Both the position numbers and the translations under genes were made by a program. From the NCBI GenBank assembly GCA_018434355.1, contig JAHDPL010000022.1, positions 1-64,000 on the forward strand: a DNA stretch of 64,000 bases, in the 5' to 3' direction. The notes below the pieces were generated by a model, which was given only the letters and a program-made list of their open reading frames with translations, had not been told where the DNA came from and did not search any database. Positions within the stretch are counted from its first letter, which is position 1; each line of letters opens with the position of its first letter. Of this stretch, positions 1 to 64,000 are shown piece by piece. This DNA is from Sporomusaceae bacterium (GTDB lineage: Bacteria; Bacillota; Negativicutes; UBA1444).

Positions 1-1
1 G

Positions 2-193
2 ATTGTGGGAGTCGTTATGCTATCTGCGGCGCTGGAGGACTTTCTGCTCAGACGGTGTAAACTGTGGGAGCGGGTGATTCTGCTTATCTGTTCACTGCTA
101 TTGATGGTGCCGGGCCTGGTCACCGACATTGTCGGCGGTCTGGGTGTTGCACTCGTTTACTTCTCCCAAAAACGTAGTCTGAAGAATGATTGA
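2..193 (+). CDS. C-terminal end of a TRAP-type fused permease (partial)
   Basis: The reading frame is already open at the window edge and stops at 191-193, so only the last 63 residues are visible. They hold one strongly hydrophobic segment (WERVILLICSLLLMVPGLV) followed by a second, weaker one and a short basic tail. The pattern of an LLRR-type loop, an ER(V/L)xLL helix and a VPGLxTD turn resembles the end of fused TRAP (4TM/12TM) dicarboxylate/TAXI permeases. That is a family resemblance judged by eye from a short fragment. The substrate cannot be told. No terminator is evident before the next promoter. Confidence 0.55.
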   Translation: MVGVVMLSAALEDFLLRRCKLWERVILLICSLLLMVPGLVTDIVGGLGVALVYFSQKRSLKND

Positions 194-258
194 TTGACGA
201 TCGAAAGGGGCAGAAGGCTTTGTGAAAAAGAAAACTTGTAAGAAACTGGTTAGCTATC

Positions 259-291
259 TTAACAAAAATAAGTGTTTGAGGTATACTTATT
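259..291 (+). promoter_or_regulatory. Promoter with overlapping inverted repeat (acyl-CoA dehydrogenase)
   Basis: TTAACA (259-264) and TATACT (282-287) are separated by 17 bp, a good sigma-A promoter. Seven-base arms AATAAGT (267-273) and ACTTATT (285-291) form an exact inverted repeat that covers the spacer and the -10 box. A repressor bound there would block polymerase. A TetR-family regulator is a plausible binder by analogy with fatty-acid genes, but none is adjacent. Confidence 0.6.
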
Positions 292-337
292 CCTAAGGGT
301 TTTTTACCCATAGCCGAGAATATCAAGGAGGACTTTC

Positions 338-1471
338 ATGGACTTCAATTTTTCCGCCGACCAAATCGCTCTTAAAAAGATGGCGCAGGAATTAGTGGCA
401 AAAGAGATTACACCGTACGTGCACGAAATGGACGAAAAGAATGAGATGCGCCCTGGCCTGATGAAAAAGTTTCATGATGCCGGGATTCTCAACTTGGTGG
501 TACCGGAAGAATACGATGGCCCGGGCTTAGATGCCCTGTCGATTGCTCTGATTTACGAAGAGCTCGGCAAAGGTTGCGCCGGTATTGCCACTTCTGCGGC
601 CGCCAACGCACTTGCTTCCTACCCGGTTGTCGTAGCCGGCAATGATGCGCAGAAACGCAAGATGTTTGATGCGCTTAACGAAGGCAAGTTGGCTGCTTTT
701 GCACTGACCGAGCCGAATGCCGGATCCGATGCTGGCGGTGTAACTACGACCGCAGTTAAGGATGGAGAGTATTACGTACTTAACGGCACAAAATGCTTCA
801 TCACCAACGGCGGGATATCTGATATTTATACTGTCTTTGCCAACGCACGAAAATCAGCCGGGATTCGTGGATTGACAGCCTTCATTGTCGATCGTGATAC
901 CCCTGGTTTTTCGGTTGGCAAAAAAGAAGACAAGATGGGAATCCGACCATCCAATACCACCGAATTGATTTTTGATAACGTGCGTGTTCATGAGAGCATG
1001 CGTATCGGTCGTGAAGGCGAAGGCTTTAAAATTGCCATGAAAACCCTGGATGCCGCCCGGCCATTAGTCGGCGCCGTATCTGTCGGTTTGGCGGCAGCGG
1101 CTTTTGAAGCGGCATGCAAGTACGCCAAAGAACGCCAGCAATTTGGCAAACCAATTGCCTCTTTCCAGTTGGTACAGGCGATGATCGCAGATATGGCAAT
1201 GTCTGTTGAAACGGCTCGCTTGATGGTTTACAAGGCTTGCTGGATGAAAGACCAAGGCGTGGACTACCAGTTGGAATCTGCCATGGCAAAATGTCTGGCT
1301 GCTGACGTGGCGATGAAGGTTACTACCGACGCAGTTCAAGTCATGGGTGGATACGGATACATGAAAGAGTATCCTGTAGAAAAGATGATGCGTGATGCAA
1401 AAATTATGCAGATTTATGAAGGTACCAATCAGATCCAGCGTCTGGTCATTGCCAACAAGATTCTGTACTAA
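338..1471 (+). CDS. Acyl-CoA dehydrogenase
   Basis: This 377-residue flavoprotein has the normal length of the short-chain acyl-CoA dehydrogenase family, which introduces a trans double bond next to the thioester and passes electrons to ETF. The FAD/substrate loop FALTEPNAGSDAGG lies near residue 122. The C-terminal block MGGYGYMKEYPVEKMMRDAK is followed by IYEGTNQIQRL, whose glutamate is the catalytic base in butyryl-CoA dehydrogenase-like enzymes. The start ATG follows a strong AAGGAGG. No etfAB genes flank it, so it stands alone between its own promoter and the tRNA-Val gene. The upstream inverted repeat suggests repression control. Chain-length preference cannot be read from the sequence. 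Confidence 0.95.
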   Translation: MDFNFSADQIALKKMAQELVAKEITPYVHEMDEKNEMRPGLMKKFHDAGILNLVVPEEYDGPGLDALSIALIYEELGKGCAGIATSAAANALASYPVVVAGNDAQKRKMFDALNEGKLAAFALTEPNAGSDAGGVTTTAVKDGEYYVLNGTKCFITNGGISDIYTVFANARKSAGIRGLTAFIVDRDTPGFSVGKKEDKMGIRPSNTTELIFDNVRVHESMRIGREGEGFKIAMKTLDAARPLVGAVSVGLAAAAFEAACKYAKERQQFGKPIASFQLVQAMIADMAMSVETARLMVYKACWMKDQGVDYQLESAMAKCLAADVAMKVTTDAVQVMGGYGYMKEYPVEKMMRDAKIMQIYEGTNQIQRLVIANKILY

Positions 1472-1498
1472 ACTAGTGTTTTATGAGTCGCGAAAGGC

Positions 1499-1528
1499 TT
1501 GACAGCAATGAAAAGCTGATGTTATAAT
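1499..1528 (+). promoter_or_regulatory. Sigma-A promoter for tRNA-Val
   Basis: TTGACA (1499-1504) and TATAAT (1523-1528) are both perfect consensus hexamers, 18 bp apart. The mature tRNA starts 26 bp after the -10 box, so the tRNA has its own strong promoter. Confidence 0.85.
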
Positions 1529-1553
1529 ATCTTTCGTGACATCAAGTTGATTT

Positions 1554-1630
1554 GGGGTTATAGCTCAGTTGGTTAGAGCGCTTCGTTGACATCGAAGAGG
1601 TCTGCGGTTCGAGTCCGCCTAACCCCACCA
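1554..1630 (+). tRNA. tRNA-Val (anticodon GAC)
   Basis: The 77-base gene folds as a complete cloverleaf. The acceptor GGGGTTA pairs with TAACCCC, there is a normal D arm (AGCTCAGTTGGTTAGAGC), the anticodon stem CTTCG/CGAAG encloses loop TTGACAT with anticodon GAC, and the T arm carries GGTTCGAGTCC. CCA is encoded in the DNA (1628-1630). It decodes GUC/GUU valine codons. It is a single tRNA, not part of a cluster. Confidence 0.97.
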
Positions 1631-1640
1631 TATTAAAAGC

Positions 1641-1677
1641 GAGACGCTGCAAGTGATTGCGGCGTTTCTTTTTTTTT
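1641..1677 (+). terminator. Rho-independent terminator after tRNA-Val
   Basis: GAGACGCTGCAA and TTGCGGCGTTTC form a 12-bp stem (two G-U pairs) around GTGA, followed by a long run of T. It ends the tRNA transcript. Confidence 0.9.
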
Positions 1678-1820
1678 CCAATCCGGCTGCTAAGAGGTCT
1701 TTTGACTACCGGTAAACGGAGTAGATGTGGTGCAAAGAGTTTAATTTGTTTGCAGGAGCAGGAAAAGGGCTTGTCGAGGGGTAATAGTAAGTGGTAAATA
1801 GCTTGTGCGGAGATGATTGT

Positions 1821-2180
1821 ATGGACAAAATCAACCTGAATCAGAAATTCGGCTTGTTTCATGAACACTGGAGTCCGAAGATTGTTGGCGAAATGAATGA
1901 TTCTTATATCAAGCTGGCAAAATTGCACGGCGAATTTGACTGGCACCATCATGACAAGGAAGATGAACTGTTTTATGTTGTAAAGGGACAATTGACGATC
2001 AAGTTCCGCGATAAAGACGTAATCTTGGATGAAGGGGAACTGGTTGTAATTCCGAAAGGGGTGGATCATTTGCCGGTTGCGGCGGAAGAAGTCCACGTAA
2101 TGCTGATTGAACCGAAAGGGACCTTGAATACGGGGAATGTCGTGACAGAGAAAACAAAAGAAATGTTGGAACGGATATAA
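1821..2180 (+). CDS. Small cupin-fold protein
   Basis: This is a single-domain cupin of 119 residues. The first cupin motif is visible as WHHHDKEDELFYVVKG, giving the usual metal-binding His/His/Glu set. The second motif is EGELVVIPKGVDHLP with its conserved histidine. The family includes small isomerases and metal- or ligand-binding proteins, so the substrate is unknown. An upstream in-frame start at 1791 would add ten residues, but the ATG at 1821 has GGAG at a suitable distance and begins directly with the conserved MDKINLNQKF region. It ends 20 bp before the macrodomain gene and may be cotranscribed with it. Confidence 0.8.
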   Translation: MDKINLNQKFGLFHEHWSPKIVGEMNDSYIKLAKLHGEFDWHHHDKEDELFYVVKGQLTIKFRDKDVILDEGELVVIPKGVDHLPVAAEEVHVMLIEPKGTLNTGNVVTEKTKEMLERI

Positions 2181-2200
2181 AATAAACAGGAGGCAAAGCC

Positions 2201-3211
2201 ATGCCGCTGGAAATCATCCGCAACGATATTACCCAAGTTCACGTTGACGCGATCGTTAACGCGGCGAACGAATCATTGCTCGGCGGCGGCGGAGTCGACG
2301 GGGCGATTCACCGGGCCGCCGGACCGGAGCTTTTGGCCGAGTGCCGGACCCTGGGCGACTGCAAGGTGGGCGAAGCGAAAATCACCCAGGGCTACCGACT
2401 GCCGGCAAAGCATGTCATCCACACCGTAGGGCCGGTGTGGCGCGGCGGGAAAAGCAACGAAGATAAACTGCTGGCGGAGTGCTACCGGAATTCACTCGCG
2501 CTGGCCAAGGAACATAATCTGGAGAGTATCGCCTTTCCGCTGATCTCTACCGGCGCGTTCGGCTATCCCAAAGATAAGGCGTTGAAAGTAGCGATCGCCG
2601 AGATCGGCGACTTTTTGCTGCAGCATGAGATGACCGTTTACCTGGTGGTGTTCGACAGGGCTTCGTTTGCCTTGTCGGAAAAACTGTTTGCCTCGATCGC
2701 CGAGTACATCGACGACAACTATATCGACCTGCACCCGATCGACGACCGTAATCGGCTCGAGCTGACCTGCATGCAGGAAGAGGTTTTTTACGAGGCGTCG
2801 ATTTGCCCGGCATCGATGCCTGCTCCTGCAAAGCCAGTCAAACGCAAGTTGGCGGATGTGGTGAAGAAGTTGGAAGAGAGTTTTTCCCAGATGCTGCTGC
2901 GGCTGATCGACGAAAAAGGCATGAGTGATGCGGAAACTTATAAAAAGGCCAACATCGACCGCAAACTGTTTTCCAAAATCCGCAACGACATTTACTACAA
3001 ACCGAGCAAACCAACGGTTTTCGCCTTTGCCATCGCGCTACGGCTGAACCTGGACGAAACGAGGGACTTGTTGGGAAAGGCCGGATTCGCAATCTCGCAC
3101 AGCAGCAAGTTTGATCTGATCGTGCAATTCTTTATTGAAGAAGGCAACTACAATATCTTCGAGATCAATGAAGCCCTGTTTGCCTTTGAGCAGCCGCTAT
3201 TGGGCAACTGA
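2201..3211 (+). CDS. Macrodomain protein fused to a helix-turn-helix-like C-terminal domain
   Basis: Residues 1 to about 170 form a macrodomain of the YmdB/MacroD type. They carry [18 protein letters not shown], the ADP-ribose-binding loop of O-acetyl-ADP-ribose deacetylases and mono-ADP-ribose hydrolases, plus [14 protein letters not shown] and the phosphate loop [11 protein letters not shown] linker rich in Pro, Ala and Lys (about 200-215) leads to residues 216-336, helical and charged, with [39 protein letters not shown] and [16 protein letters not shown]. This half looks like an XRE-type helix-turn-helix module and resembles a stand-alone domain common in Firmicutes; its role is not established. 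The gene has a strong AGGAGG and precedes a VWA gene on the same strand. A role in ADP-ribose signalling or regulation is inference. Confidence 0.85.
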
Positions 3212-3318
3212 GCCCGCTTTCCGTTCACTGTAATTTGTCGCCTGCCAGGCGACCTGGCCAAACCCATCGAATGTTATCCTTGCATCACGGGAACAAAAAC
3301 GTGATGAGGAGGCTGACA

Positions 3319-3972
3319 ATGATGAAACAAGGTTTGACGGAAATGGTGTTTATCCTGGACCGGAGCGGCTCGATGAGCGGGCTGGAAGGCGACACGATCG
3401 GCGGCTACAACGCGATGCTGGCAAAGCAGCAGAAACAGCCGGGCGAGGCGGTGATCACCACCGTGTTGTTCGACGACCAGTATGAACTGCTGCACGACCG
3501 GATCAACCTGCGCGGCGTGGCGCCGATTACCGACAAAGATTATTATGTGCGGGGTAATACGGCGCTGCTCGATGCGGTAGGCAAGACGATCAACAAGATC
3601 GGCAACGCGCAGAAACGCACAGCAGAGTCAGAACGTGCCGAGCATGTGGTGGTCGTGATCACGACCGACGGGATGGAAAATGCCAGCCGTGAATTTGGCG
3701 AAGAAAAAGTGCGCCGGATGATCGAGCACCAGAAAAGCAAGTACGGCTGGGAGTTCATCTTCCTCGGCGCGAACATTGATGCGATTGCCACGGCGGAGCG
3801 CTACGGCATCGGCAGAGACCGGGCGGCAAACTACAACGCCGACGCTGAAGGAACCGCGCTGAACTATGCTGTTGTCAGCGAAGCCATGTGCTGTATGCGG
3901 GCCAGCCAACCGATCGCTGCGAACTGGAAGGATCGGATCGACGAGGATGTGAAGAGGCGAGGCAGGAAATGA
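3319..3972 (+). CDS. VWA-domain protein with intact MIDAS
   Basis: This 217-residue protein is a single von Willebrand factor A domain with no signal peptide or membrane segment, so it is cytoplasmic. The metal-ion-dependent adhesion site is complete: DRSGSMSG (DxSxS) near the N-terminus, the threonine in RGNTALLDAV, and the aspartate in TTDGMENAS. Start ATG 3319 is chosen because GAGGAGG lies at 3306-3312; an upstream TTG in frame has no ribosome site. It lies 107 bp after the macrodomain gene, with two small hairpins between. VWA proteins usually act as protein-binding scaffolds with a partner enzyme. Here the likely partner is the macrodomain-HTH protein, which is inference from adjacency. 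Confidence 0.85.
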   Translation: MMKQGLTEMVFILDRSGSMSGLEGDTIGGYNAMLAKQQKQPGEAVITTVLFDDQYELLHDRINLRGVAPITDKDYYVRGNTALLDAVGKTINKIGNAQKRTAESERAEHVVVVITTDGMENASREFGEEKVRRMIEHQKSKYGWEFIFLGANIDAIATAERYGIGRDRAANYNADAEGTALNYAVVSEAMCCMRASQPIAANWKDRIDEDVKRRGRK

Positions 3973-4081
3973 AAAGGGAGTTGAGAAATATAAATATGAA
4001 ATTTCGCAATAAAAATAGCTGCGTTTGTTAACTTGATCAGGCATGTCCGAATCGCTTTGCTAGGATTGAACGACTTCCTAA

Positions 4082-4327
4082 CTAAAAATATTTGACCGAT
4101 TTCGTATAACCTAGTGAAGCGACCCAGCCGGCCAACTTTGCTATGTTTTTGTGATCGGCAGGATTGTTGGTGTGTTTTTGGTATAATTGCCAGAGTTGGC
4201 AATCGGTTGCAGTTTCCGGCAAAAGAACGTCGCCGGGCTTTTGAATGGTAATGAGGTTTCCGGCAAAGTCCCGCTTTTCGAGTCGGTATTCGATTTCCAT
4301 TTGGTTGCATACAGGGCACTTTATCAC
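4082..4327 (-). CDS. Small CxxC protein, function unknown
   Basis: An 81-residue protein not recognised as a named family. It begins with GTG behind a strong AGGAGGA at good spacing, which supports translation. The N-terminus MIKCPVCNQMEIEYR has a CxxC pair like half of a zinc ribbon, and a third cysteine lies in TATDCQLWQLY. The middle (KRDFAGNLITIQKPGD) looks like beta strands, the rest helical. It is transcribed away from the cyclase gene at 4503, and the divergent gap contains a perfect 14-base inverted repeat. Metal binding is only suggested by the cysteine pair. Confidence 0.6.
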   Translation of the reverse strand: MIKCPVCNQMEIEYRLEKRDFAGNLITIQKPGDVLLPETATDCQLWQLYQKHTNNPADHKNIAKLAGWVASLGYTKSVKYF

Positions 4328-4413
4328 TTGAAATTCCTCCTGCGTGTAAAAATAATCACTAATAAATGATTTGCTGTTGATGACCGAGTATCCTGCAACA
4401 ATAACGTGATTAT

Positions 4414-4474
4414 CTCAATGGGATAATGAAGATTATCCCATTGAGTCAAAGGATTTTCCAATAGTTTGTATAAT
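4414..4474. promoter_or_regulatory. Perfect inverted repeat and -10 box in the divergent intergenic region
   Basis: CTCAATGGGATAAT (4414-4427) and ATTATCCCATTGAG (4432-4445) are exact reverse complements with a 4-base centre. TATAAT follows at 4469-4474 toward the cyclase gene, placing the repeat just upstream of or over the -35 region. No U-tract follows, so it is not a terminator. An operator for a dimeric regulator controlling one or both divergent genes is the best reading. The regulator is not identifiable here. Confidence 0.65.
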
Positions 4475-4502
4475 AATAAACTGTAATTAGTATTTCAAGC
4501 GG

Positions 4503-6497
4503 ATGGTGATTCATATCCGTCGCAAAAATCATTCGATGCCGTCCCGGGCCGCCGACAGAAAGCAGCTGGAAAAGGAACTGACTCCTTCGTCGCAACCTGA
4601 GCTGCTTTCACCGGAAGCCGCCCGTTTATTGTTGCACGAACTTCGACAACAACAGACTATCCTTGAATTAAAAAATGAACAATTATTGCGAATGCAAGAG
4701 GAATTGGAAAATTCGCGGGCGCGCTACTATGATTTTTATCATGCCGCGCCGGTAGGTTTTGTCACGCTGTCAAATAGGGCAATAATATACGAATCCAATG
4801 TGGCATTAAGCCGGATGCTTCAAACGGAAGAGAGCCGACTGGTTCAACAATCATTAACCAATTATGTGCATCGTGATGATCGTTCGCTATTTGCGGAAAT
4901 GCTGGAAACATTATTCCGGAGTGGACAGGCCCAATCGTTGCAACTGCGACTGAAACAAAGTAAAGCGACATATTTTTGGGCTCGAATAGAAGCAGCGCTG
5001 GCGTTTGATTTGGTCGAAAGCACTGTTGCCAGAATCGTAGTCATCGACATCACGGAGCGCAAACAAGCGGAAGAAAAACAACAACGAAATTCAGCAGTTC
5101 AGACTGCACTTTGGGAGATTGCTGTTGCTGCTGTTTTTTCGCAATCATTGGATGAGTTGTACCAGAAAATTCATGCAGCGGTTGCTCATCTGTCGATTGC
5201 TGAGCATTTTACCATCGCCATCTTGGATGAGGAAAGACAGGAAATCGTCTATCATTATCGATCGGCAAATCAGTCGATGATTCCAACCCGTCGAGCTGTT
5301 GGTTTCGGTTTGACGGAATATATCATGAAGCAGGGGCGCACTTTGTATCTAACGGCCGAAGATTTGGCCAGGTTGCGTGAGAGCGGTGAAGATAAAATTG
5401 CTTATGTCAAAATCAATACATGGCTGGGGGCGCCGCTGATCGATCCCTCCGGTCGAATTTTCGGCGCGATTGCTTTGTTTTCCAAGCAAAACAGTGCAAC
5501 GGAAGAATTCTTATCAACAGAAGTGTTTTCGGCCATTGCAGCGCAGGTTTCCCAGGCGATAGAGCGGAAACGCGCCGAACATGCACTGCAGGAAAAAGAA
5601 ATGCTTTTGAGAACTATTGTTTCGGCTTTGCCAGATATGGTCTGGCTAAAAGATATTGAGGGGCGATACATGTTTTGCAATCAAATGTTCGAAAGGTTTT
5701 TTGGCGCATCTGAGGCGTCGATAATCGGCAAAACTGATTATGATTTTGTACCTAAGCAAATGGCAGATTTGTTCCGAGAGTATGATCAAAAAGCAGTGAA
5801 GAATGGAAAATCCAGCATCAATGAAGAAAGTGTCACGTTTGCTGACGATCAACATATGGCATTTTTGGAAACGATAAAAACCCCGATTTGGAATGTTCAA
5901 GGGGAACTGATTGGAGTGCTGGGAATCGCCCGAGACATCAGCGAACGCAAAAAAATGCAGGAAGAATTGCAGCAACAGGCGATTACCGATGAACTGACCG
6001 GCGTATATAACCGCAGACATTTTATGTTGCGTGCGGAACAAGAGTTACACCGAATTCAGCGATACGGAGGGGCATGTTCTTTGCTTATGCTGGATTTGGA
6101 TGCGTTTAAACGGATAAATGATGCTTTTGGTCATCCGATCGGTGACAAGGTGCTGGCAAAAGTTGCGGAAATTTGCCTTGCGACTTTGCGTTGCACCGAT
6201 TTATTCGGTCGGGTCGGCGGAGAAGAGTTTGCTGCGCTCCTGCCGGAGACGGATGCAGAAGGGGCGGGAATTATTGCCGAACGCATACGTCGCCATATTC
6301 AGGAAGCTGTAATAGACACGTCCGAGTCAAATACGGTGTCATTAAGTGTCAGTATTGGTGTGGCGACATATCATGACAAGAAGGAAACCTTGATGGCACT
6401 GATTCAGCGAGCGGATGCCGCTTTGTACGCTGCTAAAAGCTGCGGTCGAAATCAGGTATGCGTCAGCAAATACTTTGGTAATGTTGCTGCCGAATGA
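4503..6497 (+). CDS. PAS-GAF-PAS-GGDEF diguanylate cyclase
   Basis: This 664-residue soluble sensor enzyme makes cyclic di-GMP. After a coiled-coil-like N-terminus come PAS1 (about 70-185, ending DITERKQAEE), GAF (about 197-357), PAS2 (about 370-485, ending ARDISERKKMQEEL) and a GGDEF domain (about 495-655). The active site is GGEEF in LFGRVGGEEFAALLPE, a functional variant. The inhibitory I-site RxxD is present as RCTD ten residues before it, so product inhibition is expected. No membrane segments occur, so the signal is cytoplasmic. Start ATG 4503 has only a weak AAGCGG; an ATG at 4536 is possible. No chemotaxis or pilus gene is adjacent. Confidence 0.93.
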   Translation: MVIHIRRKNHSMPSRAADRKQLEKELTPSSQPELLSPEAARLLLHELRQQQTILELKNEQLLRMQEELENSRARYYDFYHAAPVGFVTLSNRAIIYESNVALSRMLQTEESRLVQQSLTNYVHRDDRSLFAEMLETLFRSGQAQSLQLRLKQSKATYFWARIEAALAFDLVESTVARIVVIDITERKQAEEKQQRNSAVQTALWEIAVAAVFSQSLDELYQKIHAAVAHLSIAEHFTIAILDEERQEIVYHYRSANQSMIPTRRAVGFGLTEYIMKQGRTLYLTAEDLARLRESGEDKIAYVKINTWLGAPLIDPSGRIFGAIALFSKQNSATEEFLSTEVFSAIAAQVSQAIERKRAEHALQEKEMLLRTIVSALPDMVWLKDIEGRYMFCNQMFERFFGASEASIIGKTDYDFVPKQMADLFREYDQKAVKNGKSSINEESVTFADDQHMAFLETIKTPIWNVQGELIGVLGIARDISERKKMQEELQQQAITDELTGVYNRRHFMLRAEQELHRIQRYGGACSLLMLDLDAFKRINDAFGHPIGDKVLAKVAEICLATLRCTDLFGRVGGEEFAALLPETDAEGAGIIAERIRRHIQEAVIDTSESNTVSLSVSIGVATYHDKKETLMALIQRADAALYAAKSCGRNQVCVSKYFGNVAAE

Positions 6498-6506
6498 TCT
6501 GTGCTG

Positions 6507-6515
6507 TGTTATAAT
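6507..6515 (+). promoter_or_regulatory. Extended -10 promoter before the UspA gene
   Basis: TGTTATAAT matches the extended -10 consensus TGnTATAAT exactly. No good -35 is seen, as is usual for this promoter type. It lies about 40 bp before the uspA start. Confidence 0.6.
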
Positions 6516-6555
6516 TAATTAGAACATTCAAATAAAATATTGGGGGTGCATCGTT

Positions 6556-7008
6556 GTGGCTCGCATGAAAAAAATTCTTGTGGCATATGATGGCTCATCC
6601 CACAGCAAGGAAGCTCTGGATTGGGCGACTGATCTCAGCCTAATGTCGGAAGCGTTGATCATTGCGGTAAAAGTCGTGGAACCGCTGGAGGTTGGCCAAG
6701 CGCACGCAATGTACGAAGCCGGATTTGGCAAGACTTTGATTGAACAACTGACGAATCGCGAAGCGGCAGACAAGCAGTTGTTGCAAGATGCAATCGATTT
6801 TGGCAGGCAAAAGGGAGTTACTGTGACTACGGAGCTATTGCAGGGCAATATCGCGGCAACGTTGCTCGAATACGCCAAAGACAAAAAAGTCGATCTCATC
6901 GTCGCTGGAACGAAAGGTCATGGTGTACTTGAAGAACTTTTGATGGGTAGCGTAACCAGAAATTTGGTGAGTTTGGCCCATATTCCGGTCCTTGTTGTCA
7001 AAGACTGA
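6556..7008 (+). CDS. Universal stress protein, UspA family
   Basis: A 150-residue single-domain universal stress protein. It opens with KKILVAYDGSSHSKEALDWA, the family's first strand and ATP-contact aspartate, and ends with GTKGHG, nine residues, then GS, the G-2x-G-9x-G(S/T) nucleotide motif, so it belongs to the ATP-binding subgroup. Start GTG 6556 is used because GGGGGTG lies about nine bases before it; the ATG at 6565 is too far. The gene is monocistronic, between an extended -10 promoter and a terminator. Its stress or ligand partner cannot be inferred. Confidence 0.93.
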   Translation: MARMKKILVAYDGSSHSKEALDWATDLSLMSEALIIAVKVVEPLEVGQAHAMYEAGFGKTLIEQLTNREAADKQLLQDAIDFGRQKGVTVTTELLQGNIAATLLEYAKDKKVDLIVAGTKGHGVLEELLMGSVTRNLVSLAHIPVLVVKD

Positions 7009-7030
7009 GAGTTTGGCGGGAAAATCAATT

Positions 7031-7066
7031 GAGAGTAGGGCTTCTTTAAGTCTGACTCTCTTTTTT
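7031..7066 (+). terminator. Terminator after the UspA gene
   Basis: GAGAGTAGGGCTT pairs with AAGTCTGACTCTC (one mismatch, two G-U pairs) around CTTT, followed by TTTTTT. Confidence 0.85.
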
Positions 7067-7126
7067 ATGCTGCTAAATTTTTATACATGACAGGAATCAG
7101 GGGATACTTCGCGAATATCTATAAAA

Positions 7127-8425
7127 ATGAAAAACTATCGAAAATTCGTCTTGCTCATAGTATTTATCATGTACACCCTTGTGTTCGGCTCACGTATCAG
7201 CATTGGCGTTACAATTCCGGCGCTGGTCAGTGAATTTGGCATGAGTAACACCGAAGCCGGCGCATTGTCGGGTTTTTTCTTTCTCGGCTATTTTTTGACG
7301 CAAGTTCCGGCGGGGTTATGGATTGCTCGTTCCGGTTGCCGAGTTCTGGTCGGTGTTGCTCTTTGTTTGATGTCCTTGTTTCTATGGCTGTTCGGCTCAA
7401 TGAGCACCCTGACTTGGGCAGGTTGGTATCGGTTGGGGCTCGGTGTAACCCAGGGGCCGATTTCTGTGGGCGGAAATTCGATCATTGGGCAGTGGTTTCC
7501 GCCTAAGGAGCAGTCGCGTGCAATTGCCGTGATGGTATCTTCGACCATGCTGGCGCCGATTCTATTTCCGCCATTCTGCTCCTGGTTCATCGTAAACTGG
7601 GGTTGGCGACTGATGTTCCAATTCTTTGGAGCCATTGGACTAATCATGGCTGCTGGCTGGGTGTATTATATCCGTTCGTGTCCGGAAGAAAGCACAAGAT
7701 GTTCTCCGGCAGAGCTTGCGGAAATCCGGTCGGTAGAGTTGCTTGGCAAGCTTGAGACTGCTGGAGGGCAGCAACCGTTTCTGGCCAAACTTATCACGGC
7801 GAGAACGGTAGGCGTCGCTGATACAAAAAGAAAATTATTGCGGAGCAGGGACCTGGTGCTGACTACGCTGGCATATTTCTTTTTTGTGTCGGTATTTTAC
7901 GGCATCATTACCTGGTTGCCATCCTATTTTGTTCATGCGCGCGGCATGGACTTGATTTCGATGGGATGGCTGGTTGCCGTTCCCTGGGTTGGCGCATTGC
8001 TTGGTGCATTGACAGGGGGATGGGTGGTCGATCATTGGTTGGGGGGAAATCCACTGCCGGTGATGATTTGGGGCAGCATTTTTACTTCGGCAAGTTTGTA
8101 TCTCTTTTTAGCCGCTCCGGTGTCGATGAATTGGACGATTGGAGTGTTATTAATTTTTGGCTTGTTTGTCGGGTTGACTCCGGCGGGGTTCATGACCTAT
8201 CCAATCCGTCTGGCAACTCGGACTATTTATCCGATCGGGATGTCGGTGATGAATTCGGGTGGAAATGTTGGCGGATTTTTATCGCCGCTTTTGGCAGGCA
8301 TTTTTTTGGATTACTATGGAAATTACGATGCGATGTTCTGGTACTTTATTGTCTGCGGGATTTGCTCAGCCGTATTTGCCATGTTAGTCCGCCGGCCGGT
8401 TGCGGAAGAATTGGTGGCAGAATAG
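7127..8425 (+). CDS. MFS transporter
   Basis: A 432-residue major facilitator with about twelve hydrophobic segments and a polar central loop (about 180-235). The start region, SRISIGVTIPALVSEFGMSNTEAG followed by a helix with QVPAGLWIARSGCRVLVG, has the loop 2-3 signature of the family and resembles anion:cation symporter (sugar-acid or organic-acid) members. The substrate is unknown. No clear ribosome site precedes ATG 7127, but the N-terminus starts correctly with the first helix. It is alone on its strand between two terminators. Confidence 0.88.
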   Translation: MKNYRKFVLLIVFIMYTLVFGSRISIGVTIPALVSEFGMSNTEAGALSGFFFLGYFLTQVPAGLWIARSGCRVLVGVALCLMSLFLWLFGSMSTLTWAGWYRLGLGVTQGPISVGGNSIIGQWFPPKEQSRAIAVMVSSTMLAPILFPPFCSWFIVNWGWRLMFQFFGAIGLIMAAGWVYYIRSCPEESTRCSPAELAEIRSVELLGKLETAGGQQPFLAKLITARTVGVADTKRKLLRSRDLVLTTLAYFFFVSVFYGIITWLPSYFVHARGMDLISMGWLVAVPWVGALLGALTGGWVVDHWLGGNPLPVMIWGSIFTSASLYLFLAAPVSMNWTIGVLLIFGLFVGLTPAGFMTYPIRLATRTIYPIGMSVMNSGGNVGGFLSPLLAGIFLDYYGNYDAMFWYFIVCGICSAVFAMLVRRPVAEELVAE

Positions 8426-8448
8426 ATAGCAGTTCACAGGAAATGATG

Positions 8449-8491
8449 ACGGGGTAGTGCAAAACTTGTTATTAAGTTTGTGCTACCCCGT
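8449..8491. terminator. Hairpin terminator between convergent genes
   Basis: ACGGGGTAG and CTACCCCGT form the base of a long, nearly perfect stem. A short T-rich stretch (TTTGTATT) follows on the plus strand. It separates the MFS gene from the convergent phosphatase gene and may serve both directions. Confidence 0.75.
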
Positions 8492-8510
8492 TTGTATTAG
8501 ATGAGAAAAA

Positions 8511-10982
8511 TCATTCGAGCTTCCAGGCAATCAACACTTCAGTTCCTTCGCTGTTGTAAGTGATTCGGTCAGATAAAGAGGCCATCAGGGGAATGCCGCG
8601 TCCCATCGACTCCTGCTGTCCGTAGCTGAACATTGAATCTGGCGCCGCCTTGAGTCGGCGAAGCAGAGCGTTACCGGCAAACCCGATCCGGTTGGTTTTG
8701 ATTCTGACCACAAACCAACGACCGATGCGATTGAGTTTGATGTGGGCCTGATGCGGCCGAGGGACTCCGTCGCGACATTCGAGAGCATTGGCGAGCGCTT
8801 CATTAACCGCAACCTCTTGAACGGAATGTTGCTTGCCGGTTACTTCGGCCAAAAGTTTCGCCAGCATTTCTTGCCTGCGGCGATAATCGCCATATCCATT
8901 TATGTTTATGTGACGCGGCCAACCGTTTGCCTGTGCTGAATCGCACGGCAGTGATTTGATTCGGAGACAGATCGCAGTTGCATCGTCACGGAAGTCAGGC
9001 GAATATGGCAAGTTTTCCAGGAAGGCAATCATCGCCTCAAAATCATGCAAAGGTGCATCGTGATGTTGCCGGAGCAAGTCAGTCAGGCCATCGGTCATGA
9101 AATACAGGTTGTCGCCAGGAGACAGGACAAGAGTATGCGACTCGAAGATTTCTTTGTCATCAATTCCTAAAAACAAGCCCGGCGCCTGCAAGGATCCGGA
9201 GTGTTGACTACTATGCAGCCAAAATTCGGGGATTCCTGCACAGGCATAGCGTAATTGGTGTAATGTCAAATCGATTTCAAAAATAATTGCCGCTGCAAAC
9301 GCTGAATCTTCAAAGTAGCGGGCCGCCTGTCGATTCAACCATCGCAGCTGCTCGGGCAAGGAAAGATCGAGATCGTTGACTTCATGCAATAAGACGTTGA
9401 TGGCAGAAGTGTGAAGCGCGGTTGCAAGTCCATGACCTGTCACATCAATCAAATAACAGCGCAGCATCTGATTGTCTTGTCGCCAATCCATAAAATACAA
9501 GTCGCCGCTGATATAGCGGTAGGGGTGATAGATCGAATGGATGGTCAGATACTCAGTAGTTTCCGGCGTTGACAGCAGGGTATGCTGAATGCGGTTGGCT
9601 AGTTGGGCATCTTGGATTAGGGACCGCTCCTGTCGAATCCGGTCGGTGATATCGCTAAACAACATAAATACCTGATGCGGCTGCGATTCACCGCTGCGAA
9701 ACTGTGGCACAGCTGTGACTGTGATCCAGACGATACCCTGGATTTGCGGGTTATATACGCCGATTATCTGTTGTTCGATAGTTTTGCCTGTTCGTAGAGC
9801 CAATACTGCTGGAAATGAGTCGAACCCCAGTTCTTTGCCGTCTTCCTGTACACAATTCCAAGCTGGATTGTTCAGAGAGCGCTGTTGAGAATCTGATGCT
9901 GAGATTCCTAGTATGCGAGCTGCAGCTTCATTGCTGTCCAGTTGTTGAAAATTGCTGTCATAGTATATGACGCCGGAGGAAATCGTCTTGAACAGCAACT
10001 GGTGACGCTGTTCTGAAATACGACGCCGTCGGGTCAAGACCAACATGCCGAAAGTGGAACCAAGAACAAGCAACGATACAAAGCTGGCGACTCCATAGGT
10101 CAGGTTGCGTCGGGTACGATGAGGCGCAAGCGCAAGTTCACTATCCACACCGACCTGAACTATCAGTGGAAAGTCGGGCATGCTGCGGTAGCTGAAATAT
10201 CTAATTTTTCCGCTGACTGCGCCAATTGATGTATAGTGGCCGTTTTTGCTTTGTTCTTGATGTTTAAATAAAACACCGACAGTTCTTAAATTGGGCGAGA
10301 CTTTCGGTTCATCAGGGTCGCGACTGGCCCGCACCCAACCATCGAGGCCCACGACCCGCACGACGGTTTCTGGTGGGAGTTCCATATCTTGATAGAATCG
10401 GGTGAAAAACAAAGGATCAATGGCTGCAATCACGACGCCGGCAAAACTGCCATCAGTAGAATTCAGGCGGCGGCTCAGGTGAATCGATGATTTACCGCTG
10501 ACACGTCCGATAAATTGTTTGCCGACAAACAATTCCCAACGATCGGCAGTCCGATGATACTCATAATGCGGCAGGTCAACGAATTGTGTGCCCGGTTTCA
10601 CCGGCAGGGCACTGGCCAATACTTTTTTTTCCTTGTCCAATAGAATTGACTGATTCAATAAGGGGTCTTCCGCAAGTCTGGCATAGTATCGCTGAATAAA
10701 CGGCGTCACTTGTTGCTCGCGCTCAAAATCAAACTTGATTGTTTGCAGGTTCTCATCAACATGATGCAAGTTGCGTCGTACATGCTCTTCAAACGCATGG
10801 GTCAATTGATTGTTGTTGTGAATAACGTCCTGCAAAACGGTGTGGCGATCTTGCCAAACGATTCCATAGGCCACGCTCCAGACCAGTGATAATAGAACAA
10901 GGCAATAAATAATGAACAAGTGGTTGGGAAAGATCCACTCGTGGATAAATTGCCTGGCTTTGTTATAGCGATCATTTAACAT
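8511..10982 (-). CDS. Membrane sensor with PAS, SpoIIE-type PP2C phosphatase and anti-sigma-like ATPase
   Basis: An 823-residue fusion. One membrane helix (22-43), a long extracytoplasmic sensor region (about 44-285, dCache-like), a second helix (about 293-315), a PAS domain (about 325-450), a SpoIIE/RsbU phosphatase (about 470-680) and a C-terminal histidine-kinase-like ATPase. Phosphatase metal ligands look intact: SGDLY, LIDVTGHGLATALH, MTDGLTD, RDDATAICLR. The ATPase has the N-box VNEALANAL and the RsbW-like end MGRGIPLMASLSDRI. Both halves of a partner-switching module thus sit in one sensor. Start ATG 10982 has GGGAG 8 bases upstream; a longer in-frame start at 11114 would include a 17-bp hairpin and 44 non-conserved residues. 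No STAS antagonist is in the window. Confidence 0.88.
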   Translation of the reverse strand: MLNDRYNKARQFIHEWIFPNHLFIIYCLVLLSLVWSVAYGIVWQDRHTVLQDVIHNNNQLTHAFEEHVRRNLHHVDENLQTIKFDFEREQQVTPFIQRYYARLAEDPLLNQSILLDKEKKVLASALPVKPGTQFVDLPHYEYHRTADRWELFVGKQFIGRVSGKSSIHLSRRLNSTDGSFAGVVIAAIDPLFFTRFYQDMELPPETVVRVVGLDGWVRASRDPDEPKVSPNLRTVGVLFKHQEQSKNGHYTSIGAVSGKIRYFSYRSMPDFPLIVQVGVDSELALAPHRTRRNLTYGVASFVSLLVLGSTFGMLVLTRRRRISEQRHQLLFKTISSGVIYYDSNFQQLDSNEAAARILGISASDSQQRSLNNPAWNCVQEDGKELGFDSFPAVLALRTGKTIEQQIIGVYNPQIQGIVWITVTAVPQFRSGESQPHQVFMLFSDITDRIRQERSLIQDAQLANRIQHTLLSTPETTEYLTIHSIYHPYRYISGDLYFMDWRQDNQMLRCYLIDVTGHGLATALHTSAINVLLHEVNDLDLSLPEQLRWLNRQAARYFEDSAFAAAIIFEIDLTLHQLRYACAGIPEFWLHSSQHSGSLQAPGLFLGIDDKEIFESHTLVLSPGDNLYFMTDGLTDLLRQHHDAPLHDFEAMIAFLENLPYSPDFRDDATAICLRIKSLPCDSAQANGWPRHININGYGDYRRRQEMLAKLLAEVTGKQHSVQEVAVNEALANALECRDGVPRPHQAHIKLNRIGRWFVVRIKTNRIGFAGNALLRRLKAAPDSMFSYGQQESMGRGIPLMASLSDRITYNSEGTEVLIAWKLE

Positions 10983-11103
10983 GGTACTACTCCCGTGATT
11001 AGAATTTCTATTTATTCTGCAAATTGCTGATCTATTCAGAGTTTCGCGTTTAGCACTGAAGATTCCTGCCTGTCGGCAACCGGAATAGTGCAGCAATAGC
11101 AAT

Positions 11104-11143
11104 GACGGGAACAAGCAGCATAAATTTGCTGCTTGTTCCCGTC
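11104..11143. other. Perfect 17-bp hairpin between chemoreceptor and phosphatase genes
   Basis: GACGGGAACAAGCAGCA and TGCTGCTTGTTCCCGTC are exact reverse complements around TAAATT. Neither strand has a good U-tract after it. It lies about 50 bp after the chemoreceptor stop (minus strand), so an imperfect terminator or a 3'-end processing barrier is likely. Confidence 0.6.
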
Positions 11144-11192
11144 GTTGTTCGAGGGGTTGTCGGATCTTATGGTACTTATAACAATGCGGAGG

Positions 11193-13244
11193 CTAGATTC
11201 GGAACTTGCTGATCGCCAGATTCATTTCCTGAGCCAATTGGGCTAGCGCCCGACTGGAAGAGGCGATTTCTTCCATGCCTGCCGATTGCTGTTCGGCGGC
11301 TGCCGAAATATTTTCGGCTTGTCCGGCTGTTTTTTTGGCAGCACCGTCGATTTCTTCCACAGAGGTTACGATGCGTTGGCTGCCATTGGCAACCTGGTCA
11401 ACCGCCTGTGCGGTTTGACGGATTTGCTCGGAGACTTCCAACACTTTATCGACGATCGCGTTAAAGGTTGCACCTGCATTGCTGACCACGTCGGTTCCGT
11501 GTTTTACCAAGGCGCCTGCTTCGTTGACACCTTTGACTGCTTCGTCAGTATCGCGTTGAATTTCGCTGATCAGAGCAGAGATTTGTTTTGCGGCTTCGGC
11601 CGATTGCTCAGCAAGTTTGCGGACTTCCTCGGCTACGACGGCAAAGCCGCGCCCTTGTTCGCCAGCCCTTGCTGCCTCTATTGCGGCATTCAACGCCAAG
11701 AGATTGGTCTGTCCGGCAATTCCGGAGATGGTGGCGACAAACAAACCGATTTCTTTGGAACGTTCGCCTAATTTGCCGACAAGTGCACCAGTCCGGTTGG
11801 AAGCAACTTCGATGTTTTTGATTTCGTTCACTGCGTTGCTGACGTCCTTGCTGCCGGATTGCGCCATCGTCGCAGTCGAATCAGAGGAGACAACGATGCT
11901 TTGAACGGTGGCGGACACTTCTTCGATACTGGCCGATATCTCGGATACCACGGCTGCGGCATCGCCGACGGATCGCAGTTGCTTTTGAACCTGAGTGGTC
12001 ACATCGACAGATGCTTCCGCGACATGAGTTGCGGCATTTGCCGATTCATCGGCGCTGGCTGTCAGTTCTTCACTGGCAGCCGCGACTTGTTGCGCCTGGG
12101 ACTGAATCTGTTTTACCAATTCACGTAAATTGTGGTTCATTAGAATGACATTGTCGGAGAGTTGTCCAAACTCACTCTTGTCATTGATCGTTTTCTTGAT
12201 TTCTCTCAAGTTACCCTGTGCGATATCCTGCACCACGCTGGCGACGCGGACGATCGGCTTGACGAAAGTTCCGCTGAGCAGATAGGAAATGAGGAGCGCC
12301 AGCAGCAAAGAAACCAGTGATAGTCCGAGGATGATCCGGGTCAGAGCGGTTGATTCGCTTGTGGCGTCTTCGGCGGTCGTCGTCAAAACCAATACCCAGC
12401 GTTGTCCGCCGGCAAGCTGTATCGGATTGATTGAGCCGGCTTGATAGATGCCCGCTGTGGATTTGTATGCTACTTTCGAACGGACGCCTTTGTCGGCGAC
12501 TTCTTTGAACTTTGCGATCAAGGCCGGATCAAGTTTTACATTGCTGCCAAGTTTTTTTTGTAATTCCGCTGACATTTCACCAGTTCTCATGTTGACATGA
12601 CCGACCTGTTCCGGTCGAGTGGGATGTGCCAGATAGTCGCCCTGGTCATCGGCGATAAACCCATAGCCTTTTTCCCGGTATTTGATTGATTTGACGATGG
12701 TTGTCAAGCTATCCAAAGGATATACTCCGCCCAGCACCCCAATGAGTTGACCGTTGCGAATTACGGGGACAACTAACGCTACGGCTGGCTTTTTTGAAAA
12801 TCTCGAGACAAACACGTCAGAAACATAGGGCTTTTTAATATCGATAACCTTTTTGAAATATTCTCGGTCTGCTATGCTGATAACGGTCGCGGACTCATTG
12901 ACGGAATTGCCATCAAGCGAAGCAAACAGGATATTTTCAAACTTGCCGATTCGTTTGTGTGCTTCCTGAATGGCAGGCAAGATCTGCGTTTTGTCGCCGC
13001 TCTGCAAGCGAGCGATGCTGGCCAGATCCTCGAGTTGAACGATCAATAGATCCATGTCGGTCTTAATTCGAAAACTAATGTCAGATGCGACGGAAGCTTC
13101 TGTTGCGTCGATACTTTCAGAAAGGTAACGGTGGGCAAAATAATAACTGGTGCCGGATACAATAATCAAAGAACCTATAACCAGGCTGGAAATAATCATC
13201 ATCAGACGAAATCGAATACTATGGTACCATTTCACTACAGTCAC
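11193..13244 (-). CDS. Methyl-accepting chemotaxis protein (Cache-HAMP-MA)
   Basis: A 683-residue transmembrane chemoreceptor. It has a first helix at about 13-35, a periplasmic double-Cache sensor (about 36-285, containing RPYVSDVFV-like and [16 protein letters not shown] elements), a second helix at about 305-325, HAMP (to about 380), and a long coiled-coil signalling domain. The kinase-contact tip [20 protein letters not shown] is fully conserved. No C-terminal CheR-tethering pentapeptide is present. GTG start 13244 follows AAAGGAT. It begins only 37 bp after the tetR stop on the same strand, with no promoter or terminator between, so it is probably cotranscribed and controlled by that repressor. 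Cache chemoreceptors usually bind small organic acids or amino acids; the ligand is unknown. Confidence 0.95.
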
Positions 13245-13281
13245 ATCCTTTCATTTCTTTAATCGATACATATTTGCTAGC

Positions 13282-13890
13282 TTATTTTGATTTCCAGGCC
13301 TTGATATAGTAATCGGCGATTGAGGTATTGAGTTCCTGCAGATTCCATGAGAAGCTGTCCAATGACCATTCGTGCATTAATAGGTAGTGAAGTCCCATGA
13401 AACTGCGTGAGGCTGTTTCAACGTCGAGCTCAGCGTCGAAATCGCCGGTTGCTTTTCCATCGCAGATAATTTGCTTCACGCAGTTGCGATATTCGGCTGC
13501 GATGGTTCGGGCGGCAGTTTTGAGCGGGTCAGTAGGTGCGGCCAGATGAATCTGCTCGGAAAATAAGATTCGGGAAATCCCCTTGGTTTGTTGAATGAAT
13601 TCTAGATGGCTGGCTGACATTTTCGCTAATTTTTCGGCAGGGGAGATGTCTTCGGCGAAGATTTCCTCGGCAGATTTTTGAAAATCACTACCGACACGTT
13701 GCAGCAGTTCAGTAAGAATTTCTTGTTTGCCGGAAAAATGACGATAGATGATGGTTTCAGCTGTAGCGCTGCGTCTGGCAATCTTCGCCGTAGTCAATTC
13801 ATTCAGACCTTGTTCCTGAATTAGCTCTAACGTTGCTTGCAAGATTTTCTCCCGCTTGGTTATTGGTTGCTCCAACGCCAACACCCCCAA
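13282..13890 (-). CDS. TetR/AcrR-family transcriptional regulator
   Basis: A 202-residue one-component repressor. The N-terminal helix-turn-helix is typical: REKILQATLELIQEQGLNEL, then TTAKIARRSATAETIIYRHFSGKQEIL with the family's YxHFxxKxxL signature. The C-terminal ligand domain (about 75-200) is divergent, as usual, with several aromatic residues. A perfect 12+4+12 inverted repeat overlaps its own -10 box, so autoregulation is strongly suggested. Downstream, 37 bp away on the same strand, lies a chemoreceptor gene, an unusual partner for TetR. The inducer is not predictable. TetR members of this kind often regulate efflux or fatty-acid genes. Confidence 0.93.
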   Translation of the reverse strand: MGVLALEQPITKREKILQATLELIQEQGLNELTTAKIARRSATAETIIYRHFSGKQEILTELLQRVGSDFQKSAEEIFAEDISPAEKLAKMSASHLEFIQQTKGISRILFSEQIHLAAPTDPLKTAARTIAAEYRNCVKQIICDGKATGDFDAELDVETASRSFMGLHYLLMHEWSLDSFSWNLQELNTSIADYYIKAWKSK

Positions 13891-13895
13891 TCCGG

Positions 13896-13950
13896 ATATA
13901 AGTAAGTGATTACTTACTTATATTATAATGATGACTAAATATAATTGCAA
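13896..13950 (-). promoter_or_regulatory. tetR promoter with perfect 28-bp operator
   Basis: Reading the minus strand, TTGCAA (13945-13950) and TATAAT (13922-13927) are 17 bp apart. Arms ATATAAGTAAGT (13896-13907) and ACTTACTTATAT (13912-13923) are exact reverse complements around GATT and overlap the end of the -10 box and the start site. This is a typical TetR autoregulatory operator. Confidence 0.85.
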
Positions 13951-14026
13951 GACCTATTGCGTGAATACGTTTCTCTTGTGATCAGCGGATACCTGGAGGA
14001 ACTACTATTCGATGTTGCAAGCAATT

Positions 14027-14048
14027 TGTTGTATAATTTTATATAACA
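14027..14048 (+). promoter_or_regulatory. Probable GntR operator and -10 box
   Basis: TGTTGTATA (14027-14035) and TATATAACA (14040-14048) form a 9+4+9 inverted repeat with one mismatch. It contains TATAAT (14032-14037). Placement over the -10 box, 22 bp before the gntR start, suggests autoregulation. The -35 is weak. Confidence 0.6.
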
Positions 14049-14069
14049 CCAATTGGAAACGAGGACGGC

Positions 14070-14765
14070 ATGACGCAGATCAAGAAAAAGAAACTGTATG
14101 AAGAAGTCATCATCGGCATCGAAGAAATGCTAAAGTCAAATAATATGCGACCCGGCGACAGACTTCAATCGGAAAAGGAACTGTCGCTCTATTTCGGTGT
14201 GAGCAAAACCGCAGTACGTGAAGCATTAAGCGCGCTTCAGACCGCGGGCTTGATCGAAGTCAAACACGGTTCAGGAATCTTTGTTCGCAGCATCAATGAT
14301 AAACTTACAAACCCATTGACAATGAAACTGTTGACCAACCGAGAAAACATGCTGCAAATCATCGAACTGCGCAAGGGCCTTGAACCAGAGGGAGTATATT
14401 TAGCTGCCAGGCGGGCTGACCGCACTGATATTTCAAAAATCAAAGCATGTTTGTTGGCAATGGCGGAAGCGATAGAACGAGGCGAACATACCGCGAGCGA
14501 CCTGGCTTTTCATCGGGCTTTGATCAAAGCGACGCACAATCCGGCTTACTGCAATGTACATGACACGATTGCCGTTGTGTTTAACGAAGGAATGCAGTCG
14601 TCCCAAGAGTCCCTGTATATGTCGGAAGGGCAGCGCTTGTCCGTGCTGGAGGATTATCGACTGATTTATGACGCAATCAAAAAGAAACAGCCGGACAAAG
14701 CGCGAGACTTAATGCGCAAACATCTGGAAAAAATCGAAGAACATTTATATCGACTGCCGAATTAG
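14070..14765 (+). CDS. GntR-family regulator, FadR/FCD subfamily
   Basis: A 231-residue regulator. The N-terminal winged helix has RPGDRLQSEKELSLYFGVSK followed by TAVREALSALQTAGLIEVKHGSGIFV, the GntR signature. The C-terminal domain (about 95-225) is the all-helical FCD type, with likely metal/ligand residues in DLAFHRALIKATHNP and the C-terminal RDLMRKHLEKIEEHL. FCD regulators sense organic acids or acyl derivatives. It stands alone: the upstream gene is divergent tetR and a terminator follows, so its target is not evident from context. A start-proximal inverted repeat suggests self-control. Confidence 0.93.
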   Translation: MTQIKKKKLYEEVIIGIEEMLKSNNMRPGDRLQSEKELSLYFGVSKTAVREALSALQTAGLIEVKHGSGIFVRSINDKLTNPLTMKLLTNRENMLQIIELRKGLEPEGVYLAARRADRTDISKIKACLLAMAEAIERGEHTASDLAFHRALIKATHNPAYCNVHDTIAVVFNEGMQSSQESLYMSEGQRLSVLEDYRLIYDAIKKKQPDKARDLMRKHLEKIEEHLYRLPN

Positions 14766-14787
14766 AAATGAGTTAGGACTAACACCG

Positions 14788-14826
14788 CCAGATTGAAATC
14801 GCGTTGATTTCTATCTGGTTTTTTTA
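14788..14826 (+). terminator. Terminator after gntR
   Basis: CCAGATTGAAATC and GATTTCTATCTGG form the stem (one mismatch) around GCGTT, followed by seven T residues. Confidence 0.9.
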
Positions 14827-14943
14827 TAATCATGATTCGGGGAGCAGGAGTAATGCAACAAGGGCTGGAATAATTTATAAACGAAGTTTTCCGGTAAGGA
14901 TGCTATCTATAACGTTGGAGAGCGAAAGTAGGCAGTAATAAAT

Positions 14944-16995
14944 ATGAACTTAAATTCTCGGGATGATGCTATCAATAATATGAATCCCCGTCCGCTGCGG
15001 ACAGCGCTGAAAATAGCGATAGGCTATGCAGTGGTCGGCTGGGTCTGGATTTTGACATCCGACCGGATTGTAGCGCTACTGACGCAAGATCCGGCAACGA
15101 TGGTGGTTTTGAACAGCGCGAAAGGATCTGCCTTTATCCTGGTAACGGCAACCATTTTGCTTGTGCTGGTGTATTCGCAACTGCAGCAGGTCCAGAGAGC
15201 CCAGAACTTATACATGGCCGGAGTACAGGAGCTTGAAAGCGCACATGAAGAACTGACGGCGTCTGATGAAGAATTGCGCCAACAGTTTGATGAACTGACC
15301 ACTCAGAGCATTTTGCTTGATGCGAAAGATAAAGAACTGTGGGCGTTGTTTGAAAACATGCATGACGCCTTTGCCTTGCATGAAATCATCTGCGATGAAC
15401 AGAATAAGCCGGTGGATTACAAGTTTGTTGCCGTCAATCCCGCCTATGAACGAATGATCGGAATGCGAAGCGACCAGATGCTGGGACGACGCGTTCTGGA
15501 AGTTTTTCCGGAGATTGGCGAACGTTGGATCCAGCTTTGCGGTGAAGTCGCCTTGAGAGGCGACCGGCGTAGCATTAAACAATATTCCAAAGTTATTGAC
15601 AGATATCTGTCTATGTCGCTATATAGTCCAGCGGCGGGGCGGTTTGCAATTCTGGCGATGGATATTACTGATGAACAGCAGCACGCGCAAACTGTTGAGC
15701 GACTGGCTTACTATGATGCGCTTACAGGACTGCCAAACAGGGCCCACCTGTCCAAGGTGCTGCGTCGCGAAATGGAAGAGCAGGCTGCAGATTTTTGCTG
15801 CGGTGCGCTATTGTATCTGGACATGGATGATCTAAAGCTGGTCAATGATTCTTACGGGCATAGTTACGGCGATGCCATTCTGATCACAGCGGCCATGCAC
15901 ATGGTCAGTCTGGCCGAACCCGGTTCGTTGGTGGCGAGGGTCGGCGGCGACGAGTTTATCATCTGGATTCCCGGGGTAAGAGAACAGCAACCGATCGAAA
16001 CGTTTGCCAAGGAACTCGTCGAAACCCTGAGCAGGGAATATGAAGTCAGGGAACTGGCGTTTCATTCATCCGCCAGTATCGGAATCGCAATCTATCCAGA
16101 GCATGGCAGCAATGCGGAAGAAATTCTCAAAAATGCCGATGCCGCTTTATATGAAGCAAAACGAAATGGCAAAAGGTGTTGGCGTTTCTTTGAACAGTCC
16201 CTGCAGGATATCGCCTATGAACAGATGCAACTGCTCAATGGGTTGCGCAATGCCATCGCCAACGAAGAATTGACGGTTCATTATCAACCGCAAATTGCCA
16301 TCCCCAAGATGCGTATCGTTGCATTTGAAGCGTTGTTGCGATGGAAGAGCGCCAAACACGGCAATGTTTCGCCGGCGCTATTCATTCCGCTGGCGGAAAA
16401 AAGTCATTTGATCAATGAAATCGGCGCATGGGTGCTGCAGGAATCCTGCAGGTTCTGCCGTCGCCTGATCAACGCTGGTTACGCTTCGATTCGGGTGGCG
16501 GTGAATGTTTCACCGCGACAACTGGCAGCGGCTGATTTTATCGAGGTTGTGCAGGCTGCAATCAATTCGGCAAACATCGATCCCAGTCATTTGGAAATCG
16601 AGATTACGGAAAGCGTCTTCATCGAAACGATGGCGGATAGTGTGGAAAAATTACGGTCGTTAAAAAAACTCGGTGTGCATGTGACGCTGGACGATTTTGG
16701 CACCGGCTATTCTTCATTGACATATTTGAGAAACTTGCCTGTTGATACATTGAAAATTGACAAGAGTTTCATTGACCGAATCGCCGAGGATGCAACGCAA
16801 GCATCCTTAATTGCCTCGATTATCGAGATGTCGCATGTTCTGGGCCTGACTGTCGTCGCCGAAGGCGTGGAAACAAGCGAGCAGCTTCAGCAATTGCGCG
16901 AATGCCGCTGTGATATGTTCCAAGGCTATATCGCCAGCAGACCTTTGCCTGAACCGGAAGCAACAAAATTATTGCAATCGGTCTCAAAAGAATAG
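14944..16995 (+). CDS. Membrane GGDEF-EAL protein (c-di-GMP turnover)
   Basis: A 683-residue protein. Two membrane helices near the N-terminus (about 22-43 and 53-78) bracket a short outside loop, then a coiled coil (about 80-130), a PAS domain (about 135-240), GGDEF (about 250-410) and EAL (about 425-675). The cyclase site ARVGGDEFIIW is intact, but the RxxD I-site position reads EPGS, so product inhibition is absent. All phosphodiesterase motifs are present: EALLRW, VNVSPRQL, EITES, DDFGTGYSSL, KIDKSF, VAEGVE. The protein could make or degrade c-di-GMP; with a complete EAL set, net phosphodiesterase activity is likely (inference). The start site lacks a strong ribosome site. Confidence 0.92.
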   Translation: MNLNSRDDAINNMNPRPLRTALKIAIGYAVVGWVWILTSDRIVALLTQDPATMVVLNSAKGSAFILVTATILLVLVYSQLQQVQRAQNLYMAGVQELESAHEELTASDEELRQQFDELTTQSILLDAKDKELWALFENMHDAFALHEIICDEQNKPVDYKFVAVNPAYERMIGMRSDQMLGRRVLEVFPEIGERWIQLCGEVALRGDRRSIKQYSKVIDRYLSMSLYSPAAGRFAILAMDITDEQQHAQTVERLAYYDALTGLPNRAHLSKVLRREMEEQAADFCCGALLYLDMDDLKLVNDSYGHSYGDAILITAAMHMVSLAEPGSLVARVGGDEFIIWIPGVREQQPIETFAKELVETLSREYEVRELAFHSSASIGIAIYPEHGSNAEEILKNADAALYEAKRNGKRCWRFFEQSLQDIAYEQMQLLNGLRNAIANEELTVHYQPQIAIPKMRIVAFEALLRWKSAKHGNVSPALFIPLAEKSHLINEIGAWVLQESCRFCRRLINAGYASIRVAVNVSPRQLAAADFIEVVQAAINSANIDPSHLEIEITESVFIETMADSVEKLRSLKKLGVHVTLDDFGTGYSSLTYLRNLPVDTLKIDKSFIDRIAEDATQASLIASIIEMSHVLGLTVVAEGVETSEQLQQLRECRCDMFQGYIASRPLPEPEATKLLQSVSKE

Positions 16996-17001
16996 GTTTG
17001 A

Positions 17002-17030
17002 TTGCGGTTTTTCCGGTTTCGACATACAAT
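17002..17030 (+). promoter_or_regulatory. Sigma-A promoter for the export protein-menG pair
   Basis: TTGCGG (17002-17007) and TACAAT (17025-17030) are 17 bp apart, 48 bp before the next start codon. Confidence 0.6.
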
Positions 17031-17077
17031 AGCTATGGTCAATCTGTGTTTGGTTAAATTTTAATGCAAGGGGAATC

Positions 17078-17551
17078 ATGAATTTGTTTTTTTCCGAACA
17101 ATCGAAAGAACTTGCTGTCATGGCTACGGCAGCACTTCCGATCATCGAATTGCGGGGCGCAATTCCATTTGGTATTGCCTTGGGGCTGACTCCGACCTAT
17201 ACGTTTTTCCTAAGTCTATTTGGCAGCATGATACCGGTGCCATTGCTGATATGGTTGATTCGTCCCGTATTCGCTTACATGCGGCGAACGGAATTCCTCG
17301 GCAAGATTGTTGACAAGATTTGCTCCCGCTCGCTTGCGAAAAGCGATTCTGTACAAAAATACGGTTTCTGGGGTTTGGTCATTTTTGTCGGCATTCCTTT
17401 GCCAGGCACCGGTGTCTGGTCGGGTGCACTAGTTGCGACTTTGTTGGAGATGCCTGTAAAATTGGCGTTTCCAGCAATTTTCATTGGGAATCTGATAGCC
17501 GGAGTAGCGGTGATGATTCTCAGCTATGGTGCTTTTTCGTTGGTAAATTAG
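17078..17551 (+). CDS. Small multidrug-export family membrane protein (COG2426)
   Basis: A 157-residue integral membrane protein with about four hydrophobic segments. The N-terminal part MATAALPIIELRGAIPFGIA and the later GFWGLVIFVGIPLPGTGVWS with GALVATLL are the two conserved blocks of the COG2426/Sm_multidrug_ex family. Despite the name, transport activity of this family is poorly documented. It ends one base before the menG start codon, so the two are cotranscribed and possibly translationally coupled. Confidence 0.88.
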   Translation: MNLFFSEQSKELAVMATAALPIIELRGAIPFGIALGLTPTYTFFLSLFGSMIPVPLLIWLIRPVFAYMRRTEFLGKIVDKICSRSLAKSDSVQKYGFWGLVIFVGIPLPGTGVWSGALVATLLEMPVKLAFPAIFIGNLIAGVAVMILSYGAFSLVN

Positions 17552-17552
17552 T

Positions 17553-18257
17553 ATGGATACCCATCGCCAAAAAGTTCATGGGATTTTTTCCCGTATTGCC
17601 GGAAAGTATGACTTGATGAACACAATTTTGAGCTTTAATCTTGACAAAACTTGGCGCAGTAGAACAATGGAAGTTGCTGCGCCAAAAAGCACGGAGCGCT
17701 GGATCGATGTATGTTGTGGCACTGGAAAAATTACACTTGCGCTTAGGCGAATGCTTGGCGAACAAGGCGAAGTAATCGGACTGGACTTCACGGCAGCAAT
17801 GCTGGAAGTGGCTAGACAGGCAGAGCGCAAAGCCGCTTTGACCACACCGATCATATGGCAAGAAGCGGATGCGATGAATTTGCCGTATCCTGATGAATGC
17901 TTTGACGGCGTAACGATCGGCTTTGGTCTGCGAAACCTGCCGGATATCGATCAAGGATTGCGCGAGATGCGGCGGGTATTGAAACCTGGCGGTCGTTTGG
18001 TTTGCCTGGAATTATCCCACCCGACCTGGCCTGTTTTTCGTCACGGCCATAAACTGTTTGTCCGTTTTGCCGTACCTTCGATCGGTAATCTCAGTCGTCG
18101 CGGCGAAAGAAACTATCAGTGGTTGTCGGATTCGTTGCAGCGGTTTCCCGGGGCAGCGGAACTGGCGGACAGAATGCTACAAGTTGGTTTGAAGGATGTC
18201 GAAGTCCATCGGCTTAGTGGCGGAATCGCAGCCATTCACAAAGGGATTCGTTGTTAG
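17553..18257 (+). CDS. menG: Demethylmenaquinone methyltransferase MenG/UbiE
   Basis: A 234-residue class I SAM-dependent methyltransferase that performs the last step of menaquinone synthesis. Family motifs are in order: VHGIFSRIAGKYDLMNTILSF at the N-terminus, the SAM loop DVCCGTGK (usually DVAxGTGD), LDFTAAMLEVA, DAMNLPYPDECFDGVTIGFGLRN, and the C-terminal NYQWLSDSLQRFPG. The CC in the SAM loop is slightly unusual. It implies a menaquinone-based electron chain in the organism. The reaction occurs at the inner face of the membrane because the substrate is a lipid quinone. Confidence 0.93.
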   Translation: MDTHRQKVHGIFSRIAGKYDLMNTILSFNLDKTWRSRTMEVAAPKSTERWIDVCCGTGKITLALRRMLGEQGEVIGLDFTAAMLEVARQAERKAALTTPIIWQEADAMNLPYPDECFDGVTIGFGLRNLPDIDQGLREMRRVLKPGGRLVCLELSHPTWPVFRHGHKLFVRFAVPSIGNLSRRGERNYQWLSDSLQRFPGAAELADRMLQVGLKDVEVHRLSGGIAAIHKGIRC

Positions 18258-18294
18258 AGTATTCAGCGGAAAAACCGCGTGAATTTTTTCTTTA

Positions 18295-18324
18295 TTGTCG
18301 AAGTCGTAGGATTAGTTGTATAAT
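18295..18324 (+). promoter_or_regulatory. Promoter for the RNA upstream of the second chemoreceptor
   Basis: TTGTCG (18295-18300) and TATAAT (18319-18324) are 18 bp apart. Transcription would begin near 18331, about 80 bases before a terminator hairpin. Confidence 0.6.
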
Positions 18325-18330
18325 GATACT

Positions 18331-18410
18331 AATTTGATGGCGATGAGAGTCCTGAGGCTTTCAACCATTGTTTTTGGAAGAAGGTGCAGGAACAAACCTA
18401 GCACCTTTTT
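18331..18410 (+). ncRNA. Candidate small RNA or attenuated leader
   Basis: From a probable start near 18331 the RNA can form a nested hairpin: ATGG pairs with CCAT, enclosing GAGAG with CTTTC. An intrinsic terminator follows (AAGGTGC and GCACCTTTTT with an AGG/CCT inner step, 18381-18410). It contains no reading frame of note. I checked it by eye against c-di-GMP, fluoride, TPP, SAM and ydaO-type riboswitch consensus and saw no match. It may be a stand-alone sRNA or a riboswitch that stops transcription into the chemoreceptor gene 97 bp downstream. A second TATAAT (18417-18422) just after the terminator could give the gene its own promoter. Confidence 0.5.
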
Positions 18411-18465
18411 CGTTTGTATAATTAGGTATTTTTATTAATAACCAGTTGATGTTTGCGGGATTTTT

Positions 18466-18483
18466 GGCAAGCGGTGGCTTGCC
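18466..18483 (+). other. Hairpin immediately before the chemoreceptor ribosome site
   Basis: GGCAAGC and GCTTGCC are exact complements around GGTG. The stem ends ten bases before AGGAGGGG, so it could affect ribosome access or RNA stability. Confidence 0.5.
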
Positions 18484-18506
18484 GGTAAGTATAAGGAGGG
18501 GTTTGT

Positions 18507-20483
18507 TTGTCTAGCATTCGTAACAAGTTGGTCCTGTTCGTGTCGTTACTGTTGGTTCTGGCCGTAGCGGCTGCCAGTGTGGCGAATTTTTACATGCTGC
18601 GCAAAGAACTGCTGGTGGAAACCGGTGAACGACTGAAAAATGACGCAGCGGTTCATGCGGGCGATTTGGGCAAATGGCTGGAAGTCCGCGTGGCAGAAGT
18701 TGAGATGCTGGCAAATATGCCTTTGGTTGTAGAAAATAACCGGGAGCGAGTAATACCATATCTGGCTGCTGAAATCAAAAGAAAGCCAGGCTATTTGCGT
18801 TTCTTTGTTGTTGCGCCTAATGGTGATGCTTATTATTCCAATAATTCCACTTCAAATCTTAAAGATCGTGATTATGTTAAAACAGTCTTAGCAACGGGAA
18901 AACCGGTCGTTGCCGATCCAGTAATTTCAAGAGTTGATAATAAAGCGGTTATCGTCATCGCTGCGCCGATATTCCGTAACGGAAAAGTCGACGGCGTGAT
19001 GGGATCGACGATAACGATTGACGATTTGTCGGCGATGGTCGGTAAGATTAAACAAGGGCAAACCGGTTATTCCTTTATTCTGCAAAAAGATGGATTGGCA
19101 ATTGCGCATCCTGATGCAAAAATGGCTATGAAAATGAATTTGTTAAAAGATGCCAACATGCCTGCAGAATTGAAAGAGATGGCGACGCGGATGGCTAAGA
19201 AAGAAACAGGAGTAACTGTTTATTCCTTTAACGGAATTAGCCGCTACGCCGGTTTTGCCCCAATTCCCGGAACTGATTGGAGTATTGGTTCAAATGTGCC
19301 GGTTAGTGAAGTGACCGGTATTTTGGCGGTATTGATCAAGTCTTCGCTCTGGAGCGGTTTGGCGGCACTATTGATTGCCGCGTTCCTGGTGTTTTGGTTT
19401 GCAACCCGTTTTGCGAAACCGATCACCCAAGTATCGGCCATGGCGATGCAGATTGCTGGCGGCGATTTGAGGGTGAAACCGCTGGCGCTCAATTCAAACG
19501 ATGAAATCGGCAAGATGGCGGATGCGATGGACAAAATGACTTCCAGTCTGAATCAGTTGGTCCGCAAAGTATCTTCTGCTGCAGAGCAACTTGCCGCTTC
19601 TTCCGAGCAACTGACAGCCAGTGCCCAACAATCTGCCGATGCAGCGAATATGGTGGCCGGAACGGTGATGCAGATGGCGGAGGGCGCTGCGCAGCAGAAT
19701 GAGTCGGTAACTGATGCTGCAACTATTGTGCAACAGATGACCGCCTCACTGGATGGAGTGGCGGCTACTGCGGGAAATCTGGCGCAATTGGCGACGCAGT
19801 CGGCTGCGCAGACCGATACCGGCCGAAAAGGGATTGAAAAAGCGGTAGCCCAGATGGGCGAAGTCGGTCAGGGTACAGCTGCTACTGCCAACTCTGTACT
19901 GGAACTGCAGGCAAGTTCGCAAAAAATCGCCGAAATTGTCGGCTTGATTTCCGGCATCGCCGGTCAAACCAATCTGTTGGCGTTAAATGCCGCAATAGAA
20001 GCGGCGCGAGCTGGCGAAGCCGGTCGCGGATTTGCCGTGGTGGCGGAAGAAGTGCGGAAATTGGCCGAACAAACCGAGACGGCCGCCCAGCAAATCACTT
20101 CGCTAATCCGAGAGAATGACGAGAGCATTCAAAGCACGGTGGGACGGATGCAACAAGCCAAAGGCGACGTCGAGTCCGGTGTCCAGTTGGTAAACGCTGC
20201 CGGGCAGGGATTTGAATCGATCGCTGAAATGGTTGCCAACCTATCGACGCGGATCGTCGAAGTTTCTGCAACAGTGCGAGAAGTGGCGCAAGGTAGCCGC
20301 AAAATTAACGAATCTGTCGGCCAAATCGAAAAGGTCAGCCAAAAGACAGCGGCGGATGCCCAGGGAATCTCTGCGGCTACCGAAGAGCAGTCAGCTTCGA
20401 TGGAAGAAATCGCGTCTTCGAGTCAGGCTTTGGCCAAATTGGCTGGCGATTTGCAGGAAACCATCAATCAATTCCGCGTCTGA
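18507..20483 (+). CDS. Methyl-accepting chemotaxis protein (Cache-HAMP-MA)
   Basis: A 658-residue chemoreceptor starting at TTG behind AGGAGGGG. Its layout is a helix at about 8-28, a periplasmic double-Cache sensor (about 30-275, with [16 protein letters not shown] and [19 protein letters not shown]), a second helix at about 283-303, HAMP (to about 357) and the signalling coiled coil. The CheA/CheW tip [20 protein letters not shown] is conserved. The cytoplasmic half closely resembles the other chemoreceptor at 11.2-13.2 kb, while the sensor differs, so the two probably detect different ligands. There are no che genes nearby. A small RNA with a terminator lies upstream. Confidence 0.95.
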
Positions 20484-20516
20484 TTCTGTTAAATCAATAG
20501 CGTAAGAATGAGTATG

Positions 20517-20549
20517 CCCCCCAAAAAACGCAATGCGTTTTTTGGGGGG
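20517..20549 (+). terminator. Terminator-like hairpin after the chemoreceptor
   Basis: CCCCCCAAAAAACGC and GCGTTTTTTGGGGGG form a perfect 15-bp stem with a 3-base loop. The following TTCTTGC tract is weak, but the stem itself contains an internal T run. Confidence 0.8.
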
Positions 20550-20561
20550 TTCTTGCAGGAA

Positions 20562-20581
20562 TTCGTCTTAGCATAGACGAA
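20562..20581 (+). promoter_or_regulatory. Inverted repeat before the MurNAc operon
   Basis: TTCGTCT and AGACGAA are exact complements around TAGCAT, 29 bp before the first gene of the operon. There is no U-tract. An operator for an RpiR/MurR- or GntR-like regulator is plausible, but no regulator gene is adjacent. A promoter is not clear. Confidence 0.45.
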
Positions 20582-20610
20582 AGATAGACAAAGAATTAGG
20601 AGGGGATTGG

Positions 20611-21639
20611 ATGAAAGTCATACAGGTCAACAAACCAGGTGAGATTGCGATCGTCGAAAAACCGATGCCGGCAGAACCCGGTGTTGGTGAAGTCTTGGTT
20701 CGGATCAAGGCGGCCGGCATTTGCGGTTCGGATGTGCACATTTTTCACGGCAAGAATCCGTTCGCCACTTATCCAAGGATTTTGGGTCATGAAGCAGCTG
20801 GCGAAGTTGTTAAAACCGGCGCAGGGGTAACGAATGTCAAAGTGGGCGATCATGTTGCGATTGATAACGTGTTTTCCTGCGGACAGTGCCATGCGTGCCG
20901 AATCGGGCGCGCAAATGTCTGCAAAAGCGTCAAAGTATTGGGCGTTCACATTGACGGGATTTTCAGCGAATATGTAAATTTGCCTGCCGACCATCTTTAT
21001 GTTGTTCCGGTTGATTTACCATGGGAGCTGGCTGCCACACTGGAACCTTATGCGATTGCCGCCGAAGCCATGGACCGCGGGGCAGTGCAGCCGGATGAAT
21101 CCGTCCTGATTTGCGGCGCCGGGCCGATCGGGCTGGTTATTCTGCAGGCCTGCAAGAGTATTGGCGCCCGTGTGATTATTATGGACGTTGTTGATTCCCG
21201 CTTGGAAAAGGCAAAAGCAATGGGAGCGGACGCCGTAGTGAACACAAAACGGCAGGATTTGGAGCAAGCGGTGATGGAATTCACGGACGGAGAAGGGATC
21301 AACGTTGCGATGGAAGCAACCGGCGTGATTCCGGTATTGGAGCTGATTGTCGCAAAACTGATGTCACCGGCCGGCAAGGTCGTCGTACTCGGCTTTCCTG
21401 TCGAACCGGCGAAATTCTCGCCTGCAGATATCATGAAACGCGAATTGGATATCAAAGGTTCGCGTTTGAACAATAAAAAATTTCCGGAAGTCATTCAATG
21501 GCTTGCTGACAAACGAATCGATCCAACGGGGCTTGTTTCGCATGTCATGCCTTATGCCGAGGTCGAGCGGGGTATGGACCTGTTTTCCAATCACCCGGAA
21601 GAAGTATGTAAAATTATTCTGACGTTTGACGAGAAATAA
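20611..21639 (+). CDS. Zinc-dependent alcohol/polyol dehydrogenase (MDR family)
   Basis: A 342-residue medium-chain dehydrogenase. It has the catalytic zinc site (ICGSDVHIFHG, then GHEAAGEV), the structural zinc cysteines (CGQCHACRIGRANVC) and the Rossmann loop GAGPIGLV. The overall sequence resembles threonine, sorbitol or galactitol-phosphate dehydrogenases. It heads a tight operon for MurNAc use, ending ten bases before the PTS gene region, which is not a usual component of such operons. A role in oxidising an amino-sugar or lactate-derived intermediate is possible but not shown by the sequence. It has a strong AGGAGGGG ribosome site. Confidence 0.9.
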   Translation: MKVIQVNKPGEIAIVEKPMPAEPGVGEVLVRIKAAGICGSDVHIFHGKNPFATYPRILGHEAAGEVVKTGAGVTNVKVGDHVAIDNVFSCGQCHACRIGRANVCKSVKVLGVHIDGIFSEYVNLPADHLYVVPVDLPWELAATLEPYAIAAEAMDRGAVQPDESVLICGAGPIGLVILQACKSIGARVIIMDVVDSRLEKAKAMGADAVVNTKRQDLEQAVMEFTDGEGINVAMEATGVIPVLELIVAKLMSPAGKVVVLGFPVEPAKFSPADIMKRELDIKGSRLNNKKFPEVIQWLADKRIDPTGLVSHVMPYAEVERGMDLFSNHPEEVCKIILTFDEK

Positions 21640-21672
21640 TCTGAGCGATTGAACAGGGGTGAACTGGTAATT

Positions 21673-23037
21673 TTGAGCCGGGAACTGGCAGAAAAAATTC
21701 TCGGGGCGGTCGGTGGCCGCCCCAATGTTTTAAAATGTTCAAACTGCATGACGCGACTTCGCCTGAGTCTGAATGATGGCAGTCGGATTGATCAGTCATT
21801 GATAAAACAGATTCCTGGCGTGCTTGGTGTGGTTGGGACAGCAGATCAGCTGCAAATAGTTTTGGGGCCGGGAAAAGTGCAGCAGGTAGCCACTGAAATG
21901 GAAAAACTGCTGGCTGCATGGCCTATGCCGTCAGTCATCGGCAATGCGGCTGAAATGAAAGCGGCAGTGGCGCAAAAGAACCGAACCCCCCTTAAGATGT
22001 TTCTCGGACGACTGTCGGCCATTTTTGTGCCGTTGATTCCGGTAGTTGTTGCATCGGGAATGGTCGCTGGACTGACCAATGTTGCAGTTCGTCTGGGGGC
22101 GGATCCGCAGAGCGCCGGAATTCAGATTCTCAATGTCGTAGGTTGGGGATTGTTTGCATATTTACCGATTTTTGTCGGTTATCAGACAGCACGGGAGTTT
22201 GGCGGAACTCCTGCTCTGGGTGGATTGGCCGGCGTATTGCTAATAAACCCTGCCATCGCATCGGTTCAAATTGACGGCATTGCCTTGCTGCCAGGGCGCG
22301 GCGGTATTATTGGCGTGTTGCTGGTTGCAGGGTTCATGGCCTGGTTGGAGCAAAGGGTCAGGCGCTGTGTTCCTGCTGCCGTGGATATTATCGTTACCCC
22401 GACGATTACTTTGCTTGTAGGCGGGTTAGTGACCTATACGCTGTTGCAGCCTGTCAGCGGCGTGCTTTCGGATGCGGTGGTCGACTTGTTTCGGCAGGCT
22501 CTGGCAACTGGCGGATTCTTGGCTGGCGCTCTGCTGGCAGCCAGCTTTTTGCCGCTTGTTATGACTGGACTGCACCAGGGCTTGACACCGGTTCATATGG
22601 AGTTTCTCAACACTATGCGCGCCAATCCATTGCTACCGATCGTGGCAATGGCCGGAGCGGGGCAAGTGGGAGCTTCGGTGGCAGTGCTGTTAAAAAGCAA
22701 GAACAAACGTTTGCGTGGAATCGTGAAAGGCGCATTGCCGGTTGGACTGCTCGGGATCGGCGAGCCATTGATTTTCGGCGTTACGTTGCCACTCGGTCGC
22801 CCCTTTTTCACAGCCTGTGCGGGCGCTGCTTTCGGCGGGGCATTCCAGGCAATGATGCAGGTGCAGTCGATAGCCATGGGGGTATCAGGCTTGCCGTTGG
22901 CATTTTTAATCCGTACCGATCAGATTCTTCAGTATCTGTCAGGGTTATGTATAGCTTATATCGCCGGATTTGTCATTACCTGGCTGGTCGGGTTCGATGA
23001 TCCGGTCGAAGAAACTGCAGAACGGGAGGCGCCCTAA
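21673..23037 (+). CDS. murP: PTS EIIBC component, MurP-like (MurNAc uptake)
   Basis: A 454-residue phosphotransferase permease. The N-terminal EIIB domain (to about 80) carries the phosphocysteine in CSNCMTRLRLSL and the motif VLGVVGTADQLQIVLGPGK, closely like E. coli MurP. EIIC follows, with about ten membrane segments and the conserved GEPLIFGVTLPLG. There is no EIIA domain, as in MurP, so a glucose-type EIIA elsewhere must supply phosphate. Start TTG 21673 follows AGGGGTG and begins MSRELAEKIL as expected; a TTG at 21649 is the alternative. The following mupG and murQ genes strongly support MurNAc or MurNAc-disaccharide as substrate. Confidence 0.88.
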   Translation: MSRELAEKILGAVGGRPNVLKCSNCMTRLRLSLNDGSRIDQSLIKQIPGVLGVVGTADQLQIVLGPGKVQQVATEMEKLLAAWPMPSVIGNAAEMKAAVAQKNRTPLKMFLGRLSAIFVPLIPVVVASGMVAGLTNVAVRLGADPQSAGIQILNVVGWGLFAYLPIFVGYQTAREFGGTPALGGLAGVLLINPAIASVQIDGIALLPGRGGIIGVLLVAGFMAWLEQRVRRCVPAAVDIIVTPTITLLVGGLVTYTLLQPVSGVLSDAVVDLFRQALATGGFLAGALLAASFLPLVMTGLHQGLTPVHMEFLNTMRANPLLPIVAMAGAGQVGASVAVLLKSKNKRLRGIVKGALPVGLLGIGEPLIFGVTLPLGRPFFTACAGAAFGGAFQAMMQVQSIAMGVSGLPLAFLIRTDQILQYLSGLCIAYIAGFVITWLVGFDDPVEETAEREAP

Positions 23038-24129
23038 ATGTCAGAGCTGGGGATTGCCGTTTTCAGCGGACTAAATCAGAGCGTGGAACAAAACTTGAAT
23101 TATTTAAAAGTTGCGCGGCAGTATGGTTACAGCAGATTGTTCACATCGCTACATATACCGGAGAGTGATGCAATCCAATTGGTTCGGGATACTCGTCGGT
23201 TGCTGGCTTGTGCGACGGAGCTGGGCTTTTCCATAACGGCGGATATATCTCCCGCTACATGGCAGCAATTTGATATCAAGCCTGCTGAACTTAATAAAAT
23301 CGGTGTTGGAACCGTCAGAATCGATTACGGGATCGGTCCTGCCGAGATGAAGCAACTGTCTGACGCTGCGAACGTGGCAGTGGAGGTCAATGCAAGTGTC
23401 CTGACCGAAGTTGCATTGTCAGGGCTGTTTGCGGCAGGATTCACCGCCGGTTGTTTATCCGCCTGCCACAATTATTATCCGCGTCCTGAGACAGGACTTT
23501 CGCTATCCTTGCTAATTGAACGGTCACAAGTCTTTTCCAGCCGCAACATTCCGGTAGGCGCCTTTATTCCCAGCCTGCAAAACCCTCGTGGTCCGATCTT
23601 TTCGGGATTGCCGACCGTGGAGACGCACCGCCGCATGCCCGCGGTTGAAGCAGCAAGACAGCTTTGGGCAACAGGAATGATCGATCGGATTATTTGGGGC
23701 GACCCTGTGGTACCGGAACCGGAGCTAAGGGCGGTAGCGACGTTAGCCAAGCCCGAAGATACTTTTGTCACGTTGCGGTTGATAACTGAACCGGAAAAAA
23801 TGTCGGCGCAGGAGCGAGAGCTGGTCTTATTGCCGGTGCATACCAACCGCTGCGACGCAGCGGCGTTTGTCATCCGGTCCCAGGAGTCCCGCTGCCTATG
23901 CCGCCAATCCATACCCCAACATGGCAGTCGCAGCAGACGGCGTGGCGATGTGACGATCGATAATGCCGGCTATGGCAGATACATGGGAGAGTTGCAGATT
24001 GTGCTGCAGGCGTTGCCGGTGGATGAGCGGGTGAACGTCATCGGCAGAATTGTTGAAGCGGATCTGTGTTTGTTGGACTGCATCGTTCCCGGTAAACGGT
24101 TTTGCTTAAAGGAGGTCGAATCTCCATGA
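23038..24129 (+). CDS. mupG: MupG-family 6-phospho-N-acetylmuramidase (DUF871)
   Basis: A 363-residue TIM-barrel protein with a C-terminal domain. It opens with LGIAVFSGLNQSVEQN, includes ITADISPATWQQF, the loop CHNYYPRPETGLS, and ends with VTIDNAGYGRYMGELQI and VNVIGRIVEADL, all typical of the DUF871/MupG family. In Staphylococcus, MupG splits MurNAc-6P-GlcNAc inside the cell. Its presence here suggests the PTS imports the disaccharide as well as free MurNAc. It starts directly after the murP stop and its own stop overlaps the murQ start (ATGA). The stretch around residues 284-300 is more basic than usual but remains in frame with the conserved block after it. Confidence 0.88.
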   Translation: MSELGIAVFSGLNQSVEQNLNYLKVARQYGYSRLFTSLHIPESDAIQLVRDTRRLLACATELGFSITADISPATWQQFDIKPAELNKIGVGTVRIDYGIGPAEMKQLSDAANVAVEVNASVLTEVALSGLFAAGFTAGCLSACHNYYPRPETGLSLSLLIERSQVFSSRNIPVGAFIPSLQNPRGPIFSGLPTVETHRRMPAVEAARQLWATGMIDRIIWGDPVVPEPELRAVATLAKPEDTFVTLRLITEPEKMSAQERELVLLPVHTNRCDAAAFVIRSQESRCLCRQSIPQHGSRSRRRGDVTIDNAGYGRYMGELQIVLQALPVDERVNVIGRIVEADLCLLDCIVPGKRFCLKEVESP

Positions 24130-25067
24130 ACCTTGAACGGCTAATGACAGAAAAACGAAATCCGGACACGAAAAATATTGATATGCTGAGCACACTGGAA
24201 ATCGTTGCGGCTATTCAACGGGAAGATGAAAAGGTCGCAGCCGCTGTGAAAATGACATTGCCGGATGTGGCGGCGGCGGTCGAATTGATTGTCGCAGCGT
24301 TGAAACGGGGCGGCAGGCTATTTTATCTGGGCGCAGGAACCAGCGGTCGACTCGGGGTATTGGATGCGGCGGAGTGTCCGCCTACGTTCAGTACGGAACC
24401 GGAACTGGTCCAGGCAATCATTGCCGGCGGCAATGATGCAATGTTTCAGGCAGTGGAAGGCGCGGAAGATGATTCACAGCAAGCAATGATTGACCTGCAG
24501 TCGCGAGGATTGATGCCACAAGATGCGGTAGTGGGATTGAGCGCCAGCGGACGGACACCGTATGTCATTGGCGGACTGCAGTATGCCGAACAGATCGGCG
24601 CGACCCGACTGGCGGTGGTATGCGTGCCTGAATCAGAAATGGCATCTTATGCTCAGATTACCATCGCAGCGCTGGTCGGCCCGGAAGTTATCGCCGGGTC
24701 AACCCGGATGAAAGCAGGGACAGCGCAAAAAATGATCTTAAATATGCTGTCGACGGCTACGATGGTAAGGTTGGGCAAGACTTACGGAAATCTGATGGTG
24801 GATGTCCGGGCCACTAATGCCAAACTGACAGCAAGAGTTCAGCGAATGGTGAAGGATGTCACCGGAGCAAGCGAACCGGATGTGACTGCGGCGTTGGAAC
24901 AGGCAGCAGGTTCGGCTAAGACCGCGATTGTCATGCTATTGGGTCGATGTTCGGCTAAGCAGGCAGTTCAACTACTTGCGCAGGCTCATGGATCGGTGCG
25001 CCACGCGCTAAAGCAGGCTGGACTGCCGTGTCAACAGGGATTGGAGAGAATGAATGATGAAGGATGA
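24126..25067 (+). CDS. murQ: N-acetylmuramic acid 6-phosphate etherase
   Basis: A 313-residue SIS-domain lyase that cleaves the lactyl ether of MurNAc-6P to give GlcNAc-6P and D-lactate. The first substrate loop LGAGTSGRLGVLDAAECPPT and the acid residues in QAVEGAEDD are intact, as are GLSASGRTPYVIGG and the later GSTRMKAGTAQKMILNM. Start ATG 24126 is chosen because AAAGGAGGT lies at the right distance and it overlaps the mupG stop by four bases; an earlier TTG in frame would add eight residues. It overlaps nagA by 14 bases, so these genes are translationally coupled. Confidence 0.95.
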   Translation: MNLERLMTEKRNPDTKNIDMLSTLEIVAAIQREDEKVAAAVKMTLPDVAAAVELIVAALKRGGRLFYLGAGTSGRLGVLDAAECPPTFSTEPELVQAIIAGGNDAMFQAVEGAEDDSQQAMIDLQSRGLMPQDAVVGLSASGRTPYVIGGLQYAEQIGATRLAVVCVPESEMASYAQITIAALVGPEVIAGSTRMKAGTAQKMILNMLSTATMVRLGKTYGNLMVDVRATNAKLTARVQRMVKDVTGASEPDVTAALEQAAGSAKTAIVMLLGRCSAKQAVQLLAQAHGSVRHALKQAGLPCQQGLERMNDEG

Positions 25068-26226
25068 TTCACTCAAACAAAACCTGTTGTTTACGAATGG
25101 GCGCTTGATTTTGCCGGACCAGGAGTTGCCACAGTCGAGTTTATCCGTGATTGACGGGTTGATTGACGGCATCTACGCTGCGGAGCAGAATGATCCGATA
25201 AAAGACGACAGTAAATGTCTTGATATCGAAAAGGTCGATCTGCAGGGAGACATACTGATCCCTGGCTTGATTGATTTGCATGTGCATGGTTGTGGTGGCG
25301 CCGATGTGATGGACGGGAACCCTGATGCATTGACAGATGTGGCGACTGCTTTATTACAACAGGGGACAACGGCGTTTTTGGCTACGACAATGACTGCCCC
25401 GACCAGCCGTTTGGAAACCGCAATCAACAGATCCGTGGCACAGATGCTGTCTTGTTGCGTCGCTGAATTGCTGGGATTTCATCTGGAAGGACCTTGCTTG
25501 TCGGAGCGATATCGAGGTGCGCAAAAAATTATTGCACAGCGAGAAGCACCACCAATCAATTCGCAGGTCAAGCTGATCACAATTGCTCCCGAATTGCCTG
25601 AAGCGGAGGCGTATTTTACTCTTGCGGAGGACTTGGGTATCATTCTTTCGGTCGGTCATTCAGCAGCCAGCTATGAACAGATGCTGTCAGCAATAAATCG
25701 CGGCGTGAGTTATTTGACCCATGCATTCAATGCGATGCCGGGTATCCATCATCGCAATCCCGGCCTGTTGACAGCGGCCTTGATTGATTCCCGCTTGACC
25801 ATCGAGTTGATCGCCGACGGGGTGCATATTCACCCGGCGGTGTTGGAATTGGCTTTGCGGCTTAAATCGCCGGATAACGTCGTACTGGTTTCTGACGGAA
25901 CAAGAGCGGTCGGATTGCCGGATGGCGATTATGAACTTGGCGGGCAGATTACGCATTTGCGTGACGGGAAATTGACCTTGGATGATGGAACCATTGCCGG
26001 TAGCGCCAAACCGCTACTTGCAGGAGTAAAAATGTTGGCAACCAAACTTAACCGACCCTTGTATGAAGCAGTACGACTAGCGACACTAAATCCTGCACGC
26101 ATTGCAAAAGTCGATCATCGTCTAGGAAGTTTGTCTATAGGTAAAGAAGCAACATTCTTGCGTCTTGATGATAATCTGAATCTAAAGCAAGTCTGGTTGC
26201 GAGGCCGGTTGATGCAAAAATTTTAG
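25054..26226 (+). CDS. nagA: N-acetylglucosamine-6-phosphate deacetylase
   Basis: A 390-residue amidohydrolase that removes acetate from GlcNAc-6P, the product of MurQ. Metal and catalytic motifs appear in order: LIDLHVHGCGGADVMDG, HLEGPCLSERYRGAQ, SVGHSAASYEQ, LTHAFNAMPGIHHRNPG, IADGVHIHP and the catalytic aspartate in LVSDGTRAVGLPDG. The EGP...GAQ form resembles Bacillus NagA rather than the enteric type. The gene closes the operon; the glucosamine-6P deaminase NagB is not in the window. It overlaps murQ. No clear terminator follows. Confidence 0.95.
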   Translation: MMKDDSLKQNLLFTNGRLILPDQELPQSSLSVIDGLIDGIYAAEQNDPIKDDSKCLDIEKVDLQGDILIPGLIDLHVHGCGGADVMDGNPDALTDVATALLQQGTTAFLATTMTAPTSRLETAINRSVAQMLSCCVAELLGFHLEGPCLSERYRGAQKIIAQREAPPINSQVKLITIAPELPEAEAYFTLAEDLGIILSVGHSAASYEQMLSAINRGVSYLTHAFNAMPGIHHRNPGLLTAALIDSRLTIELIADGVHIHPAVLELALRLKSPDNVVLVSDGTRAVGLPDGDYELGGQITHLRDGKLTLDDGTIAGSAKPLLAGVKMLATKLNRPLYEAVRLATLNPARIAKVDHRLGSLSIGKEATFLRLDDNLNLKQVWLRGRLMQKF

Positions 26227-26244
26227 AAAGTGCGCTGAAACCAT

Positions 26245-26272
26245 TTAAGTAATCGAAGCAAATTATCGATAA
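26245..26272 (+). promoter_or_regulatory. Possible sigma-D (FliA-type) promoter before the YjfB-like gene
   Basis: TAAG (26246-26249) and ATCGATAA (26265-26272) are 15 bp apart. This compares with the motility sigma factor consensus TAAA, 14-16 bp, GCCGATAT/A. The match is partial. It is supported by the motility-related gene downstream. Confidence 0.4.
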
Positions 26273-26336
26273 ATGAATGAGAGGTTCTGGACACTTCTGC
26301 AATTTCAGACGGTGGCCGACGGCTGAGCGGGCGGAA

Positions 26337-26354
26337 GGGAGTCCAATCACTCCC
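26337..26354 (+). other. Leader hairpin with GGA-rich flanks
   Basis: GGGAGT and ACTCCC pair around CCAATC in the leader of the YjfB-like gene. GGA motifs lie just before it (GCGGAAGGGA), after it (AAGGATG) and in the ribosome site (AAGGAAGGGAGG). This distribution is what CsrA-regulated leaders show, but CsrA control is inference. Confidence 0.35.
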
Positions 26355-26397
26355 AGGGCAAGGATGCTCGAATCTCCTAAGGAAGGGAGGTGAGATT

Positions 26398-26598
26398 ATG
26401 GATATGACGGCCGTGTCTGCCGCAATGTCAGTCAGACAGGCGGTAACACAACAAGCTATAGGAACGGCTGTAACGAAGTTGGCGATGAATCAGCAGCAAC
26501 AATCCGGACAAATGGTCGTGGATTTGTTGAAATCAGCGTCACCGGCGGGCAAGGCGTCGCTTCCGCATTTAGGGCAGAACATCGATATTTCGATTTGA
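26398..26598 (+). CDS. YjfB-family putative motility protein
   Basis: A 66-residue protein of the YjfB_motility family. It starts MDMTAVSAAMSVRQAVTQQA, has the helical core AVTKLAMNQQQQSGQMVVDLL, and ends with the family's PHLGQNIDISI. These proteins are small, soluble and helical; they are associated with flagellar regulons in Firmicutes, with unknown biochemistry. It has a very strong ribosome site (GGAAGGGAGGTGA). It is transcribed alone, between a possible sigma-D promoter and a clear terminator. The length is standard for the family. Confidence 0.85.
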   Translation: MDMTAVSAAMSVRQAVTQQAIGTAVTKLAMNQQQQSGQMVVDLLKSASPAGKASLPHLGQNIDISI

Positions 26599-26607
26599 AT
26601 TGCAAAT

Positions 26608-26645
26608 AAAAAACAGGTTCCGGAATTTCCGGAGCCTGTTTTTTA
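26608..26645 (+). terminator. Terminator after the YjfB-like gene
   Basis: AAAAACAGG(T)TCCGGAA and TTCCGGA(G)CCTGTTTTT form a long stem followed by T residues. Confidence 0.92.
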
Positions 26646-26730
26646 TTGTAAACGCAGGATTCCCGCTAGTTATGTCAAATTCAGATAGCAGGCGAAATCG
26701 CAGTGTATGATTGTGGGAGGACGGGAATCC

Positions 26731-28008
26731 TTGGTGAGGAATTTATTTCGCAGTATCTGCATTCTTCTTGGTGCGTTGATTTGTTGGAGCGCGGTTACAG
26801 ATAACATCCATGTCTGGCCGGTGCGCAACACCATTGAGTATTATGCGGCTAGAAACTGGTGGAATCTGGTCGGCGAGCCGGCGAGAACCCATCATGGCGC
26901 TATTGAAGGCATGGTTGTCGATGAAGCGGGGAACGCAATCCCTCAAGCTGTTGTCCTGTTGTCAGAATGGGATGGCAAGGTTTATTCCAGTCTGACCGAC
27001 CAGTATGGTCTCTACAGGATCGAAGGCATACCTATAGGATTTTACCGTTTGGCGGCTGTGGCGCCTGGCTACACTCCCATGCAGACCGGCGGCCTTTTGC
27101 GCGGAGTTACTGTGCGACCGAACCGGACCGTTCAAGCCGCCTTCCAACTGCGAGTAGAATCTTCCGCGCAGAAAGCTGGGTTATTGTCACCGCAACGACT
27201 TGAATCGCAGGAGTTGGTTTGTCAAAGCCCGGTGGCAGGATCTGCCAAACGGGAAACATTGCGATTTGACCAACAACAATGGAATGAGCTGGTGTTTCTT
27301 TATCGTCCTGTAGGAACCGACAGCGACCAGCTACCTGTTTTGTTGACTGTATATCCCGGTCCGGTGGACACCTGGGAATGTGTAAGTATCGGTCTGGCGC
27401 AGGCCGGATATGCGGTTTTGGCAGTTGGACCAGCGTACGGGCTGGATTTGACAAAAGATGTCGATGCGTTGCAAAAATTGTTATTATTGGTAAAGCAGGG
27501 CGGAATTGCAGGTCTGGATGGCGACAGAATCGCTGCGCTGGGGGGCAGCTACAGCGCCTTGTTGCTGGAACTTTTGATGCTGCGTGACCCCGGCCTGTCG
27601 GCGGTGATTTTGCTGGGACCGCCAACCGACATGTTCGATTTTCGACGGCGTTTTGAAAGAGAAGGTTTCCGACCGCCGTTTGGCCTTGACCGCGCGCTGG
27701 TCGCGCTTGGACTGCCGAGCCGTGATCCATTGCGTTATCTGAAACATTCGATGGTGTATCATGTGCGACCAGGTTTGCCAGCGACACAAATATTCCATAG
27801 CTATCAGGATGAAATCGTTCCCTACCAGCAAAGCAGTTTATTGACGGAAAGCCTCACGCGGCAGGGTGCTGAGGTAGAGTTGCATCTGTTTGAAGGCGCC
27901 AGTCATTATTTATTGGAAGATGGAGCTGCAGCAATGACGATTTATCAACAGACGCTGGAATTTTTACGACGACATGGAATGGCGCCGTTTCCGGGAAAGG
28001 GGAGGTAG
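26731..28008 (+). CDS. Membrane-anchored alpha/beta hydrolase with carboxypeptidase-regulatory-like domain
   Basis: A protein of about 425 residues. An N-terminal hydrophobic helix (SICILLGALICWSAV) anchors or exports it. Residues about 55-130 form a beta-sandwich of the carboxypeptidase regulatory-like type (IEGMVVDEAGNAIPQAVVLL, YGLYRIEGIPIGFYRL). The rest is an alpha/beta hydrolase with nucleophile elbow GGSYS, acid in YQDEIVP and histidine in GASHYLL, like S9-family esterases. It heads an operon with an SDR, Aas and LplT, so action on a lipid or acylated envelope molecule is suggested by context. TTG 26731 is preferred because GGGAGG lies ten bases upstream; ATG 26707 is the longer alternative. 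The exact substrate is unknown. Confidence 0.8.
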   Translation: MVRNLFRSICILLGALICWSAVTDNIHVWPVRNTIEYYAARNWWNLVGEPARTHHGAIEGMVVDEAGNAIPQAVVLLSEWDGKVYSSLTDQYGLYRIEGIPIGFYRLAAVAPGYTPMQTGGLLRGVTVRPNRTVQAAFQLRVESSAQKAGLLSPQRLESQELVCQSPVAGSAKRETLRFDQQQWNELVFLYRPVGTDSDQLPVLLTVYPGPVDTWECVSIGLAQAGYAVLAVGPAYGLDLTKDVDALQKLLLLVKQGGIAGLDGDRIAALGGSYSALLLELLMLRDPGLSAVILLGPPTDMFDFRRRFEREGFRPPFGLDRALVALGLPSRDPLRYLKHSMVYHVRPGLPATQIFHSYQDEIVPYQQSSLLTESLTRQGAEVELHLFEGASHYLLEDGAAAMTIYQQTLEFLRRHGMAPFPGKGR

Positions 28009-28011
28009 CAA

Positions 28012-28776
28012 GTGCAGCTGGATTTTTCTGCAAAAGTCGTACTGATCAGCGGTGGAACTTCCGGTATTGGACTGGCAACCGCTAAAAAATTCCTTGCCGC
28101 GAGCGCAACGGTTGTCATTAACGGACGGGATATGAGGCGCGGTGAACTTGCGTTGCAGGAGCTGGCAGGCGGGTCAGATCATTTGGCTTTCATTGCCGGA
28201 GACGTGACTCGGACTGACGACTGTCGTGCGTTGGTTGAACGCACCTGTCAGCAGTTTGGCCGGATTGACGTATTGGTCAATTCGGCGGGCGAGTATCTGG
28301 AGAAGTCATTGGCGGATACTACAGAAGCAGAGTATGACAGGATCATGTCAGTCAACATGAAGGGAGCATTCTTTTTGACGCAGGCGGCGCTAAGCGAGTT
28401 GAAACAAACGTGCGGCAATATTGTCAATGTGTCTTCTGACGCCGGGCTGAACGGAAATGTGCTTTGTACTGCCTACTGCGCGTCAAAAGGCGCGCTGACA
28501 CTTTTCACCAAGGCTTTGTCTCTGGAATTGGCGCCGCATGGGGTGCGGGTCAACTGTGTCTGTCCCGGCGATATCGAAACACCGATGTTGGCGCGACAAG
28601 TTGCCGAAACTTCTGATCCTGAAATGTTCCGCCGTCAGATGTCCGGTATTTATCCGCTGGGACGGATTGGTACGGCGGAGGAAGTTGCATCGGTAATCCG
28701 ATTTTTAGCCTCCGACTCGGCGGCTTTTGTTACCGGCGCCGCCTGGAGCGTGGACGGAGGTTTGACGGCAGGATGA
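28012..28776 (+). CDS. Short-chain dehydrogenase/reductase (FabG-like)
   Basis: A 254-residue classical SDR. The cofactor loop is SGGTSGIGLATA, followed by the acidic/basic NGRDMRRGE segment suggesting NADP(H), then VNSAGEYLEK, the catalytic serine in NVSSDAGLNGN, and YCASKGALTLF holding the active Tyr and Lys. The end, GRIGTAEEVASVIRFLASDSAAFVTG with VDGG, is typical. GTG start with GGAGG right before it; its stop overlaps the aas start by four bases. It belongs to the hydrolase-SDR-Aas-LplT operon. It may reduce a 3-oxoacyl group or an alcohol, but this is undetermined. Confidence 0.9.
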   Translation: MQLDFSAKVVLISGGTSGIGLATAKKFLAASATVVINGRDMRRGELALQELAGGSDHLAFIAGDVTRTDDCRALVERTCQQFGRIDVLVNSAGEYLEKSLADTTEAEYDRIMSVNMKGAFFLTQAALSELKQTCGNIVNVSSDAGLNGNVLCTAYCASKGALTLFTKALSLELAPHGVRVNCVCPGDIETPMLARQVAETSDPEMFRRQMSGIYPLGRIGTAEEVASVIRFLASDSAAFVTGAAWSVDGGLTAG

Positions 28777-30896
28777 CCAGGCTGTTGGCGTGGCTTATCC
28801 GTATATTGTTCCGTCTGAAGATTGATCATAGTGATCGTCTGGTATTTGACGGACCCACTGTCATCATGCCAAACCATGTTTCTTTTTTGGACGCTTTGTT
28901 GCTTTACCTGATGCTGCCGAAGTCGGTATGGTTTGTCGTGAACACGGAGATCGCTGCACGGCCTTGGGTCGAACTGGCGCTGCGTTTTTGCAACCATGTC
29001 AAGATCGATAACCGTAATCCCTATAGTTTGCGGACAATCATCAGTGTTGTACGCGAAGGCAATCCGGTGGTGTTGTTTCCCGAAGGCAGGATATCAAACA
29101 CCGGCGGATTGATGAAGATGTATACGGGTGCGGCATTGATAGCTTGGAAGACTAATGCAAAAGTTTTTCCGATCATCCTAAGGGGACCGGAGTATTCGCT
29201 GTTATCACGCATCAAGGATAAGGTGAAACCCCGATGGTTGCCGAAAATCAGGATCTTTATCGGCGAACCCAGCGTATTGGTTACGGAAACAGAACTTGGT
29301 TTTCGGGTCCAAAAAGCAGCGATTACCGACAAGCTGCTGACCTTGATGCAGCATACGATGTTTTTAGCGCGTAGGAAGGAATACGCGAAACTGGATTTTT
29401 TTGCCCGGCTTCAACTCGCTGCGAAAACGCATGGTGCAAGCAGACCGATTGTGCGCGACTTGAATCGGGCGGTCAATTACCGAAGCCTGATCGCGGGCGT
29501 GAATGTGATGTCCGGAAAACTGCGAGCTGCGTTTGCGTTGGGCGAAGATACGGTCGGTGTGTTGCTGCCCAATGCGGTGGCTCATGTGGTTGTTTTGTTT
29601 GCTTTGTTTCAACTGGGTAAGACCCCGGCGATACTGAACTTTTCCACCGGGCTGCGAAATGTGCTGGATAGCGCCGGTACCGCAGGCATAAGGACGGTGC
29701 TGACTTCTCGGGTCTTTGTCGAAAAAGCGAACATGGGCGAGTTGGTCGGTCAACTTGCCACGACATGCCAAATCATCTATCTGGAGGACTTGGCAAAAAC
29801 CGTCTCGATGTTGGATAAACTCACCGGATTATACCGGTATTTCGAAAGACAACCTGGCGCTGCAACCGCAGATTCCCGCCTGATCCTGTTCACCTCGGGA
29901 ACGGAGGGGCGTCCTAAGGGAGTTGTATTGTCCCATCGGGCGATACTGGCAAATATTGACCAGGCTTCCAGCGTGATTGATTATTCCCCGGCCGACCGGA
30001 TGCTTAATGCTTTGCCGATGTTCCACAGTTTCGGCTTGATGGCTGGAACGATGCTGCCAATATTGGGCGGAATAGAGTTGTTCTTGTATCCGTCGCCGTT
30101 GCATTTCCGAATTGTGCCGGAAATCGCTTACGACTTTAATGCAACCTTGATGCTTGGCACACCGACTTTTTTGGCCGGCTATGGCAAGGTGGCCCATCCG
30201 TATGATTTTCACCGGTTGCGATATGTGTTGGCAGGCGGTGAAAAACTACGGCAACCGGTTCGAGATTTGTGGCTGGACAAGTTCGGCATTCGCATTCTCG
30301 AAGGGTATGGCGTAACTGAAACCGGACCGGTACTCTGTTTAAATACACCGCTGGCTGCTCGCACCGGCTCAGTCGGTAAATTTTTACCGGAAATCGAGTG
30401 GCGACTGGACCCGGTGCCAGGGATCGACAGTGGCGGCAATCTGGTGGTACGCGGCCCCAACCTGATGGAAGGCTATCTTCTGTATGAACAGGGTTTCCGT
30501 CCGGTTGACGGCTGGTACGCGACCGGTGACGTGGTTTCAGTTGACTCGGCCGGATATGCTTTTATCCAGGCGCGGCTGAAGCGGTTTGCCAAGATTGCCG
30601 GCGAAATGATCAACTTACAAATTGTCGAAGAAGCTGCGTCCGCCTGTTTTGGCACTGGCCTGCATGCAGCGGTTGCGGCGGCGGATGGACGCAAAGGTGA
30701 GCGGGTGGTGTTGTTCACCACCAACTCGCAGACAAAGCGTGAAGTGCTAAGGGAATACTTTTTGCAGACGGGACATAGTGTCTTATATGTGCCAAGTCAC
30801 ATCATTCCTATTGCGACGATGCCGCTACTCGGTACAGGCAAACCGGATTATCTTGGATTGCAGAAACAGGCGGAAATAATTCTGAACGGTGTGTGA
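28773..30896 (+). CDS. aas: Bifunctional acyltransferase/acyl-ACP synthetase Aas
   Basis: A 707-residue fusion. The N-terminal glycerophospholipid acyltransferase (about 1-190) has the HxxxxD motif NHVSFLD and the FPEGRISNTGGLMKM block. The C-terminal AMP-forming ligase (about 210-700) has LFTSGTEGRPKGVVLSH, GYGVTETGP, GWYATGDV and RLKRFAKIAGEMI. E. coli Aas is 719 residues with the same order and reacylates lysophosphatidylethanolamine at the inner membrane. The gene downstream is lplT, the flippase that supplies its substrate, as in E. coli. It overlaps the SDR stop by four bases. Confidence 0.95.
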   Translation: MTRLLAWLIRILFRLKIDHSDRLVFDGPTVIMPNHVSFLDALLLYLMLPKSVWFVVNTEIAARPWVELALRFCNHVKIDNRNPYSLRTIISVVREGNPVVLFPEGRISNTGGLMKMYTGAALIAWKTNAKVFPIILRGPEYSLLSRIKDKVKPRWLPKIRIFIGEPSVLVTETELGFRVQKAAITDKLLTLMQHTMFLARRKEYAKLDFFARLQLAAKTHGASRPIVRDLNRAVNYRSLIAGVNVMSGKLRAAFALGEDTVGVLLPNAVAHVVVLFALFQLGKTPAILNFSTGLRNVLDSAGTAGIRTVLTSRVFVEKANMGELVGQLATTCQIIYLEDLAKTVSMLDKLTGLYRYFERQPGAATADSRLILFTSGTEGRPKGVVLSHRAILANIDQASSVIDYSPADRMLNALPMFHSFGLMAGTMLPILGGIELFLYPSPLHFRIVPEIAYDFNATLMLGTPTFLAGYGKVAHPYDFHRLRYVLAGGEKLRQPVRDLWLDKFGIRILEGYGVTETGPVLCLNTPLAARTGSVGKFLPEIEWRLDPVPGIDSGGNLVVRGPNLMEGYLLYEQGFRPVDGWYATGDVVSVDSAGYAFIQARLKRFAKIAGEMINLQIVEEAASACFGTGLHAAVAAADGRKGERVVLFTTNSQTKREVLREYFLQTGHSVLYVPSHIIPIATMPLLGTGKPDYLGLQKQAEIILNGV

Positions 30897-30900
30897 GAAA

Positions 30901-32058
30901 ATGGCCTTGTTTTTGCTGGTGGCAGCGCAATTCCTGTCTGCATTCGTTGATAATATGATTCTGTTTGTTGCTCAAACCATCCTCTGGCGCGACGCTTACC
31001 CGAGCTGGTATTTGCAGCTGGTTCAGGCCACGTTCCTGTTATCATACATTGTGCTGTCTCCTTGGGCGGGAGTGCTGGCAGACCGCTTTGCCAAACGGAA
31101 TATCCTGATGGCAGGTAATGCGGTAAAATCGCTCGGAGTACTTGCAATGCTGTCGGGACTCGACCCTGCGATCAGCTACGCCATTGTCGGTATAGGCGCT
31201 GTTGTCTATAGTCCTGCCAAATACGGCATTTTACCATTGCTGACCAATACGGATTCGCAGCTTTTGAAAGCGAACTCGCAGGTCGAAGGCTTCACGATCC
31301 TGGCCATTTTGCTGGGGGCGGCGTTTGGCGGCTGGCTGGCTGACTATTCGGTTCCGTTGGCTCTGGGCTCGTGTCTGGGTTTGTATCTTGTTTCTGCGCT
31401 GCTGTGCTGCCGGATACCGGCAAATCCGGCAGACCATTCGCTAACCTTTTCCGGGGCAATCCAGCGTTTTTGCCATGACTTGATGACCGTTCTGGCGGAA
31501 AAGAAAGGCCGGTTTTCCTTGCTGGGGACCAGTGGCTTCTGGATGGCCTCGGCTGTTTTACGCTTGTCGGTGTTTGCCTGGTTGCCGATGGCGTTTGGCA
31601 TTCACGACAACACGACGATCGGCCTGATGGTCACGCTGAGCGGGGTAGGGCTGATCGCCGGCGCGGTTGTCACGCCAAGGCTGGTACCAACCGGAAATCA
31701 CGCAAGAATCATTCTGTTTGGTTCTCTGATGGCAATTGGCCTGATTGTATTGCCATGGACCCCATCATTGGCAGGCGCTTTGCTGATTCAGACAATTACC
31801 GGCAGTTTCGGCGGAGTGTACGTGATTCCGCTGAATGCAATGTTGCAGCGCGTAGGCGAACAAACGGTCGGAACAGGAAAAGCTGTGGCGATTCAGAATT
31901 TTGCCGAGAACAGTCTGATGTTTGTTGGTGTAAGCTTGTTCTTGCTTGCAGCGTGGTCCGGAGTACCGGTCGTTTGGTCGATGACCGGCAATGGGATTTT
32001 GTTGTTGACCGTCGTTTTGGGCTTGCGATATTTAACAATCAACTATTTGACAGAATAA
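30901..32058 (+). CDS. lplT: Lysophospholipid transporter LplT
   Basis: An MFS-fold protein of about 385 residues with some twelve membrane segments. It matches E. coli LplT along its length: AAQFLSAFVDNMILF, LADRFAKRNILMAGNAVK, VGIGAVVYSPAKYGIL, KANSQVEGFTILAILLG, RFSLLGTSGFW and VIPLNAMLQRVGEQTVGTGKA. LplT moves lysophospholipids from the outer to the inner leaflet of the cytoplasmic membrane for Aas to reacylate. ATG 30901 is used; GTG 30889, overlapping aas by eight bases, is an alternative, and neither has a strong ribosome site. The start is probably read by coupling from aas. Confidence 0.93.
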   Translation: MALFLLVAAQFLSAFVDNMILFVAQTILWRDAYPSWYLQLVQATFLLSYIVLSPWAGVLADRFAKRNILMAGNAVKSLGVLAMLSGLDPAISYAIVGIGAVVYSPAKYGILPLLTNTDSQLLKANSQVEGFTILAILLGAAFGGWLADYSVPLALGSCLGLYLVSALLCCRIPANPADHSLTFSGAIQRFCHDLMTVLAEKKGRFSLLGTSGFWMASAVLRLSVFAWLPMAFGIHDNTTIGLMVTLSGVGLIAGAVVTPRLVPTGNHARIILFGSLMAIGLIVLPWTPSLAGALLIQTITGSFGGVYVIPLNAMLQRVGEQTVGTGKAVAIQNFAENSLMFVGVSLFLLAAWSGVPVVWSMTGNGILLLTVVLGLRYLTINYLTE

Positions 32059-32074
32059 TCTCATAGTATATAAT
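32047..32074 (+). promoter_or_regulatory. Sigma-A promoter for the SprA-like gene
   Basis: TTGACA (32047-32052) and TATAAT (32069-32074) are both consensus, 16 bp apart. The -35 box lies inside the last codons of lplT. Confidence 0.75.
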
Positions 32075-32117
32075 TATTATAGGGTTAATCTGTCCATAAT
32101 TCTTTGAGGAGTGAGCC

Positions 32118-32900
32118 GTGGTGAACGCCATACGCTCAACTACCGCATCTACGGTAGCCAGGGACGGAACGCAAGCAATAAATAATAATGCACTGCAAAC
32201 GCCGCAGATAACTGCGACGGGAAGTGTTGTCGGCAATTCTTCCTCTTCCTCAGCAGCAAATGGTTTACCTGACGTCGGTCCGGCCTATGAAGTTGAAATT
32301 TCGGCCGAGGGAAAAGCCATGGCCGAAAGTAGAGGCGGCGAGGCGGCGTCGACTGCAGGGACGGATGCGAAGCAATCCACGGAATCAATATCTGATCAGG
32401 CAAAAAAACAGCAGCAGGACTGGCGGATTCAGAGCGTAGCGATGCGAATGAAGCAAACCGAGCAAAACATCCGGGCTCATGAAGCTGCTCACATGGCAGC
32501 GGGCGGTGGTTTTGCCGGCAGTGCCAGCTATATATACGCCAAAGGGCCTGACGGAAAAATGTACGTTGTCGGCGGTGAAGTGCCGATTCAGGCGCCGGAA
32601 GGAAAAACACCGGAAGAAACGGTTAAGAATATGGAAGTAGTACAACGGGCCGCCCTGGCGCCGCCTGACCCGTCAGCCCAAGATTTGGCCGTTGCCGCTG
32701 CGGCGATGCAGATTGAAAGCCGGGCGCGAGCAGCAATCCGGCAAGGCCGTTTCCTGACGCAGGCCGACATGAAGGAAGACAGTGAACCGGGCGCCTTAAG
32801 CCGTCCGCCCGCCTGGCCGACCAGTATGGCAGGGTTGATTGCAACGCTAATGCCGGCTGAAGGAATGTATAACCGTTCGACGTCCACCCCGGTCGATTGA
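32118..32900 (+). CDS. SprA-related putative metalloprotease
   Basis: A 260-residue protein. The N-terminal 110 residues are low complexity, rich in Ser, Ala and Gln. The conserved block follows: MKQTEQNIRAHEAAHMAAGG, GSASYIYAKGPDGKMYVVGG, ALAPPDPSAQDLAVAAAAMQ. HEAAH fits an HExxH zinc site, and the region is that of SprA-related proteins (annotated as putative metalloproteases in many bacteria). There is no signal peptide, and proteolysis has not been shown. GTG 32118 follows GAGGAG; a second GTG is adjacent. It has its own strong promoter between the lipid operon and thrS. Confidence 0.82.
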   Translation: MVNAIRSTTASTVARDGTQAINNNALQTPQITATGSVVGNSSSSSAANGLPDVGPAYEVEISAEGKAMAESRGGEAASTAGTDAKQSTESISDQAKKQQQDWRIQSVAMRMKQTEQNIRAHEAAHMAAGGGFAGSASYIYAKGPDGKMYVVGGEVPIQAPEGKTPEETVKNMEVVQRAALAPPDPSAQDLAVAAAAMQIESRARAAIRQGRFLTQADMKEDSEPGALSRPPAWPTSMAGLIATLMPAEGMYNRSTSTPVD

Positions 32901-32925
32901 CAATTCGATCACATCGGAATATAAT
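32897..32925 (+). promoter_or_regulatory. Sigma-A promoter for the thrS T-box leader
   Basis: TTGACA (32897-32902) and TATAAT (32920-32925) are perfect hexamers with the ideal 17-bp spacing. The -35 box contains the stop codon of the preceding gene. Confidence 0.9.
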
Positions 32926-32931
32926 TTTTCT

Positions 32932-33196
32932 CAAGTCATATTCCTAATATAGCCAATGGTAATGCGGAGGACACGACTGACACCGCAATCGTATCCAGAG
33001 AGAATGCGCCTAGGCTGAAAGCGCATCGACGAAACCTGTCAGTTACCACCTCCAAACCGCAGACCCGAATCAATATCCAGTAGGGTTTGCCGGACTCCCG
33101 CCGTTATCCGGGGTTGAAGCCGGATGCGATTATTGCATCAAGTAGGGTGGAACCGCGAGCTGAACTCTCGTCCCTTGTGGATGAGAGTCTTTTATT
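32932..33196 (+). ncRNA. T-box riboswitch (threonine) before thrS
   Basis: The leader shows the T-box sequence AGGGTGGAACCGCG (33144-33157), which pairs with the free CCA end of uncharged tRNA. Upstream Stem I includes AGAGAG and a probable specifier ACC followed by A (33045-33048), a threonine codon. The terminator is ACTCTCGTCC with GGATGAGAGT and T residues (33164-33196). Uncharged tRNA-Thr would favour the antiterminator and raise thrS expression. Confidence 0.92.
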
Positions 33197-33214
33197 TTGG
33201 AGGAGGTTGAAGCA

Positions 33215-35128
33215 ATGGAAAATTTGAAAGTTACTTTGAAAGACGGTACAGTGAGAGAGGTGGCGGCAGGGTCAACCCTGGCTGATTTGGCCGCGTCGAT
33301 TTCCCGGTCGCTGGCCAAAAGTACGTTGGCGGCCAAGCTGGATGGCAAGGTTGTTGATCTGACAAGGCCGTTGACCGCGGATGCCACGGTGGAATTCCTG
33401 GGCTCCGATACGCAGGAAGGGCTGGATGCACTGCGGCACTCGGCTTCGCACATCATGGCCCAGGCCGTACAGCACCTTTATGGCGAATCGGTCCAATTCG
33501 GCATCGGTCCCTGGATTGCCAACGGGTTTTATTACGACATCGATACGGAACACACGTTTGTGCCGGAAGATTTGGCTAAAATCGAGGCCGAGATGGAGAA
33601 AATCGTAAAACAGGATTTACCGATCGTCCGTCAGGAAATGAGCAGGGAAGCGGCAATTAAATTTTTTGCCGACAAGGGGCAAAATTATAAAGTCGAGTTG
33701 ATTCGCGACCTGCCGGAAGACGCAGTCATTTCGCTATATACTCAGGGTGATTTCACCGATCTGTGCGCCGGTCCTCATTTGCCGTCAACCGGACGGATCA
33801 AGGCGCTCAAGCTGCAAAGTCTTGCCGGTGCGTATTGGCGTGGCAGCGAAAAGAACAAAATGTTGCAAAGAATTTATGGCACGGCTTTTGAGAAGAAAGC
33901 CGACCTGGACGCATATCTGACGATGCTGGAGGAAGCTGCCCGTCGCGACCACCGTAAATTGGGCAAGGAACTCGATTTGTTCAGTATCCAGGAGGAAGGA
34001 CCGGGATTCCCGTTCTTTCACGCCAAAGGCATGGTGATCCGCAATGAACTGGAGAATTTCTGGCGCAAGTTGCATCGAAAATTCGGTTACGAGGAGATTA
34101 AGACGCCGATTATCCTGAATGAGGAATTGTGGCATAAATCGGGCCATTGGGACCACTACAAGGAAAACATGTATTTCACGCAGATCGATGGCGCGAATTA
34201 CGCGGTCAAACCGATGAACTGCCCTGGCGGGATGCTGGTTTATAAGACGCGTCACCACAGCTACCGTGAATTGCCGATGCGGGTCGCTGAGCTGGGACTG
34301 GTCCATCGTCATGAATTGTCCGGCGCTTTGCACGGGTTGATGCGCGTGCGCAGCTTTACTCAGGATGATGCGCACATTTTCATGTTGCCCTCGCAAATCA
34401 AAGATGAAATCATGGGCGTAATGGATCTGTTCAATGTCGTATATTCAACATTTGGTCTGTCCTACCATGCAGAACTGTCGACAAAACCGGAAAAGGCGAT
34501 GGGTTCCGATGAAGTCTGGGAAGTCGCGACTTCCGCTTTGAAACAGGCGCTTGATGAACGCGGCATGCCTTATAAAATCAATGAAGGTGACGGTGCGTTT
34601 TATGGCCCGAAAATCGACTTCCATCTAAAAGATTCCATCGGCAGGACATGGCAATGCGGCACCATCCAGCTTGATATGCTGATGCCGGAGCGCTTTGACC
34701 TCACATACATCGGCGAAGATGGTCAGCGGCATCGTCCGGTGATGATTCATCGGGTTGCCTTTGGCAGTATGGAACGCTTCATCGGTATTTTGATCGAGCA
34801 TTTCGCCGGCGCTTTCCCAGCCTGGATTGCGCCGCTGCAAGTCAAGATTCTGCCGATTACCGACCGGAACATGGAATATGCACAAATCTTGGCGAACAAG
34901 TTGCGTGAGGCCGACATCCGGGTGGAAGTGGATGAGCGTAGTGAAAAAATCGGCTATAAGATTCGTGAAGCACAGATGGAAAAAGTACCATATATGCTGG
35001 TGCTTGGCGACAAGGAAGCCGAAGCCGGCATGGTAGCAGTGCGGGTACGCGGTCAGGGAGATGTGGGAACAATGACATTTGAGGCGTTTGAAAAAATGGT
35101 CAACAAAGCGATTGCCAATAAAGCCTAA
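33215..35128 (+). CDS. thrS: Threonyl-tRNA synthetase
   Basis: A 637-residue class II synthetase. N-terminal TGS domain (about 1-65, KVTLKDGTVREVAAGSTLAD), editing domain with HSASHIMAQAV, DLCAGPHLPSTG, catalytic core with the zinc cysteine in KPMNCPGGMLVYK and motif 2 RVAELGLVHRHELSGALHGL, and motif 3 GMERFIG-like FGSMERFIGILIEHFAGAFP, then the anticodon-binding domain. Full length for a bacterial ThrRS. Start ATG 33215 follows GGAGGAGGT. Controlled by the threonine T-box upstream. Confidence 0.98.
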   Translation: MENLKVTLKDGTVREVAAGSTLADLAASISRSLAKSTLAAKLDGKVVDLTRPLTADATVEFLGSDTQEGLDALRHSASHIMAQAVQHLYGESVQFGIGPWIANGFYYDIDTEHTFVPEDLAKIEAEMEKIVKQDLPIVRQEMSREAAIKFFADKGQNYKVELIRDLPEDAVISLYTQGDFTDLCAGPHLPSTGRIKALKLQSLAGAYWRGSEKNKMLQRIYGTAFEKKADLDAYLTMLEEAARRDHRKLGKELDLFSIQEEGPGFPFFHAKGMVIRNELENFWRKLHRKFGYEEIKTPIILNEELWHKSGHWDHYKENMYFTQIDGANYAVKPMNCPGGMLVYKTRHHSYRELPMRVAELGLVHRHELSGALHGLMRVRSFTQDDAHIFMLPSQIKDEIMGVMDLFNVVYSTFGLSYHAELSTKPEKAMGSDEVWEVATSALKQALDERGMPYKINEGDGAFYGPKIDFHLKDSIGRTWQCGTIQLDMLMPERFDLTYIGEDGQRHRPVMIHRVAFGSMERFIGILIEHFAGAFPAWIAPLQVKILPITDRNMEYAQILANKLREADIRVEVDERSEKIGYKIREAQMEKVPYMLVLGDKEAEAGMVAVRVRGQGDVGTMTFEAFEKMVNKAIANKA

Positions 35129-35145
35129 TTCGCGAAAAATTACCA

Positions 35146-35174
35146 TTGACTTTCCTGTTCAAGAATGATATCAT
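35146..35174 (+). promoter_or_regulatory. Promoter for the infC operon
   Basis: TTGACT (35146-35151) and TATCAT (35169-35174) with 17-bp spacing, directly before the L20-type leader. Confidence 0.75.
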
Positions 35175-35179
35175 TTAGA

Positions 35180-35313
35180 ACGCAAGTAGAAGCCGTCCGC
35201 TTCTCACCTTACAACGCCGCATTGGTTGTTGGTAAGGTCGATGGACAAAAAATCGCCAGTTAGGCTATTTAGCGTCATTGTGCGGATGGAGTCACTCCAT
35301 CCGCTTTTGTTTT
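35180..35313 (+). ncRNA. L20-type autoregulatory leader of infC-rpmI-rplT
   Basis: The leader opens with ACGCAAGTAGAAGCCGTCCG and CTTCTCACCTT, the conserved part of Firmicute L20 leaders, which imitates the L20-binding site on 23S rRNA. A paired GGTAAGG follows. It ends with a perfect 11-bp terminator, GCGGATGGAGT/ACTCCATCCGC (35282-35304), and T residues. Excess L20 would promote termination before infC. Confidence 0.88.
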
Positions 35314-35341
35314 ACCAATTAATTGAAAGAGGTGAGAGACA

Positions 35342-35944
35342 ATTAGTAAAGAAACACTGAGAATCAATGAAGAGATTCGGGCCAGAGAAGTTCGAGTGGT
35401 CAGCGCCAACAATGAACAATTGGGGATCATGAGTCTGCGCGATGCGCTTCAGCTCGCAGCAGAACAACAGCTCGACCTGGTGGAGGTGGCTGCAGCTGCC
35501 AAACCGCCGGCATGTCGGATCATGGACTTTGGCAAATTCCGTTTCGAACAACAAAAGCGTGACAAAGAGGCCAAGAAAAAGCAAAAAGTCATCACGCTGA
35601 AGGAAGTCAAACTCCGGCCGAATATTGAAGATCATGATTATGAAGTGAAAAAGAAAAATGCCCAGCGGTTTATCGCCGATGGCGACAAAGTCAAGGTTAC
35701 GATTATGTTCCGCGGTCGCGAACTTGCACATCCCGAACTGGGACGCCAAATTTTGGTGAGAATGGCCAACGAGATGAAAGAGCCTGCTTTGGTCGAACGC
35801 GAGCCCAAAATCGAGGGCAGAAATATGTTTATGATATTAACGCCCCGGCCTGCCAAAGTCAGTCAGCCTGCGGCAAAAACCGGTGCGCAGAACCAAACCG
35901 CCGCAGCGCCTACCAGCGTTGCGCCACAAAAAAAGGAGGATTAA
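35342..35944 (+). CDS. infC: Translation initiation factor IF-3 (ATT start)
   Basis: The 200-residue IF3 begins at ATT 35342: the codons after it read [20 protein letters not shown], the conserved IF3 N-terminus that a start at GTG 35396 would cut off. GAGGTGA lies six bases upstream of the ATT. IF3 discriminates against non-canonical start codons, so an AUU start lets it repress its own translation, as in E. coli. The two IF3 domains are visible ([20 protein letters not shown] linker region; [17 protein letters not shown] to RPAKVS), and the C-terminal 25 residues are Ala/Gln-rich. It precedes rpmI by two bases. Confidence 0.96.
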
Positions 35945-35946
35945 GC

Positions 35947-36144
35947 ATGCCGAAAATGAAGACTCGCCGAGCTGCCGCCAAACGGTTCAAAATAACCGGT
36001 TCCGGTGAATTCAAGCGCTCAAAAGCATTCCACAGTCATATTCTGGAGTCCAAATCGCCAAAACGTAAACGCAACCTTCGTAAAGCCGGATTGGTTAGCA
36101 AGTCGGACCACGAAAGAGTCAGCAAGATGCTTCCGTACGCATAA
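35947..36144 (+). CDS. rpmI: 50S ribosomal protein L35
   Basis: A 65-residue basic ribosomal protein: [20 protein letters not shown], then [20 protein letters not shown], matching L35 along its whole length. It starts two bases after infC with AAGGAGG inside the infC end, and is followed 29 bp later by rplT. Expression is under the common L20 leader. Confidence 0.98.
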
Positions 36145-36173
36145 TACGCAAAATTTGAAAGGAGGATGTTCCA

Positions 36174-36539
36174 ATGCCAAGAGTGAAAAAAGGCGTGACA
36201 GCACATGCGCGCCATAAAAAAATATTGAAACTTGCCTCAGGTTATCGTGGCGCCCGTCGTCGCCAGTATCGAAAAGCAAACGAAACCGTAATGAAAGCCC
36301 TCTGGTATGCACGGCATGACCGTCGGGCCCGCAAAGGCGATTTCCGTCGCCTCTGGATTGCCCGGATCAACGCAGCCGCTCGCATGAATGGCATTTCTTA
36401 CAGCCAATTGATGTATGGATTGCATCAGGCCGGAATTGAAGTCAACCGCAAGATTCTTGCCGATCTGGCTGTCACCGATATGGCGGCGTTTAGCCAATTG
36501 GTCGATGCGGCAAAAGCAAAGTTGGCTAAGATTTCTTAA
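36174..36539 (+). CDS. rplT: 50S ribosomal protein L20
   Basis: A 121-residue basic protein: [20 protein letters not shown], the long RNA-binding helix ([20 protein letters not shown]), and the globular C-terminus [21 protein letters not shown]20 binds 23S rRNA early in assembly and, in Firmicutes, the leader of its own operon. The ribosome site AAGGAGGA is strong. A terminator follows, closing the operon. Confidence 0.98.
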
Positions 36540-36562
36540 AACAATTTCAAACTTGTTGGCGA

Positions 36563-36597
36563 TAAAACTCCTGCTTGGTATCTAGGCAGGAGTTTTT
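36563..36597 (+). terminator. Terminator after rplT
   Basis: AAACTCCTGC and GCAGGAGTTT form the stem around an 11-base loop, followed by T residues. Confidence 0.92.
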
Positions 36598-36681
36598 GCT
36601 ATTTAACGAATTAATTTGTAAATTTCTAAAAAAATACAGAGGGTTTTTTCAAGTTGTGGGCGAATACTAAATATTAAAATA

Positions 36682-36701
36682 TGTTGACACGCGTGTCGAC
36701 A
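36682..36701 (+). promoter_or_regulatory. Near-perfect 20-bp palindrome before the aldolase gene
   Basis: TGTTGACACGCGTGTCGACA differs from a perfect palindrome at one base pair and is centred on CG, the usual form of LacI- or GntR-family operators. It lies ten bases before the ribosome site, downstream of any likely promoter, where a bound protein would act as a roadblock. TTGACA inside it has no -10 partner. Confidence 0.6.
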
Positions 36702-36717
36702 AAAGGGGGAGTTTCCA

Positions 36718-37566
36718 TTGGCTTTGGTTACTTTGCGACAGGTTCTACAAGATGCGCGCAAGCGGAAGTATGCAGTCGGCGGTTTCAATGTATTCAATTT
36801 TGAAACGCTGGGTGCGGTCGTGGAGGTGGCGGAAGAACTAAAAGCGCCACTGGTGCTGGGAATTGCTGAAAGACTGTTCAAGTTTGTCGATGTGGACACC
36901 TTGGCGGCAGCGATGGCCCGGGCTGCACAAAGAACCTCGGTTCCGGTCGCCCTGCATCTTGACCATGGTCACACCTATGAAGGTGTCATGAGAGCTGTTC
37001 GCTGGGGGTTCACCTCGGTGATGTTTGACGGGTCCGCCTTGTCAATTGCCGAAAATCTGAAGAAAACAAAAGAAATTACGCGTATAGCCCATTCCCTTGG
37101 CATTTCCGTCGAAGGTGAATTGGGCTATATTAGTCATTGTGACGATGTTACCGGAATCACGACCAACGAATTTGTGCCAGCCGATGTTGTCATGGATTTT
37201 GTGACTAAGACCAAAATTGATGCACTGGCTGTTGCCGCCGGCACGGGTCATGGTACGGTCAAAGGTATGGGAGGATTGAACATTGCCCGGTTGGCGGAGT
37301 TGAGTAATGCAGTAGATGTACCGCTGGTTTTGCATGGCGGTTCAAAATTGAGCAGAGAAGATTGCCGGCTGGTTATCGATAACGGAATTGCCAAAATCAA
37401 TATTGCGACGGACATGTCATTATCTGCAGCTGATCGGTTGCGAACTGAGTTGGCAAAATCCCCTTCGGCCAACTATATTCATTTAATGACATCAGTCAAG
37501 AAGGGTGTCAAAGATTTAGTGCGTAAATACATGCTAAACTTTGATTGCATTAGCAGGGCTATCTAA
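36718..37566 (+). CDS. Class II ketose-bisphosphate aldolase family protein
   Basis: A 282-residue zinc aldolase of the FbaA/GatY/KbaY group. Motifs: YAVGGFNVFNFETLGAVVE, zinc and catalytic residues in ALHLDHGHTYEGV, SVEGELGYI, the loop AAGTGHGTVKG, the phosphate-binding VLHGGSKLSREDC and KINIATD. The second zinc region EGELGYI varies from the usual EAELGRVGG, so substrate could be tagatose- or fructose-bisphosphate or a phosphorylated analogue. It starts at TTG behind GGGGGAG. Its palindromic operator indicates regulation rather than housekeeping expression, arguing against the main glycolytic enzyme. Confidence 0.88.
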   Translation: MALVTLRQVLQDARKRKYAVGGFNVFNFETLGAVVEVAEELKAPLVLGIAERLFKFVDVDTLAAAMARAAQRTSVPVALHLDHGHTYEGVMRAVRWGFTSVMFDGSALSIAENLKKTKEITRIAHSLGISVEGELGYISHCDDVTGITTNEFVPADVVMDFVTKTKIDALAVAAGTGHGTVKGMGGLNIARLAELSNAVDVPLVLHGGSKLSREDCRLVIDNGIAKINIATDMSLSAADRLRTELAKSPSANYIHLMTSVKKGVKDLVRKYMLNFDCISRAI

Positions 37567-37593
37567 TCCTGTCGCAAATTCGTTTATTGTGCC

Positions 37594-37629
37594 AAAACCG
37601 TCATCTGCCACAGGCAGAAGGCGGTTTTC
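37594..37629 (+). terminator. Terminator after the aldolase gene
   Basis: AAAACCG pairs with CGGTTTT, with an inner CTGCC/GGCAG hairpin, followed by CTT. Confidence 0.75.
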
Positions 37630-37719
37630 TTAGTTCGACGAAACATTGCCGACTCTATATAATAATATCTGCTCTATCGACGGTAGAAGTTGGGAACCAT
37701 ACGGAGGCGCAACAAACAA

Positions 37720-39102
37720 ATGGATTTGTTGACTGGAAAACAAAAGGTCGTCAATTTGATGGATCTGTCGCAATGGCGGCTGACACCTTATCAAGTATTG
37801 GTGTTGGGCTTTGCCGGCCTGATTCTGTTCGGCGCCCTGTTGCTCAGCCTGCCGGTTGCCAGCCGGTCGGGGGAAGGAACCGCATTTATTGACGCCCTGT
37901 TTACTGCGACTTCTGCCGTGTGTGTAACAGGCCTGGTGGTTTATGATACCGGAACGCATTTTTCCTATTTTGGTCAGTCCGTTATCCTAGTGCTGATTCA
38001 GGCTGGCGGTCTTGGTATCATGACCATGTCGACCTTGTTCGCATTATTGATCGGCAAGAAGATACGCCTGAAAGAAAGGCTGCTGATGCAAGAAGCGCTT
38101 AACCAACTGTCTGTTTCCGGGGTTGTCCGATTGACCATATATATCATAAAAATTACATTGCTGATTGAATTTGTCGGCGGCACATTACTTGCGCTGTTCT
38201 GGTTTCCCGAATTGGGTTGGCATGGGGTATACTATGGGTACTGGCATGCAGTTTCCGCTTTTTGCAATGCCGGCTTTGATTTGTTTGGCAAAATAAACGG
38301 CCCGTTCAGCGGACTGATACCTTATGTAGAGCATATTGCTGTAAATGCGTTGGTGTGCGGGCTAATTTTTTTGGGCGGGATTGGATTTCCGGTGTTGCAT
38401 GACATTTGGTCCAGTCGCTCGTTTGAGGATTTTTCCCTGCACAGTAAAATTGTCTTGATTGCATCTGGTAGCTTGATTGCTGTGGGCGCTTGTTTAATCT
38501 TTATATTCGAGTATGCAAACCCCAACACTTTGGGAGGCTTGTCTCTGCAAGGTAAAGTGCTGGCAAGCTTGTTTCAGTCCGTTTCTCCCCGCACAGCCGG
38601 CTATAACACGATTGATATCGGCAAGATGTATGACGGAACTCTTTTTTTGCTAATCATATTGATGTTTATCGGCGCTTCGCCCTCTTCGACCGGCGGCGGC
38701 ATCAAGACTTCAACGGCCTCGGTCCTGCTGATTGCGATCATCGCTTTGATCAGGGGAAAACATGACGCCGAATGCTATGGACGGCGAATTCCCAAGGAAT
38801 ATATCTACAAGGCCTTTTCAATCATGTTGATTTCTTTTATGCTTGTGGTAATAGTGACCATGGCGTTGACTATAACAGAGCAGGTAAGCTTTTTGGCGAT
38901 ATTATTCGAAGTGACCTCCGCGTTCGGCACGGTGGGGTTAAGCACTGGAATCACTCAATTTTTGAGTGACCTCGGAAAAGCCTGGCTGATTTTCATGATG
39001 TTTGCCGGACGGGTCGGGCCGATTACGTTGGCACTCGCGATTGCAATGCGCACTCGCAAAGTGCATGTTCAATATCCTGATGGTAAGATCATTATTGGCT
39101 AA
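37720..39102 (+). CDS. ktrB: Potassium uptake channel subunit KtrB/TrkH family
   Basis: A 460-residue membrane protein of the SKT superfamily with four M1-P-M2 repeats. Selectivity-filter glycines are visible in SAVCVTGLVVYD, AFCNAGFDLF, SPRTAGYNTID and AFGTVGLSTG. The length suits KtrB better than the larger TrkH. ATG 37720 is preferred over an upstream TTG because ACGGAGG lies at 37701-37707. The following gene encodes the RCK gating subunit KtrA. No promoter is evident apart from the region after the aldolase terminator. Confidence 0.93.
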   Translation: MDLLTGKQKVVNLMDLSQWRLTPYQVLVLGFAGLILFGALLLSLPVASRSGEGTAFIDALFTATSAVCVTGLVVYDTGTHFSYFGQSVILVLIQAGGLGIMTMSTLFALLIGKKIRLKERLLMQEALNQLSVSGVVRLTIYIIKITLLIEFVGGTLLALFWFPELGWHGVYYGYWHAVSAFCNAGFDLFGKINGPFSGLIPYVEHIAVNALVCGLIFLGGIGFPVLHDIWSSRSFEDFSLHSKIVLIASGSLIAVGACLIFIFEYANPNTLGGLSLQGKVLASLFQSVSPRTAGYNTIDIGKMYDGTLFLLIILMFIGASPSSTGGGIKTSTASVLLIAIIALIRGKHDAECYGRRIPKEYIYKAFSIMLISFMLVVIVTMALTITEQVSFLAILFEVTSAFGTVGLSTGITQFLSDLGKAWLIFMMFAGRVGPITLALAIAMRTRKVHVQYPDGKIIIG

Positions 39103-39116
39103 CAGGAGGGGAAAGC

Positions 39117-39779
39117 ATGAGCAGGCAGAAAAAGCAGTTCGCCGTTATTGGCCTTGGTCGTTTTGGCACTAGTGTTGCGATGACGCTGCAGCAACTCGGA
39201 CATGAAGTGTTGGCAATCGATGCAGATGAAGAGCGGGTACAAAAAATCAGCGATCAAGTCACGCATGTGGTGCAAGCCGATACGACAGACGAAAATTCGC
39301 TGCAGGCGCTCGGTTTGCGAAATTTTGACGCGGTTGTCGTTGCCATCGGTGAAAATGTCCAGGCCAATGTGGCTACCACCCTGTTGGTCAAAGACATGGG
39401 GGTACCATTTATCATCGCGAAAGCGCGTAATGCATTGCACGGCAAGATGCTGGAAAAAATCGGTGCGGACCGGGTTGTCTATCCGGAGCGAGATATGGGG
39501 CAACGTGTGGCGCACAGCCTGATATCCAGCAATGTACTCGACTATATCGAACTGTCGCCCAATCTGAGTCTGGTCGAAGTTACCGCTCCTGGACTGTTTG
39601 TCGGAAAATCATTGCTGCAGAGTAATATGCGGGCGATATATGGAGTGAACGTCGTAGCCATAAAACGCAATGAAAAATTGATTGTACCACCGCAACCGAC
39701 AGAAGTGATCCAAGAATCGGATATACTCATCGTCATCGGCTCGACCGACGGACTGCAAAAACTGGAGGTTCTGGAATGA
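39117..39779 (+). CDS. ktrA: KtrA, RCK-type regulatory subunit of potassium uptake
   Basis: A 220-residue cytoplasmic protein. RCK_N Rossmann domain (FAVIGLGRFGTSVAMTL, then the acidic end of strand 2 AIDADEERV) binds ATP/ADP or NAD(H); the RCK_C domain (about 140-218) is the region that binds cyclic di-AMP in Firmicute KtrA, though binding is not visible here. It begins 14 bp after ktrB, with AGGAGGGGA. Its stop overlaps the next gene by four bases (ATGA). Confidence 0.95.
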   Translation: MSRQKKQFAVIGLGRFGTSVAMTLQQLGHEVLAIDADEERVQKISDQVTHVVQADTTDENSLQALGLRNFDAVVVAIGENVQANVATTLLVKDMGVPFIIAKARNALHGKMLEKIGADRVVYPERDMGQRVAHSLISSNVLDYIELSPNLSLVEVTAPGLFVGKSLLQSNMRAIYGVNVVAIKRNEKLIVPPQPTEVIQESDILIVIGSTDGLQKLEVLE

Positions 39780-40597
39780 TTCAAACGATTAGCAGTCCGG
39801 ATAACCAACACATCAAAGCGGCAGCGGCATTGCGGCAAAAAAAGCAGCGCGACGACACCGGACTGTTCCTCTTGGAAGGGTTGCATCTGGTGGAAGCGGC
39901 GATAAATGAAAAATGGTTGATAGAACAAACGTTCTTTTGCGAAGACAGATTAGCAAGAAGCCAAATTGCAGAATTTAGCGAGAAGTTATTAGCAAATGGC
40001 AGTAAGATTTTTGCAGTTTCATCATCGGTATTCAAAAAAATTGCCGAAACCGATACACCACAGGGGATTATAGCGGTTGCCAGACAATGCCGGGTGGATT
40101 TATCTGCGACCACACAACCTGCTAAGGTAGGCGATAGTTTGCCATGGGTGGTATTGGATGCGGTTCAGGATCCGGGAAACGTAGGAACAATTGTTCGCAA
40201 TGCGGATGCGGCTGGTGTGGCGGGAATTATTTTGACGCCGGGATGCGCTGATATTTATGCCGGCAAGACGGTCCGCGCCACAATGGGTTCTATGTTTCAT
40301 ATTCCGATATATAAGGCATCCGTCCAACAATGTCTTGATTTTTTTCTGGAACGGGAGATTCCGGTTTATGTTGCAGATGCTGCTTCGGCGGAGAGTTATG
40401 CGGAAATTGACTGGAGGCTGCCTTGCGCAATAGTATTCGGCAACGAAGGTGCTGGGGTCAGCGAACTGTTCCGACAGAAAAAAACACGTTCCGTTGCAAT
40501 TCCGATCGTCGGCAAAGCCGAATCGTTGAACGTGGCGTCAGCGGCTGCCGTTATTTTATTCGAAGCTGCGCGGCAACGCGGTTTTTCCTTGTCATAA
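39776..40597 (+). CDS. SpoU/TrmH-family RNA methyltransferase
   Basis: A 273-residue SPOUT enzyme. N-terminal substrate-binding domain (about 1-95: FLLEGLHLVEAAI) and a knotted C-terminal domain with the three SpoU motifs: LDAVQDPGNVGTIVRNADAA, VFGNEGAGVS and IPIVGKAESLNVASAAAVI. It resembles RlmB/TsnR 2'-O-ribose methyltransferases acting on 23S rRNA; the exact nucleotide is not deducible. Translation is probably coupled to ktrA, though the functional link is unclear. Confidence 0.92.
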   Translation: MIQTISSPDNQHIKAAAALRQKKQRDDTGLFLLEGLHLVEAAINEKWLIEQTFFCEDRLARSQIAEFSEKLLANGSKIFAVSSSVFKKIAETDTPQGIIAVARQCRVDLSATTQPAKVGDSLPWVVLDAVQDPGNVGTIVRNADAAGVAGIILTPGCADIYAGKTVRATMGSMFHIPIYKASVQQCLDFFLEREIPVYVADAASAESYAEIDWRLPCAIVFGNEGAGVSELFRQKKTRSVAIPIVGKAESLNVASAAAVILFEAARQRGFSLS

Positions 40598-40618
40598 GTT
40601 TGCTTGCTGTGCTATAAT
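40589..40618 (+). promoter_or_regulatory. Promoter before yqzL and the pheST leader
   Basis: TTGTCA (40589-40594) and TATAAT (40613-40618) are 18 bp apart; the -10 is consensus. The -35 overlaps the end of the methyltransferase gene. Confidence 0.7.
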
Positions 40619-40674
40619 AATTTCGTAGCGTGTCCGGATCCGGTTTCACTAGTCGGAGAGGAAGTGTTGCGATT

Positions 40675-40770
40675 TTGGAAACCGCGGATTTTTATTGGAA
40701 AATCTTCGAAACGACAGGTTCTATTGCTGCTTATCTGGTGTATAAGCAATTAAAGGAACTGTCATTATAA
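40675..40770 (+). CDS. yqzL: YqzL-family microprotein
   Basis: A 31-residue protein from TTG 40675 to TAA 40768-40770. It reads METADFYWKIFETTGSIAAY then LVYKQLKELSL, which matches the small YqzL family (DFxWKxFExTGSIxAYLxYK). GGAGAGGAAG lies about 11 bases upstream. It has a consensus promoter before it and the phenylalanine T-box after it. Function of YqzL is unknown. The gene is below the size most gene finders accept. Confidence 0.8.
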   Translation: METADFYWKIFETTGSIAAYLVYKQLKELSL

Positions 40771-40789
40771 TTATTGCCAAACCGATGAG

Positions 40790-41008
40790 GGAGAGAGTAC
40801 GCTGGGTGCGCACGTTGACAGGGAGCTTCTGCCGCAGATTGAGAGCAGCAGCCGGAGCGTCAGCCGAAGTTCACTCCTGAGGGACTAGTTGAGCCGTTAC
40901 TCGGTTAGACTGAACGTATTGCCTGCGTTAAAGGCGTTGAGTGAAAAAATGGGTGGTACCGCGAAACTGGACTTTCGCCCCTGGTGGGCTGGAAGTCTTT
41001 TATTTTTT
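40790..41008 (+). ncRNA. T-box riboswitch (phenylalanine) before pheST
   Basis: The T-box motif TGGGTGGTACCGCG (40950-40963) is present, with a probable specifier TTC followed by A (40870-40873), a phenylalanine codon, in Stem I. The terminator is GACTTTCGCCC with GGGCTGGAAGTC and a T-rich tract (40970-41007). Uncharged tRNA-Phe would relieve termination. A TATAAT at 40766-40771 overlaps the yqzL stop and may give the leader its own start. Confidence 0.92.
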
Positions 41009-41038
41009 GCAATGTTGACTTGAAGGAGAGCGATGAAC

Positions 41039-42061
41039 ATGGAAATGGAATTGCGACGGATCCGGGAAGCGGCTTTCCGGGAACTGGAACTCGCACAAGA
41101 GGTAGGCGCACTCAATGAAATCCGGGTTCGTGTGTTGGGGAAAAAAGGCGATCTAACGGCAGTGTTGCGCGGCATGGGCGCTATGGATGCGACAGAAAGG
41201 CCCCGTATCGGGCAACTGGTCAATGATTTGCGGCAAGAGTTTGAAGCTGCATTGAATGAAAGAATGGCACTGCTTAAGGATGCCGCATTGACCAAACGGC
41301 TGGAAGCCGAAAGAATCGATGTAACGTTGCCAGGGCGGATATTGGAACGCGGCCGCCGTCACCCGCTCACGATGGCTCTCGATCGGATCAAAGCGGTTTT
41401 TTTGCAGATGGGATTTGATATCGAAGAAGGCCCGGAGGTCGAAAGCGACTATTATAACTTCGAGGCGCTGAATCTGCCGCCTGATCATCCGGCGCGTGAT
41501 ATGCAGGATTCTTTCTATATTACCGAGCAATTCTTGTTGCGAACTCACACCTCGCCAGTGCAGGTGCGCACGATGCAGGCCAAGCCGCCGAACTCGCCGA
41601 TACGCATGATCGCGCCAGGCAAAGTGTATCGCCGCGACTATGACGCGACGCATTCGCCGATGTTCCAGCAGGTGGAAGGGCTGGTCGTCGGTCCGGACAT
41701 CCGTTTTTCCGATTTGAAGGGAACGCTGGAACTATTCTGTCAGGGGATTTTCGGTGACAGCGTGAAAGTTCGGTTTCGTCCCAGTTACTTTCCGTTTACC
41801 GAACCCAGCGCTGAAGTCGATATCTCCTGTGTGATTTGCAAAGGTAGCGGTTGCCGTGTCTGCAAAGGCACCGGCTGGCTCGAAATCCTCGGTTCCGGTA
41901 TGGTTCATCCGCGGGTTTTGGAAATGAGCAACTATGATCCGTCGCAGGTCAGTGGGTTTGCGTTCGGTATGGGAGTCGAACGGATTGCGATGCTGGCGTT
42001 CGGAATTGATGACATGCGGCTGTTCTATGAAAATGACGTGCGCTTTTTGCGCCGTTTCTAA
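41039..42061 (+). CDS. pheS: Phenylalanyl-tRNA synthetase alpha subunit
   Basis: A 340-residue class II catalytic subunit. N-terminal coiled coil, then motif 1 ([20 protein letters not shown]), motif 2 ([32 protein letters not shown]) and motif 3 ([17 protein letters not shown]). The [19 protein letters not shown] insertion is the usual cysteine-rich element. ATG 41039 is chosen since AAGGAGAG ends eight bases before it; ATG 41033 is only two bases from the same site. It lies directly after the T-box and 15 bp before pheT. Confidence 0.98.
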
Positions 42062-42076
42062 GGGAGGAAATGCAAG

Positions 42077-44509
42077 ATGCGCGCTCCAGTGAGATGGTTG
42101 AAAGACTATGTGAGTTTTGATGAAGCGCCTGAATTATTGGGCGAACGGTTGACGATGGCCGGGATTCCTGTCGAAGGAATCGATCGCCCTTGCGAAGGAT
42201 TGCGAAATATAGTGACAGGTTTGATTACCAGTGTCGATCCGCATCCGAACGCCGAACGATTGTCGGTTTGTTTGCTGGATTTGGGCGGAAGAACGGTGAA
42301 AATCGTTACTGCGGCGACCAATGTGCGTGCCGGTCAAATCGTACCGGCGGCACTGGATGGCGCAGTGCTGGCTGATGGAAAAACCATCGCAGCTACGGAT
42401 TTTCGCGGGGTGATATCGGAAGGCATGCTTTGTTCGGCCGAAGAAATCCTCGGCGATACCAAGATCATCGCGCCGGAAAAACGCGAGGGGATTTATGTCT
42501 TGCCGGCGGGAACGCCACTGGGAGCCGATATCCGTCCGGTAATGGGCCTGGATGATGTGACGCTCGAATTTGAATTGACGGCGAATCGCGCCGACTGTTT
42601 CTCAATGATGGGTCTGGCCCGTGAAATCGGTGTGTTGTCGCAAAGCAAAGCTGCGCGGCCGCTGCTGACATTTGCGGAAAAAGGCGAGGGTAAAGCGGCG
42701 GAAATGGCATCGATCGAAATCCGCGAACCGGATCTTTGCATGCGGTTTTGTGCCCGGATTTTGACCAACGTACGGATTGGCGAATCGCCACTGTGGATGC
42801 AGCACCGGCTGCAGGCAGCAGGTATGCGGCCGATCAGCAATGTAGTCGATGTCACGAACTTTGTAATGCTGGAATTGGGGCAACCGATGCATGCCTATGA
42901 TTATAGCCTGCTGGCCAAGCATAGCATTATCGTTCGCCGGGCGGTTGATGGAGAAAAGCTGACCACGCTTGATGGAGTGAAACGTGAGTTGAATTCGGAA
43001 ATGCTGGTGATTGCCGATGCCTCGCAGCCAGTCGGACTTGCCGGCGTAATGGGCGGTCTGGCGACAGAAGTGTCCGGTTCAACCAAGACGGTCTTGCTGG
43101 AAGCAGCCGCATTTTACGGACCCAATGTTCGCCGGACCTCAAGAGGCCTGGGTTTGCGTTCGGAAGCTTCCGGACGATTCGAACGCGGCGTCGACGCAGC
43201 GGCAATCCCGCTGGCGCTAGACCGGGCGGCGCAACTGCTGGTCGATATGGGCGCCTGTGATATCGTGCCAGGAATAATCGACGTATATCCCAAAGCCATT
43301 TTGCCGGCGCAGTTCGAGTTTACGCCGCAGTGGGTGAATCGTTATCTTGGCTCCGATATCCCGTCCGATACAATGATTGATATTTTAAAGAAACTGGAGT
43401 TCACCGTTAAGATCGGTCCGGATTCGATTCAGGTGACTGCGCCGACCTGGCGGCAGGATGTGACCGGTCCGGTGGATATCGCCGAAGAAGTGTCGCGCAT
43501 TTACGGATATGATAATATCGCCTCGACGAAACCTACCGGTCAGTTGCATTCAGGCGGCATGTCGCAGCAACAAAACCTGGTGGATAGATCGCGCGACCTG
43601 ATGACAGGATTCGGCTTTTTTGAAACGCTGTCGTTCAGTTTTTCCCATCCGTCATTTTTTGAGCATCTGCGATTGCCTGAGGACAGTCAACTGCGAAATG
43701 CGATACCAATTCTGAATCCCATTACCGACGAGTTTCCAATCCTAAGAACTACTTTGATGGCAGGATTGCTGGAAACTGTGGCACGCAACCTTTCACGCAA
43801 AAATGAAGACCTGAAAATTTATGAAGTCGGTACGACGCATCATGCGATGAAATTGCCGCTCGATTCTCACCCTGCAGAAGTCATCCGTTTGTGTGGAGCG
43901 ATGGTGGGGCGTCGCGACGGAACGGAATGGTGCCATAGCAGGGAAAATGTCGACTTTTTTGATGCAAAAGGCGTGGTGGAGTCTTTGCTTAGCGGTCTTG
44001 GCGTCGGTGAATACCAGGTTGTCGCTGCCTCCGTTCCTTGGTTGCACCCAGGAAAACAAGCCGATCTAATGATTGACGGACAAAGCGTGGCTACGGTTGG
44101 AGAATTGCATCCGAGTGTGCAGGAAGCGTTCGGCATTAACCGGCCAATATATCTGTTCAAAATAAACCTGACCGATCTGGCGCCGTATTGCTCCACTGGA
44201 GCGAAAGCCTATTCGCCGCTCCCCAAGTACCCGGCGATCAACCGGGACATTGCCCTGGTTCTGGCGGATAGCGTGCAGGCAGCCGACGTACTTGAGGCGG
44301 TTCGCAGCGCCGGCGGGGAGCTGCTGGTTGAATCCCGCCTGTTTGACGTATATGCCGGGGAGCGGGTGGAAAAAGGCACGCGTAGTTTGGCGATTTCATT
44401 GGTTTATCGGGCAGCGGACCGAACCTTGACGGATGAGGAAGTCGATGCGCCGCTGGCCAAGTTAATTCAACATCTTGAGACGACTTTTGCGGCAAAACTG
44501 CGCAGTTAA
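42077..44509 (+). CDS. pheT: Phenylalanyl-tRNA synthetase beta subunit
   Basis: An 810-residue subunit of normal length. N-terminal EMAP-like tRNA-binding domain (GLITSVDPHPNAERLSVCLL), B3/B4 editing domain (ELTANRADCFSMMGLAREIG, VDVTNFVMLELGQPMHAYD), B5 domain, and the catalytic-like core; the C-terminal anticodon domain has KYPAINRDIALVL. It forms the alpha2-beta2 enzyme with PheS. RBS GGGAGG is adjacent. A terminator closes the operon. Confidence 0.98.
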   Translation: MRAPVRWLKDYVSFDEAPELLGERLTMAGIPVEGIDRPCEGLRNIVTGLITSVDPHPNAERLSVCLLDLGGRTVKIVTAATNVRAGQIVPAALDGAVLADGKTIAATDFRGVISEGMLCSAEEILGDTKIIAPEKREGIYVLPAGTPLGADIRPVMGLDDVTLEFELTANRADCFSMMGLAREIGVLSQSKAARPLLTFAEKGEGKAAEMASIEIREPDLCMRFCARILTNVRIGESPLWMQHRLQAAGMRPISNVVDVTNFVMLELGQPMHAYDYSLLAKHSIIVRRAVDGEKLTTLDGVKRELNSEMLVIADASQPVGLAGVMGGLATEVSGSTKTVLLEAAAFYGPNVRRTSRGLGLRSEASGRFERGVDAAAIPLALDRAAQLLVDMGACDIVPGIIDVYPKAILPAQFEFTPQWVNRYLGSDIPSDTMIDILKKLEFTVKIGPDSIQVTAPTWRQDVTGPVDIAEEVSRIYGYDNIASTKPTGQLHSGGMSQQQNLVDRSRDLMTGFGFFETLSFSFSHPSFFEHLRLPEDSQLRNAIPILNPITDEFPILRTTLMAGLLETVARNLSRKNEDLKIYEVGTTHHAMKLPLDSHPAEVIRLCGAMVGRRDGTEWCHSRENVDFFDAKGVVESLLSGLGVGEYQVVAASVPWLHPGKQADLMIDGQSVATVGELHPSVQEAFGINRPIYLFKINLTDLAPYCSTGAKAYSPLPKYPAINRDIALVLADSVQAADVLEAVRSAGGELLVESRLFDVYAGERVEKGTRSLAISLVYRAADRTLTDEEVDAPLAKLIQHLETTFAAKLRS

Positions 44510-44530
44510 GGTGTTTAGGACATTCATCGC

Positions 44531-44565
44531 AAGAGGGTCGGGCAGTGTCCCGGTCCTCTTTAATT
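44531..44565 (+). terminator. Terminator after pheT
   Basis: AAGAGG-GT-CGGG pairs with CCCG-GT-CCTCTT around CAGTGT, followed by TAATTT. Confidence 0.85.
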
Positions 44566-44650
44566 TGCGGTAGCACGCAGGAATACGGTAATCTAAAGTC
44601 GAACAAAATACTGGATATATTTCATTGAGCTGTTTAATGGGAGGCGAAGT

Positions 44651-44905
44651 ATGGAGAAGAAGCGATACCGGGTAACCGTTACTATTGGCGGCGAGAGTTA
44701 TACCATCCGCGGGGACTCCGAGCCGGACCGCGTGCAAAAGATCGCCGCGTTATTCGACGAACGGCTGCGTCAGGTCGAACGAAGTTATCCGAGTCTTTCA
44801 CCGTCGAGGATTGCGACATTGGCTGGCCTGAATCTGACTGACGACTATTTGCGGTTGCAGGAAGATTATCAGCAACTGCTTTCGATGGTGAAACAGGTAA
44901 AGTGA
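44651..44905 (+). CDS. zapA: Cell division protein ZapA
   Basis: An 84-residue ZapA-family protein. MEKKRYRVTVTIGGESYTIR is the N-terminal strand pair, followed by the RVQKIAALFDERLRQVER helix and a C-terminal coiled coil (LTDDYLRLQEDYQQLLSMVK). ZapA bundles FtsZ filaments at the septum. It sits 16 bp before the U32 peptidase gene, and both precede mutS2, an order often seen in Firmicutes. Confidence 0.9.
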   Translation: MEKKRYRVTVTIGGESYTIRGDSEPDRVQKIAALFDERLRQVERSYPSLSPSRIATLAGLNLTDDYLRLQEDYQQLLSMVKQVK

Positions 44906-44920
44906 AGTTGAGGAAAAGCG

Positions 44921-47404
44921 ATGATTGAATTATTGGCGCCGGCCGGAAACCGGGAAGCTTTCTCCGCGGCGATTGAAGCAGGCGCGGATGCAATTTATCT
45001 GGGTGGGCAACAATTTGGCGCCAGGCAGTACGCCGACAATTTTGCCGCCGATGAACTGGCAGCGAGTATCCGTCAGGCTCATTTGCTTGGCGTAAAAGTA
45101 TATGTGACAGTCAATACTCTGCTGGATGATGCGGAGCTGCCTGTCCTCAAGGATTATCTGCGCACTTTGTATGATATTGGCGCTGATGCGGCGATTCTGC
45201 AGGATATCGGCGTGGCCAGGGTCGCCAAACATATTGCTCCGAAACTGCCGATTCATGCCAGCACCCAGATGACGGCCCACGATTTGCCTGCCGTCAATTT
45301 GCTTGCCGACTATGGTTTTGCTCGGGTAATTTTGTCGCGTGAACTTTCCCTGCCGGAGATCAAAGTGATCAGCCGCGGGGCTCGCTGTCAGATCGAGACG
45401 TTCATTCATGGCGCTTTATGCATTTGTTATTCGGGTCAATGCCTGATGTCCAGCATGATCGGCGGTCGCAGCGGCAATCGTGGTCGTTGCGCCCAACCTT
45501 GTCGTCTGCCTTACCGTCTGTTGAATAGCGAGGGACAGGATGCATTGGCGGGTCGGGAAATCGGTGAATATTTACTGAGCCCGCGGGATTTTCAGACCAT
45601 CGAATTCGTGCCGGAGTTGATTGACGCCGGAGTGGTCAGTTTTAAAATCGAGGGGCGGATGAAACGGGCTGAATACGTCGCTGTGGTTGTCGATGCTTAT
45701 CGTCGGGCGATTGACCGGGCAGTTGCCGATTCGCAAAATTATCATGTTCCCAAGGAAGACTTGCGCGACCTCGAGCAAATTTTTAATCGGGGTTTTACTT
45801 CGGCACATTTATTGGAGAAGAACGGACGCGAGATGATGAGCGACCGCCGGCCCAACAACCGGGGGGTGCTGATCGGCAGGGCAACTGGTTATTCACCGGA
45901 ACAGCGTCTGCTGCAGCTAAAGCTGGAAGGGCCGTTGGCGAAGGGAGATATCGTCGAAGCTTGGGTCAAGGTCGGCGGCAGGGTATCGATCGAAGTTGGA
46001 CCAATGTTGCATGATGATGTCCCGGTGGAATCGGCCCAGGCTGGACAGGAAATCGCCATTTTTTCCCGCGAAGCGATTCGGCCTGGCGATCGCGTTTTCA
46101 AAGTATTTGATGCTCAGTTGACGGAAAAAGTCCGTTCCTGGTTTGCCAAACCGCATGCACGAAGACGGATTCCGCTCAGCATGACAGTCAGAGCGGTTGG
46201 CGGCGAACCGTTGAAGATTTCAGTGCGGGACCGGGAGGGAAACAGTGCGGTAGCTGAAACCGCTTTCATCGCCCAACCGGCGCGAAATCGGCCGTTGACC
46301 CCTGAGGTTTTGGAAGCGCAGTGTTCCCGCCTCGGCAATACGCCGTTCGCTCTGGAGCAATTTGCTACCGATATCCAAGGGGAAGTGATGACGCCGCTAT
46401 CCGAAATCAACGACGCGCGCCGTCGCTGCATCGAAGCGTTGGAAGCAGAGCGTTTGCGGCCATTTCAGCGACCGTCGCTCGACAGATCATTGGCGTTGCC
46501 GCAATTGCCGCCAGCAATAAAGCTGCCAGACACTCTGGAACTGGTCGTAAAAGTCGATACTTTGGATCAGGCGGCAGCGGCGCTTACTGCGGGAGCCGAC
46601 TGGATCATGGTCAGCGGCGAGCGGTTCCAAGGAGCGCGTTTTCAACGCGCCGACTACGAAAAAATCCTTGCGCTTGTTCGCAAACAGCAAAAGAAGGCGG
46701 CGTTCTGTCTGCCCCGAATCATCCGTGATTCCAATCGTAGCGCGGCAGAGGCGCAACTGGAATGGTTCTCGCATATCCGGCCTGATGCCGTATCTGTTGC
46801 CAATCTGGGATCGATGGCAATGTTGCGGCAATATCCCGATTTGGTGATGCATGCCGACTATCCGCTCAACTTGTTCAATGGACAGTCATTGGCATTTGTC
46901 CAGGAACAAGGTGCTGCCTGCGCCACCTTGTCGCCGGAATTGACATTGGGGCAGGTACAAAAACTGGCGCAGAAAAGTATATTGCCGCTGGAATGCCTGG
47001 TACAAGGCAGATTGACGTTGATGGTTTCGGAATTTTGCGCGACCGGAGCCTATCTGTCAAATGCAGAACAGACCAGTTGCAACGCTGCTTGCCGTCAGGG
47101 CGAATACCGGTTGCAGGATCGCAAGGACGAGGCCTTCCCACTGGTATCCGATGATGCTTGTCGCATGCATATTTTGAATGGAAAAGAGTTGTCGATGCTG
47201 CCGCATGTGGCGAAGTTCGCACAAGCAGGCGTTGCCCGGATTCGGATTGAAGCCTGTCAGATGAACCCGGCTGAGATCTCAAAGATCACCGGAACCTATC
47301 GTCGGGCGATTGCTGCAGGGAACGCAGGTTTGAGCGAGCTGGAAATTGCCGACGCCGAACATGCCGACATCACCCGTGGCCATTATTTCCGAGGGGTATT
47401 ATGA
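44921..47404 (+). CDS. U32-family peptidase-like protein (large form)
   Basis: An 827-residue protein with the U32 signature ETFIHGALCICYSGQCLMSS followed by GRSGNRGRCAQPCR, giving the family's conserved cysteines. The U32 domain covers about residues 1-320, followed by a long C-terminal DUF3656-like region with a second TIM-barrel-like stretch (about 540-740). Relatives are RlhA-type 23S rRNA C2501 hydroxylation proteins and YhbU/UbiU factors, so RNA hydroxylation is at least as likely as proteolysis. It lies between zapA and mutS2. ATG 44921 has AGGAAAAG upstream. Confidence 0.9.
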   Translation: MIELLAPAGNREAFSAAIEAGADAIYLGGQQFGARQYADNFAADELAASIRQAHLLGVKVYVTVNTLLDDAELPVLKDYLRTLYDIGADAAILQDIGVARVAKHIAPKLPIHASTQMTAHDLPAVNLLADYGFARVILSRELSLPEIKVISRGARCQIETFIHGALCICYSGQCLMSSMIGGRSGNRGRCAQPCRLPYRLLNSEGQDALAGREIGEYLLSPRDFQTIEFVPELIDAGVVSFKIEGRMKRAEYVAVVVDAYRRAIDRAVADSQNYHVPKEDLRDLEQIFNRGFTSAHLLEKNGREMMSDRRPNNRGVLIGRATGYSPEQRLLQLKLEGPLAKGDIVEAWVKVGGRVSIEVGPMLHDDVPVESAQAGQEIAIFSREAIRPGDRVFKVFDAQLTEKVRSWFAKPHARRRIPLSMTVRAVGGEPLKISVRDREGNSAVAETAFIAQPARNRPLTPEVLEAQCSRLGNTPFALEQFATDIQGEVMTPLSEINDARRRCIEALEAERLRPFQRPSLDRSLALPQLPPAIKLPDTLELVVKVDTLDQAAAALTAGADWIMVSGERFQGARFQRADYEKILALVRKQQKKAAFCLPRIIRDSNRSAAEAQLEWFSHIRPDAVSVANLGSMAMLRQYPDLVMHADYPLNLFNGQSLAFVQEQGAACATLSPELTLGQVQKLAQKSILPLECLVQGRLTLMVSEFCATGAYLSNAEQTSCNAACRQGEYRLQDRKDEAFPLVSDDACRMHILNGKELSMLPHVAKFAQAGVARIRIEACQMNPAEISKITGTYRRAIAAGNAGLSELEIADAEHADITRGHYFRGVL

Positions 47405-47423
47405 GACAACCGGAGGAGTAACC

Positions 47424-49793
47424 ATGGATTCGGCAGCCTTACGCACGCTTGAATACGCCAAAGTGATCGATAGATTGGTGAATTTTGTCGCCACGCAGCG
47501 CGGTCGCGAGCTGGCGGAAACGTTACAACCGTCATCTGATTATCAAACAGTGGAAAGTAATCTGGCATTAACCGAAGATGCTGTCCGAGTATTGCGGCAT
47601 GCGCCGTCGATTCCTTTCGGCGGCATTAGTGACCTGCGCCAGATATTGGGGCGGGCCCGGATAGGCGGCGGATTGTCCGGCGAAGAATTGTTGGCTGTGG
47701 GGTCAACCCTGCGGGCTGTGCGATTGTTGAAAGGTTTTTTTGTCGAATATGCCGAATTCATCGGCGGACTGGAACCCTGGGTGCAGGGGTTGACCGTGCT
47801 GCGCAACAGCGAATTTGCCATTGAACGATCGATTGATGACAATGGTACGGTCAAGGATGACGCCAGCGAAAAATTGGGTCAGTTGCGACGGGAAATCAGG
47901 GTCATACAGGGACGGATCAAAGATAAACTGGACTCGATATTGCGTTCGTCGCAATATAAAAGTTATTTTCAAGATGCTCTTTATACGATGCGCGGCGACC
48001 GCTATGTGATTCCGATCAAACAGGAATATCGTCACCAATTTCCCGGCATCCTGCATGATCAGTCGGCCAGTGGCGCAACCGTATTTATCGAGCCGATGGC
48101 GCTGGTCAACCTGAACAACGATCTTAAAGGCGTCATTTCGGCCGAGCAGGTGGAAGTGGAGAAAATCCTGCTTGCATTGTCATTGCAAGTGGCGACGGCG
48201 GCTGATCCGATCGAGGCCAACTGTGATATCCTGGCGCAGCTTGACTTTGTTTTTGCCAAGGCCCGTCTGGCTTTTGAAATGCATGCTGTTAGACCTGAGG
48301 TCAATGTGGAAGGCCGGGTGGATCTGCGGCAGGCCCGCCATCCATTGATTTCGCCGGCTTCGGTAGTGCCGGTTGATATTCGGATAGGCAACGAATTCAA
48401 TACCTTGTTGATTACCGGTCCCAACACCGGCGGCAAGACTGTGGCGTTGAAAACACTCGGACTGCTTAGCCTGATGATGCAGTCGGGTCTGTTTGTGCCG
48501 GCTGCCGCAGATTCTACGCTAGCCGTGTTTGAAGACATCTTCGCCGATATTGGCGATGAGCAGAGCATCGAACAATCACTCAGCACGTTTTCCGGTCACA
48601 TGACGAATCTGGTCCGAATCTTGTCGCAAGTGACGCCGAGTTGTTTGGTGTTGATCGATGAAATCGGCGCCGGAACCGACCCGGAAGAGGGAACCGCGTT
48701 GGCGATGGCGATTTTGGAGCATTTGCGGGAACAGGGTATTCGCACGATCGCCACGACTCATTACGGCGAATTGAAGGCGTTTGCCTATACCCAGGAAGGC
48801 GTCGAAAACGCTTCGGTGGAGTTTGATATTGAAACGCTGAGACCGACATATCGGCTGTTGATCGGAGTTGCCGGCAGCAGTAACGCATTTGCCATATCGC
48901 AGCGACTCGGCCTGCCGAAAGAATTGGTGGAAAAAGCCCGAATCATGGCCGGCGGCGAGCACCAAAAGTTTGAAAACGTTTTGTCTGTGATGGAAGAGCA
49001 TAAACGGGCCAGTGAAAAAGAGCGTCAGGAAGCAGCGGCCTTGCGCCAGGAATCGGTTCGGCTAAGGCAAATAATCGAACGCGAGAAACAATCCTGGGAA
49101 ATCAAGAAAAAAGACGCCATGATCAAGGCGCGCGCCGAAGCCGATGAATTGATGCGCCAGACCCGACTGGAAGCCGAAGCGGTGATTCGGGACCTGAAGC
49201 AGCATTATTCAACAAGCGGCGCCTCGGCGCTGCAGGAAAGTGTGGATAGCGCCCGCCGCAAAATTCGTGAAAAAATTAGTGAACTAAATCCGTTGGAAGC
49301 TAACGAAACACCTGTCGTATTTGAAACTGATGCCGCCGCCAAAGTGATTAAAGGTTCGGTTGTGCTGGTCGCGAATCTCGGCCAACAAGGGACTGTTCTT
49401 TCCGTGGAAGGCGATTCGGTTTTGGTTCAACTGGGCGCGCTGAAAATGACCGTTGCCCGCAGCCAGTGCCGCGTGCTTAAACGGTCCGAACAAAAATCGC
49501 TTGAACCGGCGCGAAAAGCTCGTCAGTTGTCGACGGAAAAAATGCAACCGGTAGCGCGTGAAATTGATATTCGTGGCATGAATAACGAAGAAGCGTCTTA
49601 TGTGTTGGAAAAATACCTTGATGATGCCGTTTTGGCAGGTCTCGATTCGGTTTCCATCATTCACGGCAAGGGAACCGGTGCGCTTCGCAAAGGAGTGCAG
49701 ACTTTTTTGGCGGCTCATCCAAGAGTGAAAGGAATCAGTATCGCCGAGATAAACCAAGGTGGAACCGGTGTGTCGGTGGTAAAACTTGCCTGA
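47424..49793 (+). CDS. mutS2: Endonuclease MutS2
   Basis: A 789-residue MutS-like ATPase without the mismatch-recognition domain. Core helices (about 1-300), ATPase with Walker A GPNTGGKTVALKTL, signature EQSLSTFSGHM and Walker B LVLIDEIGAGTDPEEGTAL; then a coiled coil (about 520-610), a KOW-like strand region, and a C-terminal Smr nuclease domain (EIDIRGMNNEEA, IIHGKGTGALRKGV). MutS2 suppresses recombination, and in Firmicutes rescues collided ribosomes. Start ATG 47424 follows GGAGGAG; an earlier in-frame ATG at 47346 would overlap the U32 gene by 59 bases. Confidence 0.96.
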   Translation: MDSAALRTLEYAKVIDRLVNFVATQRGRELAETLQPSSDYQTVESNLALTEDAVRVLRHAPSIPFGGISDLRQILGRARIGGGLSGEELLAVGSTLRAVRLLKGFFVEYAEFIGGLEPWVQGLTVLRNSEFAIERSIDDNGTVKDDASEKLGQLRREIRVIQGRIKDKLDSILRSSQYKSYFQDALYTMRGDRYVIPIKQEYRHQFPGILHDQSASGATVFIEPMALVNLNNDLKGVISAEQVEVEKILLALSLQVATAADPIEANCDILAQLDFVFAKARLAFEMHAVRPEVNVEGRVDLRQARHPLISPASVVPVDIRIGNEFNTLLITGPNTGGKTVALKTLGLLSLMMQSGLFVPAAADSTLAVFEDIFADIGDEQSIEQSLSTFSGHMTNLVRILSQVTPSCLVLIDEIGAGTDPEEGTALAMAILEHLREQGIRTIATTHYGELKAFAYTQEGVENASVEFDIETLRPTYRLLIGVAGSSNAFAISQRLGLPKELVEKARIMAGGEHQKFENVLSVMEEHKRASEKERQEAAALRQESVRLRQIIEREKQSWEIKKKDAMIKARAEADELMRQTRLEAEAVIRDLKQHYSTSGASALQESVDSARRKIREKISELNPLEANETPVVFETDAAAKVIKGSVVLVANLGQQGTVLSVEGDSVLVQLGALKMTVARSQCRVLKRSEQKSLEPARKARQLSTEKMQPVAREIDIRGMNNEEASYVLEKYLDDAVLAGLDSVSIIHGKGTGALRKGVQTFLAAHPRVKGISIAEINQGGTGVSVVKLA

Positions 49794-49820
49794 CAAAACA
49801 TCAACAGGGAGGCGAATCGG

Positions 49821-50354
49821 ATGATTACCAAAAGCGGAGAAATGGAAGCAAGAGCGGTGGACCAAGTGGTCGAACTGATGGCTCTGGCCGCCCGGACTGC
49901 GCCTAAAGCCAAGGGGGTCGACAATTTGGTCGTTGTGGCGGCGCGTGCCAAAGTGAAAGATCAACTTTCGGCCGAGATGCGGCGAATTGTTCAGGAAGAC
50001 AACGGGTTGCCCAACTTTGAGCGGGATGCCGGCAATGTTGACAAGGCAGCCGTGGTCCTGTTGCTCGGGCAGCGTGTCAAGCCATTGGGTCCGCGTCCTT
50101 GCGGTTTTTGCGGCTATAAGGATTGCGAAGAAAATCTGAAGAACAGTGGACTTTGTGCAATCAGTATCGGTGATCTCGGCATTGCGCTCGGCTCTGCGGT
50201 CAGTGTCGCCGCGCAGCATCATGTCGATAACCGGATCATGTTTACGTTGGGGCGGGCGGCGATCAACCTCAACTTGTTCGACGATAAGGAAGTCAAGGTT
50301 GCCTATGGGATTCCTATTTCGGTTTCAGGCAAAAATCCTTTTTTCGACAGATAG
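49821..50354 (+). CDS. DUF2148 ferredoxin-like domain protein
   Basis: A 177-residue protein of COG4739. The cysteine block RPCGFCGYKDCEENLKNSGL followed by C suggests an iron-sulfur cluster. The C-terminal segment (LGIALGSAVSVAAQHHVDNRIM followed by TLGRAAINLN) is characteristic of the family. Its function is not known; it is typical of anaerobes. It follows mutS2 by 27 bp with GGGAGG and is the last gene of this transcription unit. Confidence 0.88.
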   Translation: MITKSGEMEARAVDQVVELMALAARTAPKAKGVDNLVVVAARAKVKDQLSAEMRRIVQEDNGLPNFERDAGNVDKAAVVLLLGQRVKPLGPRPCGFCGYKDCEENLKNSGLCAISIGDLGIALGSAVSVAAQHHVDNRIMFTLGRAAINLNLFDDKEVKVAYGIPISVSGKNPFFDR

Positions 50355-50368
50355 GCCACGCTACCATG

Positions 50369-50420
50369 AACATTAAAAAACCCGACCGGAGCTATCGCTT
50401 CGGCCGGGTTTTTTAATGTT
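50369..50420. terminator. Bidirectional terminator overlapping the nagZ stop
   Basis: AACATTAAAAAACCCG and CGGGTTTTTTAATGTT, plus CCGGAGC/GCTTCGG inside, form a very long stem with T tracts on both strands. It ends the DUF2148 gene on the plus strand and contains the nagZ stop codon's first two bases on the minus strand. Confidence 0.92.
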
Positions 50421-51651
50421 AGTTTCTAGGTTCGGCATCATACTCCATCTTGTCCCGCAACAATTTTTCCAGCCAAATTCTGTGACTCGGTGAATCGATA
50501 GACTCATACAGAGAGGTAGACTGGTCTTGAACGAAGTGATGGCGAGCCAGCATACGCCGTTTAAGCGACAGAATGCGCCGCAGCGAATCATCAAGTCGCG
50601 ATTGCGAAATTTCGCCAGTTTGCACTGCAACAAGCATTGCGTTATAAGCAGCGAAAAAATCGGCAGGCATTAGGATAATATCAACCCCAGCCTTGAAAGC
50701 CATCACCGCCGCCTGGCCACTGCCGAATCCGTCGCTGACGGCCCGCATGTTCATCGCATCAGTGATGATGATTCCTTCATAACCAAGCTGTTCGCGCAAC
50801 AGTCCGCTAACTATATGTCGGGAGAGAGTTGCCGGCAAATCGGGCGTTGGGTCTAACGCGGGCAAGTGTAGATGTCCAATCATGACCATGTCTACATTTG
50901 TCTTCACCGCTGCTTGAAAGGGCAGCAACTCGACGCGCTCCAGTCGGTCACGCGAATGGTCAATGACCGGCAGCGTCAGGTGCGAATCTGTCCGAGTGTC
51001 ACCATGGCCGGGGAAGTGCTTGGCAGTGGCGGCGATTCCTGCGGATTGCAGTCCATCGATAAAGGCGACTCCCTGTATTGCAACCGCAACCGCATCCGAG
51101 CTAAACGCCCTGTCGCCGATGACTGGGTTTTCATTGCGGGTTGCCACATCCATCACCGGAGCAAAATTCAAATTGAAACCTAGACCGTACAGTTCTTGAC
51201 CGAGCAACCAACCGACTCTGGCTACGGATTCCGGACGCAATGCAGCAAGCTGTCGTGCTGCCGGTAATCGGCTGATGAAGGAAAGCCGGGCGACGCGGCC
51301 GCCTTCCTGATCAACCGCAATAAATGGCGGCAGGCCAGGCGAACGTGAACGCAATTGTTGCGTCAGAATCAATGTCTCGGCTTTGGTGGGTACATGGCGC
51401 GAAAACAAGAGATAGCCGCCGACTGGAACAAGAAGGGCGTCAGCAGATACATCCGCATCGACAATGAACAATTGACCGATTTTTTCTGCCAGGCTCAAAT
51501 TATTCAACTGCGTTGTCACAACGTCCGATATTTGAAGTTTTGATTCACCAATAACCGGTTTCGGCGCTGTGATAGTTGCGCTGGCCGTTGCAGGGTCACT
51601 GGCAAGGAAGCAAACCAAGGCAAACAGAATTGGTAGTAACTGTTTTTGCAT
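50419..51651 (-). CDS. nagZ: Exported beta-N-acetylglucosaminidase NagZ (glycoside hydrolase family 3)
   Basis: A 410-residue family 3 hydrolase. It begins with a signal peptide (basic QKQ then ILFALVCFLASDPATASA), so the enzyme works outside the cytoplasm. Motifs: PFIAVDQEGGRVARL, the general acid/base loop KHFPGHGDTRTDSH and the nucleophile in IITDAMNMRAV. It removes non-reducing GlcNAc from peptidoglycan fragments. The exported form is as in Bacillus, and it would supply sugars to the MurP-MupG-MurQ-NagA operon at 20.6-26.2 kb. It is downstream of PBP1A on the same strand, with a hairpin between. Confidence 0.93.
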   Translation of the reverse strand: MQKQLLPILFALVCFLASDPATASATITAPKPVIGESKLQISDVVTTQLNNLSLAEKIGQLFIVDADVSADALLVPVGGYLLFSRHVPTKAETLILTQQLRSRSPGLPPFIAVDQEGGRVARLSFISRLPAARQLAALRPESVARVGWLLGQELYGLGFNLNFAPVMDVATRNENPVIGDRAFSSDAVAVAIQGVAFIDGLQSAGIAATAKHFPGHGDTRTDSHLTLPVIDHSRDRLERVELLPFQAAVKTNVDMVMIGHLHLPALDPTPDLPATLSRHIVSGLLREQLGYEGIIITDAMNMRAVSDGFGSGQAAVMAFKAGVDIILMPADFFAAYNAMLVAVQTGEISQSRLDDSLRRILSLKRRMLARHHFVQDQSTSLYESIDSPSHRIWLEKLLRDKMEYDAEPRN

Positions 51652-51680
51652 GAAGCACCCCGTTGTTCAGAGATAGAAAG

Positions 51681-51704
51681 ATGCGGCGCACCAAGGCGCC
51701 GCAT
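51681..51704 (-). terminator. Hairpin between PBP1A and nagZ
   Basis: ATGCGGCGC and GCGCCGCAT are exact complements around six bases. On the minus strand the following CTTTCTATCT is moderately T-rich. It probably ends or attenuates the PBP1A transcript before nagZ. Confidence 0.65.
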
Positions 51705-51712
51705 GAGATTGC

Positions 51713-53929
51713 TCAGTTTGTTGGATTGGCCGGAGGTTTCGCCGGTGGTTTGGCTGGCGGTGCTGTAGAGCCCGGCTTACCGCCTGGCGGGGGAGTCGTT
51801 GGTTTGGTACTGGGCGTTGTAGTTTTCCCGGACTGCCCGGGAATCGGTGTATCGGTCTTGTTTGCCGGCGGGGCGTTGGGGTCGGTCGGCGGTGGAGCAG
51901 TGGAGGGTTGTTTTGGTTGTGTCCCCTCAATGAAATAATCAGTAACAGAGTCCTTATTGTTTGGATCGGTGATCAAGCCACCGTCTTTGGTGGAAACCGT
52001 GGCAGAAATGATGCCGCGCGGACGCGGGAAATCCTTGATAGGCATTTTAGCGGTTGCCTGTTGCATATAAAGCCGCCAGATGGTTGCGGGAATTTCACCG
52101 CCGGTTTGGCCATCCAGCGTGCCGTCGCTGTCAAATCCGATCCATACGGAAGTGGAGATATCCGGTGTATAACCGACAAACCAGGCGTCTTTATGCTCGT
52201 CAGTGGTTCCGGTTTTGCCTGCGGCAGGACGGCCGATATTGGCGCCGGTTCCGGTACCATACTGAATAACACCTTTTAACATATCCGTCAATAAAAAGGC
52301 GACCCGTTCATTGACGACCATTTTTTCCTTGGGCACATGTTGCTCCAACACTTTTCCATTGCGGTCAACTACTTTAAGAATCGTTACCGGTTCAACCCGC
52401 ACGCCTTGGTTGGCCAGAACGCCAAACGCGCTGGCGATATCGAGCGGGGTGACGCCGCGGGTAAGACCGCCCAGCGACATAGCCAGGGTGATGTCATTAT
52501 GCGAACCGCTGGTGACAAGAGTGGTGATGCCCATGTTTTGCGCATTGCGGACGACTCTTTCCGGCGTGACTTCCTGCGCAAGTTTGACTGCAGGAATGTT
52601 GCGCGACAAGGCCAGCGCGGTCCGCAGCGTGATCGGACCCTTGAAAGTGCGGTCATAGTTCATTGGCGCATAGTTTCCGACACGAAATGGTTTGTCGTCA
52701 ATAATTGAGGCTGGTGATTTTCCGGCATCAAGCGCCGTTAGATAAACGAAAGGCTTGAAGGCGGATCCCGGTTGCCGCTCAGCCAGCACAGCACGGTTGA
52801 ACTTATCGGTGCCGCGCCCGCCGACCATCGCCTTGACATAGCCATTGTGCGTATCAATCGAAACCAGGGCGCCTTGTGGCTGTTGCAGACCGTTTTTGTC
52901 AACCGACATGACAGGAAGTTCTCGCATGGCTTTTTCGGCAGCTTTTTGCAAATCAAGGTCAATGCTGGTATAAATTTTCAGGCCCTCTTTATAGACCGTG
53001 TCAGCACCGTACTTGTCAATCAACTGCGAGGTGATATATTCAATGAAATAGGAAGCGGATACACCGATGTCTTTATCTTTTGCTTTTGGATCAGGTTTTG
53101 CCTTCGGGTCGGGCTTAGGAGCGTCTACAGCGACTTTAAGCGGCGCCGATTTATTTTTATCGGCGGTTGCCTGGTCCAAATAACCGTACTTGACCATCTG
53201 ATCCAGCACGGTAGCCTGGCGTTCCTTTGCCGCCTTCATACTGTTGAACGGCGAGTAGTAATTGGGGCTTTTCGGCAGGCCGGCCAACATCGCCGATTCG
53301 GCAAGGCTAAGTTGTTCGACGTTCTTGCCGAAATAGGTCTGGGCGGCGGCTTGCACTCCATAAGCGCCGGCGCCGAAGTATATCTGATTCAGGTAGAGTT
53401 CCAGGATTTCATTCTTGGTATATTGTTTTTCAATTTGAAATGCGATGATTACTTCCTGCACTTTGCGTTTCCAGGTGCGCTCCTGTGTCAGAAAAGCATT
53501 CTTTGCCAACTGTTGTGTGATTGTGCTGCCGCCTTCCGATACGCCGCCGGCAGAAATGTTGATCCAGACTGCGCGTAGGATTGCACGTGGATCAACCCCT
53601 GAATGTTGGTAAAAACGATTGTCTTCCAGCGCAACAAAAGCATTCTGCAAATCTTTCGGCACCTTGGTCAAAGGAACCGGCAGTCTGTTTTCAACTGCGT
53701 GCAAAACAGTGATCAATTTTCCGTTGACATCAAATACCTGGGCAGAGGCAGCAGGCCTGATATCACCACGCAGGTTGGGGGCTGACTGGATGGTCGCCGA
53801 CAGAAAACCGAGTCCGACGCCGATTCCGATAACAAGAAACGCCATAATCCCGATAATAACGATGGCAGTGATGGAACCCCGGGAATTATTCAAAATCGCT
53901 TTGCAGGCAGTTGTTGAATTCGGTTTCAT
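51713..53929 (-). CDS. Class A penicillin-binding protein (PBP1A family)
   Basis: A 738-residue bifunctional peptidoglycan synthase. One N-terminal membrane anchor (about 18-43), a glycosyltransferase GT51 domain (about 70-245: EDNRFYQHSGVDPRAILRA, GGSTITQQLAKN), and a transpeptidase domain (about 330-625) with SxxK in GSAFKPF, SxN in SRN and KTG in GKTGTTDE. A charged insert of PKPDPKAKPDPK type lies between the two domains near residue 275. The C-terminal tail from about 675 is rich in Pro, Thr and Lys, as in Firmicute PBP1. It has its own promoter, divergent from yebC. Confidence 0.95.
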   Translation of the reverse strand: MKPNSTTACKAILNNSRGSITAIVIIGIMAFLVIGIGVGLGFLSATIQSAPNLRGDIRPAASAQVFDVNGKLITVLHAVENRLPVPLTKVPKDLQNAFVALEDNRFYQHSGVDPRAILRAVWINISAGGVSEGGSTITQQLAKNAFLTQERTWKRKVQEVIIAFQIEKQYTKNEILELYLNQIYFGAGAYGVQAAAQTYFGKNVEQLSLAESAMLAGLPKSPNYYSPFNSMKAAKERQATVLDQMVKYGYLDQATADKNKSAPLKVAVDAPKPDPKAKPDPKAKDKDIGVSASYFIEYITSQLIDKYGADTVYKEGLKIYTSIDLDLQKAAEKAMRELPVMSVDKNGLQQPQGALVSIDTHNGYVKAMVGGRGTDKFNRAVLAERQPGSAFKPFVYLTALDAGKSPASIIDDKPFRVGNYAPMNYDRTFKGPITLRTALALSRNIPAVKLAQEVTPERVVRNAQNMGITTLVTSGSHNDITLAMSLGGLTRGVTPLDIASAFGVLANQGVRVEPVTILKVVDRNGKVLEQHVPKEKMVVNERVAFLLTDMLKGVIQYGTGTGANIGRPAAGKTGTTDEHKDAWFVGYTPDISTSVWIGFDSDGTLDGQTGGEIPATIWRLYMQQATAKMPIKDFPRPRGIISATVSTKDGGLITDPNNKDSVTDYFIEGTQPKQPSTAPPPTDPNAPPANKTDTPIPGQSGKTTTPSTKPTTPPPGGKPGSTAPPAKPPAKPPANPTN

Positions 53930-53957
53930 AATATTCCCCCTGTCTTTACACCAAAAT

Positions 53958-53987
53958 ATTATATCATAAAAATGGCGACTGAGTTAA
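53958..53987 (-). promoter_or_regulatory. Promoter for PBP1A
   Basis: On the minus strand TTAACT (53982-53987) and TATAAT (53958-53963) are 18 bp apart, 28 bp before the start codon region. The ribosome site GGGGGA is adjacent to the ATG. Confidence 0.65.
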
Positions 53988-54008
53988 TCGCTCATAGCCT
54001 GCCGGCTT

Positions 54009-54038
54009 TTGCATATAAATAGTCTTTTATGGTATACT
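54009..54038 (+). promoter_or_regulatory. Promoter for yebC
   Basis: TTGCAT (54009-54014) and TATACT (54033-54038), 18 bp apart, with the extended -10 form TGGTATACT. The leader to the yebC start is about 95 bases and contains no clear structure. Confidence 0.65.
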
Positions 54039-54136
54039 CTCGTTGAAGTCGAAGAAAACCGGCATGGATGTTTCTGCGATTTTTCGCTGTTTAACGCAAA
54101 GCAATCTGCAAATATTGACAAAGGAGCTGCATAGTC

Positions 54137-54880
54137 ATGTCAGGGCATTCAAAATGGGCCAATATCAAACATCGAAAAGGGAAGGCGGATGCCGCCAGGG
54201 GAGCCGCTACAACAAAAATCAGTCGGGAGATTACCACGGCGGTCCGCATCGGCGGCGCTGATCCAACCGGAAATATGCGATTGAAGCTGGCATTGCAAAA
54301 AGCCAGGGAAAATAATATTCCAAAGGACAACATCCAACGCGCCATTCAAAAAGGGCAGGGAACACTGGAAGGCCAAAGCTACGAAGAGATCACCTATGAA
54401 GGATATGGTATCGCCGGTGTGGCGCTATTGGTACAGACAATGACGGATAATCGAAACCGGACGGCGGCCGAGATGCGTCATTTGTTTTCCAAGTATGGCG
54501 GCAATCTCGGCGAGTCAGGCTGTGTTTCCTGGATGTTCAATAAAAAAGGACTCATATTAATTGATAAGGCAAATGGCGTCAGCGAGGATGATTTGATGGC
54601 GATTGTTCTGGAATCGGGCGGCGACGACCTTGTAAGCGAAGACGACCAATTTGAAATCACTTGTGCACCGGAAAGCTTTGAAGGTTTGCTAAATGCGCTC
54701 GAAACGGCCGGCGTAAAATGGGAATCCGCCGACATAAGCATGGTGCCTGATACAACAATTTCACTGTCCGGAGAAGAAGCGACCCGCCTGATGAAACTAG
54801 TCGATGCCCTGGAAGAGCAGGATGATGTACAAGCAGTCTTTGGCAATTTTGAGCTGCCTGATGAAGAGGAAGATGAATAA
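54137..54880 (+). CDS. yebC: YebC/PmpR-family regulatory protein
   Basis: A 247-residue protein of standard length. It starts MSGHSKWANIKHRKGKADAA, the family signature, with GADPTGNMRLKLALQKAREN and the acidic end DEEEDE. Known members act as DNA-binding regulators or, more recently, as ribosome-associated factors that help translate proline stretches. AGGAG precedes the ATG. It is the first gene of the ruv region, as in many bacteria. Confidence 0.96.
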   Translation: MSGHSKWANIKHRKGKADAARGAATTKISREITTAVRIGGADPTGNMRLKLALQKARENNIPKDNIQRAIQKGQGTLEGQSYEEITYEGYGIAGVALLVQTMTDNRNRTAAEMRHLFSKYGGNLGESGCVSWMFNKKGLILIDKANGVSEDDLMAIVLESGGDDLVSEDDQFEITCAPESFEGLLNALETAGVKWESADISMVPDTTISLSGEEATRLMKLVDALEEQDDVQAVFGNFELPDEEEDE

Positions 54881-54920
54881 AAACAGACAGTGACTATAAT
54901 GAATATTTGGAGGCAACAAT

Positions 54921-55412
54921 TTGCTGGCGATGGGGATCGATCCCGGCAATGCCATCTGCGGCTACGGGTTTGTTGAGTTAAACGGCAATTCTTTGCATGG
55001 CGCCGGTTTTGGCGTAATTAGGACAACGCCGGATATGCGGCGAGAAGAGCGACTGCTGGTTCTATACGAGAAAATTCACGGCCTGATCCGCGAGCGTCAA
55101 CCGGATGTGGTTGGCGTCGAAAAATTGTTTTTTAGCCGCAATGTAACGACAGCAATGACTGTCAGTGAAGCGCGCGGCGTGATATTGCTGGCGGTAGAAA
55201 TGAACCGGACGCCGCTGATCGAGCTCACGCCGCTTCAAGTGAAGCAGGCTGTGGTTGGCTATGGTCAGGCCACCAAAGAGCAAGTGACTTATATGACGCA
55301 AAGGTTGCTTTGTCTGGAAAAAAAACCAACTCCAGATGATGCAGCCGACGCATTGGCGATTGCGATTTGCAGCGCGCATTGCCGGTCCGTGGAAAAAATC
55401 TGGCGAGGTTGA
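54921..55412 (+). CDS. ruvC: Holliday junction resolvase RuvC
   Basis: A 163-residue RNase H-fold nuclease. The four catalytic acids are in place: GIDPGNAICGYG, GVEKLFFSRN, and the pair in DDAADALAIAI. It resolves Holliday junctions processed by RuvAB. The start is TTG, with GGAGG 9 bases upstream. It ends seven bases before ruvA. Confidence 0.97.
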   Translation: MLAMGIDPGNAICGYGFVELNGNSLHGAGFGVIRTTPDMRREERLLVLYEKIHGLIRERQPDVVGVEKLFFSRNVTTAMTVSEARGVILLAVEMNRTPLIELTPLQVKQAVVGYGQATKEQVTYMTQRLLCLEKKPTPDDAADALAIAICSAHCRSVEKIWRG

Positions 55413-55419
55413 TGCAGTT

Positions 55420-56022
55420 ATGATTGGCTACCTTCGCGGCACAGTCGAGCAATTGCTGAGCGAAACCTGTTATCTGGATGTGCGTGGCGTCGGTTATCGC
55501 GTATACATACCGGCATCGACGCGGGACAAATTGCAATCCGGTATCGAAACTAAATTATTCACCTATTTAAATGTAAGGGAAGATGCGTTGCATCTATTCG
55601 GCTTCATAACAATGGAAGAGCATGATATGTTTTTGCTGTTGCTGACGGTTACCGGCGTTGGCCCCAAAATGGCGCTGGCAATGTTGTCGGGTATGAAACC
55701 GGAAGGGATCCGGGCCGCGATCAGCCGCAACGACCTTGCTTCGTTGACCCGCATTTCCGGCGTTGGCAAGAAGACAGCAGAACGGATTACGCTGGAATTG
55801 CGCGACAAAATCGGTCAAATCGGATTAACAGCCGAATTGCCGACAGGTAAGGAGTCGGGCCAAAGCGGCGTAGGCGGGGCATTTGATGAAGCGTTGGCTG
55901 CATTGATGGCGTTAGGCTATCAGCAGGCTGAAATACTGCCACTTTTGCGTAGCCACATGGCGGATAAATCAACGGCGGAAGCCCTGATTCGTGCAGTACT
56001 GCGCGAAATGGCCAGGAGGTAG
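55420..56022 (+). CDS. ruvA: Holliday junction DNA helicase subunit RuvA
   Basis: A 200-residue junction-binding protein. OB-fold domain ([13 protein letters not shown]), two helix-hairpin-helix motifs ([16 protein letters not shown] and [15 protein letters not shown]) and a small C-terminal domain that binds RuvB ([15 protein letters not shown]). Start ATG 55420 gives the conserved N-terminus; an earlier in-frame start inside ruvC is not conserved. Two bases separate it from ruvB. Confidence 0.97.
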
Positions 56023-56024
56023 TC

Positions 56025-57059
56025 ATGGACGAAGAACGGGTTGTGGCCGGGCCGGAACAGGATAGCGATACGTGGCAGCTCAGCTTGCGTCCGCGCCGTT
56101 TGGTCGAATATATCGGACAAGACCAAGTCAAACAAAATCTGTCGGTTTTTATTCAGGCAGCACTGACGCGTCGTGAAGCACTGGATCATGTGTTGCTGCA
56201 TGGTCCGCCCGGATTGGGAAAAACTACGCTGGCCGGTATCATTGCCAATGAACTGGGCGTAAATTTGCGAATCACTTCGGGTCCGGCCATTGAACGAGCC
56301 GGAGATTTGGCTGCGCTACTGACGAATTTGGGCGAAAAAGACGTCTTGTTTATTGACGAAATCCACCGTCTGAACCGCAGCGTGGAAGAAGTGCTTTACC
56401 CGGCAATGGAAGATTACGCGCTGGACATCATCATTGGCAAAGGACCGAGCGCCCGCTCGATCCGCCTCGATTTGCCCAAGTTTACGCTGGTGGGAGCAAC
56501 CACACGGGCCGGAGCACTGGCGTCTCCTCTGCGCGATAGGTTCGGTGTAATGTGTCGACTGGAGTTTTATGGTCCAACTGCGTTGCTACAGATTGTTACC
56601 CGAGCGGCAGAAGTGCTGAATGTTGCCGTGGAAAAAGGTGGCGCCGAAGAAATCGCTCGCAGGGCCAGGGGAACACCCAGAGTTGCCAATCGGTTGTTAA
56701 AGCGGGTACGTGATTTTGCCATGGTCGATGATAAGGCAGTGATCACGCGCGAAGTTGCAGACCGGGCTTTGAGTCTGCTGGAAGTGGACTCCTGCGGATT
56801 GGACAGGACCGATCGCCGCATTTTAACTACAATCATTGAAAAATTCAACGGAGGTCCGGTCGGGGTAGATACGATTGCGGCCGCAGTCAGTGAAGAAACA
56901 GAAACGATTGAGGATGTATATGAACCATTTTTGTTGCAAATGGGTTTTCTCAACCGGACCCCGCGCGGCAGAGCGGTAACCGGCGCTGCCTATCGCCATC
57001 TGGGGCTAGCCTGCCGTGAACCGTTACCGGAGCGCCAAGATCCATTGTGGAAGGACTAG
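56025..57059 (+). CDS. ruvB: Holliday junction branch migration helicase RuvB
   Basis: A 344-residue AAA+ motor. It has [19 protein letters not shown], Walker [12 protein letters not shown], Walker [17 protein letters not shown], sensor 1 LVGATTRAG and the arginine finger region SPLRDRFG. The C-terminal winged helix contains [15 protein letters not shown]. It drives branch migration with RuvA. The gene follows ruvA with AGGAGG. Confidence 0.98.
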
Positions 57060-57065
57060 TAAACA

Positions 57066-57599
57066 ATGAACGTCTTACTGCATATCTGCTGCGGTCCCTG
57101 TTCGATAGCGCCGATTCAGCAACTGCGCGAGCAGGGTCATCAATTGCAGGGCTATTTTTTCAACCCCAATATACATCCCTATAAAGAATTTAAACGCCGT
57201 CTGGACACTTTGCAGGAGTATGTTGCAGCCATCGAATTGCCATTGATGGTCGATCAACGTTATTTGTTGGAGGAGTTTTTGCAACGTGCAATGCAAACTG
57301 GCTGCGACCGCTGTGAACAGTGCTATGAAATGCGGTTTCTGCAAACGGCAATTGCGGCAAAAGAACAAGGCTGCGAGGCTTTTTCCACGACATTGTTGGT
57401 CAGTCCTTATCAAAAGCACGAACTGATTCGTCAGGTCGGCGAGCGAGTAGCCGAACAAACCGGGCTGCATTTCCTATACGAAGATTTTCGTCCTGGTTGG
57501 AAAGCTGCGGTTGAAATCAGCCGGCAACGTGAAATGTATCGGCAAGCTTATTGCGGCTGCATTTTCAGTGAAAAAGAGCGATATTGCAAGGCGAAATGA
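57066..57599 (+). CDS. queH: Epoxyqueuosine reductase QueH
   Basis: A 177-residue enzyme of the former DUF208 family. It reduces epoxyqueuosine to queuosine in tRNA and replaces QueG. Cysteine motifs: HICCGPCSIAP near the N-terminus, GCDRCEQCYEMR in the middle, and YCGCIFSEKERY at the end, which hold iron-sulfur and redox cysteines. It lies a few genes before queA and tgt, the earlier queuosine steps. It starts six bases after ruvB. Confidence 0.95.
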   Translation: MNVLLHICCGPCSIAPIQQLREQGHQLQGYFFNPNIHPYKEFKRRLDTLQEYVAAIELPLMVDQRYLLEEFLQRAMQTGCDRCEQCYEMRFLQTAIAAKEQGCEAFSTTLLVSPYQKHELIRQVGERVAEQTGLHFLYEDFRPGWKAAVEISRQREMYRQAYCGCIFSEKERYCKAK

Positions 57600-57623
57600 C
57601 CACCAGAGCAAGGGAGTCGCTGC

Positions 57624-57833
57624 ATGGGAAAATTGTTGATGACGCTGGGGGTTTTGCTGCTGCTTGGCGGCGCTGTACTATATTTTGGCGAGAAGTATTT
57701 CAATTTGGGACGTTTGCCGGGAGATATCCATATTGAACGGGATAATTTCCGGTTTCATTTTCCGATTGTTACCTCACTTTTGGTCAGCGCAATTTTAACC
57801 ATCCTTCTGAATTTGTTTTTTGGACGCCGTTGA
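57624..57833 (+). CDS. DUF2905 small membrane protein
   Basis: A 69-residue protein with two membrane helices (about 3-22 and 46-65) flanking GRLPGDIHIERDNFRFHFPI, the family's conserved block. Function unknown. It is common in this position near ruvB and queA in Firmicutes. AAGGGAG precedes the ATG. Confidence 0.92.
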   Translation: MGKLLMTLGVLLLLGGAVLYFGEKYFNLGRLPGDIHIERDNFRFHFPIVTSLLVSAILTILLNLFFGRR

Positions 57834-57864
57834 AAGGCGTTATTCTTTAACCGGAGGTGATCCT

Positions 57865-59235
57865 ATGAGACAGTTGGCAAATACGCGACTCGTTATTGTT
57901 TTGTTCCTGTTTGTCTGGTTCTGGCTGAGCGGATTGTTGGCGCCCGCTGTGCTGGCAGCACCAGACACGAACGAACCGACCATCAGGGTCGGTCTGATGA
58001 CCAAGCAGTTCGGCATCCTGGCCGAAAGCAACGGTAGTTACGAGATTGTAAATGTGGATACGAATAAAGTGCAGGCGGAATATGCCGCTGGCGCAAAAAC
58101 ACGTATCGGGTTGCGCGAAGGCAAATTTGTCATCAACAATACGGTAGTCGAAGGCGATCGGTTTCGGATTGCACCGCGCAAATCGAAAAGCATGGAACGC
58201 GAAGACCGGTTGATTGAAATCAACAACCGGCGCTACCGCGGTGTGATCGAAGTGTTTCGGACCCAGGGAACGAATGGCCTGACTGCCGTGAACGTGGTAC
58301 CGGTAGATGATTATGTCTATGGACTGATGCTGCGCGATATTTCGCCTGAATGGCCTGAACAGGCGTTAAAGGCCCAGGCGGTCGCGACACGGACCTTTGC
58401 CCTGTACAATGTCGGAAAGCACAAGAATGAAGGATTCGACCTGTGCGCCAGTAAAGATTGTTTGGTTTATGAAGGGCAAACCGGCGAAGATGCGCGTATC
58501 GCCAAAGCTATCAAGGATACGCGGGGAATCGTGCTGACGCATCAGGGATATCTGGCAGCGGCGTATTATCATTTAAGCAGCGGCGGTTATACGGAAAACA
58601 GCGAAAATGTTTGGGCAAAAGCTTATCCGTATCTGCGCGGCGTGCCTGACTCGGATCAAACCAGCCCATATTTTCAATGGCAAAAGCGAATCACGCCGGT
58701 TGATCTGGAAGGCTTGTTAAAAGCTCAGGGATACTCGCTGGGTTCATTGACCGCGATCGAAATCTCCAAACGCACGGTTGCCCCGATGAATAAACCGGAC
58801 CGCGGCGTATCCGGCCGTATCCGGACGATTACTTTCATCGGCAAAGACGGCGTGGTAGCACTGACCGGCGAAAAAATCCAGCAATTGCTTTCACTGCCCA
58901 GTAGCTTGTTTGATTTGAAAATCGCCGTGCCGATCGACAGCATCGACAGCAATATCACAGATAGTTATGGCGATCGGGACACAAAACAGATTCAAATAAA
59001 CCTGCCGCCCAGCGCTTCAGGTGGGTTGCTGACTGACCGTGAAGGCATCCACCGTATCAATGGAGTGAAAAACGAAACGATTTTCATTGAGGGTTATGGT
59101 TGGGGACATGGCGTTGGAATGTCGCTTTGGGGCGCCAAGACAATGGCGGAAAAAGCGATTAATCCTGGCCCGGATTATTATGTTTCCATCCTCAAACACT
59201 ATTATCAAGACATCAAGATCGGCAAATGGTATTGA
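57865..59235 (+). CDS. SpoIID/LytB-domain protein
   Basis: A 456-residue exported protein. A signal peptide (about 1-32) ends in AVLAAPD. The SpoIID domain follows, with [29 protein letters not shown]-like [18 protein letters not shown], and the C-terminal [20 protein letters not shown]. SpoIID proteins are lytic transglycosylases that cut denuded glycan during engulfment; other members act in general wall remodelling, so sporulation is supported but not proven. The glutamate of [13 protein letters not shown] is in the position of the SpoIID catalytic acid. Start ATG 57865 follows CGGAGGTGA; the earlier in-frame ATG at 57820 has none. Confidence 0.92.
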
Positions 59236-59239
59236 GTAT

Positions 59240-61389
<2,150 letters not shown>

Positions 61390-61450
61390 AGCAGGATTTT
61401 TTTATACCCTGTGGAATTTTATAAAAGATAAAACATAAGGAGTGAGAGGT

Positions 61451-61762
61451 TTGCCGTCATTTTCTCCCGAAATTGATCAATTTATCCAAGGATCCTGGCC
61501 ACTGATTTTAATGGCTGTCGTTTTCTACTTTATTTTGTGGCGTCCGCAAAAGAAGGAACAGAAACGTCGGGCCGAGTTTTTGGCCAATTTGAAAAAGGGC
61601 GATAAAATTGTCACCATCGGCGGTTTATATGGAATTATCATCCGCTTGAATGAGAAAACTGCCACGATTCAAATTGCTGAAAAGGTTGAAGTCGATATCG
61701 CTCGCAGTGCAGTTAGTCATCAGCAACCGGCCCGCGGCAATGACGCTGCTGCTGACAAGTAA
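61451..61762 (+). CDS. yajC: Preprotein translocase subunit YajC
   Basis: A 103-residue protein with one membrane helix (about 16-33, LILMAVVFYFILWRP) and a cytoplasmic tail containing QKKEQKRRAEFLANLKKGDK, VTIGGLYG and VEVDIARSAV, the YajC signature. It associates with SecDF and the Sec channel. Start TTG 61451 has AAGGAG eight bases upstream; a GTG at 61442 overlaps that ribosome site. Confidence 0.94.
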   Translation: MPSFSPEIDQFIQGSWPLILMAVVFYFILWRPQKKEQKRRAEFLANLKKGDKIVTIGGLYGIIIRLNEKTATIQIAEKVEVDIARSAVSHQQPARGNDAAADK

Positions 61763-61805
61763 TTGCATATTGCTTTGCATTAAGCAATAACAAGGTTAAT
61801 TGAGG

Positions 61806-61850
61806 AATTGGGGCGAAGCGAACCATTCGAGGTCGCATTTTGCCCCAATT
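61806..61850 (+). terminator. Probable terminator between yajC and secD
   Basis: AATTGGGGC and GCCCCAATT form a perfect 9-bp stem around 27 bases that can form an inner GCGA/TCGC pair. A T-rich TTTGGTTTTC follows. The large loop makes it weaker than the other terminators. Confidence 0.6.
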
Positions 61851-61887
61851 TGGTTTTCTAGCAACAAGGCTGTCCAGCTTGTTTTCA

Positions 61888-61917
61888 TTGACACTCCGGC
61901 AGCTGAAGGAATATAAT
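61888..61917 (+). promoter_or_regulatory. Sigma-A promoter for secDF
   Basis: TTGACA (61888-61893) and TATAAT (61912-61917) are perfect hexamers 18 bp apart. Transcription would start near 61924, leaving about 32 bases of leader before TTG 61956. Confidence 0.85.
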
Positions 61918-61955
61918 AATCATGTTTGAAAAAAGAACGGTTGGGGGGAAACTAC

Positions 61956-63161
61956 TTGAGACCGGCAGAGCTTACAAAGTTTTTGGCCGTAGTGGCTGTC
62001 ATCGTTCTCGTTTGCGGCTACTACATCACTCCGCTGGCCATGTCAGTCAAGCAGGGACTTGACTTGCAGGGCGGCACGCATGTGGTTCTGGAAGCTGTCG
62101 ACACACCCGAGGCAAAAGTCGATGAGGATGCGGTCCGACGCGTACTCAAAGTCATCGAAAAGCGGATCAACGAACTCGGATTGACCGAGCCGATCATCCA
62201 ACGTCAGGGGGAGCGCCGAATCATCATTGAATTGCCGGGAGTAAAAGATCCTGAAAAAGCAATCGAAATGATCGGCAAGACCGCTTTGCTGGAATTTCAG
62301 GATGAAAAAGGCGTAACCCACCTTACCGGTAAAGACTTGAAAGATGCCCGGGCGCAAATCGACCAGGCGAAGCAAAACTTGGTTTCGCTTGAGTTTTCTG
62401 ATCAAGGCGGTAAAGTGTTCGGTGAGCTGACCAGTAAAAACGTCGGCAAACATATCGCAATCCTGCTTGACAAACAGGTGCTGACAAATCCGGTTGTCAA
62501 CGAACCGATTCTTGGCGGCAAAGCGGTCATTACTGGCAACAAAACAATTGAAGAAGCTGAGCGACTGGCTATTTTGCTGCGCTCCGGTTCCTTGCCGGTG
62601 AAAGTAGAAGTATTGGAGACAAGAACCGTCGGTCCTACGCTCGGTGATGACAGTAAAGAAAAAAGCAAACTTGCGTTTACTGTTGGCATTTTGTTGATCA
62701 CGGTATTCATGCTGGCATTTTACCGTTTATCGGGCCTGGTGGCCAACGTCAGTCTGCTGCTATATGTCGTAATGCTGTTGGTCTGTCTGCGGATGCTTAA
62801 TGCTACGTTGACGTTGCCAGGCATCGCCGGTATCATCCTGTCGATGGGAATGGCAGTTGATGCCAACGTGTTAATTTTTGAACGGTTCAAGGAAGAACAT
62901 CGCGCCGGCAAAACATTGCGGGCTTCGATGGACGCGGGCTTCAGTCGCGCCTTCGTCACTATTTTCGACTCTAATGTTACGACATTGTTTGCGTCCGTAA
63001 TCCTGTTCTTCTTTGGCAGCGGCCCGATCAAGGGTTTTGCGGTAACACTCAGTCTGGGTATTGTACTCAGCATGTTCACCGCGATTACCGTTACCAAGAT
63101 TCTGCTCAAGATGTTGATGAATGCCAGCTTGTTCAAGAGCGGCAAAGCTTATGGAGCGTAG
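61956..63161 (+). CDS. secD: Protein translocase subunit SecD
   Basis: A 401-residue RND-like subunit that uses the proton gradient to help release exported proteins. It has an N-terminal helix, a periplasmic P1 domain (GLDLQGGTHVVLEA, VIEKRINELGLTEPIIQRQG) and five C-terminal helices with MAVDANVLIFERFKEE. Start TTG 61956 has GGGGGG seven bases upstream and fits the promoter position; an in-frame TTG at 61926 would start at the transcription start itself. SecF follows on the same transcript. Confidence 0.95.
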   Translation: MRPAELTKFLAVVAVIVLVCGYYITPLAMSVKQGLDLQGGTHVVLEAVDTPEAKVDEDAVRRVLKVIEKRINELGLTEPIIQRQGERRIIIELPGVKDPEKAIEMIGKTALLEFQDEKGVTHLTGKDLKDARAQIDQAKQNLVSLEFSDQGGKVFGELTSKNVGKHIAILLDKQVLTNPVVNEPILGGKAVITGNKTIEEAERLAILLRSGSLPVKVEVLETRTVGPTLGDDSKEKSKLAFTVGILLITVFMLAFYRLSGLVANVSLLLYVVMLLVCLRMLNATLTLPGIAGIILSMGMAVDANVLIFERFKEEHRAGKTLRASMDAGFSRAFVTIFDSNVTTLFASVILFFFGSGPIKGFAVTLSLGIVLSMFTAITVTKILLKMLMNASLFKSGKAYGA

Positions 63162-63175
63162 GAGGGGTGAATGAC

Positions 63176-64000
63176 GTGAAGTTTTCTATCATTGAACGTA
63201 AAAACTGGTTTTTTGCCTTCTCGCTACTGATGATTTTAGCCGGTCTTGCTTCACTGGCAACACAAGGATTGAATCTGGGAATCGATTTCACCGGTGGAAC
63301 CCTGATCGACCTGAAATTTGCCAAACCTGTTTCAGTAGCTGAAGTGCGCGACGTATTGAAGGATTATAAACTCGAGAACAGTGTGGTTCAACTGGCTGCA
63401 ACCGAAAAAACGGATGTGGCGCCCAATGTGCTGATTCGGACGCATGTATTGAGTGAAGCCGAACGCAAGACTGTTCTGGAAGGCTTTACAGCAAAACTGG
63501 GCAAATTTGATATCATGCGGATAGAAAAAGTCGGCGCTACGATTGGGTCGGAGTTGACTCGTGAGGCGATTATCGCGCTGTTACTGTCATGGTTAATGAT
63601 GATCGCATATATTTCATACCGGTTCGAGTTCCGATTCGGTGTGGCTGGAATTCTGTCGCTGGTGCATGACGTGTTGATTGTCTTGGGCGTTTTCTCGATT
63701 CTTCGCAAAGAGATTGACGCCTCGTTTGTTGCTGCATTGTTGACGATTGTCGGCTATTCGATCAATGACACGATTGTCATTTTTGACCGAATCCGCGAAA
63801 ATCTCAAAACCATGAAGAAAGGCGAGACTTTGCCGGAAATGGTTGACCGCAGTATCTGGCAGACGATGACTCGTTCGATCTATACTGTTCTCACTGTGCT
63901 GTTCGCTACCGGTTCGTTGTATTTCCTCGGCGGCGAGACAACCAAGAATTTTTCCCTGGCTTTGTTGATCGGCTTTGTATCCGGCACCTATTCTTCAATC
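63176..64000 (+). CDS. secF: Protein translocase subunit SecF (partial at window end)
   Basis: The frame is open to the window end, showing 275 residues. It starts at GTG 63176 behind AGGAGGGGTG. The SecF pattern is clear: one N-terminal helix, NLGIDFTGGTLIDLKF, and a C-terminal membrane block with VGYSINDTIVIFDRIRENL. An ATG at 63171 meets a stop at once, so it is not used. A few C-terminal residues are probably missing. Confidence 0.95.
   Translation, partial: MKFSIIERKNWFFAFSLLMILAGLASLATQGLNLGIDFTGGTLIDLKFAKPVSVAEVRDVLKDYKLENSVVQLAATEKTDVAPNVLIRTHVLSEAERKTVLEGFTAKLGKFDIMRIEKVGATIGSELTREAIIALLLSWLMMIAYISYRFEFRFGVAGILSLVHDVLIVLGVFSILRKEIDASFVAALLTIVGYSINDTIVIFDRIRENLKTMKKGETLPEMVDRSIWQTMTRSIYTVLTVLFATGSLYFLGGETTKNFSLALLIGFVSGTYSSI

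Follow-up and report, generated by a model that had tools for sequence, protein, structure and literature searches.

Escherichia coli possesses PldA, an example of a phospholipase that generates lysophospholipid. In this bacterium lysophospholipid is made via Lnt and phospholipases (PMC11416262), and both in E. coli and in Pseudomonas aeruginosa the Aas-LplT system protects against phospholipase damage (PMC11416262, PMC8926400, PMC12663445). The E. coli genes (b2836-b2835) are placed with aas first and lplT second, overlapping by 8 bases. In many bacteria aas neighbours arc3 (PMC8926400). The arc3AB genes of P. aeruginosa, which limit lysophospholipid build-up, adjoin and are co-transcribed with the esterase gene estA, and estA was absent from the hits of the defence screens and co-immunoprecipitations (PMC8926400). 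This precedent indicates that an esterase gene located beside lysophospholipid genes is no proof of a common pathway.

We have analyzed a region of a 64,000 nucleotide stretch from a Sporomusaceae bacterium (the window) in which aas and lplT are preceded by the genes of a hydrolase and an SDR. A literature search on Negativicutes and lysophospholipid retrieved nothing on this locus. The same two proteins, in the same gene order, are found here and in E. coli, but the E. coli unit has neither hydrolase nor SDR. As in P. aeruginosa, an esterase-type gene adjoins a lysophospholipid-defence locus, although EstA is a different esterase and its gene is beside arc3, not aas. We tentatively read the locus as a lineage-specific extension of the Aas-LplT repair operon, for which the most likely mechanism would be a periplasm-facing serine acyl-hydrolase supplying LplT and Aas. 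The features are the following:

26612..26650, plus strand: hairpin with a T-run, seen by eye, between a YjfB-like gene and the hydrolase gene
26731..28008, plus strand: gene of a putative membrane-anchored alpha/beta hydrolase, GTG start assumed
28012..28776, plus strand: SDR gene (classical SDR, PRK07231-like), GTG start
28773..30896, plus strand: aas, a PlsC-type acyltransferase fused to an acyl-ACP synthetase (AMP-binding)
30889/30901..32058, plus strand: lplT, MFS lysophospholipid transporter, starting at GTG 30889 or ATG 30901
32047..32074, plus strand: match to a sigma-70-type promoter (TTGACA-16-TATAAT) that overlaps the stop codon of lplT

The tight packing of the four genes claimed in the preliminary description (junctions of 3, -4 and 4 bases) is borne out by the coordinates and the sequence of the plus strand. 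Three bases separate the hydrolase stop from the GTG of the SDR gene, the SDR and aas genes overlap by 4 bases at an ATGA, and the aas stop is 4 bases away from the lplT ATG at 30901. If translation began at the alternative in-frame GTG (30889), lplT would overlap aas by 8 bases, the same as in E. coli. Another in-frame ATG is found at 26707, 5' of the assumed start of the hydrolase gene. The hairpin is probably the end of the upstream transcription unit, with the proviso that a hairpin scan scored this structure on the minus strand only (at 26633-26619). At the other end, the promoter match has all 12 of the 12 consensus bases, so that the gene located 3' of lplT (32118-32900), coding for a SprA-related putative metalloprotease, probably has its own promoter. 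With the hairpin upstream and the promoter match downstream, the four genes look like one unit.

The identification of the last two genes as Aas and LplT was confirmed. LplT scored above the NCBIfam equivalog cut-off (NF008397, 341 versus 297 bits). Aas contains the PF01553 (PlsC) and PF00501 (AMP-binding) domains, both over cut-off, an HX4D motif (NHVSFLD) that aligns with that of E. coli Aas, and FPEGR. Its scores were below the equivalog cut-offs of PRK08043 (663 versus 886 bits) and PRK06814 (841 versus 1349 bits), but the alignments are full-length (in PRK06814, to its Aas part), and this together with the adjacency of lplT supports the assignment in spite of the scores. Judging from these known families, LplT would flip lysophospholipid and Aas would carry out its usual reactions.

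We compared the locus with one other genome of the genus (G001, UBA1444), where the hydrolase, SDR and aas genes appear in the same order (locus L005), with a 4-base gap followed by a 4-base overlap. That contig ends inside aas, so the conserved order covers these three genes. The proteins are 67% (hydrolase), 62% (SDR) and 68% (Aas) identical to those of the window. The upstream gene in L005 codes for the alpha chain of a serine dehydratase, which has no counterpart in the window, where NagA and the YjfB-like gene are found upstream of the operon. That order and junction type recur at this level of divergence indicates that the arrangement is beyond chance, and its presence in both species that the genus has conserved the unit. 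Besides, the hydrolase has not diverged faster than Aas and is therefore under constraint.

Outside the genus the picture is different. Searching 200 Negativicutes genomes (E <= 1e-60), we found Aas in 25, both members of the genus included, and the neighborhoods of the 24 loci present in the other 23 genomes were examined. The Aas proteins found there were 43-55% identical to that of the window. As in the window, aas is followed by lplT, directly 3' in 18 of the 24 loci, but the upstream slot that is taken here by the hydrolase and SDR genes is usually occupied there by a TetR-type regulator (directly 5' of aas in 14 of the 24). These regulators (L036, L041, L046 and other loci) are 51-85% identical to the L036 copy and likely regulate Aas-LplT in those bacteria. 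In none of the 24 loci did the hydrolase or a window-type SDR adjoin aas; L050 has an unrelated SDR near aas, with no more than 31% identity to that of the window. We detected a full-length relative of the hydrolase in none of 380 genomes of the class, the two of the genus aside, and in none of a 398-genome sample of the phylum, the window genome itself aside, and the matches outside the genus were partial, generic S9-like or CarboxypepD_reg-like (E >= 1e-8). Hence the association of the hydrolase and SDR genes with aas-lplT, as put forward in the preliminary description, holds in the congener and fails elsewhere, where the hydrolase is absent and the SDR ortholog lies away from aas. A linkage found in one genus only amounts to a single evolutionary event.

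Another explanation would be that the four genes have a common transcription unit and no common function. In the ancestor of the genus the TetR gene would have been lost and two unrelated genes, those of the hydrolase and the SDR, would have settled upstream of aas; despite co-transcription, the hydrolase would work elsewhere in the envelope. The usual presence of TetR 5' of aas in the other Negativicutes argues for this, as do the failure to find a close TetR ortholog in the genus (the best match had 37 bits), the confinement of the arrangement to one genus and an SDR gene that has no fixed neighborhood anywhere in the class. However, the order and the tight junctions have been kept while the proteins diverged to 62-68% identity, suggesting selection for co-expression. 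We rate this explanation equal to that of a hydrolase supplying LplT and Aas, both being held tentatively.

The hydrolase has a single N-terminal hydrophobic segment (residues 5-23), also kept in the congener, a CarboxypepD_reg domain (58-140; 50.2 bits, above the Pfam cut-off) and an S9/esterase-like hydrolase domain spanning about residues 190-415. The best family match of the latter was Peptidase_S9 (38.2 bits, with a Pfam gathering cut-off of 22.6), followed by weaker matches to BD-FAE and DLH, while the best PDB matches were general esterases. The predicted triad is S273 (within GGSYS), D360 and H392, all three conserved in the congener, and the last two align with a region of the solved esterase 5ao9. 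The hydrolase shares with these families the motif of the nucleophilic serine as well as the final D and H of the triad, in matching order, but here the N-terminal anchor and the carboxypeptidase-regulatory-like domain are added and the domain map shows no beta-propeller like that of classical S9 enzymes. Our analysis therefore agrees with the anchor, nucleophile and accessory domain that had been described, and calling the protein exported and membrane-anchored is a fair reading of its sequence. Structure prediction, based on an alignment of two homologs only, gave a pLDDT of 40.

These family relationships would also be compatible with a peptidase, or a sugar or aryl esterase, involved in the turnover of the envelope or of polymers and unrelated to phospholipids. 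Peptidase_S9 is the top family of the catalytic domain, with BD-FAE and DLH after it, the closest structures are those of general esterases, and the accessory carboxypeptidase-regulatory-like domain is of a generic kind. Nevertheless, with the propeller missing and lipid enzymes as operon partners, we regard this alternative as unlikely. We give similarly little credit to a hydrolase that would limit damage alongside Aas-LplT, without feeding it, either as a lysophospholipase or by trimming acylated envelope molecules of other kinds. A periplasm-facing hydrolase could indeed act on the same toxic lipid as Aas-LplT, but Pfam and NCBI family-profile searches revealed no similarity to a known lysophospholipase family. 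Pfam did not reveal PldA (PF02253) or patatin (PF01734) matches in this protein either.

With regard to the origin of lysophospholipid, a family search found no PldA in any of the 25 aas-bearing Negativicutes genomes. Lnt had no match in the window genome by the same kind of search (which could miss a divergent Lnt), and scored 90-118 bits in several of the other aas-bearing Negativicutes. Patatin-family proteins were present in 21 of these other 23 genomes, the two exceptions (G009 and G026) being only 74-77% complete, and were found neither in the window genome (100% complete) nor in G001 (73% complete). In a genome without PldA, Lnt or patatin, the hydrolase could be the one that supplies lysophospholipid, and fatty acid, to LplT and Aas. 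This comparison is post hoc and rests on one lineage, and many patatins are not envelope enzymes.

The mechanism that we favor would proceed as follows. Held by its N-terminal signal anchor, with the catalytic domain presumably outside the inner membrane, the hydrolase would be a serine acyl-hydrolase that cleaves envelope lipids into lysophospholipid and fatty acid. The former would be carried by LplT to the inner leaflet, and Aas would convert a fatty acid into acyl-ACP and reacylate the lysophospholipid. We infer the coupling of the hydrolase to LplT and Aas, favored by the tight junctions and same gene order in a second species with an unrelated upstream flank, by a Pfam S9/esterase-type hydrolase with conserved S, D and H, and by a true LplT. 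It is weakened because the sequences closest to the hydrolase domain belong to S9 peptidase-like proteins and to esterases of a general kind and not to phospholipases, because the linkage in one genus is a single evolutionary event, and because patatin is missing from 110 of the 200 Negativicutes anyway. More doubtful is an operon that encodes the entire deacylation-reacylation cycle, where a dedicated phospholipase, anchored in the inner membrane and facing outward, would provide the lysophospholipid in place of PldA, Lnt and patatin in this diderm Firmicute lineage, with LplT for retrieval and Aas for reacylation. A shared lipid-remodelling function of the four genes is plausible. Of the full circuit proposed originally, a hydrolase feeding LplT and Aas stands as a possibility that fits a genome in which PldA, Lnt and patatin were not found, while the acyl-chain modification by the SDR is unsupported. 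Should lysophospholipid be a product of the hydrolase, a single bacterial operon would encode a cycle for remodelling the acyl chains of membrane lipids, and the origin of the LplT substrate would be explained for diderm Firmicutes that have neither PldA nor Lnt. Otherwise, the locus is a local operon rearrangement.

The SDR deserves separate treatment. It had been described as FabG-like, and it is a classical SDR, but FabG itself was rejected (192 versus 298 bits for the TIGR01830 equivalog) and the best fit was the broad subfamily PRK07231 (245.5 versus a cut-off of 215 bits). Orthologs (loci L079-L120 among them) were found in 305 of 379 Negativicutes, which belong to 80 of 102 genera, and almost always as a single copy, which rejects an SDR specific to the operon. 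No consistent neighbor was found across Negativicutes, and the neighbors point to no role. In a quick tree, with modest deep support and rooted on a paralog of poorly extracted sequence (L064), the SDRs of the window and L005 group with the orthologs of the class, separated from the paralogous SDRs of the window genome. Being class-wide and located elsewhere in other chromosomes, the SDR gene has moved next to aas here. It is thus not a partner evolved for the operon, and a dedicated acyl-modifying step lacks support; the protein would be a cytoplasmic oxidoreductase common to the class, whose gene joined the operon and which need not act in the cycle.

As to the upstream flank in the window, the small gene at 26398-26598, of the YjfB type annotated as 'putative motility protein', is followed by the hairpin with its T-run and then by the hydrolase operon. 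Genes for a PTS EIIBC, MupG (6-phospho-N-acetylmuramidase), a MurQ-like SIS protein and a NagA-like amidohydrolase are clustered at 21649-26226, and we read them as a MurNAc-GlcNAc peptidoglycan-recycling operon of a diderm Firmicute.
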